Assembly: GCA_902772455.1 (NCBI GenBank)
Contig: CACYAW010000032.1
Span: 1 to 47,193, forward strand
Direction: 5' to 3'
DNA: 47,193 nucleotides
Source: an uncultured Bacteroidales bacterium
GTDB lineage: Bacteria > Bacteroidota > Bacteroidia > Bacteroidales > Muribaculaceae
The notes under the pieces are model-generated. The model saw only the letters and a list, made by a program, of their open reading frames with translations, was not told where the DNA came from and searched no databases. Shown in pieces: positions 1 to 47,193 of the stretch. Each line of letters opens with the position of its first letter. Within the stretch, counting starts at the first letter, position 1. A program made the translations under genes and the position numbers.

Positions 1-567
1 CTTCATCACCAGCAGCCAGCCGATGGCGATGAGGGCTACCGCCGTGCCGATCCAGATGCGGGCGTCGCTGGCGATGTTCATGAAGTTCTCCTTCATCTGT
101 GGATAGGTGTCAAAGAACTGGCCGAACGCGCCCTGTGCGAGCAGGAAGGTGACCAGCGTCAGTGCCAGCACGGTAACCGTGTCGGTCAGGCGGTCGGCCA
201 CCATCGAGCCCATGACCTGGGTGACCGAGGCCTTCTGGCGGTTGGCGATGTAGCCGCAGCGCCACACCTCGCCCAAGCGTGGGAACACGAGGTTGACGGC
301 ATAGGTGCCGAAGATGCTGTTGAGCAGCGCGCTGAACGACGGCTTGACGTCGATGGCCTTGAGCTGCAGGCGCCAGCGCAGCGCCCTGAAGATGTGGCTC
401 AGGATGCTCACCACGGCCACGGGGATGAACCACCAGTAGTTGACATCACTCTTGAGGGTGTCCATCATGGAGTTGATGTCCACATTCTTGTATAGGAAGT
501 ACATCAGTCCCACTCCAATAACGAGGGGGATGCCATATTTCACGAGATAAGAGACGGCTTTTTTCAC
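1..567 (-). CDS. Flippase-like (UPF0104 / LPG synthase TM-type) membrane protein, partial
   Basis: The gene reads leftward and runs off the window edge, so only the N-terminal 189 codons are present. GTG at 567 is the likely start (VKKAVSYLVKYGIPLV): an in-frame TAA lies ten codons upstream and the next ATG falls inside the first membrane segment. Hydrophobic segments are visible at about residues 8-25, 44-62, 120-145 and 175 onward. The stretch around FRALRWRLQL and NLVFPRLGEVWRCGYI resembles the lysylphosphatidylglycerol synthase transmembrane / UPF0104 family (PF03706), inner-membrane proteins thought to move or modify lipids. It is divergent from rsmA with about 127 bases between the starts. 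Family assignment is from remembered motif resemblance; the substrate is unknown. Confidence 0.72.
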   Translation of the reverse strand, partial: MKKAVSYLVKYGIPLVIGVGLMYFLYKNVDINSMMDTLKSDVNYWWFIPVAVVSILSHIFRALRWRLQLKAIDVKPSFSALLNSIFGTYAVNLVFPRLGEVWRCGYIANRQKASVTQVMGSMVADRLTDTVTVLALTLVTFLLAQGAFGQFFDTYPQMKENFMNIASDARIWIGTAVALIAIGWLLVMK

Positions 568-632
568 TGTTATTCTTGTCTTGTTGGGTTAAAATCTTGC
601 TGTCGATGCATCCTGTACTGCAAAAAAAGCAG

Positions 633-640
633 TAACTTTG
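633..640 (+). promoter_or_regulatory. Candidate -7 box of the rsmA promoter
   Basis: TAACTTTG matches the Bacteroidota -7 consensus TAnnTTTG and lies 55 bases before the rsmA ATG. No convincing -33 TTTG is seen at the expected spacing. A possible upstream TTG start at 638 overlaps this box, which argues for the ATG at 695. Confidence 0.5.
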
Positions 641-694
641 CAAATTGCTATAGGACGCATCAGAGCGTGCAAAGATAACAATAAAAGAACAAAC

Positions 695-1483
695 ATGCGG
701 AAAGTTAGAGCAAAAAAGTCACTTGGCCAGCATTTCTTGACCGATCTGTCGATTGCCGAGCGCATCGCCCACACACTGGACGACTTTCGTGACCTGCCCG
801 TGTTGGAGGTGGGGCCCGGCATGGGTGTGCTCACTAAATTCCTGCTCGACATGGGCCTGGACCTGACCGTAGTGGAACTCGACAGCGAGAGCGTGGACTA
901 TCTCGAGGTGGCCTATCCGCAGCTGCACGGGCGCATCATCGGCGAGGACTTCCTGAAGATGGATCTTCACAAGCTGTATGGCGACCGCCCCTTCTGCGTC
1001 ATTGGCAACTATCCCTATAACATCTCGACACAGATTTTCTTCAAGGTGCTTGACTACCGCGACCAGGTGGCCTGCTGCAGCGGCATGTTGCAGCGCGAGG
1101 TGGCACAACGCATCGCCGAGCCGCCAGGCAGCAAGACCTACGGCATCCTGTCGGTGCTGCTGCAGGCCTGGTATGACATCGAGTACCTGTTCACGGTCGA
1201 TGAGCACGTGTTCAATCCGCCGCCCAAGGTCAAGAGCGGAGTCCTCCGCCTCAAGCGCAATGGCGTGACCGACTTGGGCGTTGACGAGCGCATGTTCAAG
1301 CGCTTGGTGAAGTTGTCCTTCGGGCAACGGCGCAAGATGCTGCGCAGCTCGCTGAAGTCGGTATTCATGGGCGACCCGGCGGTGATGGAGCGGGATGTGT
1401 TCCGACAACGTCCCGAGACGTTGGGCGTTGAAGATTTCATTGCCCTGACGCGGCTTGCCATGGAACAGCCGCAAGCGAAGTAA
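695..1483 (+). CDS. rsmA: 16S rRNA dimethyladenosine transferase RsmA (KsgA)
   Basis: This enzyme dimethylates two adjacent adenines in the 3'-terminal helix of 16S rRNA during 30S maturation, using S-adenosylmethionine. The 262-residue product has the usual family length. Visible signatures are KKSLGQHFL at the N-terminus (residues 7-15), the SAM-binding loop LEVGPGMG (37-44), and the catalytic NYPYN motif (105-109), the standard NLPYN variant. The ATG at 695 is preferred over an in-frame TTG at 638, because the protein then starts just before the conserved KSLGQHF and because 638 overlaps the -7 promoter box. It is followed by mgtE after 32 bases on the same strand, so the two may be co-transcribed. 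Confidence 0.95.
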   Translation: MRKVRAKKSLGQHFLTDLSIAERIAHTLDDFRDLPVLEVGPGMGVLTKFLLDMGLDLTVVELDSESVDYLEVAYPQLHGRIIGEDFLKMDLHKLYGDRPFCVIGNYPYNISTQIFFKVLDYRDQVACCSGMLQREVAQRIAEPPGSKTYGILSVLLQAWYDIEYLFTVDEHVFNPPPKVKSGVLRLKRNGVTDLGVDERMFKRLVKLSFGQRRKMLRSSLKSVFMGDPAVMERDVFRQRPETLGVEDFIALTRLAMEQPQAK

Positions 1484-1515
1484 TTACTAATATCCATTAA
1501 GACCCAAGAACCGCA

Positions 1516-2910
1516 ATGAAAGAGTTTACCGAAGAATATTTGCAAAACCTCAATCGGCTCATCGACAACAAGAACGAGGAACTGGTGCGTGCCCAAATCA
1601 GGGACTTGCACCCTGCCGACCTAGCCGAACTGGTCGGTGACCTCGACGATGAAGAGGCTTTGTTCATCATGATGATGCTCGATGACGAGACCGCTGCCGA
1701 CGTGCTCGTGGAACTCGACGAGGACCAGCGCCATGACCTGATGGAGCTGATGCCCAACGAGGAAATCGCCAAGCAAGTCGAGCAGATGGATGCCGACGAC
1801 GCTGTGGACGTGATCCAGGAGCTCGACGAGGAGGACCGTGAGGATGTCATCAGCCACATCGACGACGTGGAGCAGGCGGGCGACATCGTGGACCTGCTGC
1901 AGTATGACGAGGACACCGCCGGTGGTTACATGTCTACCGAGATGATTGTCGTCAACGAGAACATGTCGATGCCCGACTGCATCAAGGCCATGCGCCAGCA
2001 AGCCGAGGAAGTTGACGAGATCTATGTGATCTATGTCGTTGACGATGACAACCGCCTGAAGGGCATCTTCCCCTTGAAGACCACGATCACCAATCCGTCA
2101 GCCTCCAAGATCAAGCACGTCATGGAGCCCGACCCCATCAGCGTGCGTACCGATACCCATATCGAGGACGTCGCCCTCGACTTCGAGAAATATGACCTCG
2201 TGGCCATGCCCGTCGTGGACAGCATCGGTCGCCTGGTGGGACGCATCACCGTCGACGACATCATCGACCGCGTGCGTGAGCAGGGCGAGGACAACTACCA
2301 GATGGCCTCGGGTATCTGGGGCGACATCGAGACCGACGACAACGTCTTCCGTCAGGTGCGTGCCCGACTGCCGTGGCTGCTCATCGGCCTGGTGGGCGGT
2401 ATCATCAACGCCTTGATTCTGGGCGGAGGCGAGGGCGATGCCGACCTGTTGCGCATCCTGCCCGGTCTGGCGTTGTTCATCCCGCTGATTGGCGGCACGG
2501 GCGGTAACGTGGGTACTCAGTCCAGCGCTATCGTCGTGCAGGGCCTTGCCAACGGCAGCCTGGACGTCAAGCACGTGGGCAAGCACTTGTTCAAGGAGTT
2601 CTCCACGGCGCTCATCAATGCGCTGGTGATGGGCCTGCTCATCTTCCTGTACACCCGCTTCTTCCCTGTTGATGACAATGCCACCAAGTCTAATATCGCC
2701 GCTGCCGCCGTGACCACGTCACTGTTCCTGGTGGTGATGTTCGCCTCGCTGTTCGGCACAGTGGTGCCGCTGGTGCTCGAGCGCTTGAAGATTGATCCCG
2801 CCATTGCGACCGGCCCGTTCGTCACGGTGACCAACGATATTGTGGGCATCACCATCTACATGGCCATCAGTGGATGGCTCATCAACCTCTTTACTAACTT
2901 TATGGGGTAG
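1516..2910 (+). CDS. mgtE: Magnesium transporter MgtE
   Basis: This is a magnesium channel/transporter of the inner membrane that senses cytosolic Mg2+. The 464 residues show the full family layout. An acidic MgtE_N superhelical domain covers about residues 20-125 (repeated LHPADLAELVGDLDDEEA and LDEEDREDVISHID patterns). A CBS-domain pair follows at about 128-255 (AGGYMSTEMIVV, KHVMEPDPISVRTD, VGRITVDDIIDRV). A C-terminal membrane domain of about five helices runs from 277 to the end and includes GGTGGNVGTQSSAIVVQGLA, which matches the conserved pore region. Many aspartates and glutamates in the cytosolic part fit Mg2+ gating. It lies 32 bases downstream of rsmA. Confidence 0.93.
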   Translation: MKEFTEEYLQNLNRLIDNKNEELVRAQIRDLHPADLAELVGDLDDEEALFIMMMLDDETAADVLVELDEDQRHDLMELMPNEEIAKQVEQMDADDAVDVIQELDEEDREDVISHIDDVEQAGDIVDLLQYDEDTAGGYMSTEMIVVNENMSMPDCIKAMRQQAEEVDEIYVIYVVDDDNRLKGIFPLKTTITNPSASKIKHVMEPDPISVRTDTHIEDVALDFEKYDLVAMPVVDSIGRLVGRITVDDIIDRVREQGEDNYQMASGIWGDIETDDNVFRQVRARLPWLLIGLVGGIINALILGGGEGDADLLRILPGLALFIPLIGGTGGNVGTQSSAIVVQGLANGSLDVKHVGKHLFKEFSTALINALVMGLLIFLYTRFFPVDDNATKSNIAAAAVTTSLFLVVMFASLFGTVVPLVLERLKIDPAIATGPFVTVTNDIVGITIYMAISGWLINLFTNFMG

Positions 2911-3195
2911 TGATGCTCGCTGCGCGAGCAGTTTAGAGTTTAGAGTTTAGAGCTTAGGGGAGGCTCGCGTTGCTCGCAGTTTAGAGCTTAGGGAGGCTCG
3001 CTGCGCTCGCAGTTTAGAGTTTAGGGTTTAGAGTTTAGGGGGTATCCGCCTTGATGCTCGCGTTGCTCGCCAAATCAAACAAATTTTGTTTAATTTTTCG
3101 GCTGTTAGGCCGATTAAAACCCTGCGAAAGAGTTATGACGCTCTCACTTGAGAAACGAAGTTTTGGGGGCGAGTGAGAAAATCGCGGCAAAATGA
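2911..3195. repeat. Repeat-rich spacer: TTTAGAG heptamers and GCTCGC modules
   Basis: This non-coding spacer between mgtE and the tRNA holds three modules made of a GCTCGC-rich palindromic piece followed by runs of 7-base units such as TTTAGAG, CTTAGGG and TTTAGGG (about 2911-3040). A fourth GCTCGC piece lies near 3053-3070. A short hairpin, TCGGC-GCCGA, is at 3098-3113 and could be a weak terminator for mgtE. I see no gene here. Function unknown. Confidence 0.6.
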
Positions 3196-3225
3196 TTGTC
3201 GGTTTCTGTTTTTTTAGTATCTTTG
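3196..3225 (+). promoter_or_regulatory. Promoter of the tRNA gene
   Basis: TTG at 3196-3198 is followed by 19 bases and then TATCTTTG at 3218-3225. This is an excellent match to the Bacteroidota -33/-7 promoter pattern. The tRNA begins 42 bases after the -7 box, leaving a short leader. Confidence 0.7.
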
Positions 3226-3267
3226 CAGTCGCTTTTGGCGCAAAAACACTGCCGCCAGTACAAAGCA

Positions 3268-3344
3268 GGTCCTATAGCTCAGTTGGTTAGAGCACCTGAC
3301 TCATAATCAGGGAGTCCTTGGTTCAAGCCCAAGTGGGACCACCA
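3268..3344 (+). tRNA. tRNA with CAU anticodon, probably tRNA-Ile2 (lysidine-modified)
   Basis: The cloverleaf is complete: acceptor GGTCCTA pairs with TGGGACC, D-arm GCTC/GAGC, anticodon stem CCTGA/TCAGG with loop CTCATAA, T-arm CTTGG/CCAAG with loop TTCAAGC, discriminator A at 3341 and an encoded CCA at 3342-3344. The anticodon is CAT. Elongator Met and the lysidine-modified Ile2 share it. Bases C4 and C5 of the acceptor stem (paired to G) are, as I recall, determinants recognised by the lysidine synthetase TilS and differ from E. coli tRNA-Met, so I favour Ile2. The 3' end is duplicated in tandem immediately downstream, and a restriction-modification island follows. Confidence 0.9.
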
Positions 3345-3361
3345 AGCCCAAGTGGGACCAC
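3324..3361 (+). repeat. Perfect 19-bp tandem duplication of the tRNA 3' end
   Basis: Positions 3324-3342 and 3343-3361 are identical over 19 bases and cover part of the T-loop, the T-stem 3' strand and the acceptor 3' strand of the tRNA. Duplicated tRNA tails are typical scars of site-specific integration at tRNA genes. A 15-base match in inverted orientation is found at 10239-10253, beyond the hsd operon. Confidence 0.9.
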
Positions 3362-3368
3362 AATAAAC

Positions 3369-3403
3369 CGCCGACACTTGATGGTGCCGGCGATTTTTGT
3401 TTT
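3369..3403 (+). terminator. tRNA terminator, left copy of flanking repeat
   Basis: A hairpin CGCCG-A-CAC / GTG-C-CGGCG is followed by ATTTTTGTTTT, a good rho-independent terminator for the tRNA on the plus strand. The 18 bases at 3386-3403 recur exactly at 10211-10228 on the other side of the hsd operon. Confidence 0.7.
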
Positions 3404-3439
3404 CGTTCGTTCGTTTGTTCGTCGGGTATGTGCGTGCTG

Positions 3440-6400
3440 TTACGCGGTTTGTGGGGTGATGACCCCGTGGATGGTGTCGATATACTTGGCGAGGGGCAGC
3501 ATATAGGGGGTGAAGACCGATAGCCGCTCGTCAAATGGCGACTCGTTAACGACGATCTCTTTGGTGATGTCACCGTTCTCACACACGTAGGCGATGATGG
3601 TATTCAGGAAATCCTCTTGCTCGGCATTCAACTCGTTGCCTGAAATGAACTCCGAGAACCGCCTTACCGCATTCTTGCGGTCAACACCCACCAAGGAACG
3701 GACAAACATGGCGACATTGCTACCGCACAGCATCCCGTTGGTGAACTTGTCGTAGTCTTCCTTGCTGCCGAGTTCTTGCCACAGGATGCGTTCAAGTTCG
3801 GTAAAGTCGGTTGCTGTCAGTTGCTCCATATCGTAGATCTTTTGGAGCACGGGCAGGTTTCTGTTCTTCGACAGGAAGTCCAACACGCTCTGCTTGTAGG
3901 ACACACGGGGTGTGATGCCTTCCATCGTACCCTCGTCGCTGATTTCGTCCTCGATGTCCACGGTGAACCATTGACCACCTTGACCAATGAGGAACTTGAT
4001 GAGATCTCTCAGGTCATTCCTGACCTTTTCAAGCCATTTGAGCGAGACGTTCTGCCATGCGACATCAGTCAATACTTCCTTGATAGTGCCCATCTTGGCC
4101 TGTACCTGTGGCAGGGTGGCTTTCTCTTGCAGTTTCTCGGCAATCGTTTGAACCGAGTGCACCGCTTTGGTGGCATTGCCCTCACCGCCAATCAGCGACA
4201 GTTCAATCAGCATCACCAACAGGTCAAATTTCTTGGCACTCTCATCGAGAGTGTTTTTGGGCAGCAAGGGTGCGATGACATTGCTCAATGTGTTGACATC
4301 AACTTCCGAAATGTATGTCCATGAGTCGTTGTCCTTGAAGTGGCTGACGTCGGCCCACTTTTCCCTTACAGAGATATGGCTGTCAGACAGCGATGCGACC
4401 TGTTCTTTCAAGAGCGTTTTGATTTCGTCGTGCAGCCCCCGGGCATACTCATCTTCTTGCCATTGCTGATGCTGCAAGTGGAACGCAATCTTAGCCCGAA
4501 TGCTGAAAATCTTCTCGGTCAATGACGGTGCAACGGCTGCTGTCTGCCCGTCAGGATTCTTGTCGAAATACTCGAAGTTCCTGCACCAATCAAAGATGTA
4601 GAAGAACTCCTTATTATTTCCGGGGCCGAATATATCTTGCGACAGACGTGTGCCTCGGCCAATCATCTGCATGAACTTGATTTTGCTCTTGACCACCTTG
4701 AAGAACACAAGGTTGAGCACATCAGGAACGTCAATGCCTGTGTCAAGCATATCGACCGAAACGGCTATCTGCGGGTTACCGTCCCTGATTTCGAACTTGT
4801 CGATGAGGTCTTTGGAATAGGTGACATAGTTGTCGATAAGGGCACAGAAGTCTGATGAGTATTCAGGATAGAGGTAGTAGAACCGCTCGACAATCATTTC
4901 AGCGTGGCGGTGGTTGTAGGCAAAGATGATGGTCTTGCCGATGCGCTCACCGCTCTGCACCTTCAGGCCGTTCTCCATCAGGTCTTGCAGCACACGGTCG
5001 ATGGTGTCGAGGTTGAAGATGTAATTGAATATCTCCTTGCTCTCGATGTCTCGGTGTTGGGGGTCGCCTTCAATCGCCTTGATGGCCTGTTCATACTCCC
5101 ATACCTTCTCGAGTTGTTCTTTTTCCTCTTCGCTGAGATTGTTGTATTTGATGCCCTCTTTCAGAATCAATGAACCACGCTTGAAGCCCTTGTAGTTGAC
5201 AAGGTAGCCCTCCGCCACAGCATCCTCCAATTCGTAGGCATAGTTGGGCACACCTTGTTCCATTTGGAAGGTCTCGTAGGTGCTCTTGTCCACCTCGTCT
5301 CTTGGTGTCGCTGTCAAGCCGACAAGCAGCGCGTCAAAGTAGTTGAAGATGGCCGAATACTTGCCGAAGATACTGCGGTGAGCCTCATCGATGATAATCA
5401 GGTCAAAGCGTCCGACACTGAAGGCTTTCTCATCAGTGTCGATGTAGTTAATCATCGTCTGATAGGTCGAGAACGTAATGCGGGCATTAGTGTCGGGATC
5501 TTTATCCTCGCTTAGGATTGATGTGGTCATGTGGGGCAGCAACTTCACGAAGTTCTTGTGCGCCTGACTGACTAAGGGAATCCTGTCGGCAAGGAACAGG
5601 ACATTTTTCACCCATCCGTTACGGGTCAACACGTCAACCAATGATATGGCAACTCTCGTTTTTCCTGTTCCCGTCGCCATCACCAGCAGGCCGCGGCGAT
5701 GCTTGGTGTTAAAGTGCTCACACACCGATTTAATCGCCATCTTTTGGTAATGGCGGTCGGTGATGCTGTCCTTCACACTGAAGTCGGTGATGTCGTGCCG
5801 CTTGCGTTTTTGGATGAGCAGTTCCAGGTCGGCCTCGGTGTGGAAGGCATACAACTTGCGGGGAGGGTAGCCCAGCCCGTCAATGATATGGGTCTCAAAG
5901 CCGTTGGTATAGTAGATGACGGGTCTTACCCCATATCGCTTTTCAAGGCAATCGGCATACAGTTCTGCTTGATGCTTGCCCTTGACGGGAGAAACGCTCG
6001 TCCTTTTGGCCTCAATGACTGCAAGAGGCAGACCATTACTGCCGAACAGGACATAATCACAGTAGCCCTTGCCCTCGGCATTGAGCATCCCTTCCACCTC
6101 GACCTCGATGCAGGCCTTTGAGGGCTGTATCGCCCCATCTGTGTCCAACACATCCCATCCTGCTTCTTTCAACATCAAGTCGATGTACAGTTTGCGTGTC
6201 TCTGCCTCGCTGATGTCGGTAGCGACTTCCACCACAGGAGTTTTGTCCTCAACAGCCTCTTTGTCTGCTGCCTCGACGATAGTTGAGGTAGGTGTCACAG
6301 TTACCGTGGCAGGGGTGATGACTGATGCTTGCGGATTGTTGGGGATGAGGTCTCTGTCAAACGGAACTATCTCTTTGATGAAGGTCAGTTTGTGCAGGAT

Positions 6401-6754
6401 GGCAGCAACCACATTGTAGAGGTTAAGCAGGCAGAAGAACGATTCTCCCCCTGACACATGCTTGCCATGCGCCCCATTGTTGCCCACCTTGCGCACATAG
6501 TGGACACCTTTCATCACCCGCTCGTCGCCAATGAACTCACGGAATACCTCGCCATCCACAAGTTCAAACAGGGATACCCGCTCGGGGACATCGATGTGTT
6601 TCATTAAATAGAGTGCCCGAACGATATACTCCAATGCTTTCCTTGCGCTAACGGCACTCAGGTCAGGATTACTCACCTGCATCTCCTCTGCCGCAGAGCA
6701 GAAGTTGTGCAGCTCGGTCAAACCCAATTCTTGTAGATAGTCGAAGTTCCTCAT
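3440..6754 (-). CDS. hsdR: Type I restriction enzyme R subunit (HsdR) with N-terminal DUF4145
   Basis: This is the motor and nuclease subunit of a type I restriction-modification complex: it translocates DNA using ATP and cuts unmethylated DNA. Residues 1-125 resemble DUF4145 (NFCSAAEEMQ, ARKALEYIVRALY, GNNGAHG). The endonuclease domain lies at about 180-300, with the PD-(D/E)XK-like residues D233, E248 and K250 (CDYVLF, VIEAKRT). The SF2 helicase follows: Walker A at 359-366 (MATGTGKT), DEAH at 456-459, LTATPRD, and a motif VI-like QMIGRGTRLS. The C-terminal third is the family's HsdM/HsdS-binding region. At 1104 residues it is full length and appears intact. It is last in the hsdM-hsdS-four-helix-hsdR order, 64 bases after the small gene, with 9-base repeats in that gap. 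Confidence 0.93.
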   Translation of the reverse strand: MRNFDYLQELGLTELHNFCSAAEEMQVSNPDLSAVSARKALEYIVRALYLMKHIDVPERVSLFELVDGEVFREFIGDERVMKGVHYVRKVGNNGAHGKHVSGGESFFCLLNLYNVVAAILHKLTFIKEIVPFDRDLIPNNPQASVITPATVTVTPTSTIVEAADKEAVEDKTPVVEVATDISEAETRKLYIDLMLKEAGWDVLDTDGAIQPSKACIEVEVEGMLNAEGKGYCDYVLFGSNGLPLAVIEAKRTSVSPVKGKHQAELYADCLEKRYGVRPVIYYTNGFETHIIDGLGYPPRKLYAFHTEADLELLIQKRKRHDITDFSVKDSITDRHYQKMAIKSVCEHFNTKHRRGLLVMATGTGKTRVAISLVDVLTRNGWVKNVLFLADRIPLVSQAHKNFVKLLPHMTTSILSEDKDPDTNARITFSTYQTMINYIDTDEKAFSVGRFDLIIIDEAHRSIFGKYSAIFNYFDALLVGLTATPRDEVDKSTYETFQMEQGVPNYAYELEDAVAEGYLVNYKGFKRGSLILKEGIKYNNLSEEEKEQLEKVWEYEQAIKAIEGDPQHRDIESKEIFNYIFNLDTIDRVLQDLMENGLKVQSGERIGKTIIFAYNHRHAEMIVERFYYLYPEYSSDFCALIDNYVTYSKDLIDKFEIRDGNPQIAVSVDMLDTGIDVPDVLNLVFFKVVKSKIKFMQMIGRGTRLSQDIFGPGNNKEFFYIFDWCRNFEYFDKNPDGQTAAVAPSLTEKIFSIRAKIAFHLQHQQWQEDEYARGLHDEIKTLLKEQVASLSDSHISVREKWADVSHFKDNDSWTYISEVDVNTLSNVIAPLLPKNTLDESAKKFDLLVMLIELSLIGGEGNATKAVHSVQTIAEKLQEKATLPQVQAKMGTIKEVLTDVAWQNVSLKWLEKVRNDLRDLIKFLIGQGGQWFTVDIEDEISDEGTMEGITPRVSYKQSVLDFLSKNRNLPVLQKIYDMEQLTATDFTELERILWQELGSKEDYDKFTNGMLCGSNVAMFVRSLVGVDRKNAVRRFSEFISGNELNAEQEDFLNTIIAYVCENGDITKEIVVNESPFDERLSVFTPYMLPLAKYIDTIHGVITPQTA

Positions 6755-6772
6755 AATAGCTGGTCGTTTAAT

Positions 6773-6817
6773 GATAGGACTTATAAGACCTATAAGGCCT
6801 ATAAGCCTTATAAGTTC
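6773..6817. repeat. 9-bp tandem repeats (TATAAGRCC type) before hsdR
   Basis: Four consecutive 9-base units (TATAAGACC, TATAAGGCC, TATAAGCCT, TATAAGTTC) occupy 6782-6817, and a degenerate fifth (GATAGGACT) is at 6773-6781. The array is partly self-complementary. It starts 1-2 bases after the stop of the four-helix-bundle gene and fills most of the gap to hsdR. Confidence 0.8.
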
Positions 6818-6818
6818 T

Positions 6819-7391
6819 CTATTCCTCTTTCTTTCCTCCTGTTTTATTGCGGTAATTGATTCTGGCTTGATACATGCGTTCCTTGATGCCGCCGTTTTTC
6901 ACAAAGTCATCTTGCAAACGGTTGATGAGTTTGCGCAGCATGTAGTCCTCCTGATGGATGAGCGTGATGGCAATATTTGCTATCGTCTCGGCACTGCGCG
7001 TTTCTATCGCATCTCGGTAAAATGCGCTGTCATTATGCTTGGCGCACACCCTGCGGGTCTGCACACTGCGCGGGTCATCGGTGGCCCATTGCTGCAGTTT
7101 CCTCACCCTTAGGAAGTCTTCGTAGTCAATAAGCAGTTCATGTAAACTGGCTTTTGCCACATTGGTGAGTTTAAGTTCCGTTTCACTTGACGTTGCCGAT
7201 GCCGCACTTCCTTCGGCAATGTTTTGTTTGCCGCTTCGTGCCGCTTGAATCATCTGGTCAACCGTGCGATCTCCTTTGGCCAGAAACTTGTGGGCAAAAT
7301 AATAGGTAATATCATAGATGCACTCAGCCTTTTGAAAAACCAGGAGTGATTGGTAATTACCTTGATTGGGTAAGAAACTTTCCATATTCAC
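6819..7391 (-). CDS. Four helix bundle protein (23S rRNA-IVP-like, suffix-domain type)
   Basis: The 190-residue protein matches the four-helix-bundle family related to proteins encoded in 23S rRNA intervening sequences (PF05635), by the pattern SLLVFQKAECIYDITYYFAHKFL, DRTVDQMIQAARSGKQNIAEGS and ETELKLTNVAKASLHELLIDYEDFL. The tail (residues about 120-190, with a basic C-terminus) resembles the suffix domain described for some members. The family also includes Avd accessory proteins of diversity-generating retroelements, but no reverse transcriptase is seen here. It sits inside the restriction operon, 9 bases after hsdS and before hsdR, so it is probably co-transcribed. Its role in the locus is unknown; nucleic-acid binding is an inference. 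The start could also be the third codon at 7385. Confidence 0.85.
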   Translation of the reverse strand: MNMESFLPNQGNYQSLLVFQKAECIYDITYYFAHKFLAKGDRTVDQMIQAARSGKQNIAEGSAASATSSETELKLTNVAKASLHELLIDYEDFLRVRKLQQWATDDPRSVQTRRVCAKHNDSAFYRDAIETRSAETIANIAITLIHQEDYMLRKLINRLQDDFVKNGGIKERMYQARINYRNKTGGKKEE

Positions 7392-7400
7392 CTATGCTTT

Positions 7401-8567
7401 TTATCCGAAGTATTTATCCATTGTGCAGTCAAACATCGTCTGGGTCTCGTCGATGGATTGTTGAACAAGTGCCTTTTGCCGCTCTATTGCCTCAACTTTC
7501 TCTGCAAACTCCTGCTGAAGCGAAAGAGGAGGAACAAGAAAAGGTAATGCCCTAACGTCTTTCATATTAATTTGCTTTAATGCAATGCCTCTTGTATTAT
7601 CTGCAATCATTGCTTGCAAACCATCTGTTTTCAAATAGTAAAAAGCATAATATTTATTGATTGATTCATTGAAAGACAGGGGAGTAATTCCTCTTGTTAC
7701 ATTACATCCCTTCAAATCATCAGAAGCAAAACTCATAACACCTGTTGTGCCACGAACACAAAAAAGAAGTTCTCCACCTTTTAAGATAGTTCTTTTGTAA
7801 TCATCTGATATTCTTTTCTCAATTTGCTTCAGCCCCTTTCTTGTTACTATCTGATTGACTAAATCTACAGGACGTACAACAGGAATCCCATTCTCAATCT
7901 CATTTCCGGGTTGAACAATGCCGTACGAGATACAACAATCCGTAGATACTACATTCTCTAATATGTCAGTTTCCCATCCTTTGGGATTGTCGATGGGGTC
8001 GCCAAACATGGTGTAGAAGATGGACTGTGCGAGTTGGTCGTAGGCTTTTAGTTGTTCTTTCTTCTTCTCAATGATGCCCGAAAGCAAGTCAAGTTCCGCA
8101 ACAATCCGCTCCTGCTCCGCTATTGACGGCACAGGTATAGGGATTTGCTCTGTGGCTCTCTTTGAAATCTCCTTAAATGTTGCACCTCTACCCAATGAAT
8201 TTAGGTAGTCAACTTTTCCAAATAGATACCAATAAACAAATTCATTTATTAGGAGATGTGAACAAACTATATTCTTAAACCCCTGATTACAATACATAGG
8301 GACAGTAGTAATTGCAACTTTCCCTATAGGTGCCCGTGATGATAACAATACTGTTCCAATTGGGAGTAATTGAAGGTTGGTTTTTTTTACGGCCAAATCA
8401 GTGATGGTTCGAGGAGTTGCACCTTGATATTTATTGCCATTCAAGTCGGCAGGCGTAACCCAATAATGTGTGCCACCCCAATACTCTTCAATATTTGATT
8501 TAGGTGTACTGCCTCCAACAACAGTAGCAACCTCTCCTAACTTTTTATATGTCCATCCCTCTTTCAT
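7401..8567 (-). CDS. hsdS: Type I restriction-modification specificity subunit HsdS
   Basis: HsdS reads the bipartite DNA target for both methylation and restriction. The 388 residues show two target recognition domains (TRDs), at about 1-140 and 195-340. Each is followed by a conserved helical spacer: IAEQERIVAELDLLSGIIEKKKEQLKAYDQL at about 145-180 and LQQEFAEKVEAIERQKALVQQSIDETQ near the C-terminus. It overlaps the end of hsdM by four bases (ATGA), so translation is probably coupled. The TRD-coding stretches are much more AT-rich than the spacers and hsdM: the 60 bases at 8221-8280 hold 14 G/C, against 25 at 8041-8100 and 31 at 9421-9480. This fits exchange of TRDs by recombination. The target sequence cannot be predicted. 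Confidence 0.93.
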   Translation of the reverse strand: MKEGWTYKKLGEVATVVGGSTPKSNIEEYWGGTHYWVTPADLNGNKYQGATPRTITDLAVKKTNLQLLPIGTVLLSSRAPIGKVAITTVPMYCNQGFKNIVCSHLLINEFVYWYLFGKVDYLNSLGRGATFKEISKRATEQIPIPVPSIAEQERIVAELDLLSGIIEKKKEQLKAYDQLAQSIFYTMFGDPIDNPKGWETDILENVVSTDCCISYGIVQPGNEIENGIPVVRPVDLVNQIVTRKGLKQIEKRISDDYKRTILKGGELLFCVRGTTGVMSFASDDLKGCNVTRGITPLSFNESINKYYAFYYLKTDGLQAMIADNTRGIALKQINMKDVRALPFLVPPLSLQQEFAEKVEAIERQKALVQQSIDETQTMFDCTMDKYFG

Positions 8568-10057
8568 AGGTACTTCTCCTTGAACTCTGCCATGGCGTTG
8601 TTGATGTCCTGTTGCAGGGTGGCTATCTTGCCAAAGATGACCTCGGGGGCTTCGTATTCGACCTTGACACGTTCCACTTCCTTGTACTTGTTGATGCTGA
8701 GGTCATAGTCGTTGTCACGGATTTCCTCGACGGGAACAAGGAACGATTGCTCCTTGCGTGTCCTTGTCGCCTCGGCATCCATGTTCTTGAAACGGGCTAT
8801 CACATCGGGAATATCATTCTCAGGGCACTCGGTACGCTTTTGGTCCAGGGTGTAGCCATCGGCTTTCATGTCGTAGAACCACACCTTGTCGGTGCCTCCT
8901 GCATTGGTCTTGGTGAAGACAAGAACAGCAGTGGAAACTCCTGAATAGGGTAGGAACACACCTGATGGCATAGAAATCACCGCTTGCAGCCGTTGGTTGT
9001 CGATCAGTTCTTTTCTCAATGCTTTATGGGCGGTACTGTTGCCGAACAATACACCGTCAGGAACGATGGAAGCGCAACGACCACCCATTTGCAGCATACG
9101 AATGAACAGGCTGACAAACAGCAATTCAGTTTTCTTGGTCTTGGTGATGGCAAGCAGGGACTTGCTCACCGCCTCATTGTCGAGGCTTCCTGTGAAAGGA
9201 GGATTCGCCAAGCACAAGGTATAGCGGTTCTCGTCGGTGTTGTCAGTTGAAAGACTGTCTCGGTATTGAATGTCAGGATTGTCTACACCGTGCAGCATCA
9301 GGTTCATTGCACCGATACGCAGCATCGTGAAGTCGGTGTCGAAGCCGTGCAGCATCTCATTCTTGTAGTGGTGGGCATTCTCTTTCTTCAACAGTTCGGA
9401 CTTGTAATGCTCCCGCACATACTTGGCACTCTCGACAATGAATCCTGCACTACCCATAGCAGGGTCACAGATGGTGTCCTTCAAGGTGGGCTGCATAATT
9501 TCAACCATCATACGGATGATGTGTCGAGGTGTGCGGAATTGACCGTTGTTGCCCGAAGCCGCCATCTTGCTGAGCACATACTCATAGACATCGCCCATCG
9601 TGTCACGGTTGTTCATGTCAAGATGGTCGATACCCTCAACAATCTTGGTGAGGGTTCTTGGGCTTTGAATCAAGAAGGTCGCATTCTCCATGAAACGGCT
9701 GTAAGCCGATTCCTTGCCGCTACTCAGGTTCTTGATGAACACAAACACGTCCTTGCTGACGATGCGGTACATAGTCTCGGGGTCATAGTTCTTGAACGTG
9801 CTCCACCGCAAGTCTTCGTAGGGGACGTTGCGGTCAGTCTCAGGATTGTGCCACGACCCGTAGCCGATGGTTGGCTCAGACACCGCCACACCCATAGCGT
9901 TGGCATTGGCCTCCTTGGTGCGCTGAGCATCGTCGAGCATCTTCATAAAGAACAGATAGGTCATCTGTTCGAGAATGGTGATTGAATTGGTTATGCCACC
10001 TGTCCAAAAGGTGTCCCAAATACTGTCTATTCTATTCTTGATTTCTCCTGTAATCAT
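8564..10057 (-). CDS. hsdM: Type I restriction-modification methyltransferase HsdM
   Basis: HsdM is the N6-adenine methyltransferase subunit and protects host DNA together with HsdS. The 497 residues comprise an N-terminal helical HsdM_N domain (about 8-145) and a gamma-class methyltransferase domain. The SAM-binding motif I is DPAMGSAGF (198-206) and the catalytic motif IV is NPPF (285-288). It is the first gene of the minus-strand operon and overlaps hsdS by four bases. A candidate promoter box lies 27 bases upstream at 10084-10091. The sequence looks intact. Confidence 0.95.
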   Translation of the reverse strand: MITGEIKNRIDSIWDTFWTGGITNSITILEQMTYLFFMKMLDDAQRTKEANANAMGVAVSEPTIGYGSWHNPETDRNVPYEDLRWSTFKNYDPETMYRIVSKDVFVFIKNLSSGKESAYSRFMENATFLIQSPRTLTKIVEGIDHLDMNNRDTMGDVYEYVLSKMAASGNNGQFRTPRHIIRMMVEIMQPTLKDTICDPAMGSAGFIVESAKYVREHYKSELLKKENAHHYKNEMLHGFDTDFTMLRIGAMNLMLHGVDNPDIQYRDSLSTDNTDENRYTLCLANPPFTGSLDNEAVSKSLLAITKTKKTELLFVSLFIRMLQMGGRCASIVPDGVLFGNSTAHKALRKELIDNQRLQAVISMPSGVFLPYSGVSTAVLVFTKTNAGGTDKVWFYDMKADGYTLDQKRTECPENDIPDVIARFKNMDAEATRTRKEQSFLVPVEEIRDNDYDLSINKYKEVERVKVEYEAPEVIFGKIATLQQDINNAMAEFKEKYL

Positions 10058-10083
10058 TGGCTTGGTGTTATTTCATTGAACCA

Positions 10084-10091
10084 CAAAGATA
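10084..10091 (-). promoter_or_regulatory. Candidate -7 box of the hsd operon promoter
   Basis: On the minus strand this reads TATCTTTG, a perfect TAnnTTTG. A TTTG lies 24 bases further upstream (10116-10119), somewhat more than the usual spacing of about 19-20. It is positioned to drive hsdM-hsdS-four-helix-hsdR. Confidence 0.55.
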
Positions 10092-10193
10092 GTCATTATC
10101 GCCATAGAGTGTTCACAAAAGGGCAAACATTTTGAAGAAAACCCGTGAAATTGCGGTAATTCCAGGTTTGCTGTTCACGGTGTGGATAAGAGA

Positions 10194-10229
10194 AATCGCC
10201 GACGGGATTCGCCGGCGATTTTTGTTTTT
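10194..10229. terminator. Hairpin terminator, right copy of the repeat flanking the hsd island
   Basis: AAATCGCCG / CGGCGATTT forms a 9-bp stem followed on the plus strand by TTGTTTTT. The 18 bases at 10211-10228 are identical to 3386-3403 after the tRNA. No plus-strand gene ends here now, so a plus-oriented terminator makes sense mainly as the original tRNA terminator displaced by the island, or as a bidirectional terminator for the minus-strand gene that ends at 10260. Confidence 0.6.
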
Positions 10230-10238
10230 GGGGTCCTG

Positions 10239-10253
10239 TGTGGTCCCACTTGG
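10239..10253 (-). repeat. Inverted 15-bp copy of the tRNA 3' tail
   Basis: On the minus strand this reads CCAAGTGGGACCACA, identical to 3348-3362 at the duplicated tRNA tail. It lies just outside the right terminator copy and 6 bases from the stop codon of the next gene, marking the probable right boundary of the hsd insertion. Confidence 0.75.
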
Positions 10254-10259
10254 ACCTGT

Positions 10260-10961
10260 TTAGTTGGCGTAGAGCATGTTGAGGATTTCGTTGAACTGGC
10301 TTTCGTTCTTGAGGCCGTCGTTCTTGAAGAGCATGATCTTGTCCATGACGCGGTCCAGATAGTCGATGCTCTCGTTCTTCTCCTTCTTGTTGTAAACCTT
10401 CCAGTACTTGGTTCCCTTAAGGCCTTTCTCGAATTTCTTGTACAGGTCGGTGGATGACGAGAGGTATTTCCACCTGTTGGCGGCGAGCTGTTTTTTCATC
10501 TTCTCCATGAACTCTTTCATGTCCTTGGTGTACTCACCGTATTTTTCAACCAGTTCTTTTTTCTTGATGACATCTTTGGTTTCCATGCCCTCGAAGCTGT
10601 CGAGCGCTTCCTCGACATCGGCCTTGTTGTATGGGTTGTAGAACACGTCGGCGATTTCTTGGTCATAGACCAGCTCGTCACGGGTCGTGAATTTGTCCTT
10701 GCGGGTTTTGATTTCGGCCTTCAGGTCCTTTTCCAGGGTCTTCTTTTGCGACTCCAGGTCCTTGAGCTGTGACTTCATGTTGTCGATGCGCTCTTCCAGA
10801 TCCTTGATGGCGTTTTCCTTCTCCTTGATGTTCTTCTCGTGCTGCTCGATGTCGCGCTCGAGTTGCTGGACGTTTTGGGTCACGGGCTGGGCTGCGGCAG
10901 GCGCCACGGCTGCCATCATCATTACGGTCATCGAGATGACCATGAGTTTGATCTTTTTCAT
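10260..10961 (-). CDS. Secreted coiled-coil protein of unknown function
   Basis: The 233-residue product begins with a clear signal peptide (about residues 1-24: MKKIKLMVIS... ending AAAQP), so it should be exported to the periplasm. Residues about 28-85 are a long heptad-rich coiled coil (LERDIEQHEKNIKEKENAI, DLEERIDNMKSQLKDLESQKK). The rest is a charged, mostly helical region rich in lysine with KKEL and EYTKDMKEFMEKM patterns. I do not recognise a named family. It has its own promoter box at 10997-11004 and ends next to the right border of the restriction island. Periplasmic scaffolding is only a guess. Confidence 0.8.
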   Translation of the reverse strand: MKKIKLMVISMTVMMMAAVAPAAAQPVTQNVQQLERDIEQHEKNIKEKENAIKDLEERIDNMKSQLKDLESQKKTLEKDLKAEIKTRKDKFTTRDELVYDQEIADVFYNPYNKADVEEALDSFEGMETKDVIKKKELVEKYGEYTKDMKEFMEKMKKQLAANRWKYLSSSTDLYKKFEKGLKGTKYWKVYNKKEKNESIDYLDRVMDKIMLFKNDGLKNESQFNEILNMLYAN

Positions 10962-10996
10962 AGTGGTAAAATAATTGATTGTGAATTCTTTGTCGG

Positions 10997-11004
10997 CAAA
11001 GGTA
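10997..11004 (-). promoter_or_regulatory. Candidate -7 box for the coiled-coil protein gene
   Basis: The minus strand reads TACCTTTG, a perfect TAnnTTTG, 36 bases upstream of the ATG at 10961. Confidence 0.55.
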
Positions 11005-11338
11005 CGAAATAGTTTTTATTTATCTCTTTCTGACGATTGTTTTTTCGTGGTAAAAGCCCTAAAAAGGCGGTAATGGCGCATGAAGGCAATCGGGCGCCGG
11101 GATTAGCCGCAAGAGGGGCCTTATAAAAAGCGAAAGTGCGCTTTTTCACAAAAGCACACCATCTTCATAACCAAAATTCAAGTATATATGTTCTTGTCGT
11201 TTTATTTCCTGAATGGATGACTATTATTATTTTCAGTCATTTTTCACGATGCAAAGATAGAAATAAAAAACTTAATTGCAAAATTTTGGGCAAAAAATTT
11301 GAATAAAAATGCTCGATTTTTTTCGTTGGTCAAGAAAA

Positions 11339-11367
11339 ACTGCTGAAAAACAACGTTTTTCAGCAGT
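11339..11367 (-). terminator. Terminator after der
   Basis: A perfect 13-bp inverted repeat (ACTGCTGAAAAAC / GTTTTTCAGCAGT) with a 3-base loop is followed on the minus strand by TTTTC. It lies 28 bases beyond the der stop codon. Confidence 0.85.
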
Positions 11368-11394
11368 CGTAAGTATTCCTTATATTGAAAATAA

Positions 11395-12708
11395 TCATTT
11401 CTCACGGAAGAACAGGTTGATGATGGTTCCGTGCAGGTTCCAATGCTCGCGTATCTTGTTCTCGAGGTAGCGCTTGTAGGGATCCTTGACCCACTGCGGC
11501 AGGTTGCAGAAGAAGATGAACGTGGGCACATGGGCGCCCTTGAGCATGGTGATGTACTTGATCTTGATGTATTTGCCCTTGACTGCGGGGGGCGGATAGG
11601 CCTGGATGGCCTCCTGCAGCACGTTGTTGAGCTGCGAGGTGGGGATGACGATGCGACGGTTGTTGTACACGTCGATAGCCGTTTGCAGCACCTTGTGGAT
11701 GCGCTGCTTAGTGAGTGCGGACCCGAAGATGATGGGGAAATCGGTGAACGGGGCAAAGCGCTCACGGATGGTGGCTTCGAAGTGGTCCATGCTCTGCTGT
11801 GTCTTGTTCTGGGCAATATCCCACTTGTTGACGAGAACGACAAGGCCTTTGCGGTTCTTCTGGATGATGGAGAAGATGTTGACGTCCTGTGACTCGATGC
11901 CTCGTGTGGCGTCGATGAGCAGGATGCACACGTCGCAGTTCTCGATGGCGCGGATCGAGCGCAGCACCGAGTAGTACTCGATGTCCTCGTTGACCTTGTT
12001 CTTCTTGCGGATACCGGCGGTATCCACCAGGTAGAAGTCAAAGCCGAACTTGTTGTAACGCGAGTAGATGCTGTCGCGCGTGGTGCCGGCGATATCGGTC
12101 ACGATGTTGCGCTGCTCGTCCATCAGGGAGTTGACCAGTGATGATTTGCCGGCATTGGGCCTGCCCACGATGGCAAAGCGCGGCAAGTCCTCGTCGATGG
12201 CTTCGTCGGCCTTGTCGGGCATCTGCTTCACCACCTCGTCAAGCAGGTCGCCCGTGCCGTTGCCGTTGGCCGCCGAGATGGAGAAGGGCTGTCCCAGTCC
12301 CAGTGCGTAGAACTCGGCCTCGGCATACATGCTCAGGTTGTTGTCGTCCTTGTTGGCGACGACAATCACAGGCTTGGAGGTGCGGCGCAAGATGTCAGCG
12401 ACCTGGTCATCAAGGTCGGTGATGCCGTTCTTGATGTCCACGACAAAGAGAATGACGTCGGCTTCGTCGATGGCAAGCTGGACCTGCTTGTTGATCTCGT
12501 CTTCAAAGATGTCCTCGCTGTTGACCACCCATCCGCCGGTGTCCACTACCGACATTTCCATGCCGTTCCACTCCATCTTGCCGTACTGGCGGTCACGCGT
12601 GGTGCCACTGGTGTCGTTGACGATGGCATCGCGCGTCTGCGTGAGCCTGTTAAAGAGTGTTGACTTGCCCACATTGGGCCGTCCCACGATAGCAACTAAT
12701 CGTCCCAT
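11395..12708 (-). CDS. der: Ribosome biogenesis GTPase Der (EngA)
   Basis: Der is a tandem-GTPase factor for 50S ribosome assembly. The 437 residues show two G domains. The first has [12 protein letters not shown] near residue 8, DTGGWV, and NKDD where NKxD is expected. The second has [12 protein letters not shown] near residue 182, DTAGIRKK and NKWD. A C-terminal KH-like domain (about 355-437) ends in [16 protein letters not shown]. Length is normal. It is last in the yceD-rpmF-fabH-era-der series and is followed by a strong terminator. The 177-base gap to era is filled by 7-base repeats that stop 5 bases before the start codon. Confidence 0.96.
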
Positions 12709-12713
12709 TGTTA

Positions 12714-12885
12714 TTTTAGTTTTTAGTTGTTAGTTTCTTAGTCCCTAGTCCCTAGTTTCTAGTCCTTAGTTTCTAGTCCTTAGTCCTTAGTTGTTAGTCC
12801 TTAGTTTTTTGTCCTTAGTTGTTAGTCCCTAAAACCTAACGCCTAAAACCTGAAACCTAAAACCTAAAGCCTATAATATTACTTT
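12714..12885 (-). repeat. Heptanucleotide repeat array in the leader of der
   Basis: From 12714 to 12826 there are about 16 consecutive 7-base units of the TTTTAGT / CCTTAGT / CCCTAGT type (ACTAAAA, ACTAAGG, ACTAGGG on the coding strand), one of them 8 bases long. A second motif, CCTAAAA / CCTGAAA, continues to about 12872. The first unit lies 5 bases from the der start codon. Confidence 0.9.
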
Positions 12886-13767
12886 TCACTCGATGTAGCC
12901 GAAGGCTTTGAGTTTCTTTTCCTGGTTGCGCCAGTCTTTCTCGACTTTGACATAAAGCTCAAGGAAAACTTTCTTGTCAAAGAATTTCTCGATGTCCTTT
13001 CGTGCCTCGGTTCCCACCCGCTTGAGCATCTTGCCCTGGTGGCCGATGATGATGCCCTTTTGGCTATCGCGCTCGACATAGATGACAGCCATGATGTGGA
13101 TGGCGTTGTCGCTTTCGTCAAACTTCTCGACGATGACTTGAGTGGCATAGGGGACTTCCTTGTCATAGGTGAGCAGGATCTTTTCCCTCACGATCTCGGT
13201 GACAAAGAAGCGGCTGCTGCGGTCGGTCAAGGCGTCCTTGCCAAAGTAAGGAGGACACTCGGGCAGCAGCTCGACGATGCGTTTCATGATGTTGTCAACG
13301 TTGAAGTTCTCGAGGGCGCTGGTGGGGAACACCTCGGCCGTGGGCAGCAGCTGCTTCCACTGGTCGATGATGCGCACGAGTTCCTCGTTGCCCTTCAGCA
13401 GGTCGATCTTGTTGATGACCAACAAGATGGGGATTTTCTCCTTGGCCACCTTGTCGAGGAAGTCCTGATTCTTGGTGGGGGACTCGATGACATCGGTGAC
13501 ATAGAGCAGCACATCGGCGTCAACAAGGGCGCCGGTGGAATATTCCAGCATGCTCTGCTGGAGCCTGAATTTGGGCTTGAGCACGCCGGGCGTGTCGCTG
13601 AAGACGATCTGGTAGTCATCGGTGTTGACGATGCCCATGATGCGGTGGCGTGTGGTCTGTGCTTTGCTTGTGATGATGGACAGACGTTCGCCCACCAGGC
13701 GGTTGCTCAGTGTTGATTTTCCCACATTGGGGTTTCCCACGATGTTGACAAATCCTGCTCGGTGCAT
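12886..13767 (-). CDS. era: GTPase Era
   Basis: Era is an essential GTPase that binds 16S rRNA and couples 30S assembly with growth. The 293 residues carry the G domain ([12 protein letters not shown] at about 11-22, DTPGVLKPKF, NKID) and a C-terminal KH domain (about 205-290, VIYVERDSQKGIIIGHQGKMLKRVG). Length and motifs are normal. It lies between fabH and der on the same strand. A perfect array of fourteen 7-base units ends 2 bases before its ATG. Confidence 0.96.
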   Translation of the reverse strand: MHRAGFVNIVGNPNVGKSTLSNRLVGERLSIITSKAQTTRHRIMGIVNTDDYQIVFSDTPGVLKPKFRLQQSMLEYSTGALVDADVLLYVTDVIESPTKNQDFLDKVAKEKIPILLVINKIDLLKGNEELVRIIDQWKQLLPTAEVFPTSALENFNVDNIMKRIVELLPECPPYFGKDALTDRSSRFFVTEIVREKILLTYDKEVPYATQVIVEKFDESDNAIHIMAVIYVERDSQKGIIIGHQGKMLKRVGTEARKDIEKFFDKKVFLELYVKVEKDWRNQEKKLKAFGYIE

Positions 13768-13769
13768 TA

Positions 13770-13867
13770 TTTTAGTTTTTAGTTGTTAGTCCTTGGTTTT
13801 TAGTCCTTAGTCCCTAGTCCCTAGTCCCTAGTCCTTAGTTCTTAGTCCTTAGTTTTTAGTCCTTAGT
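13770..13867 (-). repeat. Fourteen in-register heptanucleotide repeats in the leader of era
   Basis: All 98 bases parse as 14 consecutive 7-base units ending in AGT or GGT (TTTTAGT, TGTTAGT, CCTTAGT, CCCTAGT and variants). On the coding strand the units are ACTAAAA, ACTAACA, ACTAAGG and ACTAGGG. The two units closest to the start codon are ACTAAAA, as for der and waaA. Confidence 0.95.
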
Positions 13868-13966
13868 TGGGAGGGCTGGGTGGATTATTCAAAAAGCATC
13901 GCTACTCGGGTTGATGTGTTACAATCTTCTAGAGTAGTGATGCTTCGTTTTCCTGCTGGTGCTGGT

Positions 13967-14950
13967 TTACAGCGACCAGATGAGGTAGAGCGCTCCCCAG
14001 GTGAATCCGGCACCAAAAGCCGTGAGCACCAACTTGTCTCCCTTGTGGAGCTTGTGCTTGTTTTCGTCCAGGCACAAGGGGATGCTGGCGGCGCTGGTGT
14101 TGCCACGATGCTGGATGTTGACCAGCACCTTGTCTTCGGGGATGCCCAGCCGTGAGCCGACAGCCTCGATGATGCGCAGGTTGGCCTGATGGGGGACGAA
14201 CCACTGAATGTTGTCCACGGTCAGATCGTTGCGCTTCATGATGTCGCGGCTGGAGGTGAGCATGTCGATGACGGCATGGCGGTAAACCGCGCGTCCCTCC
14301 TGATAGACGTAGTGGAAGTCGGCGTCCACGGTCTCATGGCTGGTGGGCAGTGCCGAGCCGCCTGCTTTGTAAACCAGGTGCTCCAGTCCAGAGCCGTCCA
14401 CGTGGAAAATGCCGTCCATCACGCCGATGGGTTCCTCGGTGGGTTCGAGCAGCATCGCTGCTGCCGCGTCACCAAACAAGGGGCAGGTTGCGCGGTCGTT
14501 GTAGTTGACCATGCTTGACATCTTCTCGGCCGAAACGACGATGACCTTCTTGTAGATGCCAGCGCGGATGTAGGCGGTGGCTTCATACAATCCCACGAGA
14601 AATCCGGCGCATGCTGCCTGAATGTCATAGGCATAGCACTTTTTCTCGATACCCACATTGTGCGCGATGACCGATGCCGTGGAGGGGAAGCGGTAATCGG
14701 GGTTAGATGTGGGGCAGATCAGCAGGTCGATGTCGTTGCGGTCGGTTCCTGTCTCCTCAAGCAGCTTGTTGACGGCTTGAATGCCCATGTAGGACGAGCC
14801 GACAGACTTCTTGAGGATACGACGCTCCTTGACACCCACGCGAGTGGTAATCCACTCGTCGTTGGTGTCCACCATTTGTGAGAGCATCTCGTTATCCAGG
14901 ACATCGTCGGGAAGATATGAGGCGATGCCTGAAATTTTTGCGTTCAGCAT
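13967..14950 (-). CDS. fabH: Beta-ketoacyl-ACP synthase III (FabH)
   Basis: FabH starts type II fatty-acid synthesis by condensing an acyl-CoA with malonyl-ACP. The 327-residue protein has the Cys-His-Asn triad: C114 in QAACAGF, H254 in FVPHQAN and N284 in HRGNTSAAS. The dimer-interface and thiolase-fold motifs (DEWITTRVGVKERR, GDAAAAMLLEP) are also present. It follows rpmF by 163 bases. The usual neighbour plsX is absent between rpmF and fabH, which to my knowledge is usual in Bacteroidales. Confidence 0.96.
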   Translation of the reverse strand: MLNAKISGIASYLPDDVLDNEMLSQMVDTNDEWITTRVGVKERRILKKSVGSSYMGIQAVNKLLEETGTDRNDIDLLICPTSNPDYRFPSTASVIAHNVGIEKKCYAYDIQAACAGFLVGLYEATAYIRAGIYKKVIVVSAEKMSSMVNYNDRATCPLFGDAAAAMLLEPTEEPIGVMDGIFHVDGSGLEHLVYKAGGSALPTSHETVDADFHYVYQEGRAVYRHAVIDMLTSSRDIMKRNDLTVDNIQWFVPHQANLRIIEAVGSRLGIPEDKVLVNIQHRGNTSAASIPLCLDENKHKLHKGDKLVLTAFGAGFTWGALYLIWSL

Positions 14951-15113
14951 AAGCTAGAAAGCGTTATTATTTGAACTACAATGTTGTTTTTCAAAATCAA
15001 TATCCTAAATGAGAATGAATAATGTGAAAGATTCAGTCCATTCAGGATATCACGATTGGCTGTAATCGCTGTTAGCCGCTATGCCGGATAGAGGCTTGGC
15101 GGCAGAGTGCGAT

Positions 15114-15296
15114 TTAGGCTTCCTCCTTGCCCATCACGTTCTTGCCACGGTAGTATCCGCACTCGGGGCATACGGTGTGATAAACATGCCATGCGCCACA
15201 GTTAGAGCACTGAGCGATAGTGGGGGCCACAGCCACATCGTGGGTGCGGCGCTTAGCGGTACGAGTCTTAGACTGTCTTCTTTTAGGATGTGCCAT
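15114..15296 (-). CDS. rpmF: 50S ribosomal protein L32
   Basis: This is a small 60-residue protein of the large ribosomal subunit. The N-terminus MAHPKRRQSKTRTAKRRTH is typical of L32. A zinc ribbon follows with two Cys pairs (CSNC and CPEC), so this is the zinc-binding, C-plus form. It lies 21 bases after yceD and is probably transcribed with it. Confidence 0.97.
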   Translation of the reverse strand: MAHPKRRQSKTRTAKRRTHDVAVAPTIAQCSNCGAWHVYHTVCPECGYYRGKNVMGKEEA

Positions 15297-15317
15297 TTTC
15301 TTGTAGTTATTTAAAAA

Positions 15318-15863
15318 TTATTGTTGTTTCAATTTTTTCAGTGCCTCCCATCGCGGGTCGGTAACTGTTGTCTCACTTTGCGTTTGTTCATCGTTGTCGG
15401 GGACGGCCTCGACGCGATGGCTGTTGAGGGCTTCGAGCATGTCGGCATTACACTCGTCCTCGCTGTCATGACAGTGCGTCATGGGAAGGGCCAGCAACAC
15501 GGTGTCGCGCACTAGTGGCGCGGCGTCCAGTTCCCGCCAGTCCTCAGGCACTATCAGCAGCTCGTCGTTGGTGTCGTCGAGCTCGTTGCCCATTTGCTCA
15601 ACATTCAGGCAGTAGTTCGCGTCCACCGGCAAATCCAGATCGTCCAGGCAGCGGTCACACGCAGTGGTGATCGTGCCATAGCAGTCGATCTCCAGGCGGT
15701 AGGTGTTATCGCTCTTGCGGGTCACATTCAGGGTGACATCCACGCTGGCGCGTCTCACCTCGATTTGCTCATCGGCCTCAAAAAAAGACTCGTCCAAATG
15801 ACACTCAACCGCATGAGTGCCAAATGGTAACGTCTTGATTTTCAACTTCAAAGCATCTACCAT
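15318..15863 (-). CDS. yceD: YceD / DUF177 family protein
   Basis: The 181-residue protein belongs to the YceD (DUF177, PF02620) family that nearly always precedes rpmF. Members are linked to 23S rRNA accumulation in some bacteria and plastids. Visible signatures are the two-cysteine segment TACDRCLDDLDLPVD near the middle and the acidic C-terminal half with HCHDSEDECNADMLEAL. It is first in the yceD-rpmF-fabH-era-der block and has a well-matched promoter 27 bases upstream. Confidence 0.88.
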   Translation of the reverse strand: MVDALKLKIKTLPFGTHAVECHLDESFFEADEQIEVRRASVDVTLNVTRKSDNTYRLEIDCYGTITTACDRCLDDLDLPVDANYCLNVEQMGNELDDTNDELLIVPEDWRELDAAPLVRDTVLLALPMTHCHDSEDECNADMLEALNSHRVEAVPDNDEQTQSETTVTDPRWEALKKLKQQ

Positions 15864-15889
15864 CTCCTGAAATTTCTGTTAAAGCGCCA

Positions 15890-15920
15890 CAAAGGTATAA
15901 CATTTCTCGCTAATATTCAA
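15890..15920 (-). promoter_or_regulatory. Promoter of the yceD-rpmF block
   Basis: On the minus strand, TTG (15918-15920) is followed by 20 bases and then TACCTTTG (15890-15897). This is a full Bacteroidota-type promoter. Confidence 0.7.
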
Positions 15921-15956
15921 CGTTTTTCGTAATTTTTTTGAAAATGTGGCGATTTG

Positions 15957-17903
15957 TCATTGAACGAATAGCAAGTCGATGATGGCCGTGACGTCGGTGA
16001 TATTGACCCTGCCATCGCCGTCGACGTCACCGGCGGGATTTTGTGCGGCCGTTCCTAGCATCAACAGGTCGATGAGCTCGGTGACGTCGGTAATGCTGAC
16101 CTTGCCGTCGCCGTCAACGTCACCAGGGACGGACATGTTCTCGACCCCGACGATGTTCTTGAATTGTTTCCACACGTTGGCCCGCTTGTAGGCGCTGAGA
16201 GCGCTTGCGGGCACATAGAGCGTCGCTGTGTTGTAGATGTCTCCAAAAGTCTCGTCGCTATAGACCGCAGGAGGTGTGGTGGCGCGGCAAGTGAGGCTTG
16301 TGAGCTCAGAGCAGTCATAGAACACGTAGTCGCCGATGGCGGTGACCGTGTGGGGAATGTCTGCCGTGGTCAGTCCCCAGCAATAGGCAAAAGTGTGATC
16401 GTTGATCACGCTGATAGAGTAAGGCAGGGTGATGCTGTTGAGCCGCGAGCAGCTGTAAAACGCTGCAGAGCCCAGGCTGGTGACCGAGGAGGGAATGTTG
16501 ATACCGGCCAACTTGCGGCAATGTCCAAAGGCATGGTGGCCAATGGTTGTAACCGATGTGGGGATGTTGATGGCCTCGAGCTGGGAGCACCAGCAGAAGG
16601 CCTCGTCTCCAATGGTCTTCACCGAGTTGGGCAGTGAAGCGCCGGTCATGGCCTCGCAATTGTAAAACGCTCTTTCCTGGATGTCCGTCACCATGCCAGG
16701 AATCGTGATGCCCTCCAGCGAAGTGCAATTGTCAAACAACCCCTTGCTGATGACAGTGATGTGTGGAGGGAGGGTGACGTTAACGAGCCCGGTGCATTGC
16801 TTGAAAGCGTTGTCACCGATGGCCGTTACAGACTCGGGAATTTCCATCCCTGTCAGTCCGGTGCAGTGATAGAAAGCCTCGCCGGCAATCGTTTGGACCG
16901 ACTGCGGAATCACCAAACTGCTCAAAGTGGTACATTCCTTAAATGCCCTTTCGCCAATGGTGATGACTGTGCCTGGAATGATGGTGGCCTGGCAACCGAA
17001 GAGGAGCGTATTGGCCGCTGTCTCGATGATGGCGTTACAATTCCCGCGCGAGTCATACACGCGATTGCCCGCCTCGACGTTGATCGAGGTGATGGCTGTG
17101 CTCTCGGCGATGATGTCGTTGCCGAGCGTGGTCACCGAAGCGGGAATGGTAATGGCCGTTAGGTTCCCGCAACTGGCAAACGCCTCGTCACCGATGACGG
17201 TCACCGAGCCGGGAATTGTTATTCCGGTGAGTGCCGAACACCTGCGGAAGGCCTTGGCGCCAATCGTGACGAGATTGCCCGATAGAATCACGCTTGACAA
17301 AGCGTCGCAGTTGGCAAAGGACATCTCGCCGATGGCCCTTACCGAGTTGGCCATGACGACGCTCTCAAGCCTCCAGCACGAAGCGAACGCCCCTGTGCCG
17401 ATAGCTGTGACCGAATGGGGGATGGAAACGGCGGTGAGGCTGGAGCAGCCGTTGAACGTGCTGTCTTGAATGGCGCTCATGGCACTGGGGATGCTGATGT
17501 CCTTAAGGCTCTGGCAAGCCGCGAAGGCCGCATTGCCGATGGCGCTCACCGATTCAGGGAGCTCCACATGGCTTAAGAACAAGCATTGGTAAAAAGCCTT
17601 TTTGCCGATATCGGTGACCGAATTGGGCACAACAACGCTTGTGAGGTCGTTGCAGCTGGCAAAGGCGTTCTCGCCAACCGCCGTAACGGTATAGGTGATG
17701 CCGTCGCCGCCAGTCACCGAACCGGGAATGACGATTTCTCCACTGTAGGGAGCGTCAAGACTGGGAGCGACTGCAACGGTGTTGCTCCCCGTGACAACGT
17801 AGCGGAGGCCATGATACAAAAAATCCTCGGCAGCCGTTGATGTCATCATGACCAACAGGCAGGCGAGGAAAATGGATTGTTTGAGAGGTAAAAGCTTAAT
17901 CAT
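15957..17903 (-). CDS. BspA-type leucine-rich-repeat surface protein with C-terminal dockerin-like repeats
   Basis: The 648-residue protein starts with a signal peptide (about 1-24, ending STAAED). Residues about 60-550 are a long array of LRR_5/BspA-type repeats of about 23 residues with the pattern IGDxAFxxCxxLTxITIPxSVTxIG. A cysteine at the turn recurs in most units. Residues about 594-648 carry two EF-hand-like dockerin segments, GDVDGDGKVSITDVTELIDLL and GDVDGDGRVNITDVTAIIDLL. BspA-like proteins are surface proteins that often bind host matrix; the ligand here is unknown. The start overlaps the waaA stop by four bases (ATGA), so it is translationally coupled to an LPS-core enzyme. Confidence 0.9.
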   Translation of the reverse strand: MIKLLPLKQSIFLACLLVMMTSTAAEDFLYHGLRYVVTGSNTVAVAPSLDAPYSGEIVIPGSVTGGDGITYTVTAVGENAFASCNDLTSVVVPNSVTDIGKKAFYQCLFLSHVELPESVSAIGNAAFAACQSLKDISIPSAMSAIQDSTFNGCSSLTAVSIPHSVTAIGTGAFASCWRLESVVMANSVRAIGEMSFANCDALSSVILSGNLVTIGAKAFRRCSALTGITIPGSVTVIGDEAFASCGNLTAITIPASVTTLGNDIIAESTAITSINVEAGNRVYDSRGNCNAIIETAANTLLFGCQATIIPGTVITIGERAFKECTTLSSLVIPQSVQTIAGEAFYHCTGLTGMEIPESVTAIGDNAFKQCTGLVNVTLPPHITVISKGLFDNCTSLEGITIPGMVTDIQERAFYNCEAMTGASLPNSVKTIGDEAFCWCSQLEAINIPTSVTTIGHHAFGHCRKLAGINIPSSVTSLGSAAFYSCSRLNSITLPYSISVINDHTFAYCWGLTTADIPHTVTAIGDYVFYDCSELTSLTCRATTPPAVYSDETFGDIYNTATLYVPASALSAYKRANVWKQFKNIVGVENMSVPGDVDGDGKVSITDVTELIDLLMLGTAAQNPAGDVDGDGRVNITDVTAIIDLLFVQ

Positions 17904-19186
17904 TTTGGAACTGTATTATCTTGGATGACATCGGGATTGTCGTCATCGTTAATACTTTTCTTGAAAATCATGTTGTAGATGAGCTGTGTGCCTCCCAGGT
18001 GTGACTGGATGTAATTTCCGGCCGTTTTGCCGCAGTGCAGCCTTAGCGGCTCGTTCTCCAGCAGGGGGTCCATCGCAGCCGAGAATGAGTCGGCGTCGTG
18101 GATGCTCATCGCGCCATCGAGCTCAATGAGGTCCTTGGCCTCCTGGAACTTGTGGTGCTTGGGGCCGAAGATGACGGGAATGCCATAGACGGCAGCTTCA
18201 TTGATGTTATGGATGCCGGCGCCAAAGCCTCCCCCGATGTATGCGGCCTGGCCGTAGCGGTAGAGCGACGACAGCAATCCGAAGCTGTCGATGATCAGGC
18301 AGTCGGCATTGGCGACGTTCTTCTGTGTGGCCTCGCTATAGAAACGTGCCGGGCGCGACAGCTTGGACATGAGCACATGCAGGCGGTGACGGTCAAACTC
18401 ATGCGGAGCGATGATGAGTTTCATCTCGCGGTGGCTGTTGAAATAGGGGATGACGATGTCCTCGTCGGGAGGCCATGAACTGCCCATGACCAGCGTGAAA
18501 TTGGCATTCTCGACAAACTTGGCCACTAGGGGGAACTCTCGGGCTGCCGCACGCACGTCGGCAACGCGGTCAAAGCGTGTGTCGCCTGCTACAACGACGT
18601 TGTCGATACCGATGCCTGCCAGCAGTTCGCGGGACTGCTCGTTCTGCACAAACAGGGTGTCGAAGCACTTGAGCATCTTGCGGAAGATGCCACCCCAGGG
18701 CTTGAAGAAAATCTGCCTGGGACGGAAGATGGCCGAGATGATGTAAGTGGGAATGCCGCGGTGCCTGAGAGCGCTCAGGTAGTTGCCCCAGAACTCATAC
18801 TTGACGAAGATGGCCATGGTGGGCTTGACAAGGTCGAGGAACTTCTTGACATTATAGGGCAAGTCGAAGGGCAGGTAAACAACGGTGTCCACCATGCTGA
18901 AGTTCTTGCGCACCTCATAGCCCGAGGGCGAGAAGAACGACAGCAGGATGCGGGCATCGGGCTGCTCGCGCTTGATCTTCTCAATCAGGGGGCGGCCCTG
19001 TTCAAACTCGCCCAACGAGGAGGCATGAATCCAGATATAACCTCCGGCGGGATCGAGTTTGCGTTGCAGTGTGCGGAAACAGCGCCGTTGCCCGCGCAGC
19101 ATCAGTTTGGCTTTGGGGTTGCGTACGGCAGCTATTTTAACGGCATTGCGATAGGCTGCGATGCCCAGGTTATAGATGGGATCCAT
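17900..19186 (-). CDS. waaA: 3-deoxy-D-manno-octulosonic acid (Kdo) transferase
   Basis: WaaA (KdtA) adds Kdo to lipid A at the cytosolic face of the inner membrane. The 428 residues match the family: N-terminal Glycos_transf_N region with IWIHASSLGEFEQGRPLIE (about 50-68) and LLSFFSPSGYE; VKYEFWGNYL; FVQNEQSRELL; and a GT-B C-terminal donor site GGGFGAGIHNINEAAVYGIPVIFGPKH. Length is normal. The leader is made of seven 7-base repeats ending 5 bases before the ATG. Its stop codon overlaps the start of the LRR protein gene. Confidence 0.95.
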   Translation of the reverse strand: MDPIYNLGIAAYRNAVKIAAVRNPKAKLMLRGQRRCFRTLQRKLDPAGGYIWIHASSLGEFEQGRPLIEKIKREQPDARILLSFFSPSGYEVRKNFSMVDTVVYLPFDLPYNVKKFLDLVKPTMAIFVKYEFWGNYLSALRHRGIPTYIISAIFRPRQIFFKPWGGIFRKMLKCFDTLFVQNEQSRELLAGIGIDNVVVAGDTRFDRVADVRAAAREFPLVAKFVENANFTLVMGSSWPPDEDIVIPYFNSHREMKLIIAPHEFDRHRLHVLMSKLSRPARFYSEATQKNVANADCLIIDSFGLLSSLYRYGQAAYIGGGFGAGIHNINEAAVYGIPVIFGPKHHKFQEAKDLIELDGAMSIHDADSFSAAMDPLLENEPLRLHCGKTAGNYIQSHLGGTQLIYNMIFKKSINDDDNPDVIQDNTVPK

Positions 19187-19191
19187 GTTCT

Positions 19192-19240
19192 TTTTAGTTT
19201 TTAGTTTTTAGTCCTTAGTCCTTAGTCTTTAGTTCCTAGT
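19192..19240 (-). repeat. Seven heptanucleotide repeats in the leader of waaA
   Basis: There are seven in-register 7-base units (TTTTAGT three times, CCTTAGT twice, CTTTAGT, TCCTAGT), with a degenerate eighth to 19247. The array begins 5 bases from the waaA start codon and reaches almost to the stop codon of the preceding gene (19253). Confidence 0.9.
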
Positions 19241-19252
19241 TCTTGATTGTCT

Positions 19253-20341
19253 CTAGTACAACGAGGGCAGATGGCCACTCTTGAGATAGTCATGGTCGTG
19301 ACGGCGTTTCCACAGGGAGTTGTCGATGTAGAAACGGCAGGCGATTTGTTGCCAAAATCCAACGGTCTCGTTGGAAGCATGAAGGGTAAGCGACCCCGTC
19401 AGGTCAACAAACCGGTTGCTGGTAATGTGAAAAATCAGGTCGGTACGGCTGTAGGTCTTGTAGTTGAAATAAGGGTCGCCCTGATAGAGCAGGCTGCCTT
19501 GTTTGTCGTACAGGGGCATGATGCCCTGGCCGGTGTAGAAGGTTTCGTCGAGTTCAAGCCAGCGCCAGCGTGCTGTGGCCGTGGCCAGGAACCCCGCAGG
19601 GTGCTCCCACTTGTTGATGCCGCGGTCGCGCTCCATGGCGATGATGGCCCCTGCCGAGAGGCGCAACGAGTCGAGCACAGTGCGGTGCGACAAGTCCAGC
19701 GACAGCATGGGATTGATGAGCAGATCGTCGTTGACATGCTCCTCGGTGCTTTTGAGCCGTGACATGGCCAGGTGGCTGTATTGCAGATGGCCGCCCAGCC
19801 TCAACGGACCCGCTACGCGCCAGTCGGTGTTGAGCAGGATGGTGAAGGCTTCGCGACGGAAGTCGGTCTGCAACTGGCGCCAGTCCACCGCCAGTTCGGC
19901 AAAGCCCTCGGGCTTGATGTGCTGTACCATGACGCCGCGCAGGTTGGGCTGCATGTAGTTCAACGAGTCGCTCCACAGGTATCGGGGCATGCGCTCCACC
20001 ATCAGCGAGCGTGGCATGAGGCCAACTGTCATGTGCCACCCGTTATCGCCATTGTAGCGGTAATAGAGCGTGGGCAGCAGTTTGTAGCCGCTCAAGTCGT
20101 CGATCATGGGCTGGTACCACACGACACCCCCTTTGAACACATGCTTGCCGTCGAGCAACGAGAAGCCTGCCTCGGGAGCCAGACGGGTAAAGAAGAACGT
20201 TTGGTCTGGAGTGGTGCGGTCTTCACCTCCCTCGCGGTTATTGAGCAACACCGAGGCATCAACGCTCCATTCCACCTCTTGGGCTGCAAGAGGTGGAATG
20301 ATGAGTATAAGTGATAATATGGCAAGCAGCCAGTTACGCAT
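19253..20341 (-). CDS. Outer-membrane beta-barrel-like protein of unknown function
   Basis: The 362-residue product has a signal peptide ([21 protein letters not shown]). Its body is rich in alternating polar/hydrophobic strands ending in aromatic residues ([50 protein letters not shown]), as in an outer-membrane barrel. The start at 20341 is chosen because it opens the signal peptide; in-frame ATGs further up lie inside gltX. It overlaps gltX by 8 bases. I recognise no named family. Its place before waaA makes an envelope role plausible but no more. Confidence 0.78.
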
Positions 20342-21878
20342 CGGCCGGCAACTTGATGTTGTCGATGCCGGCTTGGAGGCGTGCGAGGGTCTCGTCACGT
20401 CCCAGCAGGCGGGTGATGTCAAACATGTGCGGCCCGCGGCATTCGCCCACCACCGTCAGGCGGAACGCGTTCATCACGTTGCCCTTGTGGTAGCCGTTCT
20501 TGTCAATCCAGTCCATGACGACGGCTTCGGTGGCTTGTGCGTCGTTCAAGTCGGTGGTCTCGAGCAAGGCGGCCAGCTGACGCATCAGTTCAGGAGTCTC
20601 CTCTTTCCAGCGTTTGCGGATGTCCTTCTCGCTGTAGCTGGCGGGGCGCTGGAAGAAGAAGTTGGCCTGTTCCCACAGGTCGCCCACGAAGTTGGCGCGG
20701 CTCTTGACCAGTGACACCACGCTGGCGATGTACTCATCGCTAAAGTCATCGGCATTGATGCCGTGCTGGGAGAGCACGGGCTTGAACAACTGTGCCAACT
20801 CGTTGTCGTCCATGTTCATGATGTACTCGTGGTTGAACCACTTGCCCTTCTCGAAATCGAACTTGGCGCCCTTGCGGGAGCAGTGGTCGATGGAGAATTC
20901 CTTGATCAGCTCGTCCATCGAGAAGATCTCGCGGTCGTCACCAGGGTTCCAACCCAGCAGTGCCAGGAAGTTGACCACGGCCTGGGGCAGATAGCCTGCC
21001 TCGCGGTAGCCGCTGGAGCGCTCGCCGCTCTTGGGGTCGTTCCAGTCGAGGGGGAACACGGGGAAACCAAGGCGGTCACCGTCACGCTTGCTCAGTTTAC
21101 CCTTGCCGTCGGGCTTGAGCAGCAGGGGCAGGTGAACGAACTCGGGCATCGTGTCTTCCCAGCCAAAGGCCTGGTATAGCAGCACGTGCAATGGGGCGCT
21201 GGGCAGCCATTCCTCGCCGCGGATGACGTGCGACACCTCCATCAGGTGGTCATCCACGATGTTGGCCAGGTGATAGGTGGGCAGGTCGTCGGCACTCTTG
21301 TAGAGCACCTTGTCGTCGAGAATCGACGAGTTGATGGTCACGTCGCCGCGCAACAGGTCGTGTACCACGACATCCTGGTCGGGCTCGATGCGGAAACGCA
21401 CCACCCATTTTGCGCCGCTGTCCATGAGGGCCTTTACCTCGTCGGCGGGCAGTGAGAGTGAGTTGCGCATCATGCCGCGCGTGCGGGCGTCATACTGGAA
21501 GTTCTTGATTTCTTGGCGCTTGGCTTCGAGCTCCTCAGGCGTGTCAAAGGCATAATAGGCCTTGCCGGCGTCAATGAGCTGCTGCGTGTACTTGCGGTAC
21601 AGGTCGCGGCGCTCGCTCTGCTTGTAGGGGCCGTAGTTGCCGCCCTCGCGAACGCCCTCGTCGATGCCGATGCCCAACCACTGCAGGGCCTCGTTGATGT
21701 ACTCCTCGGCTCCCGGCACAAAGCGGGTGCTGTCGGTGTCCTCGATGCGCAGGATCATGTCGCCGCCGTGCTGGCGGGCAAACAGGTAGTTATACAGTGC
21801 TGTGCGCACGCCGCCAATGTGCAGCGGGCCCGTGGGTGATGGCGCAAAGCGCACTCTTACTCGTCGTTCCATTGTCAT
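20334..21878 (-). CDS. gltX: Glutamyl-tRNA synthetase
   Basis: This is a class I aminoacyl-tRNA synthetase that charges tRNA-Glu. The 514 residues include [14 protein letters not shown] (HIGH signature at about 20-23) and GKLSKRDGD (the KMSKS loop). The alpha-helical anticodon-binding half carries [17 protein letters not shown]. Length fits the bacterial family. Start codons at 21878 (MTM) and 21872 are both possible. It follows surE by 36 bases and overlaps the next gene. Confidence 0.96.
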
Positions 21879-21914
21879 GTCTTTATTATATATATAATGT
21901 GGTTTTGTCTAAGT

Positions 21915-22688
21915 TTAAAGCAGCAGGTCGCTGATAGCCGCCATCGAGGCAAAGTCGGTCTGGTCCACATGGGTGGGGGTGACTGTCACATAGCCGCGTT
22001 GCAGCCAGTAGAAGTCGCTCAACCCCTGGTCCTTGTCGGCAATCTCGAAGTCGCCTGTCAGCCAGTAGTAGTCGCGTCCCTTGGGGTCCACGCGGTGTTC
22101 CCACTCGTTGACCCAGCGTCCCATGTCGCCTGTGGTCACTTTCATGCCCTTGAACGCGCCGTCGATGTACGGGATGTTCACGTTGAGGCACACGTCCTGA
22201 GGCAATCCGCGTTCCAGCACTCGCTTGGTGACGTGCTCGACAATCGGCTCGCAAACGCTGGTGTCGGCATCAGCGCTGTAGTTGCCGAACGAGAAGGCCA
22301 CGCTGGGCACGCCATGCAGGATACCCTCGAAGACGCAAGCCATCGTGCCGCTGTAGAGCGTGTTCAGGCCGCTGTTATAGCCATGGTTGATGCCGGCAAG
22401 CATCACATCGGGCAGGCGGTCGGCCATGAGCTGGCTCAAGGCAAGTTTCGCGCAGTCGGCTGGTGTGCCCGTTGCCATATAGGCGGTATATCCCTCCTCT
22501 TGGGCAATGAGCGTCGTCCGCACCGGGGTGACAAACGTGATGGCGCTCGACATACCGCTCTGGTGAACGGCGGGAGCGACAACGAAAACATCCCCGAGGG
22601 TGCGTGCCACCTTGACGAGTGACTTGATGCCGTTGGAGTTGTAGCCGTCGTCGTTGCTGATGAGTATCAATGGTTTTTTGCTGTCCAT
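21915..22688 (-). CDS. surE: 5'/3'-nucleotidase SurE
   Basis: SurE is a metal-dependent survival phosphatase that removes phosphate from nucleoside monophosphates. The 257-residue protein starts MDSKKPLILISNDDGYNSNG, with the metal-binding Asp pair at residues 13-14. It also has the S-G-M-S-S-A and GTPADC motifs (HQSGMSSAITF, TGTPADCAKLAL) and a typical NxG segment (AGINHGYNSG). The ATG at 22688 is preferred to one at 22718, because the latter lies inside the promoter -7 box at 22716-22723. It is divergent from nagB. Confidence 0.94.
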   Translation of the reverse strand: MDSKKPLILISNDDGYNSNGIKSLVKVARTLGDVFVVAPAVHQSGMSSAITFVTPVRTTLIAQEEGYTAYMATGTPADCAKLALSQLMADRLPDVMLAGINHGYNSGLNTLYSGTMACVFEGILHGVPSVAFSFGNYSADADTSVCEPIVEHVTKRVLERGLPQDVCLNVNIPYIDGAFKGMKVTTGDMGRWVNEWEHRVDPKGRDYYWLTGDFEIADKDQGLSDFYWLQRGYVTVTPTHVDQTDFASMAAISDLLL

Positions 22689-22715
22689 TTGGATTGTTGT
22701 GATGAATTTAGCGTG

Positions 22716-22723
22716 CAAAGTTA
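22716..22723 (-). promoter_or_regulatory. Candidate -7 box of surE
   Basis: The minus strand reads TAACTTTG, a perfect TAnnTTTG, 27 bases before the chosen surE start. It is divergent from the nagB promoter, with the two -7 boxes 33 bases apart. Confidence 0.6.
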
Positions 22724-22734
22724 CAACTTTTTTA

Positions 22735-22764
22735 TTGACATTTCGCAGAAAAAGAGTAACTTTG
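22735..22764 (+). promoter_or_regulatory. Promoter of nagB
   Basis: TTG (22735-22737), 19 bases, then TAACTTTG (22757-22764). The ATG follows after 36 bases. Confidence 0.7.
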
Positions 22765-22800
22765 CCCTGCTAAAAGTAAATCTAATCAAAATCAAGAATT

Positions 22801-23592
22801 ATGAGACTGATTATCGAACCAGATTACGAGAATGTATCGAAGTGGGCCGCAAAGTATGTGGCAAAGCGTATCAACGAGGCCAATCCCACTCCCGACAAAC
22901 CTTTTAAATTGGGATGTCCCACAGGAAGCTCACCACTGGGTATGTATCGTGAACTTATCGCTATGAACAAGGCTGGCGAAGTCTCGTTCCAGAATGTTAT
23001 CACGTTTAATATGGACGAGTACTGCAATCTGCCTGAGGAGCATCCCGAGAGCTACCACTCGTTCATGTGGAACAATTTCTTCTCGCACATCGACATCAAG
23101 CCCGAGAATGTGAATATTCTCAACGGCAACGCTCCTGACCTGGTTAAGGAGTGTGAGGATTATGAGAAGCGCATCGAGGCTGCCGGTGGCATCGATTTGT
23201 TTATGGGTGGTGTGGGCCCTGACGGACATATCGCCTTTAACGAGCCGGGTTCGTCGCTCACATCGCGCACCCGCCAGAAGACGCTCACCCAGGATACCAT
23301 TATCGCCAACAGCCGCTTCTTTGACGGCGACCTGAACAAGGTGCCCAAGACCGCTCTCACTGTAGGCGTTGGTACCGTGATGGATGCCCGCGAGGTGATG
23401 ATCATTGTCAACGGCCATGGCAAGGCCCGCGCCCTGCAGCAGGCTGTCGAGGGTGGCGTGTCGCACATGTGCACGCTGAGCGCCCTGCAGATGCATCCCC
23501 ATGCCATCATCATCGCCGACGAAGCTGCCGTCGATGAGCTCAAGGTGAGCACCTACCGCTATTTCAAAGACATCGAGAAGGACAACCTGTAA
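22801..23592 (+). CDS. nagB: Glucosamine-6-phosphate deaminase
   Basis: NagB converts glucosamine-6-phosphate to fructose-6-phosphate and ammonia, in amino-sugar catabolism. The 263 residues match the hexameric family. The catalytic residues fall at the same numbers as in E. coli: D72 in FNMDEY, and D141, H143 and E148 in [23 protein letters not shown] and the allosteric-type C-terminal region are also present. It is a single gene with its own promoter and a strong hairpin downstream. In a gut bacterium this would serve use of host mucin or peptidoglycan amino sugars. Confidence 0.96.
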
Positions 23593-23620
23593 ACCGTTAC
23601 GGGTCCTCCCCGCAATAAAC

Positions 23621-23669
23621 CATCCGCCCTATAGACACTATAGTCGTTATAGTATCTGTAGGGCGGATG
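23621..23669 (+). terminator. Long hairpin terminator after nagB
   Basis: The arms at 23621-23642 and 23648-23669 pair over 22 bases with one G-U wobble and one C-A mismatch around a 5-base loop, followed by CTTTTGT. It is longer than an ordinary terminator, and because it is nearly symmetric it may act in both directions. Confidence 0.75.
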
Positions 23670-23749
23670 CTTTTGTAATGGGCAAAACAAAAGCTGCTCG
23701 AGCCTAACGGCGGGAACAGCTTCAAACTTTCTCTTGTGTGAAGTCTTGC

Positions 23750-23965
23750 TTACTCGGCGGGAGCAGCCTCCTCAGCGGGAGCAGCCTCCTCAGCGGGAGC
23801 CTCAACAGCAGCGCTGTCAGCAACAACGGTGGTGTCAACGGGAGCCTCTTCTACAACGGCGGTGGTGTCAACAGCCTCCTCAGCGGTGGCCTCGGTGTTG
23901 TTGTTGGTGCATGAAATCATGCTAACGCTAGCGATAACAGCAAGAGCTAAAACTAACTTCTTCAT
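23750..23965 (-). CDS. Small acidic Ala/Glu-rich lipoprotein
   Basis: The 71-residue product has a lipoprotein signal (MKKLVLALAVIASVSMISC, lipidated Cys at 19). The mature part is low-complexity and very acidic, built of Ala, Glu, Val, Asp, Thr and Pro, with repeats such as AEEAAPAEEAAP and VDTT. It has no positive charge after the cysteine. I recognise no family, and the function is unknown. A promoter box lies upstream at 24023-24030. The repetitive C-terminus could vary in length between strains. Confidence 0.75.
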   Translation of the reverse strand: MKKLVLALAVIASVSMISCTNNNTEATAEEAVDTTAVVEEAPVDTTVVADSAAVEAPAEEAAPAEEAAPAE

Positions 23966-24022
23966 TTTTCTTTGTAAATTTAAATATTAAAACAATTAAT
24001 TTTCTGTTCTTGAAATCGGGTG

Positions 24023-24052
24023 CAAAATTATAACAAATTTTTCACGTGCAAA
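24023..24052 (-). promoter_or_regulatory. Promoter of the acidic lipoprotein gene
   Basis: On the minus strand, TTTG (24049-24052), 18 bases, then TAATTTTG (24023-24030), matching the Bacteroidota pattern. It lies 57 bases before the start codon. Confidence 0.55.
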
Positions 24053-24232
24053 CTTTTTTCCTATTTTTTTTGTAGAATGTTTCTAACCCAAAAACTGAAA
24101 AGAGATTTTTTTCGATTATTATCCGCTGTTTATCAACTAGATACAAAAACGAATACCCGGTTACGGATATTCGTTAAATTTTGTTAACCCTAGGTCGATG
24201 GGGCTAAAATGCCTTGTTTTTGACCATCAGAA

Positions 24233-25805
24233 TCAGTTGCTGTACAGGTAACGTTTGATGCTGCGTTTGGGCGTTTTGTCAAATTCGGTAGCCATAAGCT
24301 GGATCTTGGCGATGCGCTCATAGGGGGCAACCAGCTTGTTCAGCTCGTTGCGGATGTCCTCCATCAGGCCGGGCAGTTTATCGCGTGTCACTGCCATCTG
24401 GTCCATGGCGTCATAGTCAGGATAGACGAGTGCCACCAGTTTGCCCTCGCGCATGACGACAAGGCTCTCGCTCACGTAGAGCATGTTGTTGAGTTTTGCC
24501 TCGATCTCCTCGGGGTAGATGTTCTGTCCGCTGGAGCTCAGCAGCATGGTCTTCAGGCGGCCCCTTATAAATAATGTGCCGTCGGCGTTCAGGGTACCCA
24601 TGTCGCCGGTGTGCAGCCATCCGTCCTCGTGCAGCACCTTGTCGGTGGCCTCGGTGTTGTGGAAATAGCCCTGCATGACGTTCTCGGGGTACAAACTCAC
24701 GCCAGGGAGTGTGGCTCACCAGCGGTCCGCATTCGGTCATGCCATAGCCCACGGTGAACGGGAATTTGATCTTGTACAGGAAATCCTCGACCTCGGCGTT
24801 AAACGGTGCGCCGCCCACAATCACCTCCTCGAACTCACCGCCAAAGGCCTCGATGAGCTTGTTGCGTATCTGGCTATAGATGCGTTTGTCCAGATAGGGG
24901 ACGGCAAGCGCCCACCGCAGCGCGCCCTTGCTGATCATGGGTACGATCATCTTGCTGTAGATCTTTTCCAGTACCAGGGGCACGGTGAACACCACGTTGG
25001 GCTTGACCTCGGCCATGGCCTTAACCAGGATTTTGGGCGAGGGGATGCGGCCCAACAGGGTGATGTGGCCACCCACAGCCAGCGGCGTCAACATGTCGAA
25101 GGCGCAGCCGAAGGCGTGTGCCAGCGGCAGGAAAGCCAGGTCGCGGGAGCCCTTGAAGTGCAATTGCGAATTGATGCCGTAGACGATGTTGCCCGCCAGG
25201 TTATTGGCGGTGAGCATCACGCCCTTGCTGAAACCTGTCGTGCCCGACGTGTAGTTAATCTCGACCAGAGCATCGTTAGGCACGTCGGCATAGTGGATGT
25301 CGTTGCGGTAAAAGCCTTCGCCATACAGCGCGTTGAAGGCCTCGTCCAGGCCGTCTCGGGCTTGGGCAACAGAGCTGTCACCTTCATTCTCGGCGATGAG
25401 TTTCATGTCCTCGAGCAGGAAGACCGCGCGCACGCGCGGCATCTTGTCAAACTCCAGGTTCTCCCAGATGCTCTTGCTGATGAACAGCATCGTGGCCTCG
25501 CTGTGGTTGATGATATGCTGGGCATCGGCAGGATTGAACTCCTGCAGGATGGGAACGATGACGGCGCCATAGGTGATGGTGCCCATGAAGATGGTTACCC
25601 AGTTGGGGATGTTCTTGCCGATAAGGGCAATGCGGTCGCCCTGCTTCACACCGCTGTTCTTGAACAGCAGGTGCAACTTGGCGATGTTGCGGGCAAAGTC
25701 GCCGTAGGTCAAACGCTCGCCAGTATTATAGTCGGTCAGTGCAGGCAGTTCCCAGTTGTCGATGAAACTGCGCTCGTAAATCTTGATCAGGTTTTCCTTC
25801 ATCAT
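24233..25805 (-). pseudogene. Broken long-chain acyl-CoA synthetase (AMP-binding) gene: deletion plus frameshift
   Basis: The N-terminal part (25805 to about 24687, 373 codons) has the adenylate-forming motifs YTSGTTGFSKGVML and VGYGMTECGPLVSHTPWREF. The reading frame then continues as nonsense to 24417. The C-terminal part lies in another frame from about 24685 to 24233: ENVMQGYFHNTEATDKVLHEDGWLHTGDMG, then SSGQNIYPEEIEAKLN and FDKTPKRSIKRYLY. At the junction, FVP runs straight into PENVMQGY. The segment normally between them, roughly 25-30 residues by comparison with the family as I remember it, is missing. The joined protein would be about 523 residues. The start at 25805 or 25802 follows a promoter box at 25829-25836, which excludes 25841. 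An assembly error cannot be ruled out. Confidence 0.85.
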
Positions 25806-25828
25806 AGCGGATACAGGTTTATTAGCTG

Positions 25829-25836
25829 CAAAGATA
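25829..25836 (-). promoter_or_regulatory. Candidate -7 box of the acyl-CoA synthetase gene
   Basis: The minus strand reads TATCTTTG, a perfect TAnnTTTG, 23 bases before the ATG at 25805. Confidence 0.55.
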
Positions 25837-25906
25837 AGCAAATTATTCCAAACCTGTCATGCCCCTGCCATAAAAACAACTCAAACTAAAACAATTATAT
25901 GTGGAA

Positions 25907-25971
25907 AACAAGAAATACAACAAACACAAAGCCATAATTTTCAGGAGGTTGTGTTTGTTGTATTTCTTGTT
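25907..25971 (-). terminator. Perfect 23-bp inverted repeat after the rsh operon
   Basis: The arms at 25907-25929 and 25949-25971 are perfectly complementary over 23 bases, with a 19-base loop. The element lies 34 bases beyond the stop of the DUF4919-like gene and upstream of the acyl-CoA synthetase promoter, so termination of the minus-strand operon is the simplest role. The stem is AT-rich and unusually long. Confidence 0.65.
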
Positions 25972-26005
25972 GTCGTTTTATTGAAGCGTCGTTTGGACAG
26001 TATGA

Positions 26006-26764
26006 TCAGATGTCGGGGAATTTGAGGGCGGCGATCTGCAACATGCGTGAGATGTCGAAGTAGAAGCCCTCGGCGTTCTTGCCGGCCACGGGCTGCACCT
26101 TGATGTAGTCTATACCTCCTTCCATCGTCTCGTGCTCGGTGGCTACAAAGCCCAGGAAATTGATGATGTTGTACTCGTGTTCGGGGGCGATGACGACCCA
26201 GGGCTCCTCTTTAGTGCCCCTGCCGCTGGACATGATGGCGGCGATGAGGCGGTCGAGGCGGTACTGGCAGATGGCGGCCCGGGCGTGTTTCTTTTTCTCC
26301 TTGAGGACGTAGATGTAGAAGTTCATCTGGTTCAGGTCGAACATGTTGTCGTTGAGCGACAGTTCGGCATACTTCTCGATGCTGTCACACTCGGCGCGCG
26401 AGTGGGGCTGCTTGTAGTACAATTGTTCAACCACGTTGCTATAGACGCTCTCGCGGAAGGGGTCGTAGTCCTCTTGAAAGGTGTAACCGTAATAGAAGTT
26501 CCTCCATCCTTCGATCGAGAGGGTGGTGTCGTTGCTGTTATAAGCCTTCAGGAGCTTGGGGTAGTAGTAGGCGTTGTTAGGGTTGAAGGTGACATCGCGC
26601 ACGTGGTCAAAGTCCACCTTCTTGATGGCGAACTTGCTGGGCTGGCTGCGTTCGGGAGCCTCTTGACGGTTTTGTGCGCCCATCGAGGTTGCCATGGCAA
26701 TCAGTGCGATGATAATGAGGATATGTTTGAGATATTTCATTCTTTTGTTTTTTTCGGTTGTCAT
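26006..26764 (-). CDS. DUF4919-like exported protein
   Basis: The 252-residue protein has an N-terminal signal/anchor (MKYLKHILIIIALIAMATSMGAQ, beginning at residue 9). The mature domain has the sequence FQEDYDPFRES, KYAELSLNDNMFDLNQMNFYIYVLKEKKK and VIAPEHEYNIINFLGF, which resembles the DUF4919 family of Bacteroidota. No catalytic motif is obvious. The ATG at 26764 overlaps the stop of the preceding gene by four bases; the ATG at 26740 would give a tighter signal peptide. It is the last gene of the rsh operon. Family call is from memory and moderate. Confidence 0.7.
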   Translation of the reverse strand: MTTEKNKRMKYLKHILIIIALIAMATSMGAQNRQEAPERSQPSKFAIKKVDFDHVRDVTFNPNNAYYYPKLLKAYNSNDTTLSIEGWRNFYYGYTFQEDYDPFRESVYSNVVEQLYYKQPHSRAECDSIEKYAELSLNDNMFDLNQMNFYIYVLKEKKKHARAAICQYRLDRLIAAIMSSGRGTKEEPWVVIAPEHEYNIINFLGFVATEHETMEGGIDYIKVQPVAGKNAEGFYFDISRMLQIAALKFPDI

Positions 26765-27252
26765 TCAATGACGATGCCCATCACGGCGATACATACGATC
26801 GATACCGCCACGATGGCGGGCAGGCATTTGGCGGCGAAATAACGCCAGAATTGCGTTGACGGGAAGAGCATCCACTTGCCTGCCGGGGTGCGGCTATAGG
26901 CCAGCTGGCCCATCGCAGCGCCCAGGATGACGCCCAGCACCATGACGCGGGGCGCGAGCAGGATGCCCAGCATGCCGCCTGCCATGGCGGTGAAGCCCAC
27001 ATACAGGTTGCTGGAGCGGTGCCCGTCGGGCTCACCGCTGGGTTGCAGATAGAACAGTCCCACAGTGATGAGTGTGGCGATGCCCCAAAAGATGAAGGTC
27101 ATCGTCTTCACGTCGATGGTGTAGCTCCAATGCAGGAGCGCCATCCCCGCATAGGCGGGCACAGCGGCTACCCAACGGGGCGACAACACGAGCAGCAGCG
27201 CTACCACCAGGCAGGCCACTCCGGCAATGAGGAGTATGGTTTGCAACACCAT
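26761..27252 (-). CDS. Small integral membrane protein
   Basis: The 163-residue protein is almost wholly hydrophobic, with about five membrane segments (about 4-24, 29-45, 50-68, 84-112, 139-160). Glycine-rich helices such as GFTAMAGGMLGILLAPR and LGVILGAAMGQLAY recall DUF456-type proteins, but I cannot assign it. It lies 81 bases after the HD-domain gene and overlaps the DUF4919-like gene by four bases, so the two are translated together. Function unknown. Confidence 0.75.
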   Translation of the reverse strand: MVLQTILLIAGVACLVVALLLVLSPRWVAAVPAYAGMALLHWSYTIDVKTMTFIFWGIATLITVGLFYLQPSGEPDGHRSSNLYVGFTAMAGGMLGILLAPRVMVLGVILGAAMGQLAYSRTPAGKWMLFPSTQFWRYFAAKCLPAIVAVSIVCIAVMGIVIE

Positions 27253-27333
27253 GTGCAGTCGTTAGTCTGTTCTACTGTTTGTCCTTTATATATATAACAC
27301 CATCTTGGGCAAGTTATTGCCCGGGAGGCGTGA

Positions 27334-29442
27334 TTATTTCTTGTCACCGGCGGCAGGAGTGTCGTTGTGGGGAGGCGGTGAGGCCGGGTCTTGGTCGCTG
27401 GCTGTGGCGTTGGCCTTGATCACGCTCGGATAGGATACGCGGGCATGATAGGCCGTGCGCAGCCGCTCAATGAACAGCTGCTTGATGGTCTCCACGTCGC
27501 GGAAACTGATGGGAGCCTCACGCAGGAGTCCGTCGGCCACCTGTCCGTCGATGATTTTACCCACCATGGCAGCAATGGCTGCCTCGCTGTGGTCGTTCAG
27601 ACTCTTGGTGGCGGCTTCGCAGGCATCGGCCATCATCAGGATGGCGGCTTCTTTGGTCTGCGGGTTGGGACCGGGATAGGAGAAGGGCGCCTTGTCCACA
27701 TTCTCGTCGGGACGGGCCTCGCAGGCCTTGAAGTAGAAGTATTTGGTCACGCCTTTTCCGTGGTGCTGTGCAATCAGGTCCTTGATGACCTTAGGCAGGT
27801 CGGCTTCTTCGGCAATCTTGAGACCGTTGTACACATGGTCGATGACGATTTTTGCGCTGTCCTCGGGGCGCACGAGGTGGTCATGCGGGTTCTCGCCGAT
27901 CTGGTTCTCGGTAAAGAAGGCGGGGTTCTTGGTCTTGCCGATGTCGTGGTACAGTGCCCCGGCGCGCACGAGCTGCATGTCGGCACCCACTTTGAGAGCC
28001 GCTTCACCGCCCAGATTGGCGACCTGCAGCGAGTGCTGGAAGGTGCCCGGGCAATTGGTGGACAGCAGGCGCAACAACGGGTTGTTGATGTCGGCCAGTT
28101 CGAGCAAGGTCATCGTCGAGGTGAAGCCGAAGGCCTTCTCAACAATCGGGATGATCAGGAAAGCGAACGCCAGGATGGCGCAGTTGATGAGGAAGTAGGC
28201 AAAGTAGTACTGGTCAATCTTGCCAAGGTCGCCCTCGGAGATGAGCGTCATCGCCACATAGGTGACGCAGTAGGCCAGGAAGATGAATGCGGCACAGCGC
28301 ACAAGCTGGGTGCGCTTGGTCAGCTCTTTCACCGAGATGATGGCGATGATGCCTGCCAGGAACTGCATGATGATGAACTCGGCCTGATGGCTGCTGGCCA
28401 CCAGCGAGCAGATGAGGACTGTGACGATGTGGACAAAGAATGAAGTGTGGTCGTCGAAGAACGACGACACGGTGATGGGTACCAGTCCAAAGGGGATGAC
28501 ATACAGCAGGCTGTACTTGAACTTGATGAGCAGGAATACCGCAATGACAAACACGGTGATGAACGAGATGAGGAACACCATGCGGCGCAGGCTGTCAAAG
28601 ACCTGCTTGCGCAACAGGCGAATGAAGAAGTAGAACGCGAACATCAGGGTGGCTACAATCAGAATCTGCCCCAGCAGGTTCAGACCCTCGTCGGTGTTGC
28701 GTTGCTTGTTGCGGCGTTCCAGCTCATTCTGGTAGCTCTCGATGGCTGCAGCCTTCTTGGGCGTGACAATCTCGCCGTGCGAAATGATGACCTCACCCTG
28801 CTGGATGGTTCCTGGGGAGCGCAAGGCGTGGCGCAGGTCCTCACCCATCCATTTCTCGTTCTCCGCGACATCGACCATCATGTTGGGCACGAGGTAGTTG
28901 CTGATGTCAACTGCCTTGAGGGCCTCTTGGATGGCAAAGTTGGAACGCAGCGAGTCGGTGAGCCATGAGTAGGCCTGCCGCACCGTCTTCATGTTGGTGG
29001 CATCGACCACTTGGAGCTCATTGTTGCCGACCATGAAGCGCAGCTGTTTGCCGTCGCGGATGTCGTTGGCGGCTTCATTGTCCACAATGCCGTCGTTGTA
29101 TAGTTTGGACACGGCCTGCAGCAGGGCAGTGCTGCCGCTGTGCCCGTTCAGGGTTCTGGACAGCAGCGCCATCTGCTGTTCCCCTTTCTTGCGGTCGAGG
29201 GTGTAGATCTTGGCGAAATTCTGGTTCACGCTGTCGGTGATGTGCTTGCGTGTGGCCTCATCCAGCTCGATGTCAAATTGGAAATTGGCCTCAAGGCGCG
29301 AGTGGAACCAGGGTTTCCCCACTTCAAAGCTGTAGATGCGGTCGGTCTCACGGCTGAAGAACAGTGCCGTGGCAATCAGCAATATGGACAACAGCACCAG
29401 GGCAATGATGATGAGGTTCTTATTTTTTCGGGAGATGGACAT
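27334..29442 (-). CDS. 7TM-HD family membrane phosphohydrolase (HDIG domain, YqfF/PgpH type)
   Basis: The 702 residues match the 7TM-HD family. An N-terminal membrane helix (about 8-29) is followed by a large extracytoplasmic 7TMR-HDED-type domain (about 40-250), seven predicted membrane segments (about 257-435), and a cytoplasmic HD domain. The latter has H470 in FQHS and HDIGK at 499-503, metal-binding residues of the HD fold, and HHGKG further on. The Listeria homologue PgpH hydrolyses cyclic di-AMP; that activity here is inference. It is 26 bases downstream of rsh, pairing two nucleotide-second-messenger enzymes. Confidence 0.9.
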   Translation of the reverse strand: MSISRKNKNLIIIALVLLSILLIATALFFSRETDRIYSFEVGKPWFHSRLEANFQFDIELDEATRKHITDSVNQNFAKIYTLDRKKGEQQMALLSRTLNGHSGSTALLQAVSKLYNDGIVDNEAANDIRDGKQLRFMVGNNELQVVDATNMKTVRQAYSWLTDSLRSNFAIQEALKAVDISNYLVPNMMVDVAENEKWMGEDLRHALRSPGTIQQGEVIISHGEIVTPKKAAAIESYQNELERRNKQRNTDEGLNLLGQILIVATLMFAFYFFIRLLRKQVFDSLRRMVFLISFITVFVIAVFLLIKFKYSLLYVIPFGLVPITVSSFFDDHTSFFVHIVTVLICSLVASSHQAEFIIMQFLAGIIAIISVKELTKRTQLVRCAAFIFLAYCVTYVAMTLISEGDLGKIDQYYFAYFLINCAILAFAFLIIPIVEKAFGFTSTMTLLELADINNPLLRLLSTNCPGTFQHSLQVANLGGEAALKVGADMQLVRAGALYHDIGKTKNPAFFTENQIGENPHDHLVRPEDSAKIVIDHVYNGLKIAEEADLPKVIKDLIAQHHGKGVTKYFYFKACEARPDENVDKAPFSYPGPNPQTKEAAILMMADACEAATKSLNDHSEAAIAAMVGKIIDGQVADGLLREAPISFRDVETIKQLFIERLRTAYHARVSYPSVIKANATASDQDPASPPPHNDTPAAGDKK

Positions 29443-29468
29443 ATCGGTTGATGGTTATTGGTTTCGTG

Positions 29469-31706
29469 TTAACTCATTCGCGTGGCCGTGTTGACGCCCT
29501 TGATTTTCTTGATTTCCCTGCACAGGTTGTTGACAGCCTTTGTGTCGCTGATAAGCACGACCAGTTCGCAGTTGAACACCCCCTGGTCGGCGGTGACGTT
29601 CATGCGTTTCATGTTGATGGACATGTTGGTCGAGATGATGTTGACGATGGACTGCAGGATGCCCATTTGGTCGATGCCCTCGATTTGGATTGTGGCCTGG
29701 AAACGGTCGGTGATATCTTCCCACCGTGTCTCAAGCAGCCGTGAGCCATAGCTCGCCTTGAGCCTTGCCAGGGTGGGGCAGTCCATCTTGTGGACAACCA
29801 CACGGTTCGCATCGTTGAGGAAGCCCACGACGTCATCGCCAGGGATGGGATGGCAGCAGTCGGCAATCTGGTAGTTGCTCACGCCATTGCGCGTGGTCAA
29901 GGGATAAACGGCCTTGGTGTTGATAGCGGCTTCTGAATCCTTTGACTCGCTCTGGGGCTCAGGCTTGGGCTCTTCTTTTGACTTGAAGATGTTGCGCCTC
30001 CACCAGTTGATGCGTGGACTCTGCCCCTTATTGCTGACGAGTTCCTCGTTGAGGGCAATCTCGCCATTGCCGATGAGGAAGAAGAGCTCCTCCTTGTTGG
30101 CGATTCGCTGGCGCGTGATGGCATGTGAGAGCACTTCGTTGGTGAGCTTGATGTTATGCTCTGCCAGGAACTCGTTGAAGCGCTTTTCGCCCTTCTCGAT
30201 GATGAGTCGGCGCTGGTGCTTGAGGGCAGCGCGCAGCCTTGTTTTACCCTTGGCCGTGACGAGGTACTTTTCCCAATCGGGTTTGGGGGTGTTTGAGTTG
30301 CTGGTAAGAATCTCGACCTGGTCACCGCCCGACAGCTTGTAGGACAGGGGCACCAGCTTGTGGTTGACTTTGCCAGCGATGCAATGGGTTCCCAAGTCGG
30401 TGTGCAGGATAAAGGCCACATCGAGCACCGTCGCTCCCTTGGGCAGCGTCATTGTCTCACCCTTGGGGGTGAACACGACAATCTCGCTGGCAAACAGGTT
30501 GAGCTTGATGGTGTCGAGAAAGTCGATGGCATTGGGCTCGGGGTCCTTGAGGATGTCGGTAATGGTGCTGAGCCAAGCCTCCAGCTCGTCCTCCTCCTCG
30601 GCCTCGCCAATCTTGTATTTCCAGTGGGCCGCAAAGCCTCGCTCGGCGATGTCGTCCATCTTGCGGCTCCTGATCTGCACCTCCACCCAGTTGCCGTCGG
30701 GACCCATGACGGTGACGTGCAGGGCACGGTACTTGTTGACCTTGGGGGTCGTGAGCCAGTCCCGCACGCGGTCGGGGTGCTTGGCATATACCTCGGTAAT
30801 CTCATTGTAGATGTTCCAGCAGATGCGCTTCTCGGCACTCTCGTCGTCGCACTCAAAGACGATGCGTGCGGCATACAGGTCATAAACTTCCTCGAAGGGG
30901 ATGTGCTTGGTCTGCATCTTGTTCCAAATCGAGTAGCATGACTTGACACGGGTGTTGAACTCATAGACGAGCCCCATGTTGTCCAGCCGCTCACGAATGG
31001 GGGCCGAGAAACGGGCGAACAGCTCGTTACGGCTCTCTTCGCTGGCCGAAATCTGTTCGCTGATGCGTTGGTATTCTGCGGGATGATTATACTTGAAACT
31101 TAAGTCCTCAAGTTCGGTCTTGATGGCATACAGGCCCAGCCTGTGGGCCAGCGGGGCATAGATGTAGAGCGTCTCGCCAGCGATCTTGTATTGCTTGTTT
31201 GGCGGCATGGAAGACAGGGTGCGCATGTTGTGCAGGCGATCGGCCATCTTGATGAGCACCACGCGGATGTCCTCGCTCATGGTGAGCAGCAGTTTGCGGA
31301 AGTTCTCGGCCTGCAGCGATGCCTTGTCGCCGAAGATGCCACCCGAAATCTTTGTCAGTCCGTCCACGATGCGTGCGATTTTCTCGCCGAACTGCGCCTC
31401 GATGTCCTCGACGGTATAGTCCGTGTCCTCTACCACGTCGTGCAGCAGGGCGGCGCTGATGCTTGTCGAGCCCAGGCCGATTTCCTGGTTCACGATAGTC
31501 GCCACGGCAATGGGGTGCAGGATATAGGGCTCACCGCTGCGGCGCCTGATGCCCTGATGGGCGTCACGCGCAAACTTAAAGGCCTTGTCAATAATCTCCA
31601 CTTTCTTGCGGTGATTGCTTGACAGATAGCCGTTTAACAGATTCTGATAGGCTAAGTCTATCATCTGGTTTTCCTCTTCGGGCGATATGTTGTTGTTCTG
31701 CATCAT
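29469..31706 (-). CDS. rsh: Bifunctional (p)ppGpp synthetase/hydrolase (RelA/SpoT homologue)
   Basis: This is the stringent-response enzyme, cytosolic and ribosome-associated. The 745 residues have the HD hydrolase domain (about 45-200, with HD at 89-90 and ED at 93-94 in ALLHDVVEDTDYT), then the synthetase domain (about 240-360, YDLYAARIVFEC and NKYRALHVTVMGPDG). A TGS domain (about 400-460, FTPKGETMTLPKGATVLDVAF) and a C-terminal ACT domain (about 670-745) follow. The intact HD motif suggests it can both make and degrade (p)ppGpp. Starts at 31706 (MM) and 31703 are equivalent. It is first in the operon and is driven by a promoter built from a repeated element. Confidence 0.95.
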   Translation of the reverse strand: MMQNNNISPEEENQMIDLAYQNLLNGYLSSNHRKKVEIIDKAFKFARDAHQGIRRRSGEPYILHPIAVATIVNQEIGLGSTSISAALLHDVVEDTDYTVEDIEAQFGEKIARIVDGLTKISGGIFGDKASLQAENFRKLLLTMSEDIRVVLIKMADRLHNMRTLSSMPPNKQYKIAGETLYIYAPLAHRLGLYAIKTELEDLSFKYNHPAEYQRISEQISASEESRNELFARFSAPIRERLDNMGLVYEFNTRVKSCYSIWNKMQTKHIPFEEVYDLYAARIVFECDDESAEKRICWNIYNEITEVYAKHPDRVRDWLTTPKVNKYRALHVTVMGPDGNWVEVQIRSRKMDDIAERGFAAHWKYKIGEAEEEDELEAWLSTITDILKDPEPNAIDFLDTIKLNLFASEIVVFTPKGETMTLPKGATVLDVAFILHTDLGTHCIAGKVNHKLVPLSYKLSGGDQVEILTSNSNTPKPDWEKYLVTAKGKTRLRAALKHQRRLIIEKGEKRFNEFLAEHNIKLTNEVLSHAITRQRIANKEELFFLIGNGEIALNEELVSNKGQSPRINWWRRNIFKSKEEPKPEPQSESKDSEAAINTKAVYPLTTRNGVSNYQIADCCHPIPGDDVVGFLNDANRVVVHKMDCPTLARLKASYGSRLLETRWEDITDRFQATIQIEGIDQMGILQSIVNIISTNMSINMKRMNVTADQGVFNCELVVLISDTKAVNNLCREIKKIKGVNTATRMS

Positions 31707-31733
31707 GGGCCTATGTCGGTTTTATTTAAACTA

Positions 31734-31764
31734 CAAAGGTAGTGCAAGTCGAGCGCAGAACAAA
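31734..31764 (-). promoter_or_regulatory. Promoter of the rsh operon
   Basis: On the minus strand, TTTG (31761-31764), 19 bases, then TACCTTTG (31734-31741). The spacer lies within a 24-base sequence that is repeated at 31828-31851. Confidence 0.7.
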
Positions 31765-31851
31765 AAGAAAAACGAAGTTTTTATTTTTTTATGCCGAGAC
31801 GCCGCCTACCTTCGCCGCAGGCAAAGCAGTGCAAGTCGAGCGCAGAACAAA
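31741..31851. repeat. Two copies of a 24-bp promoter-like repeat
   Basis: Positions 31741-31764 and 31828-31851 are identical over 24 bases (AGTGCAAGTCGAGCGCAG plus AACAAA). The similarity extends into the adjoining CAAAGG/CAAAGC. The first copy carries the rsh promoter. The second copy has a degenerate -7 box (CTGCTTTG) and abuts the esterase stop codon. A related, diverged copy lies near 35555-35580. Confidence 0.85.
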
Positions 31852-31854
31852 TAT

Positions 31855-33180
31855 TTACCCTTGGCCCTGGCTTTCGGGACGGAGGCCGAGGATGGGAGAG
31901 GCTACGTTGAGGCGACGGCGCCAGTCCCCGTTGGGGGTGTACAGCCAGACGTAGCCGCCGCTGATGGTGATCTCGTTGATGGTGCCGATGTAGCGGGGAA
32001 GGCGCAGGATGGCGCGCACGCGGCCATTCTGGTCGCAGATCTGGATGCCCAAACCGGTTACGGCCCAAAGGTTGCCCTTGCCGTCAAAGGTGATGGTCTG
32101 GATATCCAGCGGACGGCTGTTGTCGTCGTTGTGGAGCCAGTAGAATGGTTCACCGTGTGAGGGCTTGCCGTCCAGCAGCAGGTACTGCCACACGACATTA
32201 CCCGGCTCGTTGGGAATCATGGCAATATTGGTGAGGTCGGGATAGATGATGCGGGTCACGCGTTTGACATCCGAGCCATCGCCCGTTTTTTCCCATCCCT
32301 TGTCTTCGCTGATGAGCAGCTCTTGCAGGAAATCATTCTGGGATTCCCCCAAGGTGGGTGCTGCGGGCCAGTCGCGCCACATCCATTCCATCACTTGAGG
32401 GAAAATCTCGGTCGAGCGGGTCACGTTGTGGCCGCCATCGCTCCAGTCCATCTGCACGTCATAGCCCGCAAACTCCAAGGCGCTGGCCAGCATCTGGTTG
32501 CCCTCGTACCAATGGCCGAACAGCGGGTTCCACACGTCGTTGCTGCCATCCTGGATAAAGATGCGCAGAGGCTGAGGCTCGGTCTTGCGCACCAGGGCCT
32601 GCAGGTCGTTGCCGCCACGCATCGCCACAAACGTGCCCACTCCGGTGAATACCTTACTGAACAGGTCAGGCCGGTGCCATGCGGCGTTGAATGCCGCAAT
32701 GCCGCCGCTGCTCAGGCCGAAGATCATGCGGTCCTGCGGACGTTGCGACAGTCGGATGGGCTTTCCTTTTTGGGTCTTCATCTGCTCGACGGCGGGCAAC
32801 AGTTCTGTCTCCAGAAAAGAGGCGAACAGGTCGGTCGTGTTGTCGAACTCATAGCAGCGGTTGTAGCGCAATACCGTCCCGTTGTCATCCTTGATGATGC
32901 CGGGCTGCAGGAAGACACCGATGGTCACGGGCATCTTGCCCGCAGCGATGAGCGAGTCCATCACCTGGGGCGCACGGCACAGCACGCCGTCCAGCCCCAC
33001 ATACAGGGCCGCCGGCCGCTTGCCGTCATACTGTTCGGGAATATAGACCTGGAACGTGTGCACTGTCCCTGGATAGCACTCAGATCGATCCAAAACCCCA
33101 TCAATAAGAGTATGGCCCGCTAAAGCCGTCAAAGATATGGCGGCAAATATCGTTAACAGAGATAATCGTCTAGTCTTCAT
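31855..33180 (-). CDS. Secreted esterase-family hydrolase with C-terminal beta-propeller-like region
   Basis: The 441-residue protein has a signal peptide (MKTRRLSLLTIFAAISLTALAGH). Residues about 25-275 form an esterase-D / feruloyl-esterase-like alpha/beta hydrolase. The nucleophile elbow is G155-L-S157-S-G, H251 in SDGGHNV is the likely catalytic His, and D211 or D215 the acid. Residues about 300-441 look like SMP-30/gluconolactonase propeller strands (TITFDGKGNLWAV, GLGIQICDQNGRV, INEITISGGYVWLYTPNG). This pairing fits enzymes that remove acyl groups from plant or other polysaccharides; the substrate is unknown. The start at 33180 is preferred because an upstream ATG (33204) lies in the -7 box. 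Confidence 0.85.
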   Translation of the reverse strand: MKTRRLSLLTIFAAISLTALAGHTLIDGVLDRSECYPGTVHTFQVYIPEQYDGKRPAALYVGLDGVLCRAPQVMDSLIAAGKMPVTIGVFLQPGIIKDDNGTVLRYNRCYEFDNTTDLFASFLETELLPAVEQMKTQKGKPIRLSQRPQDRMIFGLSSGGIAAFNAAWHRPDLFSKVFTGVGTFVAMRGGNDLQALVRKTEPQPLRIFIQDGSNDVWNPLFGHWYEGNQMLASALEFAGYDVQMDWSDGGHNVTRSTEIFPQVMEWMWRDWPAAPTLGESQNDFLQELLISEDKGWEKTGDGSDVKRVTRIIYPDLTNIAMIPNEPGNVVWQYLLLDGKPSHGEPFYWLHNDDNSRPLDIQTITFDGKGNLWAVTGLGIQICDQNGRVRAILRLPRYIGTINEITISGGYVWLYTPNGDWRRRLNVASPILGLRPESQGQG

Positions 33181-33201
33181 GATTTCTTTGTTTTGATGCT
33201 G

Positions 33202-33209
33202 CAAATATA
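33202..33209 (-). promoter_or_regulatory. Candidate -7 box of the esterase gene
   Basis: The minus strand reads TATATTTG, a perfect TAnnTTTG, 21 bases before the chosen start. Confidence 0.55.
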
Positions 33210-33276
33210 GGAAAAATGCAGCAGAGCATCAAGTGAACAAGAGAAAACACCATCCAAATAAGAATAGTATTTATCA

Positions 33277-33301
33277 AAAGTGTAAAAATATTAGACACTT
33301 T
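33277..33301. promoter_or_regulatory. Palindromic operator candidate, copy 1
   Basis: AAAGTGT-N11-ACACTTT, spacer AAAAATATTAG. It lies 66 bases upstream of the -7 box of the dockerin protein gene that follows. Two further copies precede the genes at 42482 and 47048. Confidence 0.7.
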
Positions 33302-33343
33302 TATTCAATTTAAAGCAAATGTTGTGTTTTTTCTTTATAATAA

Positions 33344-33375
33344 TTTGCAAAAGAAAGGTGCAGTCGGTAAATTTG
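33344..33375 (+). promoter_or_regulatory. Promoter of the dockerin protein gene at 33442
   Basis: TTTG (33344-33347), 20 bases, then TAAATTTG (33368-33375); both boxes match the Bacteroidota consensus. The ATG is 66 bases downstream. Confidence 0.7.
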
Positions 33376-33441
33376 CCGATGGCAATTTACCTTTATTGCT
33401 CCCCCAAAAAACAGTTATTAATCATTAATTCAGTTACAGTC

Positions 33442-34716
33442 ATGGAAAAAAGAGTATTTCTCACACTTCTTGTTGCGATGTTTATTGTGATTCCCTCAAT
33501 TGCAGACCCCACGCCCATTCCTCAAATTATATTTGAAGCCGGCATTGATGGTCACAACGAAGGAGCGCACGGTATAACGTATATCAGTAATCTATACGAT
33601 AATGTATGGGTATTTGATCATAGGGTTAGTGCAATAGGTGAAGGCGATGTTCACCTATACCTGAATGGAGAAGAAGTCTCCAATCCCTATTATATTTGCC
33701 ATGAATATTCAGATATTTCACAAGTATATAGTGATCAGGTATGGCAGTTTACCGCCACTGCTCAAATTGATGGTTATGAGATTAGCGAGACCAGTAGAGA
33801 AATCGTATCTCCCGGCATTCCCTTTTATTACATATACCATGATGAGGCCTCTGACTCATTCTGGATGGAACTGAACAATAGTGATGGAAGAACTATTTAT
33901 TATAAAACTCGATTTATTGACCCTTATACTGATAACTGGGAGTGGATAAGTACCGATTGGCAAGAATACGAAGGCCCGTTTAAGGTTTGGTATGCCCCCC
34001 AACCCCTATTTGAGTATAATTGTGTTATTGAAGTGTATTCATCGCGTGCTGTCGATACGGAGGACGTTCTTGGTAGTGATATGGGGGTAATCTTGAGCCT
34101 TAAGGACGAGATTGATGCCTTTGCGATCTATGGATATGAGTATTATAGAGATGGATTTTATTTTACATCTAATTATATTGCCTTTAATGGTCTTGGTATC
34201 TGCAACAAATATTATTATCCTGATGCATATCCTCCATGTTATTCTGGTGACATAACTACTCCTGATGTGACAATAATCTACGATAACACTTTTGCTCATT
34301 GTCCTGACTTGACGAGTATCGTTTTGCACGAATCAATCTCTGAGATTGGTTCCAATGCTTTTAGTGGTTGTACGGGCTTAAAGTCGATAACATGTAAACC
34401 CGTTAATCCGCCGAGTACATCAAATAGTTTTACTGATGAAAGCATTTATACTCAAGCGACATTGTTTGTACCTAATGAGTCGTTGGAGTCTTACCGTGCT
34501 CATGTAGAATGGGGACGTTTCTCTCGCATCGTTCCATTTGTGGGTGCTGGTCCTGGTGACATCGATGGTGACGGCGAGATCAATATTGCTGATGTGTCAA
34601 GCTTGATGGACCAGTTATTGACTGGGGAGGAATTGCCCTCCTACATTGATGCAAACGGCGATGGCGAGGTAAACATCAGCGATGTTGCTAAGATTATAGA
34701 TATATTGCTGAGGTAG
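33442..34716 (+). CDS. Secreted protein with LRR_5 unit and C-terminal dockerin-like repeats
   Basis: The 424-residue protein has a signal peptide (MEKRVFLTLLVAMFIVIPSIAD). The large N-terminal part (about 25-290) is rich in Tyr, Asp and Ser and matches nothing I recognise. A short BspA-type LRR segment follows (about 300-345, NTFAHCPDLTSIVLHESISEIGSNAFSGC). The C-terminal module reads TLFVPNESLESYR, then IVPFVGAGPGDIDGDGEI and DANGDGEVNISDVAKIIDILL, two EF-hand-like dockerin repeats. The same module ends the giant LRR protein at 42482. The body is markedly AT-rich (15 G/C in 60 bases at 34141-34200) while the module is not (26 in 60 at 34561-34620), which suggests a mosaic origin. The start at 33442 fits the signal peptide and lies after the promoter. 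Confidence 0.82.
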   Translation: MEKRVFLTLLVAMFIVIPSIADPTPIPQIIFEAGIDGHNEGAHGITYISNLYDNVWVFDHRVSAIGEGDVHLYLNGEEVSNPYYICHEYSDISQVYSDQVWQFTATAQIDGYEISETSREIVSPGIPFYYIYHDEASDSFWMELNNSDGRTIYYKTRFIDPYTDNWEWISTDWQEYEGPFKVWYAPQPLFEYNCVIEVYSSRAVDTEDVLGSDMGVILSLKDEIDAFAIYGYEYYRDGFYFTSNYIAFNGLGICNKYYYPDAYPPCYSGDITTPDVTIIYDNTFAHCPDLTSIVLHESISEIGSNAFSGCTGLKSITCKPVNPPSTSNSFTDESIYTQATLFVPNESLESYRAHVEWGRFSRIVPFVGAGPGDIDGDGEINIADVSSLMDQLLTGEELPSYIDANGDGEVNISDVAKIIDILLR

Positions 34717-34814
34717 GACCGTCCCCAGGCCTTGTGCAGGCCTTCGATCTGTTTGGACACAGCAATCATCCTGAATGACTCGATGGCGTGTCCTAATGCG
34801 GATATTTGGAAGAT

Positions 34815-34857
34815 AAACAAGCGTGCGTTCCCTAGGATGAGGAACGCACGCTTGTTT
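34815..34857. terminator. Bidirectional terminator between convergent genes
   Basis: A perfect 17-bp stem (34815-34831 with 34841-34857, 9-base loop) has a GC-rich core, with A-rich and T-rich edges (AAACAAG / CTTGTTTTA). It lies between the dockerin gene (plus) and the NlpC/P60 gene (minus) and can serve both. Confidence 0.9.
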
Positions 34858-34874
34858 TATGTGATCTGGCTTTT

Positions 34875-35405
34875 TTACAGAACCCGGCAGGCGCCGACGT
34901 AACGGCGGCTGTAGTAGGATTCGGTGTTCTTGCTCTCGGTCACGCCGCTGCTGCAAGCCGAATGGATGAAGTGGAAGGTGTTGTCGTCGTTCACCTTGGT
35001 GACGATGCCCACGTGGCCCACGCCACCGCGGCCCGAACGGCCCTGGAAGAACACGAGGTCACCGGGCTGCAGGTCTTTTTGCTTGACGCGCACGCCGTCA
35101 AAGATCTGACCCCTGGATGAGCGGTCGAGCTCGATGCCGAAGCGCTTGAATACGTAACTGGTAAATCCCGAGCAGTCAAAGCCACGAGGCGACATGGCAC
35201 CATAACGGTAAGGCGTGCCACGGAAGCCATAGGCGTACTTGATAACTTGGTCAATGATATTGTTGCGGCTGTTCTGCTCTAATTGTTCAAGAACAGTGCC
35301 TTGTTTGCGGTTACTCAGCAGCTGAGATTGTGCTGTGAAGCATGAAAGGGAAATTGCAAAAACTACAAATAATGATGTTAAACGTATTTTGTTGATAAAA
35401 CTCAT
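34875..35405 (-). CDS. NlpC/P60 family cell-wall hydrolase
   Basis: The 176-residue protein has a signal peptide (about 1-27, ending FTAQSQ) and one NlpC/P60 domain. The catalytic Cys is C78 in RGFDCSGFTSYVF, with H131 in GVGHVGIV and H148 in FIHSA completing the site. PGDLVFFQG is typical of the fold. Such enzymes cut peptide stems of peptidoglycan in the periplasm. The transcript appears to have a long leader, about 170 bases, with several hairpins. Confidence 0.92.
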   Translation of the reverse strand: MSFINKIRLTSLFVVFAISLSCFTAQSQLLSNRKQGTVLEQLEQNSRNNIIDQVIKYAYGFRGTPYRYGAMSPRGFDCSGFTSYVFKRFGIELDRSSRGQIFDGVRVKQKDLQPGDLVFFQGRSGRGGVGHVGIVTKVNDDNTFHFIHSACSSGVTESKNTESYYSRRYVGACRVL

Positions 35406-35414
35406 AAATAATTA

Positions 35415-35530
35415 TTTTAGAGGACTGGAAGTTTCGCTCCATCGAGCGGTCCCTTCGTCAAGGGCATCGTGAACGATGACAATGCCGTGCGCCCTGGTTT
35501 GTTCTCTAATCAGATAGGCGGTGCCTCAAC
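35415..35530 (-). promoter_or_regulatory. Hairpin-rich 5' leader of the NlpC/P60 gene
   Basis: On the minus strand the leader contains a nested hairpin, AGGGC...GCCCT enclosing GCAT...ATGC and CATCG-TTCA-CGATG. A second hairpin, CGCTC-GATG-GAGCG, follows. GAGG at 5' and CCTC at 3' could close the whole. It matches no riboswitch class I can name. A regulatory RNA role is inference. Confidence 0.4.
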
Positions 35531-35584
35531 AAAAAAAGAACCAATTCTTTTATCTGTGTGCGGCTTGCACTATCTTTCACGCTG

Positions 35585-35592
35585 CAAAGGTA
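35585..35592 (-). promoter_or_regulatory. Candidate -7 box of the NlpC/P60 gene
   Basis: The minus strand reads TACCTTTG, a perfect TAnnTTTG, 179 bases before the start codon, implying a leader of about 170 bases. Confidence 0.5.
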
Positions 35593-35830
35593 GGGCAATA
35601 CCGTAACGCAGCCAAACTCCTTAAACACTTGTAAACATTTTACCGAAAATGGTATTTTAGGCCGACTGTTCCACGCAAATTCCCTTATAACAGTGCTTCG
35701 CGGCATGTCCCGAAGTTTAAATTTTGGAAATTAAAAATGAAAAAGTTTACACTTTTTAACAATAAATGGCATCCTATAAGATTTATTTTTTGAATTTTTG
35801 CTATCAAAACCAGCCTTCAAGTGAAGTAAA

Positions 35831-35868
35831 AGGCCTCGTCGAATTGCAAAATGCAATCGCCAAGGCCT
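35831..35868 (-). terminator. Terminator after the beta-helix/LRR/dockerin gene
   Basis: An imperfect hairpin, AGGCCT...TTGCA / TGCAA...AGGCCT, is followed by TTTTA on the minus strand and by GTTTTA on the plus strand. It lies about 100 bases beyond the stop of the gene ending at 35969. Confidence 0.7.
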
Positions 35869-35968
35869 GTTTTATTAAAAAAGTGATTTTTGCTCCCCAA
35901 ATGGGATGATTCAGTCGATGCTATTCGCCGTGGAACAATAGCTAAAAATGCAGGGCGAGTGCTGTCGG

Positions 35969-38146
35969 TTAATGATTGCTCAGCAACATGTCAACCAGTG
36001 CGGTCACGTCACTGATGTTGACGCTGCTGTCGCCATTGACATCGGCGGCGGCCGGAGCGGTACCGCCAGCGAGCAACAGGTCGACGAGGGCGGTCACGTC
36101 GCTGATGTTGACGCTGCCGTCGCCATTCACATCGCCGATGAGGCTTGTAACTACTATCTCGTCCCAGATTGAGCCATTGTACTGATAGGGCGTCCAGTTC
36201 TTGTCATTGGCGACGGCGACGTGGGAGGCGTTGAAGACATTCACCTCCCCGCTGTCGTAAAGCACGCGCAGGTTTCCTGCTGTAGTCGCGCTGCGGTCGG
36301 GAAGACTGTTGACGAGTGCTGTCATGCCTTCCTGGGTGAAATAGTTGCGGTAGCAGTACAGTTGCTGCAACTGTGTGCATGACGAGATGTCAAGCGATGC
36401 CAAGTGGTTGGAGTAGCAGTAGAGTTTTTGCAGACTTGTGCAACCCGTGAGGTTAAGTACGGTCAGTGCATTTTCTGAACACAGGAGCGTCGTCAAGAGG
36501 GCGTTATCCGACACGTTCAATGACGTCAACCTTGACAGGCCGTACAGCGTGAGAGTGGCGAATTTATTGTTGCTGCACTCCAGGACCCGCAGGTTGTCTG
36601 GCGGAGTGAGCGAGATGAGAGCATTGTTCTGGCAATACACGCTTTGCAACTGCACACAATCCCGCAGGTAGAGCGTTCTCAGCGAGTTGGAACGGCAATC
36701 GAGGCCCTGTAGCGAACTACATCCCTCCACGCTGAATTGAGTCAACGCATTGCTGTTGCAGTAGAGCCACTTCAGGGAATAGTTGTCATTGAGATACAGG
36801 GTCTTGAGTTTCTCTTTGCCTGTTATCGAAAAGACTGTCATCTGGCTGCCAGTGCAGTAGATCTCTTCAATCTGGTGGCATCCGTCGAGGTCAAGCTCTG
36901 CCAGGTTGTTATCATAGCTGGTAAATTTCTTTAGCTGTTTGCAGTCGGTTAGATTGAGTCTTCCCAAATAATTATAGCTGCAGTCCAGTTCCTGTAGCTG
37001 ATTGCAGCCATCCAGGTAGAGGGATGTCAGACTATTGTTGTTACACAGGAGTTTGGTCAGCGATGCGTTGTTTTTTACATCCAGGGTGGTCATAAGCGGC
37101 AAGTTGGAGATATCGAGTGACGTGAAGGCGTTGTTTCTGCAATATAGCGACAGCAGCTTGGTGCATGCCGACACGTTGAGCGTGGTGAGATTGTTGTCCG
37201 AGCAATTCAGCGCCTCCACTCCGGTAAGTAGCTCGATACCCTTGAGGTTGGAGATGTTGCGGCCGTTTACGTAGACCCCCGTGCAATTGTTGACTTCACT
37301 TGTGGTCATGTAGCCCAAGGGATAGTTCAAGAGCATGTAGGAACGGAAGTTGGCGTCGGGAAAAGTGTTGCTATTAATCAGTACCGCATAATTGTCAGTA
37401 ATGTGGATGGTTTTATCATAAATCAGGCTGCCGTCCTTGATAATGCCCTGGTAGGAATTACTGTAGTGGGCATCCGATGGCGATGCGACTGCCTCGCTGC
37501 CATTGAAGGTCATGGCGGCCAGATTTGAAGCGACGGGGTAGCTGCTGTTACTCGTTGCCTTGAGGACGATGTGGCTGCCCGCATTCACGGTCACGCGTGC
37601 CCAGTCATACAGGGCGCCCTTCTTGCCCGATGCCTCGACATTGACGTTGGTAAAGGTCAATGTGCTCGAGCTGCTTGTACCCTTGCCCTCAAAGCCATAC
37701 TTGTCGTTGGTAGACTTCACGATCAGTTTGCCGGGGCCGGAGACGGTAACTGCCACGTTGTTGCTGTACACGCCACCCTCGGTGCCGCCGGTGACGGTGG
37801 TCGTGCCGCTGGACACGACGATTGAACCCGGCTGATTGAAGCGGATGACCGACGCCGACGAGGCGCTCAGGGTGTTGGTGCCTACGAGCTTGATGATCAG
37901 TCCCGAGCGGTCACTCTGGACGGCGCGGTTGTCGGTACCCGTGCGTGTAATGGTGACATTGGTCAGCGTCAACGTGTTGTTACTCGGTGTAAACACCGCG
38001 GTACCGCTGGTGATGTTGCTGCCCGTGATGTTGCTGCAGTTGTCACTGGTGACTCTCACGCCACCCACATAGAAGTTGTAATCGGTTGCTGCCTGTGCCG
38101 CGATTGTCGTTACAAGCAACAGAATCAGTAGTACAGATTTTTTCAT
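35969..38146 (-). CDS. Surface protein: beta-helix-like N-terminus, LRR array, C-terminal dockerin-like repeats
   Basis: The 725-residue protein has a signal peptide (MKKSVLLILLLVTTIAAQA). Residues about 21-260 are Ser/Thr/Asn/Val-rich strands (TLTLTNVTITRTGTDNRAV, IVVSSGTTTVTGGTEGGV) that look like a right-handed beta-helix, resembling Cthe_2159-type carbohydrate-binding proteins, though I am not sure. Residues about 290-620 are internalin/TpLRR-like repeats of about 21 residues (LYCRNNAFTSLDIS, LDCSYNYLGRLNLTDC) with many Cys and Asn. The C-terminus has two dockerin-like repeats, GDVNGDGSVNISDVTALVDLLL and ADVNGDSSVNISDVTALVDMLL. A promoter box is at 38216-38223. It is a different LRR class from the BspA types in this window but shares their C-terminal module. 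Confidence 0.87.
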   Translation of the reverse strand: MKKSVLLILLLVTTIAAQAATDYNFYVGGVRVTSDNCSNITGSNITSGTAVFTPSNNTLTLTNVTITRTGTDNRAVQSDRSGLIIKLVGTNTLSASSASVIRFNQPGSIVVSSGTTTVTGGTEGGVYSNNVAVTVSGPGKLIVKSTNDKYGFEGKGTSSSSTLTFTNVNVEASGKKGALYDWARVTVNAGSHIVLKATSNSSYPVASNLAAMTFNGSEAVASPSDAHYSNSYQGIIKDGSLIYDKTIHITDNYAVLINSNTFPDANFRSYMLLNYPLGYMTTSEVNNCTGVYVNGRNISNLKGIELLTGVEALNCSDNNLTTLNVSACTKLLSLYCRNNAFTSLDISNLPLMTTLDVKNNASLTKLLCNNNSLTSLYLDGCNQLQELDCSYNYLGRLNLTDCKQLKKFTSYDNNLAELDLDGCHQIEEIYCTGSQMTVFSITGKEKLKTLYLNDNYSLKWLYCNSNALTQFSVEGCSSLQGLDCRSNSLRTLYLRDCVQLQSVYCQNNALISLTPPDNLRVLECSNNKFATLTLYGLSRLTSLNVSDNALLTTLLCSENALTVLNLTGCTSLQKLYCYSNHLASLDISSCTQLQQLYCYRNYFTQEGMTALVNSLPDRSATTAGNLRVLYDSGEVNVFNASHVAVANDKNWTPYQYNGSIWDEIVVTSLIGDVNGDGSVNISDVTALVDLLLAGGTAPAAADVNGDSSVNISDVTALVDMLLSNH

Positions 38147-38215
38147 AATATCATGTGATTATGAAGTGAATAATAATCCTAATACAATAAAAATGCAAAC
38201 CAAATATTTGATTTG

Positions 38216-38223
38216 CAAAGTTA
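38216..38223 (-). promoter_or_regulatory. Candidate -7 box of the beta-helix/LRR gene
   Basis: The minus strand reads TAACTTTG, a perfect TAnnTTTG, 69 bases before the start codon. The AAAGTGT palindrome found before three other surface genes is absent here. Confidence 0.5.
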
Positions 38224-38329
38224 ATGAAAAATATTAAATAATGATACGTTTCTTGTTTGATTTTGCAACGGGGCGTTTTTTTGCCGCTCATGCTGCATGA
38301 GGCTGGCATTACATGCTTGAGGGGGCGGG

Positions 38330-38821
38330 TCAGTTAGAGATGAAGTAGCCGCCGGCGCTGGGCATCACACGGTACTTACGCATGCCCACCTTGTTGTTGA
38401 TGGCTACGCCGTAAACGGGACCGCCGTCACCGGTGAGCGGGTTGTAGTGTGAGCCGCACTTGGGGCATACTGCCTCGAAATTATCGGCATTGATCGATAG
38501 CGTGATATTCGGGTCGATTTCGACGGGGCATGCCATGTCATAGGCTAGGGGGGCATCGATGCCCATCATCAGCAACACGCCGCCAAAGCCGGTGTAGGTG
38601 TTGACGTTATAGGGGAAATTCGCAGGAATTTTTTTCTCGCGGTTGAAGATCTGGTATTCCCCCATGCCGTGGACACCATAGGTGTTCCACATGGCATAGT
38701 TGCCCAGGTCAATGCGCACAATGAAGCTGGGGATGCTTTTGTTGTCAATCCTGTCGCAGCTGCCACACAGTGCCAGTAGCATGATGGCGGCGGTAATCGC
38801 TAAAAACTTTGTCTTTTTCAT
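38330..38821 (-). CDS. Rieske-like lipoprotein with incomplete cluster ligands
   Basis: The 163-residue product has a lipoprotein-type signal (LLALCGSC, probable lipidated Cys at 22). The mature domain resembles a Rieske fold: ACPVE at 97-101 and CPKCGSHYNPLTGDGGPV at 119-136, where a true Rieske protein has CxH and CxxH. Here C122 and H125 give the second CxxH, but in the first box the His is replaced by Val (C98-P-V100). A normal [2Fe-2S] cluster with two His ligands is therefore unlikely. C119 with C122 could instead bind a metal. Function unknown; the fold is inferred. Confidence 0.7.
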   Translation of the reverse strand: MKKTKFLAITAAIMLLALCGSCDRIDNKSIPSFIVRIDLGNYAMWNTYGVHGMGEYQIFNREKKIPANFPYNVNTYTGFGGVLLMMGIDAPLAYDMACPVEIDPNITLSINADNFEAVCPKCGSHYNPLTGDGGPVYGVAINNKVGMRKYRVMPSAGGYFISN

Positions 38822-38893
38822 TTCTTAGGCAATTATTATGACTATTAAACGCAAAAAATGGTCTATAGATTGTAAGAATTGGGAAAAAATAAA

Positions 38894-38901
38894 TAATTTT
38901 G
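38894..38901 (+). promoter_or_regulatory. Candidate -7 box of the glycosyltransferase gene
   Basis: TAATTTTG matches TAnnTTTG, 21 bases before the ATG at 38923. This makes the in-frame TTG at 38899 an unlikely start. Confidence 0.55.
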
Positions 38902-38922
38902 CGTCCACTTAAACATTATTAT

Positions 38923-39678
38923 ATGGATCCATTGTTCTCAATCATCACTGTCACATGGAATGCCGCTGGCGTCATCGCTCCAACGCTTGAGAGCGTGCGA
39001 AGCCAATCGAGCAGCGACTATGAGATGCTGATTGTCGATGGCGCGTCCACCGACGACACGCTGTCCATCGTCGGTCAGTCGTCCATCGCGTCATTGCGTG
39101 TGTTCAGTGAGCCCGACAAGGGCTTGTATGATGCCATGAACAAGGGTATTGCCTGGGCGCGCGGGCGTTATCTCATTTTCCTGAATGCGGGCGATGCCTT
39201 TGCCGATGATGCCGTGTTGGCGCGCTTGGCGCGTCTGGCAACTGATGACCCTGGGGTGATTTATGGTCAGACCCAGCTGGTTGACGGCGCCCGCAACGTG
39301 GTGGGGAAGCGACACTTAACGGCACCCAAGCGCCTGACGGCCGACAGCTTCCTCAACGGCATGGTGGTGTGCCACCAGGCTTTTATCGCACGTAGGGACC
39401 TGGTGCCGCAATACGACCTGCAATACCGGCTGAGCGGAGACTATGACTGGTGCATCAAGGTGCTGCGCCAGTCCCCGCACAATGCCTATGCCGGCGATGC
39501 CCCGATTATCAGCTACCTGGCCGACGGCATGACCACGCGCCACCATCGCGCCTCGTTATGGGAGCGTTACCGCATCATGTGCCGTCACTACGGAGCCTTC
39601 AGGGCGACCATGAGCCATTTGGGATTTATTCCCCGATATGTGAAACGCCGCATGAGCGGTGCTGCCAACAGGCAATGA
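38923..39678 (+). CDS. Family 2 glycosyltransferase
   Basis: The 251-residue protein is a GT-A fold inverting glycosyltransferase. The N-terminus SIITVTWNAAGVIAPTLESV and the nucleotide-sugar segment EMLIVDGASTDDTLSIV are typical. EPDKGLYDAMNKGIAWARGRYLIFLNAGD carries the D-x-D-like region, and LSGDYDWCIKVL holds the likely catalytic Asp. It resembles WcaA/WcaE-like enzymes that add a sugar to a surface polysaccharide. It stands alone before the PBP gene (40 bases apart), with no polysaccharide cluster in the window, so the substrate is unknown. Confidence 0.9.
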   Translation: MDPLFSIITVTWNAAGVIAPTLESVRSQSSSDYEMLIVDGASTDDTLSIVGQSSIASLRVFSEPDKGLYDAMNKGIAWARGRYLIFLNAGDAFADDAVLARLARLATDDPGVIYGQTQLVDGARNVVGKRHLTAPKRLTADSFLNGMVVCHQAFIARRDLVPQYDLQYRLSGDYDWCIKVLRQSPHNAYAGDAPIISYLADGMTTRHHRASLWERYRIMCRHYGAFRATMSHLGFIPRYVKRRMSGAANRQ

Positions 39679-39718
39679 CCTGTACCAACCAACAATCATT
39701 AACCTCAACTACTTGCAC

Positions 39719-42151
39719 ATGGAGAAACATCAGACTGGAAATATCATCACCCGCAACTGGCATCGGTTCAAGATATGGTACAAAGGATTGTACCGCGGGC
39801 GTCCGTGGTGGGTCAAGACGCTTGCCGCCCTGGGAACTTTCATCGTGTTGTTCCTGCTTTATCTGATAGCGGTGGACTTCAACTTGCTGTGGCTCTTCGG
39901 CAAATCGCCCAGCACCTACAGCATCATGCATCCCCGCAATCCCGAGGCCAGCTACCTTTACAGTGCTGACGGCAAGACGATTGGCAAATACTATGATGAG
40001 AACCGCACGCCGGTGCCCTACGACTCAATCAACCCGCAGTTTTTCCAAGTGCTCATCGATACCGAGGACGAGCGTTTCTATCTCCATCACGGTATCGACT
40101 TCGGCGGCCTCGGTGCCGCTGTCAAGGATCTGGTGCTGCATGGCCGTCCCCGCGGTGCCAGCACGATCACGCAGCAGCTTGTGAAGAATATGTTCCGCAC
40201 GCGCAGTGACTACTCTACGGGTCTGTTGGGCTACATCCCTGGCGTGAAGATGCTTATCATGAAGAGCAAGGAGTGGATTATCGCCACCAAGTTGGAGATT
40301 TTCTACAGCAAGAAGGAAATCCTGGAGATGTATGCCAACACGGTGGACTTTGGCAGTAACGCTTATGGCATCAAGACGGCCGCCAATACCTACTTCAAAA
40401 CGACGCCCCGACACCTCAAACTGGAGGAGAGCGCAGTGCTTGTGGGTCTGCTCAAGGCCACGAGCACCTATAATCCCCGCATTAACCCCAAGAACAGCCT
40501 GCGCCGCCGCAACCAGGTGCTCAAGAACATGGTCAAGCGCGGAGACTTGACCGACCTGCAGTATGACTCGGTGTCCTCGTTGCCCATCGACCTGAAATAT
40601 ACCCTCGAAACCAACTACGATGGCGTGGCTCCCTACTTCCGCGAGGCCGTGGCACGTGAGATCGAGGATATTGCCAAGGCCAAGGGCGTCAAGCTGGACC
40701 TGGAGCGTGACGGTCTCAAGATTTATACCACGCTCGACTCCAAGATGCAGGAGTATGCCGAGCAGGCCGTGAGCGAGAAGATGAAGATTGTGCAGCACAA
40801 CTTCAAGAACCACTGGGGCGACAACGATTGCTGGCTTGACGAGAACAACCAGCCTATTGCCGGCTTTGTCGAGGACAAGGCGCGCAACACGCCCATCTAC
40901 CATGAGCTGCTGGCCCGTTATCCCAATGACCTGGACTCGGTCAACTATTACATGAACCAGCCCCACATGGTGCATCTGTTTGACTACGAGAACGACTCGC
41001 TCTACATGGAGATGAGTTCTATAGACTCGGTGCGTTACATGCTGCACTTCATGCACTGCGGCTTCATTGCCATGGAGCCCAGCAACGGCCATGTCAAGGC
41101 ATGGGTGGGCGATGTGGACTTTGACACCTGGAAATATGACAAGGTGCGCGCTAAGCACCAGCCTGGCTCCACCTTCAAACTCTTTGTCTATGCCATGGCG
41201 ATGGAACGTGGCCTTGTGCCTTGTGACCGCCGCCTTGACGAGTATATCGACACCCTGGTCTATAATGAGGAGAAGCATGAGCTGGAGCACTGGCGTCCCA
41301 CCAATGCCAACGGCACCTTCTCTGGGTCACAGATGACGTTGCGCTCGGCCTTTGCCCAAAGTATCAATAGCGTCACCGTGCGAGTAGGCACCGAAGTGGG
41401 CTTCGGCGAAATTGCCCAGCTAGCCCGCGACATGGGCATCAATTCGCCCATGGAAGCCAAGCCCGCCCTCTCGCTGGGAGCCAGCGATGTGGACCTGATG
41501 GAGCTTGTCAACTCCTATTGCACGGTGGTGAACGACGGCATGCGCAACGACCCGATACTCGTCACGCGCATCGTGGACCGCGACGGCAAGGAAATCTACC
41601 GCGCCCCCTCTCATCAGGAGCGCGCCATGGCCTACCGCTCGGCATGGCTTATGCAGCAGATGCTGCTGGCTTGCCGCACCGATGCCGGAGGCACCGCCAT
41701 GGCCCTCAACGGCTATATCACCCGTCCGCTCTATGACGTGGACCTGGGCGGCAAGACGGGCACCAGCAACCGCCACGCCGATGCGTGGTTCGTCGCTGTG
41801 TCGCCAGCACTGGTGTGCGGTGCATGGGTGGGCGGCGAATACCGCCAGATCCACTTCCGTTGGGGCTCGCTGGGGCAGGGTAGCCGCACGGCATTGCCCA
41901 TCTGCGGCCGTTTCCTGCAGCTTGTGCTGAGCGACCCGCAGTTCCAGCGCTACCACCAGCGCTTCCAGCCCGCCAAGGAGCCCATCAATGCCGACCTCTA
42001 CTCGGGCTGCTCATCAATCGCTCCTGTCGAGGAGTTCGATTCTACCATGCTGGACATGGAGAACGACTCGCTGTTCGTTCCCCTCACCGATGATATCAAT
42101 AATAACGAGAAATTGCATATCGAGGATCCCGCTGTCCCCGACTCAGTATAA
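39719..42151 (+). CDS. mrcA: Penicillin-binding protein 1A (glycosyltransferase/transpeptidase)
   Basis: This is a class A PBP that polymerises and cross-links peptidoglycan in the periplasm. The 810 residues begin with a cytoplasmic tail and one membrane anchor (about 35-57). The GT51 domain follows, with catalytic E116 in EDERFYLHHG and the GASTITQQLVKN motif (147-157). The transpeptidase domain has S484-T-F-K487 (SxxK), S548-I-N550 (SxN) and K679-T-G-T682 (KTGT). All catalytic motifs are intact. The start at 39719 is chosen because ATGs further up would add an unneeded leader overlapping the glycosyltransferase gene. A palindromic terminator follows. Confidence 0.95.
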   Translation: MEKHQTGNIITRNWHRFKIWYKGLYRGRPWWVKTLAALGTFIVLFLLYLIAVDFNLLWLFGKSPSTYSIMHPRNPEASYLYSADGKTIGKYYDENRTPVPYDSINPQFFQVLIDTEDERFYLHHGIDFGGLGAAVKDLVLHGRPRGASTITQQLVKNMFRTRSDYSTGLLGYIPGVKMLIMKSKEWIIATKLEIFYSKKEILEMYANTVDFGSNAYGIKTAANTYFKTTPRHLKLEESAVLVGLLKATSTYNPRINPKNSLRRRNQVLKNMVKRGDLTDLQYDSVSSLPIDLKYTLETNYDGVAPYFREAVAREIEDIAKAKGVKLDLERDGLKIYTTLDSKMQEYAEQAVSEKMKIVQHNFKNHWGDNDCWLDENNQPIAGFVEDKARNTPIYHELLARYPNDLDSVNYYMNQPHMVHLFDYENDSLYMEMSSIDSVRYMLHFMHCGFIAMEPSNGHVKAWVGDVDFDTWKYDKVRAKHQPGSTFKLFVYAMAMERGLVPCDRRLDEYIDTLVYNEEKHELEHWRPTNANGTFSGSQMTLRSAFAQSINSVTVRVGTEVGFGEIAQLARDMGINSPMEAKPALSLGASDVDLMELVNSYCTVVNDGMRNDPILVTRIVDRDGKEIYRAPSHQERAMAYRSAWLMQQMLLACRTDAGGTAMALNGYITRPLYDVDLGGKTGTSNRHADAWFVAVSPALVCGAWVGGEYRQIHFRWGSLGQGSRTALPICGRFLQLVLSDPQFQRYHQRFQPAKEPINADLYSGCSSIAPVEEFDSTMLDMENDSLFVPLTDDINNNEKLHIEDPAVPDSV

Positions 42152-42182
42152 AGGACTTATTGACATGATGACGATAATGAAA

Positions 42183-42204
42183 CTCAGGATGGCGCCATCC
42201 TGAG
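42183..42204 (+). terminator. Terminator after the PBP gene
   Basis: A perfect 22-base palindrome, CTCAGGATGGC / GCCATCCTGAG, is followed by CTTTC. It lies 31 bases after the PBP stop codon. Confidence 0.65.
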
Positions 42205-42285
42205 CTTTCAGGCATTGTGTCATGACGGTATGGCCTGCATGATGATTGTTGGAAAAATCGGATAAAGTATCATAGCCTGGATGAC

Positions 42286-42310
42286 AAAAGTGTAAAATTT
42301 TTTGACACAA
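42286..42310. promoter_or_regulatory. Palindromic operator candidate, copy 2
   Basis: AAAGTGT-N11-ACACAAA, spacer AAAATTTTTTG. It lies 68 bases before the -7 box at 42379. The right half-site is extended by a second inverted repeat that follows directly. Confidence 0.65.
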
Positions 42311-42378
42311 AAGTGAGAAAATTTCACTTTTGGCGTGCTTTTAAATGGAAAAATGAAAAACAGTTGTGATTGTGTTAG

Positions 42379-42386
42379 TATTTTTG
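42379..42386 (+). promoter_or_regulatory. Candidate -7 box of the giant LRR gene
   Basis: TATTTTTG matches TAnnTTTG, 95 bases before the ATG. A -33 box at good spacing is not evident. Confidence 0.45.
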
Positions 42387-42481
42387 TCTTGGAAATGAAA
42401 TAGAGTCTCTAAATAGAGTGCATGATGAATGCTGCAAAGATGTACTGATGATGATTTGTTTAACTTTAAATATTATGAGTG

Positions 42482-45400
42482 ATGAAAAAACAGATTTACG
42501 CTTTATTGCTGCTGCTGATGGTTTGTCTGTCGGCAAGCGCTCAGACGCAGTTTTGGTATCGCGGTGTCCACTATGAGGTTTCGGAATACCAAAACGCAAT
42601 TGTGATTGCGGCTAACAATGGCGCATACAGTGGAAAAATCACGATTCCCGAGACGGTTTATGCCCAGGTATATGCCTCATCGGGCGGTGGCTATTATGAG
42701 ACCCCGTTCAAGGTTGTGGGAATCGGTGAAGAGGCTTTCAGTAATTGTTCAGGCTTGACCGAGGTTGTGTTGCCTAAGTCGCTTGTCTCCATTGAGAGGC
42801 GTGCGTTTGAAGGGTGCACAGGCCTGACGGCTATCAATTTGCCCTTGTCGGTCTCAAAACTTGGTGATAGTGCTTTCTCGGGATGTACGGGTTTGACCAG
42901 TGTCACACTTCCCGAAGCGCTCGCATCAATCGGTAGCGACATTTTCAACGAGTGCACGGGTTTGCAGCAAGTTGCCCTACCCCGAAAACTCCTTACTATC
43001 GCTACTGGCATGTTCAAGGGCTGCACGGGCTTGCGCAGCATCACGTTGCCTAGGGCGCTCAAGAATATCGGTGACAATGCTTTTTATGGCTGTACGGGTT
43101 TGACAAGTATAACGTTGCCCTCCTCGTTAAGAGAAATTGGCTCATCTGCCTTTGGCTATTGCACCGGTTTGAGCAGCATTACCATTCCCAAGTCGGTAGA
43201 ATCGCTGGGCTGGAACGCCTTTTACTACTGTAGCGGACTGACCAATGTCACACTCACGCGCGGCACGGGCTACCTTAATGGAACCTTTGTGGGCTGCTCT
43301 GGTTTGACCCATGTGTCTATTCCCATTGGTGTGATATCACTGAATGAAACATTTAAGGATTGTACCGCTTTGGCTTCGGTAGATATTCCCGCAAGTGTGT
43401 CGAGCATCAGTGGGGCGTTTGAGGGCTGCACCAGTCTGTCGAGTGTGTATATCCCTAACTCGGTGACCCAGATTAACGGTAATGCTTTCCGCAACACGGC
43501 ATTAACCTCTATTGAGTTGCCAAGCACTGTGACCTCGGTTGGCAGTGGCGCGTTTGATGGTTGTGAGTTAACGTCGATCACCACTCGTCGCCTGACGCCT
43601 CCCTCGATTTACAATGGCACTTTCTCCAGTGAGGCCTATGTGACGGCCGCTCTTCATGTGCCTGCCGTGGCATTGAACCAGTACAAGAGTGCCAACTGGT
43701 GGAAACTGTTTGAGCAGGTACAAGGCGAGGAGGCCCTGAACACGACCTATGACTTTGAGGTGAACAATCTCTATTATCTGATCACCGGCAACAATACCGT
43801 TTGTGTGACAGGCGGGCAGCCAAGTACGAGCAGTCTGGTGATTCCGGCCAGTGTGTCCCATGCAGGCGTGACCTATCAAGTGACAGGAATTGGTAATGAG
43901 GCTTTTAAAAACAAGGATTTGACGAGTCTGAGCCTTCCGGAGTCTCTTGTGACGATTGGCATAAGTGCTTTCGAAAACTGTTCCGGCTTGACGAGTCTGA
44001 CGATTCCAGTGAATGTCTCTTACATCGGCAATTCTGCTTTTGCAGGCCTCACCCAATTGGCGACCCTGGTGTGGAACGCACGTGAATGCTGGCAGACCGG
44101 TATCCCCTATCAAAACATCGGATACGGTAAGAACTATTATTATGATTATGAAGAATACCAGATCTATTACGATGATGTGAAGACCAATCTGACCGAGCTC
44201 ATTATTGGCAACGAGGTGAAGGTTTTGCCCATAGGTTTGGCCGCCAATTCACAGATCACATCAGTCAACATGCCGTCGTCGTTAGAGGCCATTGGCGAGG
44301 ATGTGTTCTATGACTGCATTCATCTGTCGAGTCTGACCATTCCCGAAAATGTGACGAGCATCGGCGAACATGCTTTCTGCAATTGTGATGGTTTGAGGTC
44401 TCTCACATGGAACGCCCGTGAGTGTTGGGACTACGGCGGGTTGTATTATAAGGTTGAGTATCCTGAAGTTACCGGATATAATGACAATACTCCCGAAGGA
44501 AGTTGCCCGTTCAGCGAACTCACCATTGGTGACGGGGTGGAAGTGCTGCCTGCTCATTTCGCCCATAGCGCCTTCATCACTAGCATTGAGCTCCCGTCAT
44601 CGCTCAAGACCATCGGAGACTATGCGTTCTATAATTGCTGGAACGTCACCAGCGACATCGTTATTGGAGATAATGTGACCGATATTGGTGATTACGCTTT
44701 TGGCGGATGTGCAAGGGTGAAGAGTTTGACTGTGGGCAAGAATGTCAAGTTTATTGGGAACTATGCCTTTGGTACTTCATCTGAGGCAGTTGTAAGCGAT
44801 TGGGGCTATGGTTATCAAAATGAAGTGCCTGCTATGGCATTGACCTCGTTGACGTGGAATGCCCGTGAATGCTATTCGGCAGGAAGTCTTGGTTATTATT
44901 GTATCGACAACTTGACGATTGATGATCAAGTAGAGGTGTTGCCTGACAACTTCGCTTGCGATGCCCGTGATTTATACTCAGTAACATTTCCCAGTTCACT
45001 CAAGGTCATTGGCAACTATGCATTCGCTTATTGCTACGGCATTACCAATCTTTCATTGCCTTCATCGGTTACTACGATTGGTGACTATGCATTTAAGGAG
45101 TGCTATGGATTGACTAGGGTCACCTTACCATATTCCGTCCGTTCACTCGGTGCCCATGCATTTGAGTCTTGTGGTAGGTTGATTCAGCTTTCCTTGCCCG
45201 AATCGCTCGAGTCGATAGGTTCAGGGGCGTTCACTTATTGCTCTCTTCTTCAAAGCCTTCATATTCCGGCATCTGTGACAAGTATTGGCGAGGGCGTATG
45301 CCGTAATTGTAATTCCTTGGCATCGGTTGATGTGGCAAGCGGTAATACGGTTTATGATTCCCGCGATAATTGTAATGCCGTCCTTGTTACAGCAACCGAC

Positions 45401-46822
45401 TCGATTGTTATCACCTGCAAGAACACGGTGATTCCAAGTACCGTGACAAGAATCTGCGATTATGCGTTCTATAACAATGAGAAACTGACCTCGATGGACA
45501 TTCCTGAGACGGTGCTTTCCATCGGAAGATATGCATTCTATGGTTGCTCTAAGCTGACGGGAATCGAAATTCCTGATGCTACCGCATCCATTGGAGAATA
45601 TGCCTTTGGAAACTGCTGGCAACTGGCATCGGTAAAATTGCCGAAATCGCTCAAGATTATTGAAAGAAACACGTTTGCATATGACGAGGCTTTAACCGGT
45701 ATCGTTATCCCTGACTCGGTCACCGAGATTAGAGAGTGGGCCTTCGCAGGCTGTCATTCGTTAGCTCAGCTTCAATTATCCCAGTCGCTCAAGAGCATAG
45801 GGGACTACGCATTTAGCGGCTGCTCCAATATTAAGCGCCTTGAGATTCCTGCAGCAGTTTCATCTATAAAGAGGAGCTCGTTCTATGCTTGCAGCGGCTT
45901 GGATACGATCATCGTTGATCAGGATAACCAGGTGTATGACTCCCGTGACAACAGTAATGCGATAATCGAGACGGAGTCCAATACCTTGATGATGGGTTGT
46001 AACAGCAGTACCGTTCCCGATGGGGTGAAGGCCATTGGTGATTCGGCGTTCTATCAATGCTACACACTTCCAGCTGTTGTGATGCCCAATACGGTAGAAA
46101 GAATCGGCGATAATTCCTTTGCTTCTTGCAATGCTCTGGAAAGTGTTGATATGGGCACATCGGTTAAATCCATCGGTGCTGAAGCATTCTATTCTTGTGA
46201 CAATTTGAAGTCCGTTAAGATACCCAATGCGGTAGATACCATTAATAGGTATACGTTTGGTTTTTGCTCCAAGTTGGAACGTCTTGAGTTGAACCCGTCA
46301 CTCAAGCTGATTGATAGTTATGCATTCTATTATTGTGGAAGTTTGAAATCGGTCATCATTCCCGATTCGGTGTTGAGAATCAGTTACGACGCTTTTGCTT
46401 ACTGTAATGCGATGACCAGTGTGACGATAGGCAAATCGGTCACTTCAATTGATTATTATGCGTTTAATAGCTCGGCCATGGCTCATGTGGTCTGCCTGTC
46501 AACCACACCGCCTAGCCTCAGTTCTTACGCCTTCTCCTCGCAGGCCTATAATAATGCGACATTGCAGGTGCCCCTGGAGTCGCTGGAGGCCTACCAGCAG
46601 CATAACTATTGGAAGAAGTTCACGCACATTGTGCCGTTTATCGGGGCTGGCCCTGGCGACATCGACGGTGATGGCGAGATCAACATCGCTGACGCCACTC
46701 GACTCATCGACAAGTTGCTCAGTGGCGAGGAATTGCCCGCCTACATCGACGTGAACGGCGACGGCAGTGTGGACATCGCTGATGTGACATCCATCCTTGA
46801 CAGTATGCTCGGCGGCAACTGA
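42482..46822 (+). CDS. Giant BspA-type leucine-rich-repeat surface protein with C-terminal dockerin-like repeats
   Basis: The 1446-residue protein starts with a signal peptide (MKKQIYALLLLLMVCLSASAQ). It then carries some dozens of LRR_5 units of about 23 residues (IGDNAFYGCTGLTSITLPSSL pattern) in at least three blocks (about 65-370, 450-860, 870-1365). Non-LRR strands interrupt them (NTTYDFEVNNLYYLITGNNTVCV; repeated LTWNARECW motifs). The C-terminus (about 1365-1446) has TLQVPLESLEAY, VPFIGAGPGDIDGDGEI and DVNGDGSVDIADVTSILDSML, the dockerin-like module also found at the end of the gene at 33442. It is exported, probably to the cell surface, as an adhesin or ligand-binding protein. ATG at 42482 is chosen over the preceding GTG. 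Confidence 0.9.
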   Translation: MKKQIYALLLLLMVCLSASAQTQFWYRGVHYEVSEYQNAIVIAANNGAYSGKITIPETVYAQVYASSGGGYYETPFKVVGIGEEAFSNCSGLTEVVLPKSLVSIERRAFEGCTGLTAINLPLSVSKLGDSAFSGCTGLTSVTLPEALASIGSDIFNECTGLQQVALPRKLLTIATGMFKGCTGLRSITLPRALKNIGDNAFYGCTGLTSITLPSSLREIGSSAFGYCTGLSSITIPKSVESLGWNAFYYCSGLTNVTLTRGTGYLNGTFVGCSGLTHVSIPIGVISLNETFKDCTALASVDIPASVSSISGAFEGCTSLSSVYIPNSVTQINGNAFRNTALTSIELPSTVTSVGSGAFDGCELTSITTRRLTPPSIYNGTFSSEAYVTAALHVPAVALNQYKSANWWKLFEQVQGEEALNTTYDFEVNNLYYLITGNNTVCVTGGQPSTSSLVIPASVSHAGVTYQVTGIGNEAFKNKDLTSLSLPESLVTIGISAFENCSGLTSLTIPVNVSYIGNSAFAGLTQLATLVWNARECWQTGIPYQNIGYGKNYYYDYEEYQIYYDDVKTNLTELIIGNEVKVLPIGLAANSQITSVNMPSSLEAIGEDVFYDCIHLSSLTIPENVTSIGEHAFCNCDGLRSLTWNARECWDYGGLYYKVEYPEVTGYNDNTPEGSCPFSELTIGDGVEVLPAHFAHSAFITSIELPSSLKTIGDYAFYNCWNVTSDIVIGDNVTDIGDYAFGGCARVKSLTVGKNVKFIGNYAFGTSSEAVVSDWGYGYQNEVPAMALTSLTWNARECYSAGSLGYYCIDNLTIDDQVEVLPDNFACDARDLYSVTFPSSLKVIGNYAFAYCYGITNLSLPSSVTTIGDYAFKECYGLTRVTLPYSVRSLGAHAFESCGRLIQLSLPESLESIGSGAFTYCSLLQSLHIPASVTSIGEGVCRNCNSLASVDVASGNTVYDSRDNCNAVLVTATDSIVITCKNTVIPSTVTRICDYAFYNNEKLTSMDIPETVLSIGRYAFYGCSKLTGIEIPDATASIGEYAFGNCWQLASVKLPKSLKIIERNTFAYDEALTGIVIPDSVTEIREWAFAGCHSLAQLQLSQSLKSIGDYAFSGCSNIKRLEIPAAVSSIKRSSFYACSGLDTIIVDQDNQVYDSRDNSNAIIETESNTLMMGCNSSTVPDGVKAIGDSAFYQCYTLPAVVMPNTVERIGDNSFASCNALESVDMGTSVKSIGAEAFYSCDNLKSVKIPNAVDTINRYTFGFCSKLERLELNPSLKLIDSYAFYYCGSLKSVIIPDSVLRISYDAFAYCNAMTSVTIGKSVTSIDYYAFNSSAMAHVVCLSTTPPSLSSYAFSSQAYNNATLQVPLESLEAYQQHNYWKKFTHIVPFIGAGPGDIDGDGEINIADATRLIDKLLSGEELPAYIDVNGDGSVDIADVTSILDSMLGGN

Positions 46823-46847
46823 CGTCTAGTTAGCCAATAAACATCTT

Positions 46848-46885
46848 TTTACGCCCAGACTCGTCACATGAAGTCTGGGCGTAAA
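46848..46885 (+). terminator. Terminator after the giant LRR gene
   Basis: A perfect 14-bp stem, TTTACGCCCAGACT / AGTCTGGGCGTAAA, has a 10-base loop, followed by TCGTTTTTG. It lies 25 bases after the stop codon. Confidence 0.9.
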
Positions 46886-46910
46886 TCGTTTTTGCTCACA
46901 ACTTTTCCAC

Positions 46911-46935
46911 AAAGTGTAAAAAAATTAGACACTTT
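46911..46935. promoter_or_regulatory. Palindromic operator candidate, copy 3
   Basis: AAAGTGT-N11-ACACTTT, spacer AAAAAAATTAG. It is nearly identical to copy 1 and lies 67 bases before the candidate -7 box at 47003. Confidence 0.7.
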
Positions 46936-46979
46936 AGCGTAAATAAATGAGCATCTTATAGATTTACCTGCTTTTTTAG

Positions 46980-47010
46980 TTGCAAAGTCGATAAATGCAA
47001 AGTAATTTAG
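46980..47010 (+). promoter_or_regulatory. Candidate promoter of the last gene
   Basis: TTG (46980-46982), 20 bases, then TAATTTAG (47003-47010), one mismatch from TAnnTTTG. The ATG is 37 bases downstream. Confidence 0.5.
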
Positions 47011-47047
47011 CAAAAATATTTATTATTATCATGTTAATCCTGCGACT

Positions 47048-47193
47048 ATGAAAAAAAGATTACTTTTAACCCTGATGTTGCTGGCCGCGGCTTTTGCGGC
47101 AATGAGCGCCCAAGACGAGCCCACGGAACAGACGCCTACACCGGTGATGACACTACACGAGTGGGTAAATGAGCTGTTTTCTCCGGATTATGG
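47048..47193 (+). CDS. Secreted protein, N-terminal fragment
   Basis: Only 48 codons and a part codon are in the window. They encode a signal peptide (MKKRLLLTLMLLAAAFAAMSAQ) and the start of an acidic, Thr/Pro-rich mature region (DEPTEQTPTPVMTLHEWVNELF). No family can be assigned. Because it shares the AAAGTGT palindrome with two dockerin protein genes, it may be a third member of that surface-protein group. Confidence 0.75.
   Translation, partial: MKKRLLLTLMLLAAAFAAMSAQDEPTEQTPTPVMTLHEWVNELFSPDY

Follow-up and report, generated by a model that had tools for sequence, protein, structure and literature searches.

The DNA analysed here, referred to as the window, is a stretch of 47,193 nucleotides in which three copies of a common palindrome lie upstream of genes for secreted or signal-peptide-bearing proteins (Table 1). 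All results given here were computed from sequence. All three sites proposed in the initial annotation are present, and the second lies one base away from where it had been placed. The form AAAGTGT-N11-ACACTTT describes the first and third copies, while the second ends in ACACAAA. When the window was searched with the 25-mer, allowing up to 3 mismatches, five strand-hits were found at three places, compared to a mean of 0.00 in shuffled versions of the window. Immediately behind operator 2 is a second palindrome, AAAGTGAGAAAATTTCACTTTT, which does not match the motif core; it has roughly the position expected for the proximal member of the 23-bp pairs described below, and could conceivably play that part.

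Candidate promoter elements were found on the downstream side of each copy. The distances from the 25-mer to the -7 box, previously given as 66, 68 and 67 bases, are 66, 67 (68 from the end point used at that time) and 67 bases, and the third box is a variant. A leftward box at operator 1, TATATTTG, was absent from the initial annotation and would serve the divergent secreted esterase gene. In PMC7366714, TAnnTTTG is given as the -7 consensus of the Bacteroides primary sigma factor, and the sigma assignments made here, whether primary-sigma or sigma54-like, are matches to such consensus sequences. The first two genes, described before as secreted proteins with dockerin-like ends, were found by Pfam to encode BspA-type LRR_5 repeats with a C-terminal Dockerin_1 domain. 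The third has a signal-peptide-like N-terminus and is truncated by the contig end, as had been noted; a Pfam scan of the 48 aa present gave no match. In another genome, G193, a site also lies between genes similar to those that flank operator 1.

Table 1. Features of the window and the candidate regulator gene encoded elsewhere in the same genome
Feature	Position	Strand	Remarks
Putative operator 1	33277..33301, core 33281-33297		Between secreted esterase gene and LRR-dockerin gene; -7 boxes on both sides
Putative operator 2	42287..42311, core 42291-42307		Sequence match
Putative operator 3	46911..46935, core 46915-46931		Sequence match
Second palindrome AAAGTGAGAAAATTTCACTTTT	42311..42332		Immediately behind operator 2; no match to motif core
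Candidate -7 box TATATTTG	33202..33209	-	Divergent esterase gene; 72 nt past operator 1 core
Candidate -7 box TAAATTTG	33368..33375	+	LRR-dockerin gene; 71 nt past operator 1 core
Candidate -7 box TATTTTTG	42379..42386	+	72 nt past operator 2 core
Variant -7 box TAATTTAG	47003..47010	+	72 nt past operator 3 core; departs from strict consensus
Secreted esterase-family protein, 441 aa	31855..33180	-	Pfam Esterase 1.8e-12 (scanned as 31855-33204); predicted divergent target of operator 1
Secreted LRR_5 + Dockerin_1 protein, 424 aa	33442..34716	+	Pfam; predicted target of operator 1
Secreted BspA-type LRR_5 protein with C-terminal Dockerin_1, 1446 aa	42482..46822	+	Pfam; predicted target of operator 2
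Signal-peptide-like protein start, cut by contig end	47048..47193	+	Sequence; predicted target of operator 3
Response regulator, 175 aa	G000 contig C96:12373-12897	-	Response_reg + HTH_8; directly before small histidine kinase gene

The genome-wide search that had been suggested revealed copies well beyond the three in the window. Allowing up to 2 mismatches, the motif GTGTMWAAWWWTTWKACAC was found at 20 places in the window's genome (G000) compared to 1 for the reversed control, and the exact core TGTMWAAWWWTTWKACA (TGT-MWAAWWWTTWK-ACA) occurs 14 times compared to 0 for the control. The arrangement of the sites was analyzed in G000, G164, G180, G187 and G193, taking all sites in the fetched stretches that have at most 1 mismatch. 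All 24 pairs of sites that lie 15-30 bp apart have a spacing of exactly 23 bp. A gene side was counted if a gene of at least 100 aa was present within 400 bp of the site. On this basis, TAnnTTTG was found 70-73 nt past single sites on 37 of 53 gene sides. For tandem sites, it was 49-51 nt past the proximal member on 15 of 27 gene sides, and boxes were few at other distances. The strict box is missing at these peaks on the remaining 16 single and 12 tandem gene sides, some of which may be unregulated. When counted by site group, at least one side fitted in 57 of 69 groups from the five genomes and in 14 of 17 groups from G000. In three genomes, a box lies just 21 nt past a divergent site. The symmetric base table of the sites pools both strands and carries no weight as evidence of symmetry.

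With the spacing windows now fixed, they were tried on 40 stretches from five other genomes, every one containing an exact site; these comprised all listed site groups of G212, G213 and G221, 10 of those listed for G242, and 2 of 8 for G211. Thirty-six of the 40 held-out site groups fitted (21/23 single and 15/17 tandem), so the random placement relative to promoters that would speak against an operator is contradicted. The per-position rate of boxes was 37/286 inside the windows versus 13/10,114 outside, a difference of about 100-fold. Near-matches of the type TGTATAAAAATTAAACA and its kin were excluded from the gene-side, held-out-fit and signal-peptide counts, and were retained in the tally by site group (57/69) and in the per-position rate. 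This near-match recurs five times in G193 (C1:25911, C2:23042, C7:128478, C8:9010 and C28:36988), is also found in G000 (C47:20888), G164 (C52:115636) and G187 (C20:29643), and is perhaps a piece of a repeated element with no operator function.

Among the genes that follow the motif in G000 are those for LRR_5, dockerin and cohesin-dockerin proteins, for C10 (two) and S8 peptidases, and for an esterase, a SusC/RagA protein and an FtsX/MacB_PCD permease; five of the scanned target proteins had no Pfam match. The range of targets is broader than dockerin proteins. For one of the C10 peptidase genes (C41, rightward), the box falls outside the spacing window, at 59 nt. Across the five genomes, signal peptides were assigned to 50 of 53 promoter-phased targets (those with a TAnnTTTG or TAnnTTCG box); for the remaining genes of these stretches, the count was 182 of 448 (Fisher p 4e-15). 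The heuristic behind these counts is our own and lenient, some membrane proteins pass it, and orthologues in different genomes are not independent. Such an enrichment was among the checks suggested in the initial annotation. A scan of 10 proteins for T9SS sorting tails gave a sole match, below the cut-off, in the S8 peptidase. The motif precedes the gene for the secreted protein that combines Cohesin and Dockerin_1 domains in this Bacteroidales genome (L033:5983-7812, G000 contig C33).

Conservation in front of orthologues, another proposed check, was assessed in pairs chosen to be motif-bearing in both genomes, and six sites were found again elsewhere, ahead of genes whose N-termini match. 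In seven alignments of these six sites, selected in this way, identity was 76-88% within the site versus 38-68% outside. The copies might alternatively be what is left of a repeat or mobile element, or mark an inversion site, with no regulatory meaning. Copies that are many and near-identical would be expected from such an element, and yet sequence agreement drops outside the palindrome and the promoter spacing is fixed, also in the held-out genomes. This explanation was considered extremely improbable and was rejected.

A candidate for the protein that reads the palindrome is encoded elsewhere in G000. The 175-aa response regulator on contig C96 contains Response_reg (6e-22) and HTH_8, a Fis-type HTH (3e-14), and the AAA+ Sigma54_activat domain was absent from its 188-aa ORF by Pfam. 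The adjoining kinase contains HATPase_c (6e-15), and the two-component hallmarks, an LTHEIMN box and LLDMNF, are present in the sequences, such that a receiver regulator is encoded together with a histidine kinase as in a two-component system. Tandem sites lie 292 bp upstream of the response regulator gene. In a first sample of 16 genomes of the same genus, the five with 6-14 exact sites were the same five that carried the regulator, and the other 11 had neither at the thresholds used. When the search was extended to 101 genomes of the genus, 28 carriers were found (E 1e-89 or better). The median number of exact sites was 9 in the 28 carriers versus 0 in the 73 non-carriers, and at least three exact sites were present in 26 of 28 carriers versus 0 of 73 non-carriers (Mann-Whitney p 1e-18 for the site counts, with related genomes treated as independent). 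The exceptions among the carriers were G249 (1 exact site) and G257 (2), and 12 of the 73 non-carriers had exact sites (11 with 1 and one with 2). The co-occurrence across the 101 genomes was run for this regulator alone.

The tandem sites on C96 are also followed by a rightward TAAATTTG box, at 50 nt (L042:13213-13430). There is no clear gene for several hundred bases past this box, and the next ORF of at least 200 aa is on the opposite strand. The rightward promoter may possibly give rise to a non-coding transcript or belong to a decayed target; a small-RNA scan found no forward-strand terminator behind it. The end of C96 (L042) is the reverse complement of the start of C100 (L043), and the two may be neighbours or may contain a common repeat.

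In 21 of the 28 loci of the genus, a site with up to 1 mismatch was found in the 600 bp upstream of the regulator gene, and in several of these the box before the regulator was TAnnTTCG or departed from the consensus in another way. In 7 of 28, including G193, there was no site with up to 2 mismatches within the same distance; G193 has 14 exact sites elsewhere in the genome. This pattern could also arise if the palindrome were read by another transcription factor, unlinked to this locus, that has the regulator gene as one of its targets and no more, given that most of the loci have a site in the regulator's own upstream region, that seven have none, and that palindromes of this size fit many HTH families. 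We consider this quite unlikely, because the presence of the regulator predicts site abundance across the 101 genomes, many sites in a regulator-less genome were not seen among the 73, and, as described below, other genera have this operator clustered with homologous activators whose recognition helix is similar. The TGT...ACA half-sites fit the NtrC/NifA class. The reading that is favoured, and that is very probably correct, is that the palindrome is the operator of this two-component response regulator, which has a receiver and a Fis-type HTH, is without AAA+, and would act at primary-sigma promoters. The initial annotation had no named regulator for the motif, and none was found among the best-ranked open-access literature matches; by co-occurrence and adjacency, the 175-aa response regulator is now a strong candidate.

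Relatives of this regulator were taken from the best 80 of 525 loci in a scan of named genomes. Fifty-four of these 80 are 65-73% identical, with one isolate counted twice, and their labels include Prevotella, Prevotellaceae, Bacteroidales, Parabacteroides and Candidatus Minthosoma; the named relatives mostly have metagenome-assembly or uncultured labels, and many of the genomes are incomplete. All 54 are 170-186 aa from the match start, too short to hold AAA+. An upstream site (up to 1 mismatch, 600 bp) was found at 50 of these 54 Prevotella-like and other Bacteroidales loci, and the four misses include one with just 92 bp of upstream sequence and two with pairs at 2 mismatches. All 14 tandem groups in the Prevotella-like genomes fitted the 49-51 nt window. 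Among groups with one recognisable site, 2 of 56 fitted the 70-73 nt window, and 51 boxes were at 50 nt. These single sites may be pairs with a degenerate distal member, as 50 of 62 distinct boxed sides at 49-51 nt have a 17-mer (up to 2 mismatches) 22-24 bp upstream. As judged from their N-termini, the genes on the boxed sides mostly have the look of TolC, HlyD, FtsX and ABC ATPase exporter components. In 29 of these genomes, the number of exact sites is 0-8 (three with none), which is below most carriers of the window's genus.

Exact sites were also present in 35 genomes of other genera, and the sites were fetched for 15 of these. A full NtrC-type activator was found in the operator's cluster in 10 of the 15 (G066, G082, G044, G025, G062, G152, G168, G125, G149 and G102), about 5 kb from the site in the case of G066. 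The activators are 442-453 aa in nine genomes by gene calls, and 476 aa as an open frame in G025. PF00158 was detected at the nine activator loci searched, with G149 outside the search, and the domain was shown in full for G082. The gene after the operator is TolC-like in eight, FtsX-like in G102 and of unassigned type in G062; OEP, HlyD, FtsX and ABC_tran were identified by Pfam in one cluster, that of G082. The activator and the site are also present in G098 and G138. In the genus g15 (G058, G077 and G093), the regulator is a 192-aa form without AAA+. In two of them, G058 and G077, about 61 nt separate the proximal site from the box of the TolC-like gene, so that the spacing rule differs. 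No such regulator was found near the site in G035 and G074, among the 15 genomes fetched.

The promoters at the activator loci are of a different type. TGGC is present past the proximal site in all ten, at 54 nt in eight and 55 nt in two, versus 0 of 67 sites of regulators without AAA+ at 54-55 nt (the Prevotella-like set, all chosen for a -7 box). The -24/-12 scores at these loci were 0.71-0.93, compared to 0.74 for the 95th percentile of the best shuffle scores in one region; because the scores overlap this percentile, the constant position of TGGC is the stronger evidence. In G125, TAnnTTTG is also present at 48 nt, and the -24/-12 score is slightly better at another position. These promoters bear on whether the site is instead a repressor operator of the same regulator. 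Binding where the box is 21 nt past a divergent site, as in the three genomes noted above, could block the promoter, but in most cases 49-73 nt separate the end of the core from the -7 box downstream, a fixed spacing that places the site upstream of the core promoter, and in the related systems the same operator precedes sigma54-like elements. Sigma54 promoters require an activator. A repressor role is unlikely on these grounds, and activation is the preferred reading. The earlier proposal of a dimeric regulator, more likely an activator, of a possible surface-protein regulon is supported by the fixed upstream spacing and the signal-peptide enrichment.

The two kinds of protein have similar recognition helices: of 17 regulators and activators compared, 10 have the identical sequence RQTLYNKMK there, and most of the others have a near-identical one. 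In the loci seen, the kinases are 388-435 aa beside full activators versus 280-328 aa beside regulators without AAA+ (L142:6988-8295 vs L042:11510-12373); a PAS domain in the longer kinases was an impression by eye, and the one that was scanned had no Pfam match for it. A published sigma54 survey (PMC12316311) ties sigma54 to FtsX-like permeases, Bacteroidia included. The idea that the AAA+ domain is missing because sigma54 was lost is unsupported, as rpoN was found in 27 of 28 genomes searched, including G000; the exception, G062, is 78% complete. In the tree, all rows without AAA+ fall on one side of a branch with 98/95 support, and the g15 branch is very long; AAA+ may have been lost once or twice.

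Compared with known systems, the closest are the NtrC-family sigma54 activators of Bacteroidales themselves. They resemble the G000 regulator in the receiver (43-53% identical in the nine searched), the Fis-type HTH and the similar helix, and their loci resemble the G000 system in having the same operator in tandem and a partner kinase, with exporter-type genes in the cluster. They differ in that AAA+ Sigma54_activat is present and TGGC lies 54-55 nt past the operator, whereas the G000 regulator is without AAA+ and its sites stand before primary-sigma boxes. PorX is not known to have a Fis-type HTH. The PorX/PorY-sigmaP system of Porphyromonas, as outlined in PMC8265659, is likewise a Bacteroidales two-component control of secretion-related genes, likened here by description, and acts through sigmaP. 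ActR/PrrA/RegA proteins, compared on domains and size, also have a receiver and a Fis-type HTH in about 175 aa without AAA+, but the G000 regulator scored 66.7 bits against their model (NCBIfam NF033791), short of the cut-off of 250. NtrC proteins of Rhodobacter and Caulobacter that lack GAFTGA act at sigma70 promoters, according to PMC10274813, and so provide a likeness for NtrC-type control of primary-sigma promoters; in that account they keep AAA+ and lack just a loop, while the G000 regulator is without the whole domain.

In the mechanism that we propose, an envelope or external signal would activate the kinase, and the phosphorylated regulator would bind TGT-MWAAWWWTTWK-ACA as a dimer, either as one dimer alone or as two dimers 23 bp apart. 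Bound at a fixed place upstream of a primary-sigma promoter, it would recruit RNA polymerase, with activation taken to be its effect over repression. The predicted targets are secreted and surface proteins (LRR, dockerin, cohesin-dockerin, C10, S8, SusC and esterase) and an FtsX/MacB-like permease; in most carriers, the regulator probably also acts on its own gene.

The motor domain of the regulator and the type of promoter change together, and the operator is common to both. It is fairly likely, judging from these comparisons, that one operator has served two transcription machineries, a full NtrC-type activator with a sigma54-like element and a regulator without AAA+ with a primary-sigma -7 box, and that it later spread to secreted and surface genes in the rumen lineage, so that what had been an exporter switch became a surface-protein regulon. 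The simplest account would be that AAA+ was lost, the promoter was replaced, and the operator then spread to the secreted-protein genes of that lineage. We infer the direction (loss of AAA+ rather than gain), the number of events and the sigma assignments.

For the secreted peptidases, adhesin-like LRR proteins and dockerin proteins of uncultured ruminant-gut Bacteroidales, these results supply a regulator and an operator that can be tested. The spacing rules could aid the prediction of regulated promoters in a phylum with few mapped regulons. The results also provide an example of promoter rewiring that can be traced, in which sigma54-like promoters accompany an activator that bears the ATPase and primary-sigma boxes accompany one that does not, and the question of how activators cross the divide between sigma54 and the primary sigma factor is made testable by these genomes.
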